A DNA stretch of 33,071 nucleotides from Deltaproteobacteria bacterium (GTDB taxonomy: Bacteria; Myxococcota_A; Polyangia; Polyangiales; Houyiibacteriaceae): positions 1-33,071 of the forward strand of contig SHLP01000027.1 in assembly GCA_004283055.1 (NCBI GenBank). Reading direction: 5' to 3'. Made by a program: the position numbers and the translations under genes. Under the pieces are notes generated by a model. It searched no databases, was not told the DNA's origin, and saw nothing but the letters and a program-made list of their open reading frames with translations. Of this stretch, positions 1 through 33,071 are shown piece after piece. How positions within the stretch are numbered: position 1 is the stretch's first letter; each line of letters begins with the position of its first letter.

Positions 1-764
1 GCGAGGAGATAGCCCTGGTCGGCGCCTTCGATGCCGTTGCGGATGAAGGGGTAGTTGTTGAGGGAGCCCACGCCGCCCGCGCTGCAGCCACCGACCAACA
101 TCCTCGGAATCGTGGCGAACATCTGATTGAGCTCTTCGATGACGAGGAGCATGTTCTGATGGCCCATGTGATGGAACTCGACGTCGGGGCCGACGCCGTC
201 CGGATCGACGTAGGTCTGAATCCGGCTGCCGAGATAGGTATCACCGGTGCAGTACGGGATGAAGACCCGGTTCCAGTCGCCCACCGGATTGATGTCGGTG
301 TTCGCCGAGAGGAGCGGGTAGGCGAGCTCGACCGGTACGTTGCCGTCGACCACGCCGAGCGGCTCGGTCACCGCGCTGAGCGGCGCGAGCTCTTCCAAGA
401 AGAGGTAAGCGGCGGGGTAGTCGTCGCGGATGCACTCGGCGCCCGGAGCCTCTTTGATGCAGTCGGTGTTGAACGGACGGCCGTTCGAGCAGTCGTCGTA
501 GTTGCTGCACGCGCCACCGCCTTCGAGAAAGATGACGACGTCGCTCGAGGTCTCGGAGAAATTGACGAAGTACTTGTACTGAGAGCCGTTGGCACAGACC
601 GCGCCCTCGGGCTCGAACTTGAGCCATTCCCCGTAGGCTTCAGGGACGAAGGGGTCCGGAGTGGTGCCGCTCGAGGAAGCGTCGTCGCCGCAGCCCACGG
701 CTGCGAGGAGAAGTAAGGAAATCAGGGTCAGGGTGGAGAACACACTTCGGTCGACAAACGCCAT
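1..764 (-). CDS. Pectinacetylesterase-family lipoprotein (C-terminus beyond window)
   Basis: The frame is open from an ATG at 764 to the window edge (254 codons), so the C-terminus is missing. Residues 1-26 form a lipoprotein signal (hydrophobic LISLLLLAAVGC) ending in Cys followed by GDD. Next comes a domain typical of the pectinacetylesterase/Notum family of serine carboxylesterases: a VVIFLEGGGACSN strand-turn (oxyanion region), paired cysteines, FIPYCTGDTYLG, and the nucleophile elbow GGCSAGGVGS near residue 232. The catalytic Asp and His would lie in the missing part. An AAAGG ribosome site precedes the ATG. The family removes acyl esters from polysaccharides or proteins; the substrate here cannot be told, and in Myxococcota such proteins are usually annotated only as family members. 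It is divergent from the next gene, with 107 bp between starts. Confidence 0.85.
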   Translation of the reverse strand, partial: MAFVDRSVFSTLTLISLLLLAAVGCGDDASSSGTTPDPFVPEAYGEWLKFEPEGAVCANGSQYKYFVNFSETSSDVVIFLEGGGACSNYDDCSNGRPFNTDCIKEAPGAECIRDDYPAAYLFLEELAPLSAVTEPLGVVDGNVPVELAYPLLSANTDINPVGDWNRVFIPYCTGDTYLGSRIQTYVDPDGVGPDVEFHHMGHQNMLLVIEELNQMFATIPRMLVGGCSAGGVGSLNNYPFIRNGIEGADQGYLL

Positions 765-816
765 GCTGCGCCTTTCTGCTACGGGCTTGGCGGCGAAGAT
801 AACGCAGTTGGCGCTC

Positions 817-845
817 TTGAACACGCTCATTTCTGGTCGTATTAC
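817..845 (+). promoter_or_regulatory. Possible sigma-70-type promoter of the bactofilin-like gene
   Basis: TTGAAC at 817-822 and TATTAC at 840-845 are separated by 17 bp. Each hexamer matches 4 of 6 consensus bases. Transcription would begin near 852, just ahead of the ribosome site at 859-864. In this G+C-rich DNA the A/T-rich pair stands out, but it is only a sequence match. Confidence 0.4.
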
Positions 846-871
846 CTCATAGCGGAATGGGAGGTCAGGAC

Positions 872-2065
872 ATGAGGGTTTCGTCATTTGGTTTTGCCGC
901 GACGCTGCTGGTCGCCCTGGGGACGATGGGCGTCGTCGCAGCGGGCTCGGCCCGTGCTGCGGAGCTGCGCTACGAAGAAGAGGGCACGGTCGAGGTCGCC
1001 GAGGGCGAGTCCATCGACGACACGGTGTTCCTTGGCGGCAAGACCGCCATCGTGGCTGGCGTGGTGAACGGTGACGTCTTTGCTGCAGCCGAGCGGGTCG
1101 AAGTCACCGGGACCGTGCGCGGAAATCTCTACGGCGCCGGTCAGACGGTCACCGTCACGGGGGAGGTCAGCGGGAGCGTGCACGCCGCGGGCAAGACGGT
1201 CGAGCTCGGTGCCAAAGTCGGCGGCTCGAGCTACTTGGCCGGTCAGGACATCCTGGTTACAGCGGGCGGCGAGCTTGCGCGCGGCGGCTTCTTCGCCGGG
1301 GAGTCGGTGCGGAGCGAAGGAAGCGTCGGCCGAGATCTGACCTTCGCGGCCGAGACGATGGAGCTGAGCGGAAGCGTCGAGCGCAACGTACGCGGCTACG
1401 GGAACAAGGTCACCGTGAGCTCGAGCGGCTCGGTCGGCGGAAACCTCGAGCTCACCGTCCCGTCGGAGGACGCCGCCGAGGTTGACGGCGGCGCGACCGT
1501 GCGCGGCGAGACCACCGTCGAAATCGAGGAGAAAGAAGAGGAGCGCGCGTTTCTGCACCCGGGGTTTTACTTCGGGGTCCTCGCCAAGGCGCTGGCGATG
1601 CTGCTCATGGGGCTCGTCCTCGTCACGCTCTTTCCGTCGCTGCTGCCGCCCGCGCCGGAGTCGAGCAAAGAGGTGCTGCGCAACATGGGATTCGGCTTCG
1701 TCGCGCTCGTCGCGACCCCGCTGCTGATGGGCATCGTGGCCCTCACGGTGATCGGAATCCCCGTCTCGCTCTTGATCGGCGTGGCGTACGCGGTGCTCTT
1801 GTTTCTCTCGACGCTGGTCGTGGCGTACTTCGCCGCGCAGCGACTCCCGGCAGCGGGCAACGGTCGACTCGCCCTCAACACGGGGGCTGTTCTCTTGCTC
1901 ATTCTCTTCGTGCTGGCGATCCCGTTCGTCGGTGCGGGCCTGTGCTTCTTCGTGCACATCTTTGGCTTAGGCTGCTTCGCTGTGCACTTGAAGAACCTCT
2001 ACACCAAGAGCCATGGCTCCGGCGACTCGCCGACGGGTCAGCCCCGAGGCGCGTTTACTTATTGA
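872..2065 (+). CDS. Exported protein with bactofilin-like repeats and C-terminal membrane segments
   Basis: I start the gene at ATG 872 because GGGAGG at 859-864 sits 7 bp upstream; an in-frame ATG at 857 lies before that site. The 397-residue product has a signal peptide (residues 1-30, ending SARAAE). About 200 residues of short repeats follow, of the type GVVNGDVFAAAERVEVTGTV and GSVHAAGKTVEL, which predict a right-handed beta-helix like polymer-forming (bactofilin-type) domains. After a charged linker (EIEEKEEER), three or four hydrophobic segments occupy roughly residues 235-370, followed by a short polar tail. Bactofilins proper are cytoplasmic, so an exported, membrane-anchored repeat domain points to a surface or periplasmic scaffold; this role is inference. 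The stop overlaps the end of the convergent gene by 11 bp. Confidence 0.8.
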   Translation: MRVSSFGFAATLLVALGTMGVVAAGSARAAELRYEEEGTVEVAEGESIDDTVFLGGKTAIVAGVVNGDVFAAAERVEVTGTVRGNLYGAGQTVTVTGEVSGSVHAAGKTVELGAKVGGSSYLAGQDILVTAGGELARGGFFAGESVRSEGSVGRDLTFAAETMELSGSVERNVRGYGNKVTVSSSGSVGGNLELTVPSEDAAEVDGGATVRGETTVEIEEKEEERAFLHPGFYFGVLAKALAMLLMGLVLVTLFPSLLPPAPESSKEVLRNMGFGFVALVATPLLMGIVALTVIGIPVSLLIGVAYAVLLFLSTLVVAYFAAQRLPAAGNGRLALNTGAVLLLILFVLAIPFVGAGLCFFVHIFGLGCFAVHLKNLYTKSHGSGDSPTGQPRGAFTY

Positions 2066-2747
2066 ATTTTCGGTAGCTGAGCCAGGACAGGGTGTGGAAG
2101 AAGATAGCGTAAGGCACGAGGAAGAGCGGGATTAGGCCCGTCGGAAAGACGATGAGTCGGCTCGGCTCCTCGGGGAAGAAGAGCTGCACCGGGGACTCCG
2201 AGGACGTTAATCCGAAGAAGAAGGCGCTGAGGAAGTCGGCGACGCCTAAGGCGATGACCAGGGCAACCGCGGCGCCCGGGATACGCGCGGCATTCCAGTA
2301 CTTGATGAGAACCGCGGCCGCGACGAAGGCGACGCCGAGGTCACCGAGGCCCGCCGGGTAAGCGAAGATGCCGGGGACGTTGCCGCGCACCATTTCGATC
2401 AGAAAGACGCCGCCAATCGCGCGGAAGAGCTGAAGGCCGATGAGCCATTTCTGGCAGAGCCACCGGTCGAGAAACCAGTCCCTCCAGATATACAGAATCA
2501 GGCTCGGGAGGATCCACGCGGCGGGGACGATCAGGTTTCCCGCAAGGTCGAGGCGCCTTGGGACGTCGGCGATGCAGACCCAAAACATCAGCGTGCCGAA
2601 GACGAGGAAGGCGGCGCCGATGCGGAGGCCCTTCTTCTTGGATGCGCCGCTGAAGACGTATGTCGCCAGCGCGTAGATCGGCGTGACCAGGAACGCAGCG
2701 ATGATCACGAGGACGGTGACGGGGTGGGCGTCGTTGATGGCGTACAT
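2055..2747 (-). CDS. Polytopic membrane protein of unknown function
   Basis: The 230-residue product is almost entirely hydrophobic, with about seven predicted membrane spans, a GASKKKG loop after the first span and a basic C-terminus (SYRKFNK). I do not recognise a family or a catalytic motif. It starts 21 bp downstream of the LysR regulator stop on the same strand, so the two are probably co-transcribed. No clear ribosome site precedes the ATG, in keeping with translation following from the upstream gene. Its 3' end overlaps the convergent bactofilin-like gene by 11 bp. A transporter or sensor role is possible, but nothing in the sequence decides this. Confidence 0.75.
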   Translation of the reverse strand: MYAINDAHPVTVLVIIAAFLVTPIYALATYVFSGASKKKGLRIGAAFLVFGTLMFWVCIADVPRRLDLAGNLIVPAAWILPSLILYIWRDWFLDRWLCQKWLIGLQLFRAIGGVFLIEMVRGNVPGIFAYPAGLGDLGVAFVAAAVLIKYWNAARIPGAAVALVIALGVADFLSAFFFGLTSSESPVQLFFPEEPSRLIVFPTGLIPLFLVPYAIFFHTLSWLSYRKFNK

Positions 2748-2768
2748 GGGTTTGCTATCTCGGCGGGT

Positions 2769-3755
2769 CTATGGGCGGCTTCGTTTGGGGGGCAATGATG
2801 GGATCTCGGCGGTGACGTCGATCATGAGCTCACGGAGCCATCGGTGAGCGGGGTCTTCGGTGAAGCGAGGGTGCCAGATCATCGTGATGGCGTGCTCAGG
2901 GATGTCCAGGGGGGCGGGGCGGGACGCCAAGGCCGAGGCGCTGGGGCACCTGCCGAGGCTCGAGGGCGCGGTGAGGAGGAGGTCGCTCTGGGCGATGACC
3001 TCGAGGGCGGTAGCGAAGTGGGGGACCCGGAGGGCGATGCGGCGTTCGAGACCCTCCGCGCGGAGGATGCGGTCGACGAGGCCGGCGCCCTCGCCGCCCG
3101 GTGAGACCAGAACGTGATTGAGCGAGGTAAACGCTTTGAGGGTGAGCTTGCGCCGGCCGCCGAGCGAGGGGTGATCGCTGCGGACGAAGCATCGGAACGA
3201 GTCTCGGAAGAGCGTTCGGCTCTGGAGCTCGGCGTCGACCTGGGTGCCCAAGTCGAAGGGCTCCGGGTCGAGGAGCACCGGGTAGATCGCGAGATCGACG
3301 TCGCCGGTTTCGAGGCCGTCGCTGAGGCGCTTGGGCATGGGGACGACGGCGAGATCGACCGACGGCGCGTCGCGGCCGAGGCGCTGCAAGAGCGTCGGCA
3401 GGACCAGGGCGTCGAACAGATCCGGTGAGACGATGCGAAACGTGCGGCGCGCGTCCTCGGGCTCGAAGGCCGCCGGCTCTGCAAGGGTGCGCGCGAGGCT
3501 GACCAAACCGCTCCGCAGGGGAACGGCGAGCGCCTCGGCGCGCGGGGTGAGGACCATGCCGCCTCGGCCGCGGACCAAGAGCGGATCGTCGAAGAGCTCG
3601 CGAAGGCGGCGGAGCGTGTGGCTCATCGCAGACTGCGTGACGCCCGCACGCTCGGCGGCCTTGGTGACGCTTCGCTCGCGCGCCAAGGCGTCGAGGGCGA
3701 CCAAGAGATTCAGGTCGATGCGTTGGAGGCCGTCGATGGCATGAGTGCTGCTCAT
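2769..3755 (-). CDS. LysR-family transcriptional regulator
   Basis: The protein has 328 residues if it starts at ATG 3755 (MSSTHAIDG); a further in-frame ATG at 3785 would add ten residues. Residues ~10-70 hold the winged helix-turn-helix (DLNLLVALDALARERSVTKAAE, then VTQSAMSHTLRRLRELFDDPLLVR), typical of the NahR/DntR/NodD branch. Residues ~95-310 are the periplasmic-binding-protein-like effector domain. Such regulators commonly control a divergent gene and bind a small aromatic or lipophilic effector. Here the divergent gene, 74 bp away, encodes an NAD(P)-binding oxidoreductase, the likely target. The membrane protein downstream is probably in the same operon. Effector and mode of action are unknown. 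Confidence 0.9.
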   Translation of the reverse strand: MSSTHAIDGLQRIDLNLLVALDALARERSVTKAAERAGVTQSAMSHTLRRLRELFDDPLLVRGRGGMVLTPRAEALAVPLRSGLVSLARTLAEPAAFEPEDARRTFRIVSPDLFDALVLPTLLQRLGRDAPSVDLAVVPMPKRLSDGLETGDVDLAIYPVLLDPEPFDLGTQVDAELQSRTLFRDSFRCFVRSDHPSLGGRRKLTLKAFTSLNHVLVSPGGEGAGLVDRILRAEGLERRIALRVPHFATALEVIAQSDLLLTAPSSLGRCPSASALASRPAPLDIPEHAITMIWHPRFTEDPAHRWLRELMIDVTAEIPSLPPKRSRP

Positions 3756-3829
3756 GATGCTATGGAAACAAGTCATTGGATTCATGTCAAACCAAGCCCC
3801 AGAGTGAGAGCGGCCAAAAGGAGGCAGTC
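3756..3829. promoter_or_regulatory. Divergent control region between LysR gene and NAD(P)-binding gene
   Basis: These 74 bp separate two start codons. On the minus strand TTGACA (plus-strand 3785-3790) is a good -35 hexamer, but no strong -10 follows at 16-18 bp. The segment around 3770-3791 (AAGTCATTGGATTCATGTCA) is A/T-richer than its surroundings and is where a LysR site would be expected. AAAGGAGG at 3817-3824 is the ribosome site of the plus-strand gene. Confidence 0.4.
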
Positions 3830-4504
3830 ATGGAAAAAGCACAGAAAGTACTCGTTGTTGGAGCTAGCGGCGGCACGGGCCGCGCCACGATCGACGCGCT
3901 CTTGAAGCGCGGGCATCGGGTCACGGCGTTCTCGCGGCACGCCGAATCGCTCGAGATCGACTCGGACCGGGTGTCCCTGCACAACGGCGACGCGACGAAT
4001 CCGGACGACGTGGACCGCGCGGTCGCCGGACACGACGCGGTGATCATCACGCTCGGGATTACCGAAAATCCGATCCGGGTTCGCCTCTTCGGCGCCGCAA
4101 AGACGCCAAACGACGTGCGATCGGCCGGCACGCGCACCGTGATCGCCGCGATGCAGAAGCACGGCGTCCGCCGGCTCGTCGTTCAGTCGTCGTATGGCGT
4201 CGGAGAGACGCGCGGCGGCTTGCGCTGGCTAGATCGCATGTTTTTTGGTCTCTTGCTCAAGCCGCAGATCGCCGACACCGAGGTGCAAGAGCTCGAGGTG
4301 CGGGAGAGCGGCGTCGACTGGGTGTTGGCGCAGCCGGTGCACCTGACCGACGACGAGAGCCGGGAGATGCCCTTCGCCTCTGCCGAGGGGCAAGTGCGCG
4401 ATTGGAAGATCTCGCGCAAAGGCGTCGCCGAGTTTTTGGCGTTTGCGGCTCAGGCGCCGGAGTACGTCGGGCAGTCGGTGGCGCTTTCGGGTGCGGGGGC
4501 GTAG
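3830..4504 (+). CDS. NAD(P)-binding oxidoreductase (atypical SDR, NmrA-like)
   Basis: I start at ATG 3830, 5 bp after AAAGGAGG. The 224-residue product opens with a Rossmann strand-turn-helix, VLVVGASGGTGRATIDALL, whose GxSGGTG loop (residues 11-17) is typical of NADPH-preferring atypical short-chain dehydrogenases of the NmrA/SDR_a5 type. Residues ~60-110 carry NGDATNPDDVDRAVAGHDAV and the usual strand VIITLG. RRLVVQSSYGVGETRGG follows near 120, and a C-terminal part (SGVDWVLAQPVHLTDD) fits the family. There is no YxxxK catalytic pair, so it may be a redox-sensing protein or a reductase without the classical tetrad. The divergent LysR gene is its likely regulator. Confidence 0.85.
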   Translation: MEKAQKVLVVGASGGTGRATIDALLKRGHRVTAFSRHAESLEIDSDRVSLHNGDATNPDDVDRAVAGHDAVIITLGITENPIRVRLFGAAKTPNDVRSAGTRTVIAAMQKHGVRRLVVQSSYGVGETRGGLRWLDRMFFGLLLKPQIADTEVQELEVRESGVDWVLAQPVHLTDDESREMPFASAEGQVRDWKISRKGVAEFLAFAAQAPEYVGQSVALSGAGA

Positions 4505-4517
4505 GCGGCGTAAGGAG

Positions 4518-4574
4518 GAGGACGCCCGGGATCCCGAAGTTGTATTCGGGCGTGGCGATCAGGAGCCCATCGGC
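4518..4574 (-). pseudogene. Fragment of an NADPH-dependent FMN reductase-family gene
   Basis: Reading the minus strand from 4574 to 4518 gives ADGLLIATPEYNFGIPGVL, the hallmark stretch of the NADPH-dependent FMN reductase (flavodoxin-like) family, where the PEYN loop contacts FMN. Upstream residues (RRACGHAS) fit only loosely, and downstream of GVL the reading frame becomes meaningless Pro-rich sequence and runs into the end of the neighbouring gene. No start or flavodoxin N-terminus is seen nearby. I read it as a relic left by deletion between the NAD(P)-binding gene and the SGNH-hydrolase gene. A chance match of 19 residues to such a motif is unlikely. Confidence 0.6.
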
Positions 4575-4665
4575 GCTGGCGTGGCCGCAGGCTCGACGAT
4601 GGCTCACCAATGACATGCCCTGCGGCTTGTGTGTGTTTGCGAGCGCGGTGGTGTAGGTAGAGATC

Positions 4666-6168
4666 GTGGCTTGGCCGGTGCGCGCGCGATCGATGTTGCT
4701 GACCCTCATCGCGGCGATGCTCGCTGTGGCGTTCGGGGGGTGCGGTGGGGAGCCGGGGCTGGCCGCGTCGTTTGATTACGAGATGCCGGCCCGCTTCGTG
4801 GTGCCTGCGCTTCGCGCGCCGGAGGAGCAGTCGGAGTACGAGGCGTATGTCGACGGGCCGCTTCAGCTGGACGCGTGGCGCGTGCGGTTCGATGCGTGCG
4901 GATCGACCGGATCCCCGATGACCTACACCTGGCGGATCGACGGCGAAGAGGTTGGCGTGGAGACGCGCTGCAGCGGCTTCGAGTACGAGCTCGCCGAAGG
5001 GGAGTACACGGTGTCGCTCGTGGTCGAGGGCCGGGGCGGCGAAGAGCGGGAGCAGACCCAAGCCATCGTGGTGCGGGACCTGCTGATCTTTGGCCTCGGG
5101 GACTCGTACGGTTCAGGAGAAGGCAGCCCTGACGTCCGGGACTTCGAGGAAGGCGGCGCGCAGTGGCAGAACGAGCGCTGTCATCGATCTTCGCAGTCGG
5201 GTCAGGTGCGCGCGGCGCGCACGGTCGAAGAGGCCGACCCGCATACATCGGTGACCTTCGTGCATGTGGCCTGCTCGGGAGGCCGGATCTACCGGGCGCT
5301 GCTCGAGGAGTACGACGGAATCGTCTCCGAGCCGGAGGACGAACCGCTCCAGGCGCAGATCGCCCGGGTCGCGAACCTTGCGGAAGACCACGAGATCGAC
5401 GCGCTCTTCGTGTCGATTGGCGGCAACGACATCAACTTCTCGAAAGTGGTCGAGGCCTGCGTCCTCGGCCGGGACTGTCACTTGGGGAGTCCGGAAATCG
5501 ACCCGCTCCTCGAGAGCACGGCGTCGTTGGCATGTGGTTTTACGGGGTCGTTCGAAGAGGAGTGCAGGTCCTATTTAAATCCCGACGCGATCGATGAGGA
5601 CTCGCTCGATGCGGTGACGATCTTCGATATCGGTTCCAAGGACGAGTACGTCGTGCTGGTCGAAGGCGAAGATCCGGTCGACGTGCGACAAGACGGCCTC
5701 GACGACCTGCCGAGCAACTACGACGCCCTCGCCCAGGCGATCGTGGAGACGCTCGGGATGGATCCGGCGCGGGTATTTCTGACCGAGATCCCCGACGTCA
5801 CCCGCGACGAGTTTGGGGACGTCTGTGCATGGCCGACGGAGCTCCCCGGTTACCTCGAGACCCTGCGCATCGCCGCGCAGCAGGTGCCCGGGGTGACCGA
5901 GACGGAAATGCAATGGGCGAGCACCTACGTTTTGATCGAGCTTCGCGCCGCGATGCGGGCCGCTGCCGACAAGCACGGCTGGCAGTTCGTGGACGGCGTC
6001 GACGCGCGCTTTTCCGGCCACGGCTACTGCTCCGACGTGACCTGGCTCACGCGCCTGCAGAACACCTTTCAGCTTCAGGGCGACCAAAACGGCGCGCTTC
6101 ATCCGAACCCCGCTGGGTACGGCGCATACGCCGATGCGATCGTCGAGGCGTTCGACGCCGCTCAGTAG
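4666..6168 (+). CDS. SGNH/GDSL-type hydrolase lipoprotein with N-terminal PKD-like domain
   Basis: The start is GTG 4666 (500 residues); ATG 4693 is an alternative that keeps the whole signal sequence. A hydrophobic stretch ends AFGGCGG, a probable lipobox. Residues ~40-135 resemble a PKD-type immunoglobulin fold (VRFDACGSTGSPMTYTWRIDG, then GEYTVSLVVEG). The hydrolase domain follows: block I GLGDSYGSGEGSPD (nucleophile Ser147), the oxyanion Asn in VSIGGNDIN (Asn254), and the histidine block ALHPNPAGYGAYAD (His479). The Asp that normally sits three residues before the His is replaced by Gly476, as in Ser-His dyad members. Several cysteines suggest an extracytoplasmic disulfide-bonded enzyme. 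It probably cleaves an ester (lipid or acyl sugar) at the cell surface; the substrate is unknown. The 3' end overlaps the convergent gene by 7 bp. Confidence 0.88.
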   Translation: MAWPVRARSMLLTLIAAMLAVAFGGCGGEPGLAASFDYEMPARFVVPALRAPEEQSEYEAYVDGPLQLDAWRVRFDACGSTGSPMTYTWRIDGEEVGVETRCSGFEYELAEGEYTVSLVVEGRGGEEREQTQAIVVRDLLIFGLGDSYGSGEGSPDVRDFEEGGAQWQNERCHRSSQSGQVRAARTVEEADPHTSVTFVHVACSGGRIYRALLEEYDGIVSEPEDEPLQAQIARVANLAEDHEIDALFVSIGGNDINFSKVVEACVLGRDCHLGSPEIDPLLESTASLACGFTGSFEEECRSYLNPDAIDEDSLDAVTIFDIGSKDEYVVLVEGEDPVDVRQDGLDDLPSNYDALAQAIVETLGMDPARVFLTEIPDVTRDEFGDVCAWPTELPGYLETLRIAAQQVPGVTETEMQWASTYVLIELRAAMRAAADKHGWQFVDGVDARFSGHGYCSDVTWLTRLQNTFQLQGDQNGALHPNPAGYGAYADAIVEAFDAAQ

Positions 6169-6953
6169 TGGATGCCGAGACCGATGATGTAGTGATTGGT
6201 CCAGACGGAGGTGTCGACCCTTCGACCCCCGAGCTGCCAGGTGGGCTTGAAATAGGTCGCGCGGTATTCGAGGACGACCGAAATCCAGCTCGATGCGATG
6301 AGCCGGATCCCGACGCGGGCGTCGAGGCCGGGATCGACCGCGGTGTCGGTCTCGACGCGCGCGGTTCCGGTTGCAGCCAAGCCTTCGGCCAGCTTCGCCG
6401 TCGAGAGGATGAGCGACGGACCGATCGCGAGGTAGGGCTGGGCGCGGCCGTTCGGATGCTCGGGGCTTCGGACCAGGGGCGCGCGAAACATGAGCAGCGC
6501 CGAAATCGGAATCACGCTGACCTGGTACGGGCTTTGGATGCCCCAGGATTGAATGAAGACGGAGAAGTCGCCCGAAACGCCGAGCCAGGGAAAGCGCCCG
6601 ACGAACCAGCCGACCCGGAGCCCACCGACCGGTGACTTCGTGCTCGAGCACTCCGCGCCGCAGAGCAGGCTCTCTTCTTGAAGGATGCCGTCGAGCGTGA
6701 CGGTGGCATCGGTGGTGACCGCCGCCCCGAGGTAGATGTCGGAGAACACTTCGCCTCGACGGGTGCGCTGGCGAGGTTGCGTGGGAGCGGGCGTGGCTTC
6801 AGACGACGTGGGCTCGGGACTCGCCTTGCGCTTTGCGCCCGGGGCGACGACCAGACCGCCACCGCTGGACTGTGCGCTCGCGTGGAGGGGCCAGGTCGCC
6901 AAAGAGGCTGCGGTGATCGCAGCGAGGCAGGAGAGGCAGATGAGGTTTCGCAG
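6162..6953 (-). CDS. Outer-membrane beta-barrel protein with atypical start
   Basis: The product ends in an outer-membrane signature: alternating strands, e.g. RVGIRLIASSWISVVLEYRATYF, and a C-terminal HYIIGLGIHY with terminal aromatic residue. The N-terminus is a signal peptide (LRNLICLSCLAAITAASLATWPLHASAQ), then a Pro/Ser/Thr-rich linker and a basic stretch before the first strands. No ATG, GTG or TTG lies in frame near the signal peptide. I set the start at CTG 6953, which gives 263 residues; ATT 7055 is the other unusual option. On the minus strand TATACT (plus 6987-6992) could be a -10 hexamer giving a leader of about 27 nt to this CTG, although no good -35 is seen. Pore or structural role unknown. 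Confidence 0.75.
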   Translation of the reverse strand: MRNLICLSCLAAITAASLATWPLHASAQSSGGGLVVAPGAKRKASPEPTSSEATPAPTQPRQRTRRGEVFSDIYLGAAVTTDATVTLDGILQEESLLCGAECSSTKSPVGGLRVGWFVGRFPWLGVSGDFSVFIQSWGIQSPYQVSVIPISALLMFRAPLVRSPEHPNGRAQPYLAIGPSLILSTAKLAEGLAATGTARVETDTAVDPGLDARVGIRLIASSWISVVLEYRATYFKPTWQLGGRRVDTSVWTNHYIIGLGIHY

Positions 6954-7079
6954 CGTGAGGGCTCTGGCGGTGGAAGAGATTCGGCGAGTATACGTTTCGC
7001 TTGGGATTCGACGAAAGAAGTCGGTAGCGAGCGTGGGGTTCTTGGTGACGGCAATGCGCGGTAGAGTGATGGGTCCCTG

Positions 7080-8309
7080 ATGCGCGTCACCGATTTCGAC
7101 CCCTTTAGCGCCGCGACGATCGAGCGCCCGTATGCGTTCTACGAGGCACTCCGGGAGCAGGCGCCGCTCTTCAAGCCGAAGGGCGCCGACTGCTACTACC
7201 TGAGCCGCTACGACGACATCAAAGAGGTGACCATGGACCCCGAGCGGTTCTCGTCGAACATCGTCGCGATTTTGCTCGCCGGCGGGAGTGGCCGCCTTTC
7301 GATGTTCGTGCCGCCGCACCTTCCGTTCGCCCCGCCCGACGTGTTGGCGCTGCAGGACCCGCCCATCCACCGCGTGCAGCGCAAGATCGCGACCGCCGGC
7401 CTCGGGAGAGGCTTCGTCCAAGCGCTCGAGCCGCAGGTGCGAACGCTGGTGGACGAGCGCATGGACGCCGTGCTCGCCGCGCGCGAGGTCGACTGGATGG
7501 ATGCATTTGCGTTTCGCATCCCGATCGCGCTGACGCTCGATATCCTGTCGCTTCCGCGAGACGATGCGATGAGGGTGAAGGGCTGGGCCGACGAAGCGAT
7601 CTCGCTCCTGAGCGGAGTGAACACCAAGCCGAAGCTTCTGTGGAAGGTGCTGAACGGCTTTCGGTTTTTCAAGTGGTGCCGTGACCGGTTCGCGGAGGCG
7701 GAGGCGCGCGAGCCGCAGCCCGAGTTCATGATGGGCGCGCTGATCGATGCGGTCCGGGAAGGCACGATGAGCCGCGCCGAAGCCGCTGCCACCGTCCTTC
7801 AGATCATCATCGCGGGCAGCGACTCCTCGGCCAGCCTGATGGGGAGCATGGTGCGGCTCCTCGCGCAGAACCCGGACGTCCAGAAGGAGCTTCGCGCCAA
7901 GCCAGCGCTCGTCCCGAACTTCGTCGAGGAGGTGCTCCGCCTCGAATCGCCCTTCCAAGGCCACTTTCGGAGAACCAAGGTTCCGGTGGAGCTCCACGGA
8001 GAGACGCTCCCGGAGGGCGCACGCATCATGCTCCTTTGGGCATCCGGAAATCGCGACCCGCGCAAATGGCCGAACCCCGAGCGAATCGACCTCGAGCGCG
8101 CCGGCGCCCGCCAGCACCTCGGCTTCGGCCACGGCATTCACCTCTGCCTGGGCGCTCCGATCGGCCGGATGGAAGGCCGCATCGCGATGGAGCAGCTTCT
8201 GGAACGAACGAGCTGGGTCGAGCTCGCGGACGGCGACTTCCCACATCGGCAGAGCGTGTTCGTGCGGACCCTCGAACGACTACCGGTGCGCCTGCATCCC
8301 AGGGCGTAG
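7080..8309 (+). CDS. Cytochrome P450
   Basis: The 409-residue soluble protein has no membrane anchor, the form of bacterial class I P450s that take electrons from ferredoxin. The I-helix reads IIIAGSDSSAS (near residue 246), so the usual acid-Thr pair is Asp-Ser. The K-helix ExxR is EEVLRLESP, and the haem loop is LGFGHGIHLCLGAPIGRMEG with Cys356 as thiolate ligand. The central segment (LAQNPDVQKELRAKPALVPNFVEEVLR) is ordinary for CYP families of actinobacteria and myxobacteria. No ferredoxin or reductase gene is nearby. It is followed on the same strand by a fatty acyl-AMP ligase, which suggests a lipid-like substrate, but the ligase also has a separate promoter. Divergent from the beta-barrel gene. 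Confidence 0.95.
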   Translation: MRVTDFDPFSAATIERPYAFYEALREQAPLFKPKGADCYYLSRYDDIKEVTMDPERFSSNIVAILLAGGSGRLSMFVPPHLPFAPPDVLALQDPPIHRVQRKIATAGLGRGFVQALEPQVRTLVDERMDAVLAAREVDWMDAFAFRIPIALTLDILSLPRDDAMRVKGWADEAISLLSGVNTKPKLLWKVLNGFRFFKWCRDRFAEAEAREPQPEFMMGALIDAVREGTMSRAEAAATVLQIIIAGSDSSASLMGSMVRLLAQNPDVQKELRAKPALVPNFVEEVLRLESPFQGHFRRTKVPVELHGETLPEGARIMLLWASGNRDPRKWPNPERIDLERAGARQHLGFGHGIHLCLGAPIGRMEGRIAMEQLLERTSWVELADGDFPHRQSVFVRTLERLPVRLHPRA

Positions 8310-8385
8310 CGGGCGCTGCGGGATCGCGCGGGGCCCACGGTGACCCAGACGGGTCTGTATGAACGCGCAGGAGTGCAAAATTACG

Positions 8386-8413
8386 TGTGACGAATTCTGT
8401 GACCGGAATTCAC
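8386..8413 (+). repeat. Direct and inverted repeat upstream of the sigma-54-like promoter
   Basis: TGTGACGAATTC (8386-8397) is followed at once by TGTGACCGGAATTC (8398-8411), a tandem direct repeat differing by a CG insertion. The same bases form an inverted repeat, GTGAcGAATTC against GGAATTCAC (8387-8413). It lies about 65-90 bp ahead of the -24 element at 8476, the usual place for an enhancer-binding-protein site. Function is inferred from position. Confidence 0.5.
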
Positions 8414-8475
8414 GGTGGGCTGCCGGTCGGGCGGCCGGAATGTTGAAAAAGACTGGGAACCTGGGGGCCGCCGCT

Positions 8476-8491
8476 TGGCACGCCTGATGCT
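8476..8491 (+). promoter_or_regulatory. Sigma-54 (RpoN) type promoter of the fatty acyl-AMP ligase gene
   Basis: TGGCACGCCTGATGCT matches the consensus TGGCACRNNNNTTGCW at every specified base except one (A for the first T of TTGC). The invariant GG (8477-8478) and GC (8489-8490) are correctly spaced by 10 bp. Transcription would start near 8502, about 50 nt before the ligase ATG. The match is visible in the sequence; activity depends on an enhancer-binding protein not in this window. Confidence 0.65.
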
Positions 8492-8553
8492 CTTCTATGC
8501 CGGTGGCGAGGCACAGCGCAGCGTGTGTCCGCCGTCGGAACGGAGGCCGCGAC

Positions 8554-10230
8554 ATGCAGGCGAATGACTTCTCACAGCTTCTGGAACAGCTCGCGGGCTC
8601 GGAGCGCGATGCGCATCGATATCGGGACAACGGTTCGGTCACGGAGCTGAGCTACGGCGAGCTCGTCGCCGAGGCCGACCGGGTGGCGCGAGGCATGCAT
8701 CGGCTCGGCGCCCGGCGCGGCGATCGCGTCGGGCTCGTGCTGCATCGCGCGCAGGATTTCGTGCCGGCGTTCCTCGGCTGCGTGCGCGCGGGGTTCATCG
8801 CGGTGCCTTTGTTCCCACCGCTGACGCTCGGGCAGCTTGCTTCCTGGTCGGAGACGACCGAGCGCATGTTGACGACCGCAGGGGCGAGCCTGCTCCTGGC
8901 CGACCCGCCCGTCGCGTACACGCTCCGCACGCTTCCCGATCGAATCCCGTCCCTGCGTGACGTGGTGTCGATGAGCGAGCTGCCCGAAGGCGGCGAGCTG
9001 CGCTACGGCGCCGCGAGCGAGGGCGACGTCGTGTTCCTTCAGTTCACCTCGGGCAGCACCTCGGCGCCGCGAGGTGTTCGGGTGACGCACGGGAGCCTTT
9101 GGGCGAACGCGCACGCGATCATGGTGGACGGACTGAGCGCGAGCCCCGAAGACCGCGGCGTGAGCTGGCTGCCGCTTTTCCACGACATGGGCCTGATCGG
9201 CTTCGTGATGGCGCCGCTGGTGACGCGGACGCCGGTCACCTTCATCTCGACGCTCGACTTCTTGAAGCGACCGGAGGCGTGGGTCCGGACCTTGTCCGAA
9301 GACCGCGGTACGATCTCGTTTGCGCCGAACTTCGGCTATGCCCTGACCGCGCGGCGCACCGCGTCGACCGACGGGCTCGACCTTTCGGCCGTGCGCGTCC
9401 TCGGATGCGGCGCCGAGCCCATTCAGCCCGAGGCGATTCACAGCTTCTTCGAACGTTTCGGCGAAGCTGGGCTCGAGCCGAGCGCGTTTTTGGCCTGCTA
9501 CGGGATGGCCGAAACCACGCTGGCGGTCACCTTCGCCGGGATGGACGACGAGCTCAGAGTCGATCAGCTCGCGCTCGAAGCGGATGCGAGCGACGAGGAT
9601 GGGCCCAGGCTCCATCGGCTCGAGCGCCGGGTTCCCGTGGTCTCGTGCGGACGCGCCCTCCCCCGCCATCGCGTTTCGATCCTCGGCGCGGACGGAGAGC
9701 CCGTTCCCGATGGCGGCCTCGGCGAGGTGTTCGTGCAGGGGCCCAGCGTGACCGACGGCTACTGGGACGACGAAGAGGCGACGAGCCGCGTCTTCGTGGA
9801 CGGCGGCGTCAAGACCGGAGACCTCGGCTACCTGTCGGAGGGGGAGCTCTACGTGACGGGGCGTTTGAAGGACACGATCATCGTCCGCGGCCGCAACTAC
9901 GACCCGACGCCCATCGAAGTCGCGGCGGGGCGGGTCCGCGGCGTACGCAAGGGCAACGTGGCCGCGTTTGCGGTTTCGGAGGCGAACACCGAGCGAATCG
10001 TCGTGGCCGCCGAGCACCGTGAGGGCGAGCCCGGGGCGATCGAGTCTGCGATCGTCCGCGCCGTTCAGCGCGAGGTCGGCCTCACCGTCTCCGAGGTGGT
10101 GCTCATCGAGGCGGGCTCGTTGCCGAAGACCACCAGCGGCAAGCTCCAGCGCTCGGCGACCCGGGACCAGTACCTCGAGGGCAGGCTAGGCCTGGTGCGC
10201 CGGCGGACGGACGCGTCGGCCGTGGCCTGA
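8554..10230 (+). CDS. Fatty acyl-AMP ligase (FAAL), adenylate-forming enzyme
   Basis: I start at ATG 8554 because GGAGG at 8542-8546 is 7 bp upstream; an in-frame ATG at 8497 has none. The 558-residue enzyme has the ANL fold: P-loop FTSGSTSAPRGVRVTHGSL, the FAAL-type motif SWLPLFHDMGLIGFVMAPL, then CYGMAETTLAVTF, the hinge region TGDLGYLSEGELYVTGRLKD, and the terminal Lys loop in LPKTTSGKLQR. FAALs activate fatty acids as acyl-adenylates and pass them to an acyl carrier protein rather than CoA. No carrier protein, PKS or NRPS gene is in this window, so the acceptor is unknown. The gene follows a P450 after 244 bp and has its own sigma-54-like promoter. A weak hairpin with a T-run follows the stop. 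Confidence 0.93.
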   Translation: MQANDFSQLLEQLAGSERDAHRYRDNGSVTELSYGELVAEADRVARGMHRLGARRGDRVGLVLHRAQDFVPAFLGCVRAGFIAVPLFPPLTLGQLASWSETTERMLTTAGASLLLADPPVAYTLRTLPDRIPSLRDVVSMSELPEGGELRYGAASEGDVVFLQFTSGSTSAPRGVRVTHGSLWANAHAIMVDGLSASPEDRGVSWLPLFHDMGLIGFVMAPLVTRTPVTFISTLDFLKRPEAWVRTLSEDRGTISFAPNFGYALTARRTASTDGLDLSAVRVLGCGAEPIQPEAIHSFFERFGEAGLEPSAFLACYGMAETTLAVTFAGMDDELRVDQLALEADASDEDGPRLHRLERRVPVVSCGRALPRHRVSILGADGEPVPDGGLGEVFVQGPSVTDGYWDDEEATSRVFVDGGVKTGDLGYLSEGELYVTGRLKDTIIVRGRNYDPTPIEVAAGRVRGVRKGNVAAFAVSEANTERIVVAAEHREGEPGAIESAIVRAVQREVGLTVSEVVLIEAGSLPKTTSGKLQRSATRDQYLEGRLGLVRRRTDASAVA

Positions 10231-10249
10231 GCCAAGATCGGGCTTTTTT
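10229..10249 (+). terminator. Weak intrinsic terminator after the FAAL gene
   Basis: GAGCC (10229-10233) can pair with GGCTT (10241-10245) around a 7-nt loop, followed by a run of six T (10244-10249). The stem is short and partly uses the stop codon. Confidence 0.4.
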
Positions 10250-10297
10250 GCACTTGGGTTAATCCGTTTCCAGGCTGCCGGCGTAGCGCCTGGTAAG

Positions 10298-10831
10298 ATG
10301 GAACACCGACCCCACACCAAGGCCCGCCACGCAGCTCTCCTCTTCTTCGCCGCGCTCACGGCGCTCGGTTCGGGATGTGGAGACGAGCTCAGCAACACCG
10401 GAAGCGGCGCGCTCGGTTCCTCGCTCGTGAACCACATCGGGCGCCAGATGGGCGGCCCGGGGGTCGAGCTTCAGGTCTACACGAGCTGCGAGGGGGTCGA
10501 CAGCGAGAACCCGCAGACTCGATGCGCCGGCGTGCGGAGCGCCGAGATCGAAGTCTTCTTCGACGGCCATAGCATCCTGGTCGACTTCTCGAACGCGCCG
10601 AGGAGCGGCACGATTTCGGACAGGGGCTTCGAGGGCTACGTGGTCACGATGACCGAAGAGTCGAGGCACGGTGCCCTCCTCGACGCGAGCTTCGACGCCG
10701 AGCTCTCGAGCGTGGACGCCGAGGGAATCCAGATCGGCTTCGTCGATGGGAGCTTGGCGCTGAACCTCCAAGGGCTCGAGTACGACGACAGCCTGTTCGT
10801 CAAGATCGACCTCGTGTTCGACGACGCGTAA
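10298..10831 (+). CDS. Small lipoprotein of unknown function
   Basis: The 177-residue product begins with a basic, then hydrophobic signal (LLFFAALTALGSGC) ending in a plausible lipobox Cys followed by GDE. The mature part opens with a short Ser/Gly region, contains two cysteines near residues 66 and 78 (SCEGVDSENPQTRC), and continues as an acidic, probably beta-rich domain (IEVFFDGHSILVDFSNAP, then LALNLQGLEY). I do not recognise a family. The style is that of Polyangia surface lipoproteins. It is convergent with the dehydrogenase gene, 28 bp away. Confidence 0.75.
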   Translation: MEHRPHTKARHAALLFFAALTALGSGCGDELSNTGSGALGSSLVNHIGRQMGGPGVELQVYTSCEGVDSENPQTRCAGVRSAEIEVFFDGHSILVDFSNAPRSGTISDRGFEGYVVTMTEESRHGALLDASFDAELSSVDAEGIQIGFVDGSLALNLQGLEYDDSLFVKIDLVFDDA

Positions 10832-10859
10832 GACTCGGCCGAGATGAACGTGCCCCGGC

Positions 10860-11780
10860 TCAGGGCTTGCTTCGCGCCTGCTGATAGGCTTGCCGGAGCA
10901 CTTCGGCGGAGCGGTGCAGCGCCTCTCGCTCGTCTGCGTCCATGTCGGGCTCGATGACTTCGACGGCCCCCTCGGGGCCGACGATCGTTGGGAGTGAGAT
11001 GGCGACATCGCGAATGCCGGCGGCGCCTTCCTGGACCCGCGAGATGGTCAGGATGCGCCGCCCTCCCTTTCGGAGGGACCAGCGGAGAAGCGCAGCGGTC
11101 ACCAGGCCGATGGCGTGGTTGGTGGAGCCTTTCTTTGCGATGATTTTGTAGGCGGCGTTGCGGACGTCGTCTGCGATCTCGAGCTCCTTCTCGCGCGTCC
11201 AGCCCGGCCGCGCCCGAAGCGGAACCCCACCGAGCCGGGCGCCCGACCAGAGCACCACCGACGAGTCGCCGTGCTCGCCCACCACCTGGGCGTGGATCGA
11301 GCGGGGCTCCAACTCGAGCGTTCGCCCGAGCGCTTCGCGCAGACGCGCGGTGTCGAGCATGGTGCCGGTGCCGATGACCCGCTCGAGAGGGAGGCCCGAA
11401 GCCTCGGCGGCTACTTGGGTCATCACGTCGACCGGGTTGGTGAGGATGACCAACATCCCTTGCATCGCGGAGAGGCGCTTCGCGATGTCGTGGACGATCG
11501 CTGCGTTGACCCGTAGGAGATCGAGGCGGCTTTCGGTGGGGCCGCCGCCCCTGCCCGCCGCGATGATCACCGCGTCGGCGTCGAGCATCTCCTCGATGGA
11601 CGCCGCCCGAACCGACGCCGACGGATAGAAGGCCGCGCCGTGCGCGAGGTCCATCGCTTCGCCTTCGGCGAGCCCCGGCTTGGCGTCGTCGAGGAGCAGC
11701 TCCGTCGCGAGCCCGCTGTTGAGAATGGACAGCGCCACGCTCGACCCGACCCAGCCCATGCCCACGATGCCGATCTTCAT
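10860..11780 (-). CDS. L-lactate/malate dehydrogenase-family protein (specificity unclear)
   Basis: The start is ATG 11780 (306 residues), with GGAGG 7 bp upstream. The N-terminus has the NAD loop MKIGIVGMGWVGSSVA. The catalytic His is in VVGEHGDSSVV, and TNPVDVMTQVA is the usual strand after it. The substrate loop reads AAGRGGGPTESRLDLLRVN. It keeps the catalytic Arg of ESR, but the position that is Gln in lactate and Arg in malate dehydrogenases (residue 102 in the dogfish numbering) appears to be Gly. It is therefore a 2-hydroxyacid dehydrogenase whose substrate I cannot assign; it could use a bulkier side chain, as hydroxyisocaproate dehydrogenases do. It stands alone, divergent from a lipoprotein gene. 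Confidence 0.88.
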   Translation of the reverse strand: MKIGIVGMGWVGSSVALSILNSGLATELLLDDAKPGLAEGEAMDLAHGAAFYPSASVRAASIEEMLDADAVIIAAGRGGGPTESRLDLLRVNAAIVHDIAKRLSAMQGMLVILTNPVDVMTQVAAEASGLPLERVIGTGTMLDTARLREALGRTLELEPRSIHAQVVGEHGDSSVVLWSGARLGGVPLRARPGWTREKELEIADDVRNAAYKIIAKKGSTNHAIGLVTAALLRWSLRKGGRRILTISRVQEGAAGIRDVAISLPTIVGPEGAVEVIEPDMDADEREALHRSAEVLRQAYQQARSKP

Positions 11781-11867
11781 TGCTTGCCTCCTGCGAGGGT
11801 ACCCCTTGGCCCTTCGCTTGATTGGCTTTGTGGCCCTGATGCCCGCTGTCAAACCCCAGTCGGTGTT

Positions 11868-11880
11868 CGTGTTCAACACG
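11868..11880. promoter_or_regulatory. Short palindrome in the divergent intergenic region
   Basis: CGTGTTCAACACG is a perfect 6+1+6 palindrome between the dehydrogenase start (11780) and the lipoprotein start (11993). A TTGACA hexamer for the minus strand lies at 11847-11852. It may be an operator for the dehydrogenase gene; short palindromes do occur by chance. Confidence 0.3.
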
Positions 11881-11992
11881 CAGGCCTGCGCCTCGCATTC
11901 CGAGATCCCGGGCGAAGGCAGGCTTCAACCTGGCACGCCTGAGGGTCGCGCGTGTCGATTGCGCTCGAGGCCAAAGCGGGAGAGGCTGGGTC

Positions 11993-12793
11993 ATGCGTTG
12001 CTTATTTGGAGTTCTAATGGTGTTGACGGCGATGGGGCTTGGGGCTTGCGACGGCGAGAGGGGTGAGTGCGCTGAGCCATCTGACGTTGCGGGTGTCTGG
12101 GAGATCCGCGCCACGGCTATCTCGGACAGCTGCAGCGGCCTTGGTTCGTACACGTTTCCGCTGACGATCGCGCAAGACGGAGAGGCTGTGTCCGGGGAGA
12201 ACCCCGACGGAACTCTGACCGGAACCGTCTGTGGCGACCGGATTCAGATGAGCGGAATCGTTCCCGGGCTGGGACTGTTTTCCGGAGGGACCACGACGGC
12301 GAACCTAGAGCTCACCGTCTCCACGAATGGAAATTCGATGGAAGGTTCCGACACCTGGAATTGGACCGGCGGCTCGCAGACCTGTCAGGGGTCGGAATCG
12401 CTCAGTGGCACTCGCGCCGGCGACGAGGTTTGCGAATGGGGGTTCGGCTGCCCGTGCCAGCGCCCGCTCGATGAATACTGGCAGGGCTCGGGTTGCCTCA
12501 CGTATGAATGCGCCCTCGCCGCGGCCGAGGAGACTGCCGTGCGGTCCGGCTGCGACTGCTCCCCGTTTCCCGCGGCTTTTGGCGCAGGGCGATGCGGAGA
12601 CCTCCGGTACGTTCGGGAGGATTGCATTGAGAATCACATCAAGTTCTTCGACGCTTCGGGGACGCTGGTGGCCGCATATCAGTGGACGGACGAATGCGGG
12701 TCGCTCTGCCGAGGCTCTTGCTCCGCCTACTACGGCTTCAGACCTGAGTGCGAGTTGGAGCAAGAGCAGGACTTCTGCGATCAGAACAACTGA
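11993..12793 (+). CDS. Cysteine-rich lipoprotein of unknown function
   Basis: The 266-residue product starts with a short lipoprotein signal, MRCLFGVLMVLTAMGLGAC, with a classical LGAC lipobox and acidic residues after it. Residues ~28-140 look beta-rich (VAGVWEIRATAISDSCSG, then PDGTLTGTVCGDRIQMSG), of the kind found in secreted barrel-like domains. The C-terminal half is rich in cysteines (CEWGFGCPCQRP, GCDCSPFP, CGSLCRGSC), implying several disulfides outside the cytoplasm. I do not recognise a family. The signal peptide resembles those of the secreted proteins starting at 14496, 14649 and 28420. No copy of their shared upstream element is seen here. Confidence 0.78.
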   Translation: MRCLFGVLMVLTAMGLGACDGERGECAEPSDVAGVWEIRATAISDSCSGLGSYTFPLTIAQDGEAVSGENPDGTLTGTVCGDRIQMSGIVPGLGLFSGGTTTANLELTVSTNGNSMEGSDTWNWTGGSQTCQGSESLSGTRAGDEVCEWGFGCPCQRPLDEYWQGSGCLTYECALAAAEETAVRSGCDCSPFPAAFGAGRCGDLRYVREDCIENHIKFFDASGTLVAAYQWTDECGSLCRGSCSAYYGFRPECELEQEQDFCDQNN

Positions 12794-12830
12794 TCGAGCG
12801 CGTTTAGAGGGTTACGACTCGACTTCGAGG

Positions 12831-12934
12831 CGGTTTTCGGCCTACGCGTGAAAAGGGCAATTGTTTTCAGTCGTCATCCGGACGATTGCGGCGCAACTTC
12901 TGCGCGAGCGAATCGAGTAAAGAATTGTGTATGG
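12831..12934 (+). repeat. Duplicated promoter region, copy 1
   Basis: This 104-bp segment aligns without gaps to 15108-15211, with 78 identical positions by hand count, including a 17-bp perfect block at 12899-12915. Both copies end in the AA[GC]AATT element and GTATGG. Copy 2 stands directly before the START-domain gene; copy 1 stands before an unrelated secreted-protein gene. Confidence 0.85.
12919..12932 (+). promoter_or_regulatory. Shared upstream element, copy A
   Basis: AAAGAATTGTGTAT matches the recurring element AA[GC]AATT[AG][CT]GTAT; it is the only copy with T rather than C before GTAT. It ends 99 bp before the start at 13032. Confidence 0.6.
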
Positions 12935-13031
12935 CGCCAGTTGGCGCACGTTCGTGACGTTCTACATTCCGGAAGCGGGGCGACACGTACGCCGCCTCGT
13001 TCCATTCGGGAGAAATGAACGGAGTCAGATC

Positions 13032-13601
13032 ATGAAAAAGGGAATTTTCTTAGCATTAGCCGCGCTGGCCGTGGCCGTCTTTGCGGTTCCAGACGCACAC
13101 GCCTGGTGGTGGGGGCACCACAACAGACCGGACATCAACCTGCACGCCTGGGGAGGCCTCCTCACCAGCAGCGATGAGGGTGGATTCCCAACGCCGATCG
13201 AGGCGGTGGCCGAAGGTGAGGCACTAACGAGTTTAGCGACTGGAAAGACAAGGGGCCGCAGCGGTAGCCCTTCCTTCTTTGCGTCGACCTCGGTCGCAGG
13301 ATTGTCGATGAACCCCTTGGATTCTCCGCCGGACTGCCTTGCAGCGGGCTTGGCCGGAGCACCACTATTCCAGACCATCGTTCTCACCTACAGGGACGGC
13401 TCGCTTCTTTCTCTAGTCGCCGGACCCGAAAGTTTCTACTGCACCGATGGCGAGATCTTCACTGTCAACGCTAGCGGCGAGATCGCGGCGGGCGACGGGC
13501 GATTCGAAGGCGCGACCGGCAGCTTTGAGGTCAAGGGGCGGACATTACCCCCTGGAGGAACCGGCCTCATCACGGCGGACATCAGCATCCACTTCGAGTA
13601 G
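13032..13601 (+). CDS. Secreted protein of unknown function
   Basis: The start is ATG 13032, with GGAG at 13021-13024. A clear signal peptide (MKKGIFLALAALAVAVFAVPDAHA) precedes a His/Trp-rich mature N-terminus (WWWGHHNRPDINLHAWGG). The 189-residue product ends in a beta-rich region with GDGRFEGATGSFEVKGRTLPPG, a turn pattern common in small secreted barrels of the allene-oxide-cyclase/lipocalin type, and a similar turn occurs in the gene at 25697. Codons are visibly less G/C-biased than in the flanking genes. It sits between a duplicated START-type promoter region and a truncated START copy, and has its own strong terminator, as if inserted between them. Function unknown. Confidence 0.8.
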   Translation: MKKGIFLALAALAVAVFAVPDAHAWWWGHHNRPDINLHAWGGLLTSSDEGGFPTPIEAVAEGEALTSLATGKTRGRSGSPSFFASTSVAGLSMNPLDSPPDCLAAGLAGAPLFQTIVLTYRDGSLLSLVAGPESFYCTDGEIFTVNASGEIAAGDGRFEGATGSFEVKGRTLPPGGTGLITADISIHFE

Positions 13602-13655
13602 GCAGCGTAGTCAAACGCGATGACGGAGATGCCCGGGCATAGGCTGGGGCTGACG

Positions 13656-13698
13656 CGGCGGCCTTCGGAATCACTCCGTGGGTCGCCGTTTTGTTTGT
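13656..13698 (+). terminator. Intrinsic terminator after the secreted-protein gene
   Basis: A 14-bp stem (13656-13669 with 13675-13688; one T-T mismatch and two G-U pairs) encloses a 5-nt loop and is followed by TTTTGTTTGT. This is the best terminator in the window. Confidence 0.8.
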
Positions 13699-13736
13699 GC
13701 GATGGTTTCACGCTTGCCCCAGCAATGACGGTTGAA

Positions 13737-14029
13737 GCGTGTTCTGGTTGGCGCAGACGTGAGCGGTGGGGATTCCGCTTCACGGGGAAGGCACGATGAC
13801 CGAGTATGTGCCCAACGAGCGCGTGGTCATTGAGACCAAAGGAGGCGTTACGGCCACTCTCGCATACACGTTCACGTCGAATCAGGGCGGGACAAAGGTG
13901 GATGTCGAAACCGAGTACACCATTCCCGTTCCCGTGTTGGGGAGGCTGGCGGAAAAGCTCGTGCTCAAGCGCAACCAGCGGGAGTCCGAGATGGGGCTGG
14001 CGAACCTCAAGGAACGCTTGGAGGTCTAG
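13737..14029 (+). pseudogene. N-terminally deleted copy of the START/SRPBCC gene
   Basis: Bases 13737-13766 match 15226-15255 at 29 of 30 positions, the stretch just upstream of the intact START gene. The sequence then jumps to the equivalent of about 15453, so roughly 200 bp, including the ribosome site, the ATG and the first ~55 codons, are missing. What remains codes for GIPLHGEGTMTEYVPNERVV through EYTIPVPVLGRLAEKLVLKRNQ to NLKERLEV, closely matching the C-terminal 87 residues of the intact protein. A GTG at 13766 could start it, but no ribosome site is present and the upstream terminator blocks read-through. The coding frame after the deletion is unbroken, so the event is either recent or the fragment is kept. 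Confidence 0.85.
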
Positions 14030-14046
14030 GGCGTCGTCGAAATGAC

Positions 14047-14496
14047 TTAGAACTCGGCATTCGAAGCCGCTATTGCCCCTCCTATCAGTACGGCGGTGCC
14101 CACGACGAGGAGGGGAATGGTGACGCCCAGCGCAATCGCTCGCCTGCGACGCCGATCCGGCTTCTTCTTCTCTTCATTCGGGGTCTTGTAATGGATCTCG
14201 TGGTGCTCAATCGCTCTCTGACCGAGGGTGTCGATGTCTGGCGCTTCCGCATCGGGCTCGAGAGGGTCAACGAAAGCTTCAGGGTGCCACCGCTCAACCC
14301 GTGAAGGGCCTTTCTCATCGGCATCGAGGTATAGGTAATAGCTCGCCCGCAACATAAATTGCGCTGGCAGACGATGCTGCGCATGGATAGCCAGGGCAAG
14401 CTTCGGCAGGGCTTCCTTGCCGGCTTGCCCGCTCGCGCTTAGAGGCAACGCCGCCAACGCTGCGAGCACACCTACAAAGCCAAACAGGTACCGCAA
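14047..14496 (-). CDS. Small exported protein with C-terminal basic stretch and membrane segment
   Basis: The start is TTG 14496; the frame has no closer ATG or GTG, and GGGGG lies about 9 bp upstream. The 149-residue product has a signal peptide (RYLFGFVGVLAALAALPLSASGQ), a middle part with His and acidic residues, then KKKPDRRRRR directly followed by a Gly-rich hydrophobic span (AIALGVTIPLLVVGTAVLIGG) and a six-residue tail. The order signal peptide, middle, Arg/Lys run, span, short tail is shared with the divergent gene at 14649, whose signal peptide is also alike (RYLLSHIWVLALLSSPLSARGQ), so I regard them as paralogues. No family recognised. Its upstream element lies 66 bp away on the same strand. 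Confidence 0.75.
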   Translation of the reverse strand: MRYLFGFVGVLAALAALPLSASGQAGKEALPKLALAIHAQHRLPAQFMLRASYYLYLDADEKGPSRVERWHPEAFVDPLEPDAEAPDIDTLGQRAIEHHEIHYKTPNEEKKKPDRRRRRAIALGVTIPLLVVGTAVLIGGAIAASNAEF

Positions 14497-14562
14497 AAGG
14501 AACCCCCGGTCCGACCCGGAGAGGGATCATGAATAACCTAGGTCCGCGAGCTGCGCAGCGAC

Positions 14563-14575
14563 ATACGTAATTCTT
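14563..14575 (-). promoter_or_regulatory. Shared upstream element, copy B (minus strand)
   Basis: On the minus strand this reads AAGAATTACGTAT, 66 bp upstream of the TTG start at 14496. With copy C it forms an inverted repeat spanning 14563-14593: 13-bp arms, one mismatch, 5-bp centre (ATGTG). Confidence 0.7.
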
Positions 14576-14580
14576 ATGTG

Positions 14581-14593
14581 AAGAATTGCGTAT
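14581..14593 (+). promoter_or_regulatory. Shared upstream element, copy C (plus strand)
   Basis: AAGAATTGCGTAT lies back to back with copy B and ends 55 bp before the GTG start at 14649. The pair makes this a compact bidirectional control region. Confidence 0.7.
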
Positions 14594-14648
14594 AGACCGG
14601 CGCCGTCCGGCGACCCCACATTGCATGTGACCGGGCCGGGAGATGGTT

Positions 14649-15059
14649 GTGCGGTACTTGCTTAGTCATATTTGGGTGCTGGCGCTCCTAAGTTCGCCTC
14701 TGAGCGCGCGGGGGCAAGATGCGATCGGGGAGCCGAGCGAGGCCGCTTCAAGTCTAGAGTGGCATGAGTGGTCAGATCCCCGTTGGCTCTTGCAGGTCGA
14801 CCAACCTGTCGACCGCAAGCGCCCGACATGGCCAGCCGCGCCGCTATCCGAAGAGTCCTGGTTGCGGCTCGAGGTGGGTTTAGCGGGAATGCGAGTCATA
14901 CCGACCGAGCAACAGCGACGGCAACAGAAACCCAAGACAAAGAAACGAAGGAGGGGGCTGGGCCTCGGGATCGGCCTAGGTGTTGGTGTTGTTGCTCTCG
15001 GTCTTGCGATCGGGACCGTCGTCGCCCTGTCCAACTCCTTCGACGATGATTTGCCTTGA
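14649..15059 (+). CDS. Small exported protein, divergent paralogue of the gene at 14047
   Basis: I choose GTG 14649 rather than ATG 14643, because GGGAG (14638-14642) is 6 bp before the GTG but abuts the ATG, and because the N-terminus then aligns with its paralogue (VRYLLS against LRYLFG). The 136-residue product has a signal peptide ending SARGQD, a Trp-rich middle (EWHEWSDPRWLLQVDQP), then QQKPKTKKRRR directly before a Gly-rich span (GLGLGIGLGVGVVALGLAIGTVVAL) and an acidic tail (SNSFDDDLP). The middle parts of the paralogues have diverged strongly while both ends keep their pattern. Function unknown; membrane-tethered envelope protein is the simplest reading. Confidence 0.72.
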   Translation: MRYLLSHIWVLALLSSPLSARGQDAIGEPSEAASSLEWHEWSDPRWLLQVDQPVDRKRPTWPAAPLSEESWLRLEVGLAGMRVIPTEQQRRQQKPKTKKRRRGLGLGIGLGVGVVALGLAIGTVVALSNSFDDDLP

Positions 15060-15107
15060 GCTAAATCGGGGCGTCTGAGGTGCAGCCGTAGCCACGCACA
15101 TGCTGCG

Positions 15108-15211
15108 CGGTTTCCGGCCGACCGGTGAAGAGGGCAATCGTTCTCGGGCGCTGTGCGGACCATCGTCGCGTGACCTCTGCGCGAGCGAATCGGGCGAACA
15201 ATTACGTATGG
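15108..15211 (+). repeat. Duplicated promoter region, copy 2
   Basis: The partner of 12831-12934, identical at 78 of 104 positions with no gaps. Here it still precedes the START gene, so this is likely the original arrangement. Confidence 0.85.
15197..15209 (+). promoter_or_regulatory. Shared upstream element, copy D
   Basis: AACAATTACGTAT ends 77 bp upstream of the START-domain gene start at 15287, at the 3' edge of the duplicated promoter region. Confidence 0.65.
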
Positions 15212-15225
15212 ATCGGTTTGTCGTC

Positions 15226-15255
15226 GCGTGTTCTGGTTGGCGCAGACATGAGCGG
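15226..15255 (+). repeat. 30-bp direct repeat of 13737-13766
   Basis: This stretch of the START-gene leader is repeated at 13737-13766 with one A/G difference. It marks the left junction of the deletion in the truncated copy. Confidence 0.85.
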
Positions 15256-15286
15256 AGACGATTTCGCCATGAAGGAGGGTGAAAGC

Positions 15287-15715
15287 ATGCCCACGATAGA
15301 TAAGAGCATCGATATTGGCGCACCTGTTGAGAAGGTGTTCGCATACCTGTCGGACCCCAGGAACAGCCCCGAGTGGTTCGTAGGCATGACGGAGGTGACC
15401 GACGTGAGCGGCTCGGGTGTTGGCCAGCACAACCGCTGGACATACACCATGATCGGCATTCCGTTCCACGGAGACAGCAAGCTTACCGAGCACGTCCCAA
15501 ACCAGCGTTTGGTCTTCCAGCAAGAAGGGGGAATTACGAGCATCATGACGTTCACCTTTGCACCGCATGACAGCGGCACGAAGCTGGGCCTCGACATCGA
15601 CTACACCATTCCGGTTCCCGTCTTGGGAAAGCTGGCCGAGAAAGCCGTGTTCAAGCGCAACCAACGAGAAGCCCAGATGTCGATGGAAAACATCAAGGAA
15701 CGGTTGGAGGTTTAG
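15287..15715 (+). CDS. START/SRPBCC-domain protein
   Basis: The start is ATG 15287 with AAGGAGGG at 15272-15279. The 142-residue protein is a single helix-grip domain: IDIGAPVEKVFAYLSDPRNSPEWF opens it, GVGQHNRWTYTMIGIPFHGDSKLTEHVPNQRLVF forms the central sheet (positions ~45-78), and it ends in a long basic helix (KAVFKRNQREAQMSMENIKERLEV). The fold binds lipids, polyketides or other hydrophobic ligands in a cavity; polyketide cyclase/CoxG-like proteins have this size. No signal peptide is seen, so it is cytoplasmic, unlike most genes that share its upstream element. A truncated copy lies at 13737. Confidence 0.88.
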   Translation: MPTIDKSIDIGAPVEKVFAYLSDPRNSPEWFVGMTEVTDVSGSGVGQHNRWTYTMIGIPFHGDSKLTEHVPNQRLVFQQEGGITSIMTFTFAPHDSGTKLGLDIDYTIPVPVLGKLAEKAVFKRNQREAQMSMENIKERLEV

Positions 15716-15738
15716 GGGGTCGAGACCCAGCGGGTGCT

Positions 15739-15921
15739 TCAGCTCTCGGCGAGCTCCAACACGTCGCCCGGGGCTGTTCGCTCTTGTGCCTCGTTGAGCA
15801 ACCACATTTTCACGTTGTGCCGCGCAGCGGCGACATTGCTGTGCTCGATCACCACGATTGGCGCATCGTCCTTCAGCAGCGTCGAGCTTTCAGCGGTTTG
15901 TTTGATCCGGAACGTTGCCAT
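15739..15921 (-). CDS. Small hypothetical protein
   Basis: From ATG 15921 the frame encodes 60 residues: MATFRIKQTAESSTLLKDDA, a hydrophobic strand PIVVIEHS, then a helix with MWLLNEAQERTAPGDVLELA. The third-codon bias is G/C, as in a translated gene, and GGGCGAG precedes the ATG. An upstream in-frame ATG at 15960 would add 13 residues. It is convergent with the START gene (23 bp between stops). No family recognised; too short to be sure. Confidence 0.5.
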   Translation of the reverse strand: MATFRIKQTAESSTLLKDDAPIVVIEHSNVAAARHNVKMWLLNEAQERTAPGDVLELAES

Positions 15922-16051
15922 CTCGCCCGCGGGATTAGGGCTACTGTGAACGAGGAACAACCCCCAAGGGGCAAAGTGACGATCTGCGGAGGACTTTGTA
16001 GGCAGAAGCGCCAGCCAGGGCTAGGGTTGGCGTCCAAGGAGGAGAAGAGCA

Positions 16052-17047
16052 ATGAGCCTGGCCACTCGTTACATGGGACTCGATCTCGCGAATCCGGTGA
16101 TCGTGTCGAGCTCCGGCCTCACGGGGTCGGTCGAGGGGATCGTGCGCTGCGCCGAAGCCGGCGCCGGGGCCATCGTGGTGAAATCGCTCTACGAGGAGCA
16201 AATCCACGCTGAGGCCGAGGCGGTCCTCGAGCGCAGCCACTTGCCTACCGGCTATCCCGAAGGCCGTGACCATCTCGAGCTCTACAGCCGGGAGGAGGCC
16301 TTCGAGCGCTACCTCACTCTGATCCGCGAGGCGAAGGAGGCCGTCTCCATTCCGGTCATTGCCAGCGTGCACTGCGTCTCCGCTTCGGGCTGGACCGAAT
16401 ACACCCGACGCATCCAAGCGGCAGGCGCCGACGCGCTCGAGCTCAACGTTTTCGTGTTGCCGATGGACATCGAGCGCGAGCCGCGCGCCTACGAGAAGCT
16501 CTACCTCGACCTCGTGGAGGGCGTCCGTCAGAACGTCTCGGTCCCGCTGGCGCTCAAGATCGGACCTTATTTCTCGGGCCTCGCGCATACCGCCCTCGCG
16601 CTGAGCCGGCGAGTCGATGCGCTCGTGCTCTTCAATCGCTTTTATCGGCTCGACATCGACATCGAGGAGCTCCGCGTCGTGCCGGCCGAACCTTTCAGCG
16701 ACCCCCAGGAGTGCGTCATCCCCATGCGCTGGATCGCGATTCTCGCGGGGCAGATCGAATGCGACCTCGCCGCGACCACTGGGGTCCACGACGGCGCCGG
16801 CGTCGTCAAGCAACTCCTTGCCGGCGCTACGGCCGTTCAGGTCTGCTCCACCCTGTACCGACATCAGGACATCGGCTACGTCCGGACGATCCTCGACGAG
16901 GTCACCGACTGGATGGCGCGGCACGGATTCCGTCGCGTCGCCGACTTCCGAGGACTGCTCAGCCAGGCCAAAAATTCCGACCCCGAGGCCTTCGAGCGCG
17001 TCCAGTTCATGAGGGAGACGGCCGCTCGAGGGCTGATGTCCAGCTAA
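16052..17047 (+). CDS. Dihydroorotate dehydrogenase-like flavoprotein
   Basis: The start is ATG 16052 after AGGAGAAG. The 331-residue TIM-barrel protein opens MSLATRYMGLDLANPVIVSSSG, the class I dihydroorotate dehydrogenase beginning. It has the barrel strands IPVIASVHC, ADALELNVF, VPLALKIGPYF, and the phosphate-binding end DLAATTGVHDGAGVVKQLLAGATAVQVCSTLY. In true PyrD1 enzymes the fourth strand reads ELNxSCPN with the catalytic Cys; here it is ELNVFVLP, so the base is missing. It fits the 'dihydroorotate dehydrogenase-like' group of unknown reaction, not pyrimidine synthesis. FMN binding is likely from the fold. No redox partner gene lies beside it. Confidence 0.85.
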   Translation: MSLATRYMGLDLANPVIVSSSGLTGSVEGIVRCAEAGAGAIVVKSLYEEQIHAEAEAVLERSHLPTGYPEGRDHLELYSREEAFERYLTLIREAKEAVSIPVIASVHCVSASGWTEYTRRIQAAGADALELNVFVLPMDIEREPRAYEKLYLDLVEGVRQNVSVPLALKIGPYFSGLAHTALALSRRVDALVLFNRFYRLDIDIEELRVVPAEPFSDPQECVIPMRWIAILAGQIECDLAATTGVHDGAGVVKQLLAGATAVQVCSTLYRHQDIGYVRTILDEVTDWMARHGFRRVADFRGLLSQAKNSDPEAFERVQFMRETAARGLMSS

Positions 17048-17113
17048 CTCCACGGCAGGCGGGGTTCTTTCACGCAAGAAGAAATCTGAGGCGCTGCCGC
17101 CGAAGGGCTCCTT

Positions 17114-18508
17114 TCAGGGGGCGCTGTGTGCGTCTGCACGATTTTCCGGGTCGTCCACCCAAGCGCGAAGCGCTTGATAGACCTCTGGATGGTTTGCCAG
17201 CCGCAGGTGACTCACACCCCCGAGCACATGTCCTGAATGAAAGGGAATCCGTCGGGCCGGCTCGCGGTCGTGCCCTTTGGCGCTTGGCAATCGTACGAGC
17301 ATGTCCCCAATCACCTGACCGATTGGATGTTCGTGGTCCTTCGAGATGGTTGCCGCCACGAAGTAGTAGGCAACGTGCAGGAGCAGCGGGCGCGCCTCTT
17401 TGCTGTCTTGCAGCATTGCCTCTGGATGCTTGGTGCCCTCTGCATCCGTGATGTAGCCATACCGCAAATCCTTGATGCCCGAGCTGCGGGCGCCTAGGAG
17501 CTCCGAGATGACTTGCGTGGCCGCTGTCTCAAAACGCCGAAGCGTGCCGGTCGTCAGGTTGACTGCCTTTTCGAGGGGCGCGCCGTGATGAGGGGTTGCG
17601 ATGGAAACCACATGACGAAGCTTGGGAACCCAGGGTTGCCCGTGTAGCGCTCCATAGTGCGCAGCGCTTCGGGAGACCAGGCCGCCCATGCTGTGGCCGA
17701 TCAGCGCGATCTCATCGACCTCGACCGGGTAGGCGGAAAGCACCTCTGTCAGAAGGTCGGAAAGTGAGCGGCCGTTTTCCGCAACGCGAAGGCCGGTGTT
17801 GTAACGAACGTAGAGGGGGGTGTAACCGCAGTCCCGCTGGAGCTGACTTCCGAAGTTGACGGTGGGATCGCCGTAGTATTGCGTCGCACCGATGTTCCAC
17901 GTCCACTCCGTGCAGCCCAAGCCATGCACGAACACCGCCAGCCTGTTGGTGGGTTCTTCGAAGGTTGCAACAAACGCTTCCTCGGTTGTGGGAAGCGGCC
18001 GGCCCGCATGAAACAAATGCATCGTCGGCGCGAGCAAGCTGCCCTTGCGGCTGAGCCAGTCACCAAACAACCCATTTATGCTGGACTGGGCGTAATCGAC
18101 GACCCAGCTGAGACTGCCCACGGCCTCCGCGTTCATCGGCGTCGCGAGAGGCCGCATCTCGTCGCTGGCGACACCACCCTCGGCTTCAATGAGCTCGAAG
18201 CCAGACCCGAGCGCAGTGCGCGCCGCGCGATTCACGGTCCGAGTTGTCTCGTACACGCCGTGGGCGATCGACTGTTGAACGGCATTCACGGCACGCGCCG
18301 GTGTTGCGAGCGGCTCTATCGGCGCGAAACGCCGGACTGAGCGCTCCGCCGTCGCCCTGTGCGTCCTCTCGACGAGATTCGTCGTCTGTTCGACGGCGTC
18401 GCACACCAGGTCAACGAATCCTTTGAATCGATACATTTTCGAGAGGCAGCCTGAACCGAGCCCGGCCTCGCGGCACCCCGGCGGCATGGGGAGGTCTTCG
18501 TGCTTCAT
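17114..18508 (-). CDS. Alpha/beta-hydrolase (lipase/esterase-like)
   Basis: The 464-residue protein (ATG 18508; ATG 18436 is an alternative and neither has a clear ribosome site) has about 180 N-terminal residues without a known motif, then an alpha/beta-hydrolase domain. Visible are the oxyanion loop VFVHGLGCTEWTW (near 194), the nucleophile elbow ALIGHSMGGLVSRSA (Ser273), the turn IATPHHGAPLEKAVN, a probable acid in VIGDMLVRLPSA (Asp402), and His434 in GGVSHLRLANHPEVY. These features match lipase/PGAP1-like or polyhydroxyalkanoate-type esterases. No signal peptide is seen, so the enzyme is probably cytoplasmic. The N-terminal region, with amphipathic helices (VNAVQQSIAHGVYETTR), may be a lid or substrate-binding part. 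Substrate unknown. Confidence 0.88.
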   Translation of the reverse strand: MKHEDLPMPPGCREAGLGSGCLSKMYRFKGFVDLVCDAVEQTTNLVERTHRATAERSVRRFAPIEPLATPARAVNAVQQSIAHGVYETTRTVNRAARTALGSGFELIEAEGGVASDEMRPLATPMNAEAVGSLSWVVDYAQSSINGLFGDWLSRKGSLLAPTMHLFHAGRPLPTTEEAFVATFEEPTNRLAVFVHGLGCTEWTWNIGATQYYGDPTVNFGSQLQRDCGYTPLYVRYNTGLRVAENGRSLSDLLTEVLSAYPVEVDEIALIGHSMGGLVSRSAAHYGALHGQPWVPKLRHVVSIATPHHGAPLEKAVNLTTGTLRRFETAATQVISELLGARSSGIKDLRYGYITDAEGTKHPEAMLQDSKEARPLLLHVAYYFVAATISKDHEHPIGQVIGDMLVRLPSAKGHDREPARRIPFHSGHVLGGVSHLRLANHPEVYQALRAWVDDPENRADAHSAP

Positions 18509-18532
18509 GTTGGGGGTGCGGAGCTTGCCAGT

Positions 18533-18949
18533 TCAGGCACGCTCAAAGGGGTTGACCCACTCGATGTCCAGTGAATGGATGTCGGTGACGTTTCGAGTGG
18601 CGAGGACCAATCCGTGGACGTGGGCCGTCGCGGCGAGGAGGCCGTCGACGGTGGGAATGGGGGTTGGTGCGCTCAGCGTGCCCCAGGTGCGTGCGATGGA
18701 AAGGGTCACCGGCAAGATGCGGTCGTCGAATCGGGCGACGAGGGCAGAGAGCCAGCGGCGAAGGCGCGTGGCGGACTTTGGGTCCCGTTTGCGGATACGT
18801 TCGATGCCGCGTTCGATTTCGCCGATGACGAGTACGCTGAGATAGGCGTCGTCCTCGTCGAGGGTGTCGAACCAGGCCCGCACACCGACGTCGCATCGGC
18901 GGCCCTTGCGAAGCTCGGAGACGATGTTGGTGTCAAGCAGATAGGCCAT
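18533..18949 (-). CDS. vapC: PIN-domain ribonuclease toxin (VapC/FitB type)
   Basis: The start is ATG 18949, 17 bp inside the end of the antitoxin gene. The 138-residue PIN domain has the acidic set of Mg-dependent RNases: Asp6 in YLLDTNIVSEL, Glu44 in VLVIGEIERG, Asp102 in IPTVDGLLAATA, and Asp123 in LATRNVTDI. Length and order match VapC/FitB toxins, which cut tRNA or rRNA when freed from their antitoxin. All four acidic residues are present, so the toxin looks intact. The downstream flank holds the unrelated hydrolase, 24 bp away on the same strand. Confidence 0.92.
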   Translation of the reverse strand: MAYLLDTNIVSELRKGRRCDVGVRAWFDTLDEDDAYLSVLVIGEIERGIERIRKRDPKSATRLRRWLSALVARFDDRILPVTLSIARTWGTLSAPTPIPTVDGLLAATAHVHGLVLATRNVTDIHSLDIEWVNPFERA

Positions 18950-19169
18950 CGTCGCGGTCCAGGTCGCGGTCGACGGCGAAGTCGGCATCGGTGCCGACGT
19001 CGGGCATGGCGAGGAGCGCTTCTTTGAACGAGCGACCCGAACGACGAAGAAGCACCGCGCGAAGGATGGCCCGGTGCTCGGCCTCGGCGGACACGCCGTT
19101 TTTTGCGGCGCGGAGCTTTAGGGCACGGACGACGGCGTCTTCGAGCTCTCGGACGATGAGTTGGGCCAT
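18933..19169 (-). CDS. vapB: Antitoxin of the VapBC/FitAB module
   Basis: The 78-residue protein (ATG 19169) has an N-terminal ribbon-helix-helix of the FitA type: MAQLIVRELEDAVVRALKLR forms the ribbon and first helix, GVSAEAEHRAILRAVL the second. The acidic C-terminus (DADFAVDRDLDRDDGLSA) would fold onto the toxin. The frame overlaps the toxin start by 17 bp, so the two are translationally coupled. A perfect palindrome overlaps the promoter -10 just upstream, fitting the known autorepression by antitoxin-toxin complexes. No ribosome site is visible; the predicted leader is only about 10 nt. Confidence 0.9.
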   Translation of the reverse strand: MAQLIVRELEDAVVRALKLRAAKNGVSAEAEHRAILRAVLLRRSGRSFKEALLAMPDVGTDADFAVDRDLDRDDGLSA

Positions 19170-19176
19170 GGTGAAC

Positions 19177-19195
19177 TTGATATCAATGATATCAA
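19177..19195. promoter_or_regulatory. Operator palindrome of the toxin-antitoxin operon
   Basis: TTGATATCAATGATATCAA has perfect 9-bp arms around one central base. It covers the predicted -10 hexamer and ends 7 bp before the antitoxin start. Ribbon-helix-helix antitoxins bind such palindromes. Confidence 0.85.
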
Positions 19196-19213
19196 CTGGG
19201 CTGTCATTGTCAA
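19186..19213 (-). promoter_or_regulatory. Sigma-70-type promoter of the toxin-antitoxin operon
   Basis: On the minus strand TTGACA (plus 19208-19213) and TATCAT (plus 19186-19191) are 16 bp apart. The -35 is a perfect match and the -10 matches 4 of 6. Transcription would begin near 19179, ten bases before the antitoxin ATG. Confidence 0.7.
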
Positions 19214-19297
19214 TCGACACGCATGAGGGTTGTCGGCCGCAGCCTCTGGGAGTTGCGTGCTGGCTTCCACGCGGCTGTCGTCGCGCTCTCGCCGAGG

Positions 19298-20701
19298 TTA
19301 GTCGGCGGACGAAGTCTCCTTGGCGATGGACAGGAGCTCGTCGAAGCGGGTGCGGACACCGACGGTGATTTTTTCGGGGTCGGGGACGAGGCCGGCGTCG
19401 GTGATGACGCCGACGCTTACTTTGCCGTCGTAGCTGAAGATGCTGACGCCGAGGCCGAGGTGCCCCGCCTGTGGGACCCAGCCCATGATGTTTTCGATTT
19501 TGCTGCCGGCGATGTAGAGCGCCTGACCGGGGCCGCGGACGTTGGTGACGACCGCCGTGGCGCGCGAGCCGAAGATGCTGAGCCCCTGCTCTTCGACCTG
19601 CCGGGGCGTCACGCCAAAGATGTTGAGCAAGCTGTAGAAGGTGAACGCCTCGATCGACGCCTTGATGGCGTCCATTCGCTTCTTGGTCTCGTGAAGCCGC
19701 TCGATCGGGTCGGCGATGCGGAGCGGTAGCGACAGAAAAACCAGGCCAAAGGCGTTGCCGAGCTCGATGCCCCGTTCAGGCGGGCGGAGGTCGACCGGAA
19801 CCACGGCCCGAATCTCGAGATCGCTCACCTCGGCCCCGCGTTCGATCAGGTAGTCGCGGAGGGCGCCACCTAGCGCGGCGAGCATGACGTCGTTGACCTT
19901 GGAGCCCAGCGCTTTGGTGACGGTTTTGACGTCTGTTAGAGCAATGTTGTTGGACCAGGCGACGCGCTTTTGAACACCGAGAGGACCTTTGAACGGCGTC
20001 TCGGCGTCGGGCGACATCAGGAGGACGCGCCCCACGATGCTCGCCGCTTCGGCCGCAGCGCCCGCGCCCTCTACGATGCGTGAGGGGTGGCGCAGGCTTT
20101 CGCTGCCTTCGTGCGCCAACTGACGGATGGCCCTTCCGATGCTGCGCACGGGCTTGAAGGCGGTGGAAAGGAAATCATGCCGCTCCGGCGCTTCGGTGGC
20201 GGGCTCTTGCACTTCACCGACGGGCGCGTCTCGCGCCATGTCCATGAGGCGAAACAAAATTGCGTTCATCGCCGTGCCGTCGCCGATGCAGTGATGGAGA
20301 CGCAGGATCATCGCCGCACCGCCCTCGACGTTCTCGACGAGATGGATGTTCCAGAGCGGCTTGGAGAAATCGAGCGGCGTGCTGGCCAGATCGCTGATGA
20401 GGCGCTGCAGCTCCGTCATGTCGCCCGGCGCCGGAAGGGCCATGCGATGGATGTGCGCATCCAGATCGAAGTTCGGATCGGCCTCCCAGTGGGGCGTGCC
20501 TACGGGCAGCGCCGGCTCCACCACCCGCATCGTGAACCGATCGAGGCTGAGCAGACGGACCTCCACCGTCTTGCGAAAGCGTTCGAAGTCGAGCGGCTTG
20601 TCGAGCAGCGAAACGCCCGTGATCATCATCAGATTCGTCGGCTCTTCCATGTGCAGCCAGGCCGAATCGACGGGCGACATCTGTTTGGTTTGGGTCGTCA
20701 T
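19298..20701 (-). CDS. Wax ester synthase/diacylglycerol acyltransferase (WS/DGAT)
   Basis: I use ATG 20701 (467 residues); ATG 20716 would add five, and neither has a clear ribosome site. The N-terminus MSPVDSAWLHMEEPTNLM and FDLDAHIHRMALPAPGD are family signatures. The catalytic motif HHxxxDG is HHCIGDG (136-142), PLWNIHLVE precedes it, and KVNDVMLAALGGALRDYL and the TNVRGP motif follow in the C-terminal domain. The enzyme esterifies acyl-CoA to a fatty alcohol or diacylglycerol, making storage wax esters or triacylglycerol; it is known from actinobacteria, Acinetobacter and many environmental bacteria. It is a single gene here, divergent from the peptidoglycan-binding protein gene. Confidence 0.95.
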   Translation of the reverse strand: MTTQTKQMSPVDSAWLHMEEPTNLMMITGVSLLDKPLDFERFRKTVEVRLLSLDRFTMRVVEPALPVGTPHWEADPNFDLDAHIHRMALPAPGDMTELQRLISDLASTPLDFSKPLWNIHLVENVEGGAAMILRLHHCIGDGTAMNAILFRLMDMARDAPVGEVQEPATEAPERHDFLSTAFKPVRSIGRAIRQLAHEGSESLRHPSRIVEGAGAAAEAASIVGRVLLMSPDAETPFKGPLGVQKRVAWSNNIALTDVKTVTKALGSKVNDVMLAALGGALRDYLIERGAEVSDLEIRAVVPVDLRPPERGIELGNAFGLVFLSLPLRIADPIERLHETKKRMDAIKASIEAFTFYSLLNIFGVTPRQVEEQGLSIFGSRATAVVTNVRGPGQALYIAGSKIENIMGWVPQAGHLGLGVSIFSYDGKVSVGVITDAGLVPDPEKITVGVRTRFDELLSIAKETSSAD

Positions 20702-20865
20702 GGGGGGTACTTTCATTCAGGCGGGCGGTCGGCGTCAACCGGTCACCGCAGGCTCGCCCGCGAGGGTACCGCCTAGTTCGGTCATGACCGGGAAGCTGCG
20801 CAACTGAAAACCGGGCTGTGATTCTTTCGGGTTTTGAATAGAATGGCGCTTCTCCTGGAGGCCCT

Positions 20866-22527
20866 GTGAGTCGCGTGATCCATTCCGTTCGGAAGCTGCT
20901 CGTTGGCATGAGCGCTGTGCTCCTCGTTGCTGCCGCCCCCGCTCTGGTGGGTGCGCAGAGTGCGCAAGGCGTGCTCGACAAGATGCTCGAGGCCGAGAGC
21001 AAGCGGGCCAAGGGGGTGGACAACTACGCGATGGACATCGTCGTGATGGGGCACGCGACGACGCTGTACTACGAGCGCGCGTCGATGCGCGGGCCGAACG
21101 GGAAGCCGCTGCAGACGTTTCGGCTCGTGTCCTTTGGTGAAATGCAGAATCGGCAGCAGGCGGGGCAAGGGATGTCGCCCGAGGCCTGGCAAGCGTACTC
21201 CGAAGCGATGCGGGACGCAGGCTCGGCGGTCAGCGGCGAAATGGACAAGGGCATGAACGAAGCCGGCCTCCCGCCGGGAATGCGCGACGCGATGGGGGCG
21301 GGGGCGGAGGCCGAACCGTGGGCCTCGCCGAACCCGAGCACGATGATGGGGAGCATGGCCGGCTTTGCAGATGCAGCGGGCAAGGCGTCCGCGGAGAGCA
21401 GAGCCGATGCGCGCGAGCAAACCAAAGCCGAGAGCATGGCGCGCTTCAGGAAGCGGGCGAAGATCGTCGGCAAGGAATCGGTGGGCAAGCGGCGGGCGAT
21501 CCATGCGCGCGCGGACGAGCTGAACATCGTCGAGAAGTCGGACGGCGAGGAGCTCGAGATTCAGGCCATCAGCCTTTGGATCGATGCGGCGAAGCACGTG
21601 CCTCTCAAGATGCGGATGGAGGGCGTGGCGAAACAAGGAAAGAGCGCGCGCGAAATCGTCATCGAACGGCTCGATGAGGACTACCGAACCGTGCCGGGGA
21701 GCAAGCTCTACATGCCCTACCGAAACCTCATGCGGATGGAGGGCGTCCTCAGCCCGGAGCAGGAAAAGCAAATGGAAGACGCGCGCAGGCAGCTCGACGA
21801 CTTCGACAAGCAGCTCGCCGCGATGCCGCCCGGTCAGCGGGCGCAGGTTGAACGGATGGCCGGCTCGCAGATGGCCATGCTCCGCAAGATGGTCGACGGC
21901 GGCGCGATGGAGGTGCTGACCGAAGTGCGGGAGATTCGGGTGAACGTCGGGCTCGAGGGGGCGGTGGCGGCTGCAACTCCGGGCTCGGGGAAGCAGGGTG
22001 CGACGGCTGGGTCCGGAGCTTCGGCGGGAGTGGCGTTGGCGGCGGGCGGCGATCCGCTGGTGCAATCGATTCAGCGGGACCTGATCACGCTCGGGTACGA
22101 CCCCGGCTCGGCGAACGGGGAGCTGAGCACGCCGACCATCGTCGCGATTTCGAAGTTCCAGGCGGAAAATGGGCTCGAGGTGACCGGGGAGGTCACGCCG
22201 CAGCTCGCCGGCATCTTGGCTGCGAAGCGTGACGCGGCCGGTGGTTCTAGCGCGGGCGGGAACGCGCCGTCGCTCGAAGAGGCGCAGAAAGTATGCCTGC
22301 AGGAGAAGATCGAGGCTGCGAAGAAAAAGAAGCGTGCGTTCGGGCGAGTGATGAAGGCCGCCGCGGGCACCGCCTCGCGGTACGGGGGGAGCAACGTCAG
22401 CCGTGAGGTCGAAAAAGCGCAGCAGGAAGCCTACAAAGTCGAGGCCACCGGAAAAGACCTAGAAGAAGCCGCGGATGCGCTTGGCTTGTCGAAAGCCGAC
22501 GTCGAGGCGTGCCGGAATCCGGGGTAG
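20866..22527 (+). CDS. Exported protein with LolA-like N-domain and C-terminal peptidoglycan-binding domain
   Basis: The start is GTG 20866 with GGAGG at 20857-20861. A TAGAAT hexamer at 20839-20844 may be a -10. The 553-residue product has a signal peptide (VLLVAAAPALVGAQ). Residues ~35-350 are beta-rich with alternating basic and acidic stretches (VPLKMRMEGVAKQG, KLYMPYRNLMRMEGV) and an amphipathic helix DKQLAAMPPGQRAQVERMAG, reminiscent of LolA-like/DUF4412 proteins that handle lipids or lipoproteins. Residues ~400-455 form a peptidoglycan-binding type 1 domain (VQSIQRDLITLGYDPGSANGELSTPTIVAI, then FQAENGLEVTGEVTPQL). A Lys-rich tail follows (AAKKKKRAFGRVM). The protein is probably periplasmic and tied to the cell wall; the N-domain assignment is by resemblance only. 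Confidence 0.8.
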   Translation: MSRVIHSVRKLLVGMSAVLLVAAAPALVGAQSAQGVLDKMLEAESKRAKGVDNYAMDIVVMGHATTLYYERASMRGPNGKPLQTFRLVSFGEMQNRQQAGQGMSPEAWQAYSEAMRDAGSAVSGEMDKGMNEAGLPPGMRDAMGAGAEAEPWASPNPSTMMGSMAGFADAAGKASAESRADAREQTKAESMARFRKRAKIVGKESVGKRRAIHARADELNIVEKSDGEELEIQAISLWIDAAKHVPLKMRMEGVAKQGKSAREIVIERLDEDYRTVPGSKLYMPYRNLMRMEGVLSPEQEKQMEDARRQLDDFDKQLAAMPPGQRAQVERMAGSQMAMLRKMVDGGAMEVLTEVREIRVNVGLEGAVAAATPGSGKQGATAGSGASAGVALAAGGDPLVQSIQRDLITLGYDPGSANGELSTPTIVAISKFQAENGLEVTGEVTPQLAGILAAKRDAAGGSSAGGNAPSLEEAQKVCLQEKIEAAKKKKRAFGRVMKAAAGTASRYGGSNVSREVEKAQQEAYKVEATGKDLEEAADALGLSKADVEACRNPG

Positions 22528-22557
22528 CGCCCGCGTGTGTTCGGGTGCGGCCGTTGG

Positions 22558-24207
22558 TCACGCTTCGTCAGGTGCGCTCTCCGCGCTTTCGAACCAGGGC
22601 TCGTCGAGGACTACGTTCATGCTGTGGCCCGTGATTCGGGGCACGACCGATTCGCGCTGTTCTTCGACGAGAGATCCGTAGCGCTGCCACCACTGCTCGG
22701 CGTCGGCTCGCGTCCAACGCGGGAGGTCGAGCTGGTCGAGGGCGTCGGCCAGGGCATGGGCCGATGCGGGGCGGTCGTCTTTGTTCTTGGCCAGGCACGA
22801 GAGGATCAGTTGCTCGAGCGCCTGCGGGACGGGCTCGCCGCGCGCTTCGCCGATGGGGGGAGGCGCGGCCTGAACCTGCTGCATGCAGATTTCGAAGACG
22901 GTGTCGCCGTCGAAGACAGGCCGGCCGGTGAGCAGGTAGTAGCCTACTGCGCCGAGGGAATAGAGGTCGCTTCGCGCATCGACCTCGCTCGGTGTGTTGA
23001 CGCCCTCCGGGCTCAGGTAGTGCGGCGTCCCCTTGATCGAATAGATGGAACCGGTGTCGCTCGTCTCGGAGTCGTCTTCGTCGGAGATGCGCTTTACGAG
23101 CCCGAAGTCGACGACTTTGACGAAATCGTCGAAGCCGCCCTGCCGCGTGAGCACGATGTTGCTCGGCTTGACGTCGCGGTGAATGAGCCCGACCCCGTGC
23201 GCTTCGTCGAGCGCGAGGGCGACATCGCGCAGGATACGGACGACGCGCGGCACGGGTTGAGGCCCGGTGGCTTCGACGATGTCTTGAAGGCTCGCGCCGT
23301 CGAGGAGCTCCATCGCGTAGTAGAACAAGCCCTCCGGGGTGCGGCCGTAGTCGTAGATCGTGATGGTGTGCGGATGCTTGAGCGTCGCGGTCAGCTGCAC
23401 TTCGCGCCGGAAGAGATCGTGCACCTCGCGGCCGCCGAGCTCGGGCCGCAAGAGCTTCACCGCCGTGGGGCGCTTGAGCATGCCGTGGGTCGCCTGATAG
23501 ACGACGCCCATCGCGCCTTCGCCGAGCTTGCGGTCGAGCTGGTACTGACCGAGGCTTCGGATGCTGCTCACTTCGCTCCGCAGGCGATGAATGACGTACG
23601 ACGCGATGCTCGAGAGACCGACGGTGAGCGTCCACCACATGGTGGTCATCAGGGCGGTGGTCGCGATGATGGTGGGCGGTTCGAAGCCACGGGTGTCGTA
23701 CCCGACCATGCGCCACATCGCGGGATCGACGTCGCGGTAGTGCAGCGCCATCATGCCCACCAGCGGCACGCCGAGTAGGAGACCCAGCATGGCGGTGTGT
23801 CGCGTCGTGCTCGGCACGAAGACCGCGCGCGCCAACAAGCCAAACGAGAGAGCAAACGCGGTGATGACATCGGCGCCGACCTCGGGCGGGATCGTCATCC
23901 CCATGCCGATGTAGCCCACCGAAGTGAAAAGGAGGCCCGTCGTCTCGACGGAGATCACGGTGTTGAGCGGCCGCGGCCGGCCACGGCAGACGAGCCACAT
24001 CGCCAGGCACGGAACGATGGCCGACACGTGAAGCCAGAAACCCGGCTCGCCCAGCTTCTCGTGCAGCGTCCCGGAGGCCAGGCCGATGATGATGCGAAAG
24101 ACCAAGCCGATCGCCCCCGCGGACGCGATGATCAAGCCAAAGGACGCAACGCGACTCTGGTAGAACGCTTTCGCTTCGGGGCTCGTGAAGAAGGGGCTGG
24201 GGAACAC
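22558..24207 (-). CDS. Membrane-bound Ser/Thr protein kinase with N-terminal polytopic domain
   Basis: The start is GTG 24207 and the product has 549 residues. Six hydrophobic spans occupy about residues 22-205, without a recognised ligand domain. The kinase follows: glycine loop LGEGAMGVVYQA (229-234), Lys251 in TAVKLLRP, catalytic loop LIHRDVKPSNIV (Asp345), DFGLVK (Asp367) and KGTPHYLSPEGV, where Ser replaces the Ala of APE. All catalytic residues are present, so it should be active. A ~70-residue tail ends in WTRADAEQWWQRYGSL and acidic residues. Hanks kinases with membrane sensors are frequent in Myxococcota; here the membrane part is N-terminal and multi-span rather than a single span before an outside domain. 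It is 56 bp downstream of a Cys-rich lipoprotein gene on the same strand. Confidence 0.95.
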   Translation of the reverse strand: MFPSPFFTSPEAKAFYQSRVASFGLIIASAGAIGLVFRIIIGLASGTLHEKLGEPGFWLHVSAIVPCLAMWLVCRGRPRPLNTVISVETTGLLFTSVGYIGMGMTIPPEVGADVITAFALSFGLLARAVFVPSTTRHTAMLGLLLGVPLVGMMALHYRDVDPAMWRMVGYDTRGFEPPTIIATTALMTTMWWTLTVGLSSIASYVIHRLRSEVSSIRSLGQYQLDRKLGEGAMGVVYQATHGMLKRPTAVKLLRPELGGREVHDLFRREVQLTATLKHPHTITIYDYGRTPEGLFYYAMELLDGASLQDIVEATGPQPVPRVVRILRDVALALDEAHGVGLIHRDVKPSNIVLTRQGGFDDFVKVVDFGLVKRISDEDDSETSDTGSIYSIKGTPHYLSPEGVNTPSEVDARSDLYSLGAVGYYLLTGRPVFDGDTVFEICMQQVQAAPPPIGEARGEPVPQALEQLILSCLAKNKDDRPASAHALADALDQLDLPRWTRADAEQWWQRYGSLVEEQRESVVPRITGHSMNVVLDEPWFESAESAPDEA

Positions 24208-24263
24208 GGGGGGAGTCTACAACGGTCGGAAGATCGATCGCGTGCGGGCTTCCGGAGAGCCGC

Positions 24264-25544
24264 TCAAAGGCAGCCGATGACGGCTTGGATCGCAAGCCCC
24301 GGGAGATCGTCACCGACGAGGTCACTCGTCGCCGGGCAGAAGATTTCCTCGAAAATGAAGGCGGTCGCCTGACGTTTCACCTCGCCCGCAAGATTGGCAA
24401 GTTCGTCGAGCTGGCCTTGGAGCTGCACTAGCGTGGCATCGATCGACCCGAAGTTGGGCACGAAGGGAGGCTCGAAGCGGAGGGACACGGTTCGGGTCTG
24501 CTCGCACGAATCGATGCTCGTCTGGTCGGCTGCGCGCAGGTCGCGAGCGACGGCGGCGGCGAGCTCGAGACTCGGGCTCGTGGGGTCCTCTGCGATGGCC
24601 GCGTCCACTTCGGTGAGCTGCAGGAGGTCGAGGATCAGGTAGTAGGCGCTGGGATCGTCGCGCGTACGACTGATGATGGCGAAGTCACCGAGAGTGCCCG
24701 AGACGAGATCCGCCTGTGTGGGATCGCAGCGGAGGGGATCGGGGTTCGCCTCGGGTGGCATTGGGATGGGCGGCGTCGGGCAGCTTGGTTCATCGAATGC
24801 CCGATCGCGGAGCTCTTGGTCGCAGACCCGCTCGGGCGGCAGGCCAGCGCAGGGCGCGCGGTAGAGGCAGCGGATCGTAAAGCGGGTCGCGTCGTGGCAG
24901 ATGGGATCCTCTTCGATGGACGCGTTGGTGAGATCGGCGATGCAGCCTTCAACGCAGCTGTCGAGAACGCGCCCGCAGTCGATGTTGCCCATGCAGGCGG
25001 ACTCGCAGAACGCGGGCAGGTCGAAGCGACGAGCGACGATGGGTGCCGTGACGTCGATGACGCACGCCCCGTTGTCCAGACGAGCCGAGAACGCCAGTGC
25101 ATCGGTTTCGGCTTCGATCTCGAGGCAGACTTCGGCCGAATCAACTGGAGTTTCGAGGGCCCGCATCGACATGGATGCACAGAGCGACTCGCCGGGCTCC
25201 AGGCGTACGACCCGTCGCGCGTTCGAGCGCACAGTCGCGAGAATCTGTCCCTCGGCGATGGCTCCGGACAAGTACGTTTGCAGCGTGGCCAGCACGAACT
25301 CTTGCCCGAGGATGCTGAAATTCGTAAACGCCTGGGCGCAGCCGCCGCGATCTTCCACGATCTGGAATGTAACGGCGCCGAAGTCTACCTCGAGGGTCTG
25401 GGAGACCGGGGGCACGACGCCTCCATCCGGACCGCCCGCTCCGCCTGAACCCGCCGCTCCGCTGTCGGCTGCTTCGCAGTGAAGATTCATCGCCACCAGG
25501 GCGAGAAGCGGTAGTGCCACGAACGGGCGTCGGCTTCGTTTCAT
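24264..25544 (-). CDS. Cysteine-rich lipoprotein with Gly-Ser linker
   Basis: The start is ATG 25544, with GGAAAGAG upstream. The 426-residue product begins with a basic N-terminus and a hydrophobic stretch (LPLLALVAMNLHC). The residue before Cys is His, which is unusual for a lipobox, but the following acidic and Gly/Ser-rich linker (EAADSGAAGSGGAGGPDGG) is what lipoproteins of this lineage show. Residues ~180-250 have many cysteines (CESACMGNIDCGRVLDSCVEGCIADL), suggesting a disulfide-rich domain. The rest is acidic with predicted strands. No family recognised. The downstream kinase gene is 56 bp away, so they may be co-transcribed. Confidence 0.8.
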   Translation of the reverse strand: MKRSRRPFVALPLLALVAMNLHCEAADSGAAGSGGAGGPDGGVVPPVSQTLEVDFGAVTFQIVEDRGGCAQAFTNFSILGQEFVLATLQTYLSGAIAEGQILATVRSNARRVVRLEPGESLCASMSMRALETPVDSAEVCLEIEAETDALAFSARLDNGACVIDVTAPIVARRFDLPAFCESACMGNIDCGRVLDSCVEGCIADLTNASIEEDPICHDATRFTIRCLYRAPCAGLPPERVCDQELRDRAFDEPSCPTPPIPMPPEANPDPLRCDPTQADLVSGTLGDFAIISRTRDDPSAYYLILDLLQLTEVDAAIAEDPTSPSLELAAAVARDLRAADQTSIDSCEQTRTVSLRFEPPFVPNFGSIDATLVQLQGQLDELANLAGEVKRQATAFIFEEIFCPATSDLVGDDLPGLAIQAVIGCL

Positions 25545-25696
25545 GTCTCTTTCCAAACCTGACCGCACGCTGGTTGCTTTGGGGCCCTTTCGCCGCGGTC
25601 GAGTGCAGAGCGCCAACATTTGTTTCTATCAGATCCGACTCGCGCGGGGTAGCAGCAAACGTTAGCTGACGGTGCGGCGCTGGACTTGGCCGAGCT

Positions 25697-26188
25697 TCAG
25701 GGGAGCTTCCACTCGCCTTTCCAGTCGGACCAGCCGGCGCCGGTGTCGCCGATGAAGTTGCCTTGGAAGGTTTGTTCGCCGGTGATGCCTTTGTACTTGC
25801 CGGTGCCGCCGACGAAGCGCTCAGTGCCGGGGCAGGCGGGCATCTTGCCCGAGCATTGCCACTCGACGAAGATCTTGTCGCCGTCGGCGTCGGTGACGAC
25901 GCAGGTGCCTTTTGCGTTGGCTCGGCCCTTGTTGACGTCGTTGTAGATCGAGCAGTCGACGCGGGACTTGTGCATGAAGCCCTTGCCCTTGTCGTTGAAC
26001 ATGACCCCGGGCACCACGCCGGCGTAGATCGTTCGGTCTTCGCCGAGCTGCTGGATTTGCCCGGTGAAGGTCCAGCCGTAGTGGCCGGAGTATGTGCCGC
26101 TCTTGGGTAGATCGCCGGCGGTGGCCGGCGAGGTGAGACACAGGGCGGCGAGGGCGAGTAGAGACACGATCGAATGCATGCGAGTCAT
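25697..26188 (-). CDS. Small secreted protein, probable beta-barrel
   Basis: The start is ATG 26188, after AAAGGAGG. The 163-residue product has a signal peptide (MTRMHSIVSLLALAALCLTSPATAG). The mature part begins DLPKSGTYSGHYGWTFTGQ and ends FVGGTGKYKGITGEQTFQGNFIGDTGAG, the turn pattern of secreted barrels of the DUF3224/allene-oxide-cyclase-like kind. Four mature cysteines (DCSIYND, GTCVVTD, QCSGKMPACPG) suggest disulfides. VVTDADGDKIFVEWQCSGK fits a strand pair. Families of this type are usually hypothetical. The turn GTGKYKGITG resembles GDGRFEGATG in the gene at 13032, although overall similarity is low. Single gene. Confidence 0.85.
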   Translation of the reverse strand: MTRMHSIVSLLALAALCLTSPATAGDLPKSGTYSGHYGWTFTGQIQQLGEDRTIYAGVVPGVMFNDKGKGFMHKSRVDCSIYNDVNKGRANAKGTCVVTDADGDKIFVEWQCSGKMPACPGTERFVGGTGKYKGITGEQTFQGNFIGDTGAGWSDWKGEWKLP

Positions 26189-26516
26189 TGTTCTCCTCCT
26201 TTGAATCTGAGTGGCGGTCGAGGCCGGACGCTGCGGTTCAGGCTTGCGTGCGGAAGCAGGAGCAGAACCTACAGCTATGAAAAGCACAACGGTTCCAGGG
26301 GCTTGCTGCGTCCGCACCCGTCGCTTCGGCGACCGTTAAACAATTGCGTATTTCCAAGCACTCGTGTGAGCCGTACCGTCCGTTTCTCGCCTGAAGGGGG
26401 TGGCATGACGCCACCGGTCGCCAAATCTGCGGAGCGCTCTCGATGCTCGTCTATCGGACGGCACCGCGGAGTGCTTCGTCGCGCGACGTGCCTTCTCGAG
26501 GCGAAGGGAGGGTGCC
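26189..26516. other. Intergenic region between divergent secreted-protein genes
   Basis: No gene is apparent in these 328 bp. The region contains copy E of the shared element at 26339-26351 and the ribosome site GGGAGGG just before 26517. The minus-strand gene's leader occupies the first ~20 bp. I see no second promoter and no obvious hairpin. Confidence 0.5.
26339..26351 (+). promoter_or_regulatory. Shared upstream element, copy E
   Basis: AACAATTGCGTAT matches the recurring element exactly. It ends 165 bp before the lipoprotein start at 26517, the longest distance among the copies. GTAT is followed by TT here, unlike the other copies. Confidence 0.6.
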
Positions 26517-27302
26517 ATGGGACGTCTCACGTGGAGTGTGGTGTGCGCTGCGCTGATCGCCGTACCGATTGGATGCAGCGACGATGAAAGCGATGCTGGC
26601 GGCGGGGGAGCTGGAGCCTCGGGCGGCTCTGGAGGCGGCGCGGCCGGCATGGGCGGTGCGGGAGGCCTGGACACGGTCACCCTCTCCACGATGGTCAGCG
26701 AAGCCCCGAGCCTCGACGGCGAGCTTTTCAATGGGCCGCCGCTGGAAGGCGTCGAGCTTTGCGAAACCGATACGACGAACTGCGCGACCACGGGCGTGGA
26801 CGGAACGGCTTCGATCACGCTACCGGCGTTTCAGGAGTTTAGCTTCACTCTGTCGAAGGAAGGGTATGCCCCGTACCTGGCGGGCGACGTGAGCGAGGTG
26901 CCGGCCATCAGCACCGGCAACTACCCGATGGTGAGCGACGCGCTCATGGAGCAGGAGTCTGAGCGCTTGATGTTTGAATGGCCCTCCAACTCGACCGGGC
27001 TCCTCGCGCTTGCGGCATTTCCGGTGCAGGCGGGTGTCGTGTGGGCGGTCGACGACCAAAGCGCCGTTGCCTACTACCAGAACGCAGAAGGCGTGGCCCA
27101 AACCGATTTGAGCGCCACGACGAGCTTTGGACGCGGCGGGTTCTACGAGGTCAGCGAGGGTGTGCACGAAGTCGATTTCGGGGGCACCGCAAGCAACTGC
27201 AGCGTTCGTACGGCCTGGCCTTCGGGCAGCGCCGGCCAAATCAGAGTGCCGATCCGGGCCGGGCACATCAGCTTCGGCTCGATGGATTGCGACGCGCCGT
27301 AG
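26517..27302 (+). CDS. Lipoprotein with Gly-rich linker and carboxypeptidase-regulatory-like domain
   Basis: The start is ATG 26517 (261 residues) with GGGAGGG upstream. A lipoprotein signal ends VPIGC, followed by SDDESDAGGGGAGASGGSGG, an acidic then Gly/Ser-rich linker. The segment ~55-125 (LDGELFNGPPLEGVELCETDT then GVDGTASITLPAFQEFSFTLSKEGYAPY) has the pattern of a carboxypeptidase regulatory-like (CarboxypepD_reg) beta-sandwich: a modified-intake motif, a middle turn GVDG and a KEGY end. The remaining residues, probably another beta domain, read FPVQAGVVWAVDDQSAV and CSVRTAWPSG. The role is likely surface display or binding; partner unknown. It carries copy E of the shared element upstream. 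Confidence 0.82.
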   Translation: MGRLTWSVVCAALIAVPIGCSDDESDAGGGGAGASGGSGGGAAGMGGAGGLDTVTLSTMVSEAPSLDGELFNGPPLEGVELCETDTTNCATTGVDGTASITLPAFQEFSFTLSKEGYAPYLAGDVSEVPAISTGNYPMVSDALMEQESERLMFEWPSNSTGLLALAAFPVQAGVVWAVDDQSAVAYYQNAEGVAQTDLSATTSFGRGGFYEVSEGVHEVDFGGTASNCSVRTAWPSGSAGQIRVPIRAGHISFGSMDCDAP

Positions 27303-27367
27303 CGGGTTCGTTCTCAGTCGCAAAGAACCGCGTTAGGGACGCCGTGCGGTGAGCCCGCGGCAGGGGT

Positions 27368-28231
27368 ATGTTCCCGGCCGTGAGGTTTGGTGGGCGTGCG
27401 GTCTTTTTGGGGCTCGTGCTGATGGTCGTGGGTGCCGGGACGGCTCGCGGCGATGAGGCGCAGGCCCGCTGTGCCTGGAGAACCGGGGAGAAGCTTGGCG
27501 TTGGTTTCGCCGAGATTTGCACGGCGCCGAGCGCTCCCAAAGGGCTCCTCGAATGGAGCCCTGCCGAGGTGGCGCCGTTTTGGATGAGCGCTGCGCCGCT
27601 TCCCTGCTCGCGTGGCAGCCGGGGAACGTTTGATTGCCCGGTGGCGACGTCGATCCTGACGGCGCGATCGAGAGCGAAGGACGCGCTCAGGCCGCGCAGC
27701 GTTACGCTCGTCGACGGCAAGACGGCGTACGGGGTCTGCGGGATGCGCTTTGGGGGGCGGCTTCCGACGCGCGCCGAACGCGAGCTCGCGCGTTACGCAG
27801 CATCGGTGACGACGCTCGTGAGCATCAAGGAGCCGGGCGAGGCCGAGCCTCGGATCGGAGAGCTTCCCGAATGGACGCAGGTGGGAGAGTGCACCAACCC
27901 CTCGCAGCCGGATGAAGGGTGTCGGCTCGTGATTTATCCTCCTGTGCTGACGTGGGAGAGGGGCGAGCAGAGGGTGCTTCAGGCGTGCCGGGCGTCGTTT
28001 GCGCCGGCTTGGCTCGGGACTGCGGTCCAGCCCGGCGCTCCGTGCGTGGGTGGGACTTGCACGGTGCGCATTCTTCCTGCGCTCCGGCCCGAGGCGTTTC
28101 AGCTGACGTGCCGGCCTAGCCGCATTGCTGCGAAGGAGGCTCCGGCTGAGCCCAGGGCGGAGGTGGCGGCGTTTCGGTGCGTCGTGCCGGAGTCGGCGCT
28201 TGGCGTGGTGGGGGGTAAGACCTCGCGCTGA
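27368..28231 (+). CDS. Secreted protein with degenerate FGE/sulfatase-modifying-factor-like domain
   Basis: The 287-residue product (ATG 27368) has a signal peptide (VFLGLVLMVVGAGTARGDEA). Two segments recall the formylglycine-generating-enzyme (FGE-sulfatase, SUMF1) family. The first is VDGKTAYGVCGMRFGGRLPTRAERELARYA near residues 115-145; compare the AxAYCxWxGxRLPTEAEWEYAA pattern. The second is AAFRCVVPESAL near 268, where the family usually ends GFRCV. Between them are Cys-rich stretches (QVGECTNPSQPDEGCRL, CRASF, GGTCTVRI). The active cysteines and metal-site residues of true FGE cannot be recognised, so it is likely a non-enzymatic, surface-binding descendant. The 65 bp before it carry no clear promoter. 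Confidence 0.7.
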   Translation: MFPAVRFGGRAVFLGLVLMVVGAGTARGDEAQARCAWRTGEKLGVGFAEICTAPSAPKGLLEWSPAEVAPFWMSAAPLPCSRGSRGTFDCPVATSILTARSRAKDALRPRSVTLVDGKTAYGVCGMRFGGRLPTRAERELARYAASVTTLVSIKEPGEAEPRIGELPEWTQVGECTNPSQPDEGCRLVIYPPVLTWERGEQRVLQACRASFAPAWLGTAVQPGAPCVGGTCTVRILPALRPEAFQLTCRPSRIAAKEAPAEPRAEVAAFRCVVPESALGVVGGKTSR

Positions 28232-28331
28232 TGCGGCGTGGGGATTCGAGGAGTGTCGCCGGGCTCTGCGTTTCGCAGGGCGCGCGGCGGTGTCCGATGT
28301 TCACGAGGAGCACGACACGCGGGAGACAGCA

Positions 28332-28344
28332 AAGAATTACGTAT
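28332..28344 (+). promoter_or_regulatory. Shared upstream element, copy F
   Basis: AAGAATTACGTAT, preceded by A and followed by AG, matches copy B exactly over 13 bases. It ends 75 bp before the lipoprotein start at 28420. Confidence 0.65.
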
Positions 28345-28419
28345 AGCCGCGACTTCGAAGCGGACCTAGTTTCACTCTGTAAGGGGTCCGATGCGGGCCC
28401 AAGCAACGGGGAGGTTGCA

Positions 28420-29355
28420 ATGCGTTACTTCTACGGATTCATCTGCGTCTGCGCGCTTTCGATGATGCCCCTGCTCGGCTGCAGCGGCGAAGAGGGTGGC
28501 GGCGGCTCGGCTGGAACCGCGGGCTCGGGTGGAACCGCCGGCTCCGGCGGAACCGCGGGCGCCAGCGGAATTCCGATCCCGCTGCCCCAATGCGTGACCT
28601 CCGCCTACCAGATCGTGTTCCGCGGCCTCATCGAGCCCATGGATCCGCTTCTTCGATACATGGATACGCCGGAAGTGCTCCGCGACGCGGACCAGAAGCC
28701 ATCCATCATGGGCCTGACTGAGCGCAGGAACGTCACCGTCACCGACCCCGTCAGCGGCGACGACACCGTCGTCTACGCGCGATTCACCTGGTTGGCGGAC
28801 GGCGTGGAGGGGGTCAGCGATCCGGGAGAGACGCTCATCACCGTGGATTTCATCGATGGTGTGGGGCTCAACCCGTCAGATCTCGACCTGGGCATCTTCA
28901 ACCAGCAAGTGGTGCTCGTGCCTTGGGAGATGACGGTGGGTGAATCTACCGTCGTCGGCGCCGGCAAGATGTCGGTGTCGGGTCTCGGCAACGACGCAAT
29001 CCGCATGACCATCGTCGACTTCAACCCATGGTACGAGGGCTGGGCGAACTACTGCCGCTTTGAAATGCCATCGTTCGACTTCTATTTGGACCTCGCAACG
29101 CCGGGCTCCGAGCCTTACGGCGTCGTCGTCGGGTTCAACGCGGTGGGGGTCGATTTCACCATCGAAAATGGCTGGATCATCTTCGGGGAAGGCGCCACAG
29201 CGAGCTTCACGGGCGACTACAAGCTCGGAGCCGCCACGCTGCCGTTTGATTTCCAGCTCGACTACAGCACCGAGCCTGCCGGGCTCACCGGCACGGTGGG
29301 CAACCTGCCGGCGAACTGCACCATCGACCTCGCGACGTTTGACGTGCGCTGCTGA
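28420..29355 (+). CDS. Lipoprotein with Gly/Ser/Thr repeat linker, function unknown
   Basis: The start is ATG 28420, after GGGGAGG. The 311-residue product has a lipoprotein signal (RYFYGFICVCALSMMPLLGC) whose beginning resembles those of the genes at 14496 and 14649. A linker of GSGGTA repeats joins it to a domain that begins PLPQCVTSAYQIVFRG. The mature part is beta-rich (YVRFTWLADGVEG-like strands, QVVLVPWEMTVGESTVVGAGKMSVSG), acidic, with a few cysteines. The C-terminal third (ATASFTGDYKLGAATLPFDFQLDYST) suggests a barrel-like or lipid-binding fold. No known family recognised. The upstream element suggests co-regulation with the other secreted genes of the window. Confidence 0.8.
   Translation: MRYFYGFICVCALSMMPLLGCSGEEGGGGSAGTAGSGGTAGSGGTAGASGIPIPLPQCVTSAYQIVFRGLIEPMDPLLRYMDTPEVLRDADQKPSIMGLTERRNVTVTDPVSGDDTVVYARFTWLADGVEGVSDPGETLITVDFIDGVGLNPSDLDLGIFNQQVVLVPWEMTVGESTVVGAGKMSVSGLGNDAIRMTIVDFNPWYEGWANYCRFEMPSFDFYLDLATPGSEPYGVVVGFNAVGVDFTIENGWIIFGEGATASFTGDYKLGAATLPFDFQLDYSTEPAGLTGTVGNLPANCTIDLATFDVRC
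28504..28575 (+). repeat. 18-bp tandem repeat in the lipoprotein linker
   Basis: Three near-identical 18-bp units (28504-28521, 28522-28539, 28540-28557; pattern GGCTCSGSYGGAACCGCS) and a decayed fourth encode GSAGTA, GSGGTA, GSGGTA and GASGIP. The linker can lengthen or shorten by slippage without a frameshift. Confidence 0.8.
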
Positions 29356-29415
29356 GCTGCGTTGGCTCCGCGTCAACTTTGGTGAGGCGGCGGGTTCTTC
29401 TTAGGTCGGGCGTGC

Positions 29416-30372
29416 TCAAGCAGACTCGAGACCCACGAGTTGGCGGCTGTGCTCGTAGAGGCGCTGTGCCATGGCGTCGTCGTGGGCGTGGGGGCTTGGG
29501 GATTCGAGCGGCCAGCCGCCGGCGTTTTTGGACTTGTCGCGGTAGGTGCCGGTTTGGCTGTAGTAGGCGCCGGGGTGGGCTTCGACGTCGGGAGCGAGCG
29601 CGGCGTAGAGGGTGGTTTGGGTGCCCTCCCAGGGCTCGACCATGCCCATCATGGCCATGAACGGGCGCGTCACCGATTGCATCCATGCCGGCATCGTGTG
29701 ACGCATCAGCTCTGTGCGGACCCAGCCTGGATGAACGCTCACCGCGGTGACTCCGGTCCCCTCGAGACGCTTCGCCAGCTGCTTGGCGTGCAGAACGTTC
29801 GCCAACTTGGACTGCGCGTAGGAGGCCCAGCCTTCGTACTTGCGATGTTCGAAATGGAGATCGTCGAGATCGATGACGCCTTCGCGGCCCATCGCCTTGT
29901 CGTGGTAGCAGCTCGAGACCACCACCACGCGCGCGGGGGCGCTCTTCTCGAGGGTGTCGAGGAGGAGCTCCGTCAGTAGAAAATGACCGAGATGGTTGAC
30001 GCCGATCTGGGTTTCGAATCCGTCGGTGGTTTTTCCTTCGGGGGTGTTCATGACGCCGGCGTTGTTGATGAGGAGATGAAGGGAATCGTGATCGGCGAGA
30101 TAGCCGTCGGCGAAGGCGCGCACCGAGCTCAGGTCGCCGAGATCGAGCTTCCGTATTTCGAGATCGGCGCTCGGGACTTCGGCGCGAATCTCGTCGGCCC
30201 GCGCCCTACCCTCTGCTTCCTTGCGGCACGCGAGCGTCACCGACGCCCCCTGCTTTGCAAGCTGTTTCGCGGTGACGAAACCGATGCCGGAGTTGGCGCC
30301 AGTCACGATCGCACGGCGGCCGTGGAGGTCTTGGCTCAGGACTTCGGGGGGGCACATCAGAGGTTTGGGCAT
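29416..30372 (-). CDS. Short-chain dehydrogenase/reductase (retinol-dehydrogenase-like)
   Basis: The 318-residue classical SDR has the cofactor loop IVTGANSGIGFVTAKQLA, then LLINNAGVMN, the catalytic Ser in VVVVSS, and the YxxxK pair in YAQSKLANVLHAK. VHPGWVRTELMRH follows, as in retinol dehydrogenase/WW-domain-oxidoreductase-like members that act on long-chain alcohols, aldehydes or steroids. An Arg after the loop (LACRKEAEG) favours NADP(H). It starts 43 bp after the stop of the lipocalin gene on the same strand and may end the operon. A hydrophobic substrate is a reasonable inference from family and neighbours. Confidence 0.93.
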   Translation of the reverse strand: MPKPLMCPPEVLSQDLHGRRAIVTGANSGIGFVTAKQLAKQGASVTLACRKEAEGRARADEIRAEVPSADLEIRKLDLGDLSSVRAFADGYLADHDSLHLLINNAGVMNTPEGKTTDGFETQIGVNHLGHFLLTELLLDTLEKSAPARVVVVSSCYHDKAMGREGVIDLDDLHFEHRKYEGWASYAQSKLANVLHAKQLAKRLEGTGVTAVSVHPGWVRTELMRHTMPAWMQSVTRPFMAMMGMVEPWEGTQTTLYAALAPDVEAHPGAYYSQTGTYRDKSKNAGGWPLESPSPHAHDDAMAQRLYEHSRQLVGLESA

Positions 30373-30415
30373 GCTGGGTTTTTAGCGACGAGGGGGGCGG
30401 GGTCAATGGGCTCTT

Positions 30416-30970
30416 TCACGGGTCGGTGGGTTGCTTGGTCTTTCGCAATGGCTCGAGGGGATAGCCCTTCTCTTCGAGTCGACGCAGGATGCCGTCGTAG
30501 GTGTTTTGCGCGAGCGTCGGTGTGCGACTGAGAATCCATAGGTAGTCGCGGCTCGGGTGACCGACGGCGGCGTATTCGTAGTTGGGCCCGAGATCGATGA
30601 TCCAGTAGTCGCCCCAGAACGGGCCAAAGAATGACACCTCGAGCTTGGCGTTGGTCTCACGATCGACGACGCGCGCCCTTCCCTCTGCCACGTCCTCTGG
30701 GCCGTCGAGGTCGCCCTTGCGGCATTTGTTGAGCACGTCGATTTCGCCGTCGCTCCGCAGGGTGTAGGTGGCCGTCGTGCCGGTGCAGCCTTCCTGGAAG
30801 CGCTGCGGGTAGCTCGCGATCTCGTACCAGGTTCCGAGGTAGCGCTCGAGCTCCACCTGGGGAACGGCTTCGAGCGGTGGAAGCTGGAGCCGTTCGGTGG
30901 TGCTCTTGCTGCAGCCGAAGAGCGCGATGATAGCGGCCAAGGTGAGGAGCTTCGCTACTCGTGTGTTCAT
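30416..30970 (-). CDS. blc: Outer-membrane lipocalin
   Basis: The 184-residue product has a lipoprotein signal ending IIALFGC (Cys20) and the lipocalin core: GTWYEIASYPQRFQEGC (structurally conserved region 1, GxW), ATYTLRSDGEIDVLNKC, and YLWILSRTPTL near the end, the Blc signature. Blc-type lipocalins are attached to the outer membrane and bind lysophospholipids or fatty acids, and are often stress-induced. Its ATG overlaps the upstream dehydrogenase stop by 4 bp (ATGA), so translation is coupled. It is followed 43 bp later by an SDR gene. Confidence 0.95.
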   Translation of the reverse strand: MNTRVAKLLTLAAIIALFGCSKSTTERLQLPPLEAVPQVELERYLGTWYEIASYPQRFQEGCTGTTATYTLRSDGEIDVLNKCRKGDLDGPEDVAEGRARVVDRETNAKLEVSFFGPFWGDYWIIDLGPNYEYAAVGHPSRDYLWILSRTPTLAQNTYDGILRRLEEKGYPLEPLRKTKQPTDP

Positions 30971-32115
30971 GAGAGGCTCTTGTTGGGGTTGAGCAGGTAC
31001 TTCTCGCCGGTTGCTTGTTTGCCGTAGACCGCGATCGCTTCGAGGGTCAGGGCCTCGGCGAAGGAGACCTCGCGGGTGTAGTTGCTCGCGAAGGTGGTTG
31101 TGATTTCGGCGGCCACGCGTGCCTGTAGCTTCTGCGCGCCTTTGGGGCCGATCTTCTGAAGGAACGGGAACAGGAGCCAGCCGCCAACGCCCCAGGCCAT
31201 GCCGAAGCTGCGGTTCAATACGATGGGGCTGCGATCCAGCCCGCCATAGATGTAGACCTGCTTGTGCGTGGTGGAGCCGTAGGGGCTGTACGGTGCCCCA
31301 GTCGCGCTCGCGGCGGCTTCCATGCAGGTGAGAATCTGGCCGGCCAGCGTGCCACCACCGATGGCATCGAACGCCAGCGTCGCACGCGTCTCGATGAGCG
31401 CGTCGGTGAGGTCTTTCATGAAGGTGGGTTCGCTCGAGTTGCAGACATGGGACGCCCCCATGCCGCGGAGGAGCTCGACCTGTGCCGGCTTACGCACGAT
31501 GTTGACGAGGGGCACGTCGTCCGCGAGGCAGACCTTCTGGAGCATCTGACCGAGGTTGGAGGCGGCGGCCGTGTGTACGAGGGCCTTGTGACCTTCGAGC
31601 CGCATCGTTTCGACCATGCCGAGCGAGGTCAGAGGATTGACGAACCAGGATGCGCCTTGTGCGGGGGTCGTGCCGTCGGGGAACGGAAGCACCTGTTTCG
31701 CTGGAAGGCAGCGGTACTGTGAGTACATGGCGCCGCCGATCACTCCGACGGTTTTGCCGATCAAGGCCTGGGCGTGCTCGCCCGCGCCCGCCGCAACGAC
31801 GACGCCTGCTCCCTCGTTGCCGACTGGCAGCGACTTGTCGACCCGGGGGGCCATCGCGCGCATGAGCTTCTCGGGAACGTTCGCGGTCACGACCGGGCGA
31901 TCCGCACTGCCCGACGCGCGCATGGTCGACGGATCGGCGGCGCCGAACAGCAGTCCGAGGTCGGACGGGTTGATCGGCGATGCTTCGATGCGAACGAGCA
32001 CTTCGTCGTCTTTGGGTTGGGGGACGGGGAGCGTTTCGAGCGAGAGCTCGAGCGTGCCGTCGCCTTTGATGATCGATCGCAGCTGAAGGGAGTCACTGGG
32101 GATTTCTTGAGTCAT
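30967..32115 (-). CDS. Medium-chain dehydrogenase/reductase (zinc-binding alcohol dehydrogenase/quinone reductase-like)
   Basis: The start is ATG 32115 (382 residues); upstream in-frame codons lack a ribosome site. The N-domain carries ETLPVPQPKDDEVLVRIEASPINPSDLGLLFG and PVGNEGAGVVVAAGAGEHAQALIGKTVGVIGG, typical of quinone oxidoreductase/enoyl-reductase MDR proteins. Here Asp/Asn-Pro-Ser-Asp replaces the zinc ligands, so it is probably zinc-free. The Rossmann part has HTAAASNLGQMLQKVCLADD, then FDAIGGGTLAGQILTCMEAA. The gene overlaps blc by 4 bp. It likely reduces a hydrophobic enone, quinone or aldehyde; the substrate is unknown. It begins 99 bp downstream of the SRPBCC gene. Confidence 0.88.
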   Translation of the reverse strand: MTQEIPSDSLQLRSIIKGDGTLELSLETLPVPQPKDDEVLVRIEASPINPSDLGLLFGAADPSTMRASGSADRPVVTANVPEKLMRAMAPRVDKSLPVGNEGAGVVVAAGAGEHAQALIGKTVGVIGGAMYSQYRCLPAKQVLPFPDGTTPAQGASWFVNPLTSLGMVETMRLEGHKALVHTAAASNLGQMLQKVCLADDVPLVNIVRKPAQVELLRGMGASHVCNSSEPTFMKDLTDALIETRATLAFDAIGGGTLAGQILTCMEAAASATGAPYSPYGSTTHKQVYIYGGLDRSPIVLNRSFGMAWGVGGWLLFPFLQKIGPKGAQKLQARVAAEITTTFASNYTREVSFAEALTLEAIAVYGKQATGEKYLLNPNKSLS

Positions 32116-32214
32116 GGTGGGCGTTGGGGTTTGGGGATTCGAGCGCGGTGGAGTGGGAGGTTGGCATGGGCTTCGGGAGTCTCTCACCCTGCGACCTCGC
32201 TGCCAACGAGTGAT

Positions 32215-32889
32215 TCAACCGCCCGCGGCCTCGGCGAGGCGTTTGATCTCGAGTAGCATCTTGCGGCTCATCACGAAGGTGATGGGTTCGATGGGGAAGC
32301 GTCCGAAAGCGAGCCTGCTTGCGCACCCCGGGGAGAAGTCACTGCGGCCGCGGGTGAGGAGTCGACTCTTGCCCTCTGTGCCGGGCCGGATGATGAACTG
32401 CCACGTCATCACACCCCAGCTTTGCTCGGCGGCGACATCGGCCGGGGAGCCGAAGAGAACGAGCGCGTGCGGTGGGTCGACGATTTCGATCCGCATGGGC
32501 GGGGTGGTCGGATGCAGGTAGAGGTTTTGGCCGACCTCGGGGTGCTGATGCTCGGGGAGGATCTCGGTGGTGTTTCGGATCTTGCAGCCGACGGCGTTTT
32601 CCAGGGACTGATAGCTGTAGAAGCCGCCGCGCCTCTGTCCGATTTGCGCGACCCAGGGCCAGACCGCTTCGGGCGGTGCAGCGACGTCGGTGCCGTATGT
32701 GTACGACCACTTCGGAGCCGGAACCAACTCGTCACCGGGAAGTGGATCGGTGGCCTCGGAGTCGCGCGTGCCCCAGTGCAGGCGCTTCCGCCCTACGAAG
32801 GGAGTCGCAACGAGGTGCCAGGCGATGAGGCCTACGCCTTCGAGAGTAGCAAGAACCCCGACGCCGGGGAGACGCGTGCTTGTCGCCAT
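32215..32889 (-). CDS. SRPBCC-fold protein with N-terminal hydrophobic segment
   Basis: The start is ATG 32889, with GAGG upstream. The 224-residue product has a hydrophobic segment (VGVLATLEGVGLIAWHLVATPF) after eight residues, likely a membrane anchor, then the polyketide cyclase/START-like domain: VAAPPEAVWPWVAQIGQRRGGFYSYQSLENAVG, IVDPPHALVLFG, WQFIIRPGTEGKSRLLTRGRS. SRPBCC proteins of this 'WPWVAQIG' kind are widespread, annotated only by fold; they bind hydrophobic ligands. It is unlike the cytoplasmic START protein at 15287. It may share transcription with the partial gene upstream (90 bp away) and with the MDR gene. Confidence 0.85.
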   Translation of the reverse strand: MATSTRLPGVGVLATLEGVGLIAWHLVATPFVGRKRLHWGTRDSEATDPLPGDELVPAPKWSYTYGTDVAAPPEAVWPWVAQIGQRRGGFYSYQSLENAVGCKIRNTTEILPEHQHPEVGQNLYLHPTTPPMRIEIVDPPHALVLFGSPADVAAEQSWGVMTWQFIIRPGTEGKSRLLTRGRSDFSPGCASRLAFGRFPIEPITFVMSRKMLLEIKRLAEAAGG

Positions 32890-32979
32890 GACTGATCCTC
32901 GATGCGCAGTCTGTCGTGTTCGGCAGGTGAGCGCTTCCGGAAAGCGTCTTGGGGTCCGTTCGAGCGTTGGGGGCGGGGG

Positions 32980-33071
32980 CTAGTTGAGGAGGGTTCGTTT
33001 GCGGTTTTGGACTTGGATGATGGGGTGGCGGCCTAGGAGCCAGGTGGGGTTGTTGCCTGGGGGGAGGATTT
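32980..33071 (-). CDS. C-terminal end of an unidentified protein (cut by window edge)
   Basis: The minus-strand frame enters from beyond the window and ends at TAG (32980-32982). The last residues read ILPPGNNPTWLLGRHPIIQV and then QNRKRTLLN, with sensible codon use. Too little remains to name the protein. The SRPBCC start lies 90 bp downstream, so it may be the first gene of that operon. Confidence 0.6.
   Translation of the reverse strand, partial: ILPPGNNPTWLLGRHPIIQVQNRKRTLLN

Follow-up and report, generated by a model that had tools for sequence, protein, structure and literature searches.

In the genome of a member of the Polyangiales, two small genes for exported proteins are transcribed away from each other across a gap of 152 bp that holds an inverted repeat, and this locus raises the question of whether the symmetry of the repeat is itself the regulatory signal of a duplicated pair or the by-product of something else. 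The window analysed here is the whole stretch of 33,071 nucleotides at positions 1 to 33,071 of contig SHLP01000027.1. It carries gene A on the minus strand (14047–14496), encoding a 149-aa exported protein that ends in a hydrophobic helix and represents the one-helix, or short, form of its family, and gene B on the plus strand (14649–15059), encoding a 136-aa exported protein of the same family. The repeat (14563–14575 and 14581–14593) has 13-bp arms with one mismatch, 12 of the 13 positions being complementary, around a 5-bp centre, ATGTG. Both the repeat and the divergent pair of exported proteins were found at the coordinates given in the preliminary description of this DNA.

Symmetry of this quality is not rare within the window, in which two comparable inverted repeats with spacers of up to 20 bp were counted against a mean of 1.45 in Markov-1 simulations, and symmetry was accordingly rejected as the signal. 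What lies far beyond chance, unlike the symmetry, is the box that forms each arm, an asymmetric 15-bp element, AASAATTRYGTATRG, which was searched for with up to one mismatch and with the reversed pattern as control. The 4.3-Mb genome from which the window derives contains 23 sites (reversed control, 0), and across the genus there are 243 sites, distributed over all 19 congener genomes (control, 0). Outside the genus the box is at background level, with no site in 15 genomes from other genera of the family (control, 2) and five in 24 genomes of the same order (control, 9). Within the window it starts at positions 12920, 14575 (minus strand), 14581, 15197, and 28332. The palindrome (14563–14593, without strand) is thus made of two putative activator boxes set back to back about the 5-bp centre, that of gene A on the minus strand (14561–14575, AAGAATTACGTATGT) and that of gene B on the plus strand (14581–14595, AAGAATTGCGTATAG), which bears out the earlier suggestion that the repeat is built from two copies of a recurring element. 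Its symmetry is incidental: there are two directional 15-bp boxes, one per gene. Genes A and B can stand back to back because each has its own copy of the control box, and the two boxes are adjacent because the divergent region is compact; the palindrome results from the meeting of two directional boxes where the divergent gap is short, and it need not be a dyad operator in its own right.

The box has a fixed relation to a downstream promoter element. In 113 aligned sites, a -10-like sequence, yAnnnT, lies at offset 35–40 from the start of the box, approximately 21 bp downstream of it; at offset 35, 66 of the 113 sites have at least two of the three key bases (T, A, T), compared with a mean of 12 per offset, and the A at offset 36 and the T at offset 40 are present in 60–77% and 60–82% of box sites, respectively. 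From this constant offset it follows that the box would span approximately -47 to -33, abutting or overlapping the -35 region. The box occurs singly or as direct repeats spaced exactly 21 bp apart, and also 42 bp apart, and its position and tandem spacing together suggest the geometry of an activator bound beside the -35 element. At the divergent locus the boxes lie 58–79 bp ahead of each start. Gene A has the -10-like sequence TAGGTT (14535–14540, minus strand) exactly at the regulon-typical offset of 35–40, and gene B has a weak counterpart, CACATT (14617–14622, plus strand), one base further away at offset 36–41.

Across the genus the box precedes tens of genes, dozens of secreted proteins among them, and the open reading frames downstream of it mostly encode signal-peptide proteins or lipoproteins; further targets are SRPBCC proteins, a small RNA, and LuxR/GerE-type regulators. 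The three other boxes of the window, all on the plus strand, as are the genes, gene remnant, and promoter repeats named with them, conform to this picture. One (12920–12934) precedes a gene for a 189-aa exported protein that begins MKKGIFLAL and has no Pfam match (13032–13601), a second (15197–15211, AACAATTACGTATGG) precedes an intact gene for an SRPBCC protein (15287–15715; Polyketide_cyc2, E 2e-18), and the third (28332–28346) precedes a gene (28420–29355) whose lipoprotein product has a Gly-rich linker and begins with the shared leader, MRYxxGFxCVCALxxxPLxGC. The first of these boxes terminates a 105-bp promoter repeat (12830–12934) that also contains the palindrome GCGCAACTTCTGCGC, and a second copy of the repeat lies at 15107–15211. 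A remnant of an SRPBCC gene (13769–14029) lacks the 5' third and is 71% identical to 15455–15722; the SRPBCC genes form tandem duplicates (13737–14036 and 15226–15722), and the exported-protein gene at 13032–13601 sits between the promoter repeat and the SRPBCC remnant of the first copy. A further exported, Cys-rich protein starting MRCLFGVLMVLTAMGLGAC is encoded at 11993–12793, apparently by another gene of the leader family; by eye, it resembles the mature starts in loci L248 and L257 (...CGEPLDVAGDWEMTS...). An Rfam scan of the window gave no match.

The small-RNA candidate (G000:C96, 32309–32449; L166:1464–1703) combines a tandem-box promoter with an invariant core, CAAATCGTGCGCT, and a strong terminator hairpin followed by a T-run at its end. 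In an alignment of 10 sequences, 9 of the 28 predicted pairs show at least one compensatory change. A model derived from this RNA finds one copy in each of 15 of the 19 congener genomes, and a perfect box is present upstream in all 14 of the loci checked. The model found nothing beyond two fragments of 18–19 bits in the genomes from other genera of the family, and an Rfam search of the small RNA returned no match.

Genes A and B themselves are supported as distant members of a single exported family that is restricted to the genus. Each protein opens with a hydrophobic signal at its N-terminus and, after a middle that is dissimilar between the two, closes with a basic stretch and then a hydrophobic helix at its C-terminus, much as the preliminary description had noted for their ends and middles; the basic stretch ahead of the helix makes the topology of A and B uncertain. 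Direct comparison of the two by BLASTP is not significant (E 0.24). Paralogy is nevertheless detected by leave-one-out profiles of the mature parts, with scores of 48.5 bits for A and 61.8 bits for B against at most 6.3 bits for shuffles, the significance of A's middle being lost once its relative in genome G006 is also left out. The middle of A is common to relatives in G002, G006, G008, and G012, and that of B retains a family motif (LRLEVGLAGMRVIPT, compare LQLELDSAGVEVTPT). The family has a short form, comprising A, B, and others, and a long form with a second hydrophobic helix and a C-terminal RRVQWDLxxSRLVF sequence. A Pfam scan of A and B gave no match above cutoff, weak matches outside the genus (E >0.001) were discarded as resembling generic basic-plus-hydrophobic tails, and a structure prediction of A made from A plus B only was uninformative (pLDDT 52.6). 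The earlier reading of non-ATG starts also stands, as TTG for A and, more probably, GTG for B: the first in-frame start of gene B, where the open reading frame mechanically begins, is an ATG at 14643, but the GTG at 14649 is the likelier start because it aligns with the conserved ATG-CGG-TAC start of the family and is better spaced from a GGGAG sequence. Among leader genes there are 42 ATG, 5 GTG, and 1 TTG start codons, and it is possible that translation of A and B is limited by their non-ATG starts.

Several members of the A/B family lack the box and have instead a sigma54-type -24/-12 sequence, TGGCACGNNTGATGCA, that is essentially confined to the genus (one match elsewhere; control, 0). 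The palindrome GCGCAN5TGCGC stands about 68–70 bp upstream of it; 28 of 38 such sites have the palindrome, allowing up to one mismatch, within 150 bp, and in 3 of the 38 the activator box is found 106–109 bp upstream. Of 113 boxes, 33 also have this palindrome in imperfect form (up to one mismatch) in the 80 bp upstream, compared with 4 of 565 shuffled controls; distances of 12–14, 20, or 48–49 bp before the box are the most frequent. Sigma54-type promoters with a phased upstream palindrome were seen at loci L243–L272, L049, L052, L054, L055, and L057, where they drive further genes from these families of exported proteins.

The most plausible binder of the box is a LuxR/GerE-type regulator of approximately 341 aa, with an N-terminal GAF/LuxR-like domain and a C-terminal GerE helix-turn-helix (PF00196, E 4.5e-12, above the curated cutoff). 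A Pfam scan yielded GerE together with HTH/sigma-4-like matches and no NTPase domain. The top sequence matches in the PDB are GerE, FixJ, and NarL, GerE being the nearest solved relative, and a fold search with the N-terminal domain retrieved TraR, RhlR, SdiA, and CepR2, with GAF domains similar (TMt approximately 0.54–0.60; model pLDDT 69). When boxes with up to two mismatches were counted within 200 bp upstream, 19 of 30 congener regulator genes had one, whereas the 10 homologues taken from other genera had none and shuffled 200-mers gave 1 in 3000; a second genome scan, in genomes that overlap the first set, gave 18 of 31, and its lineage-assigned regulator loci are all myxobacterial or deltaproteobacterial, including 'Myxococcales bacterium SG8_38'. 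Regulator genes also occur in tandem arrays, at L188 (G015:C340) and L193 (G002:C264), and in the L188 array the first gene is without a box and the next two have one. Proteins of the LuxR type often use dyad sites, and the asymmetry of the box described here counts against this candidate.

The reading favoured here, to which we assign a probability of about 0.72, is that A and B are head-to-head members of a genus-restricted family, each with its own activator-type promoter, and belong to a shared box regulon under LuxR/GerE-type control. In each promoter an asymmetric 15-bp box is followed, approximately 21 bp downstream, by a -10-like yAnnnT, and a regulator with a GAF/LuxR-like sensory domain at its N-terminus would bind each box and recruit RNA polymerase. 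The regulator's own genes often bear boxes, and A and B would be induced jointly with surface lipoproteins, SRPBCC proteins, and the small RNA. The weak -10-like sequence of gene B, the relatives of A and B that have a sigma54-type sequence in place of the box, the lack of a Pfam match for A and B, and their uncertain topology weigh against this reading. That a different transcription factor binds the box, the LuxR-type regulators being merely further targets of that master regulator, is unlikely, though some observations favour it: 11 of the 30 congener regulator genes have no clear box, in several genomes diverse paralogues are numerous, with 7 in G000 and as many as 11 matches in G017, and could be box targets and not binders, and the incomplete assembly G009 has two boxes and no regulator match at 1e-20. 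Against such a factor, the regulator subfamily and the box have the same genus boundary, and the recurrent spacing of boxes before regulator genes, at about 105 or 48 bp, is as autoregulation predicts. It is more doubtful still that the box serves not as an activator site but as the -35 element recognised by a dedicated sigma factor, for example of the ECF type. Its fixed distance to the -10-like element, its high conservation, and the frequency of single copies would suit a sigma factor, but an asymmetric 15-bp element with a gap of approximately 20 bp to the -10 would be unusual for sigma recognition at -35, and tandem copies set in phase, 21 and 42 bp apart, are a typical feature of activator sites.

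The preliminary description had proposed that one locus was duplicated by inversion, and a pair duplicated in place around a shared dyad operator and evolving as a unit is very improbable, even though A and B are homologous and the arms largely complementary. The 5' region of A is closest to that of a gene at G006:C305 (z 10.6), the mature part of which is unrelated to A in a pairwise test (z -0.3), and for the mature part of A the nearest counterpart belongs to the gene at G006:C380 (z 42). The latter gene also supplies the closest match to the 5' region of B (z 8.2), and the 5' regions of A and B score only z 2.4 against each other. Each 5' module is therefore nearer to one from another species than to that of its neighbour, so that A and B are not in-place inverted duplicates, and that candidate was rejected. 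In addition, each half of the palindrome is an independent genus-wide box. The back-to-back layout was not found in the 12 other congener genomes searched, and a conserved divergent palindrome was likewise rejected; two divergent boxes 40 bp apart do occur at G017:C852, where they drive two other lipoproteins. The earlier interpretation had been open to refutation by a lack of paralogy in profile alignment together with a lack of conservation of the divergent pair elsewhere; half of this was found, since the divergent palindrome was not recovered from those 12 genomes. Family kinship and the two-copy repeat survive from that interpretation, and duplication by inversion in place does not.

The matching signal peptides of A and B reflect a promoter-UTR-signal-peptide module that is common to many otherwise unrelated proteins, and for the same reason likeness of the signal peptides is weak evidence of paralogy here. 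Under the regulon reading, these signal peptides would have arrived with the module. Comparison of 59 leader genes gave 624 pairs with similar 5' regions, of which 535 have mature parts unrelated by BLASTP, a figure to be read with the caution that low-complexity filtering may mask remote homology among Gly-rich lipoproteins. The best 5' pair, with 96% identity across 216 bp (approximately -176 to +40), lies on the same contig of G015 and joins an A-family gene to an unrelated Cys-rich lipoprotein. At L055 (G015:C114) and L122, and at L097 (G010:C38), promoter-UTR-start modules are 94–96% identical over more than 200 bp, and these near-identical modules precede unrelated mature proteins within one genome. 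From the pairings found for A and B, recombination appears to have reassorted 5' modules and mature parts.

MalT boxes are asymmetric and adjoin the -35 element, and MalT, the activator of the Escherichia coli maltose regulon, offers an analogy in manner of working only. The candidate regulator, at 341 aa with a GAF/LuxR-like domain, is not a STAND ATPase, and the box sequence differs; MalT-type activation was rejected on the Pfam scan, which found none of the NTPase domain expected of a STAND ATPase. MalT is a LuxR-type helix-turn-helix protein that binds several boxes cooperatively and recruits polymerase (PMC4381067). Activators of the GerE/NarL/LuxR type belong to the same helix-turn-helix family as the candidate (PF00196); among them, ComA of Bacillus subtilis works at its target promoters through inverted as well as direct repeats, and NarL is said to bind single elements (PMC4797271). 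The present system differs from these two in its asymmetric 15-bp box with tandems 21 bp apart, in the N-terminal domain of the regulator, and in coming from a genus that has not been studied, and its binding is predicted. The quorum-sensing receptors TraR, RhlR, and SdiA have the same order of an alpha/beta sensory domain followed by a GerE helix-turn-helix, and, like them, the candidate is apparently autoregulated; however, its model has a low-confidence segment of approximately 95 residues between the domains, full-length TM-scores reach only 0.3–0.45, and a plain GAF domain matches about as well. The Vsp and Vpma surface lipoproteins of Mycoplasma likewise form multigene families in which the 5' UTR and the signal peptide are conserved and the mature parts diverge (PMC5634654), whereas here the 5' module has its own promoter, the mature parts are mostly without detectable homology, and the genes are scattered through the genome. 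The proposed regulon is new, its candidate regulator belongs to a known class, and the extent to which 5' modules are shared is unusual.

The A/B pair would accordingly mark, at one locus, a regulon that extends through the genus and has not been described before; the open-access literature yielded no description of this regulon or of the genus. It is conceivable, as a tentative proposal from these comparisons, that the secreted surface of this genus evolves as the promoter-UTR-signal-peptide cassette is copied ahead of genes unrelated to one another, which would come, together with a small RNA, under one LuxR-type regulator. If true, cassette copying would be a bacterial analogue of exon shuffling in which new mature domains are secreted at once, the regulator over the cassettes may sense cell density, and A and B would represent a pair of cassettes that landed back to back. 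What began as a local curiosity becomes a defined and testable regulon, with its control box, candidate sensor-regulator, small RNA, and secreted proteome, placed in an uncultured myxobacterial genus, and the near-identical modules before unrelated proteins offer a concrete case in which to study how new surface proteins are recruited under existing control.
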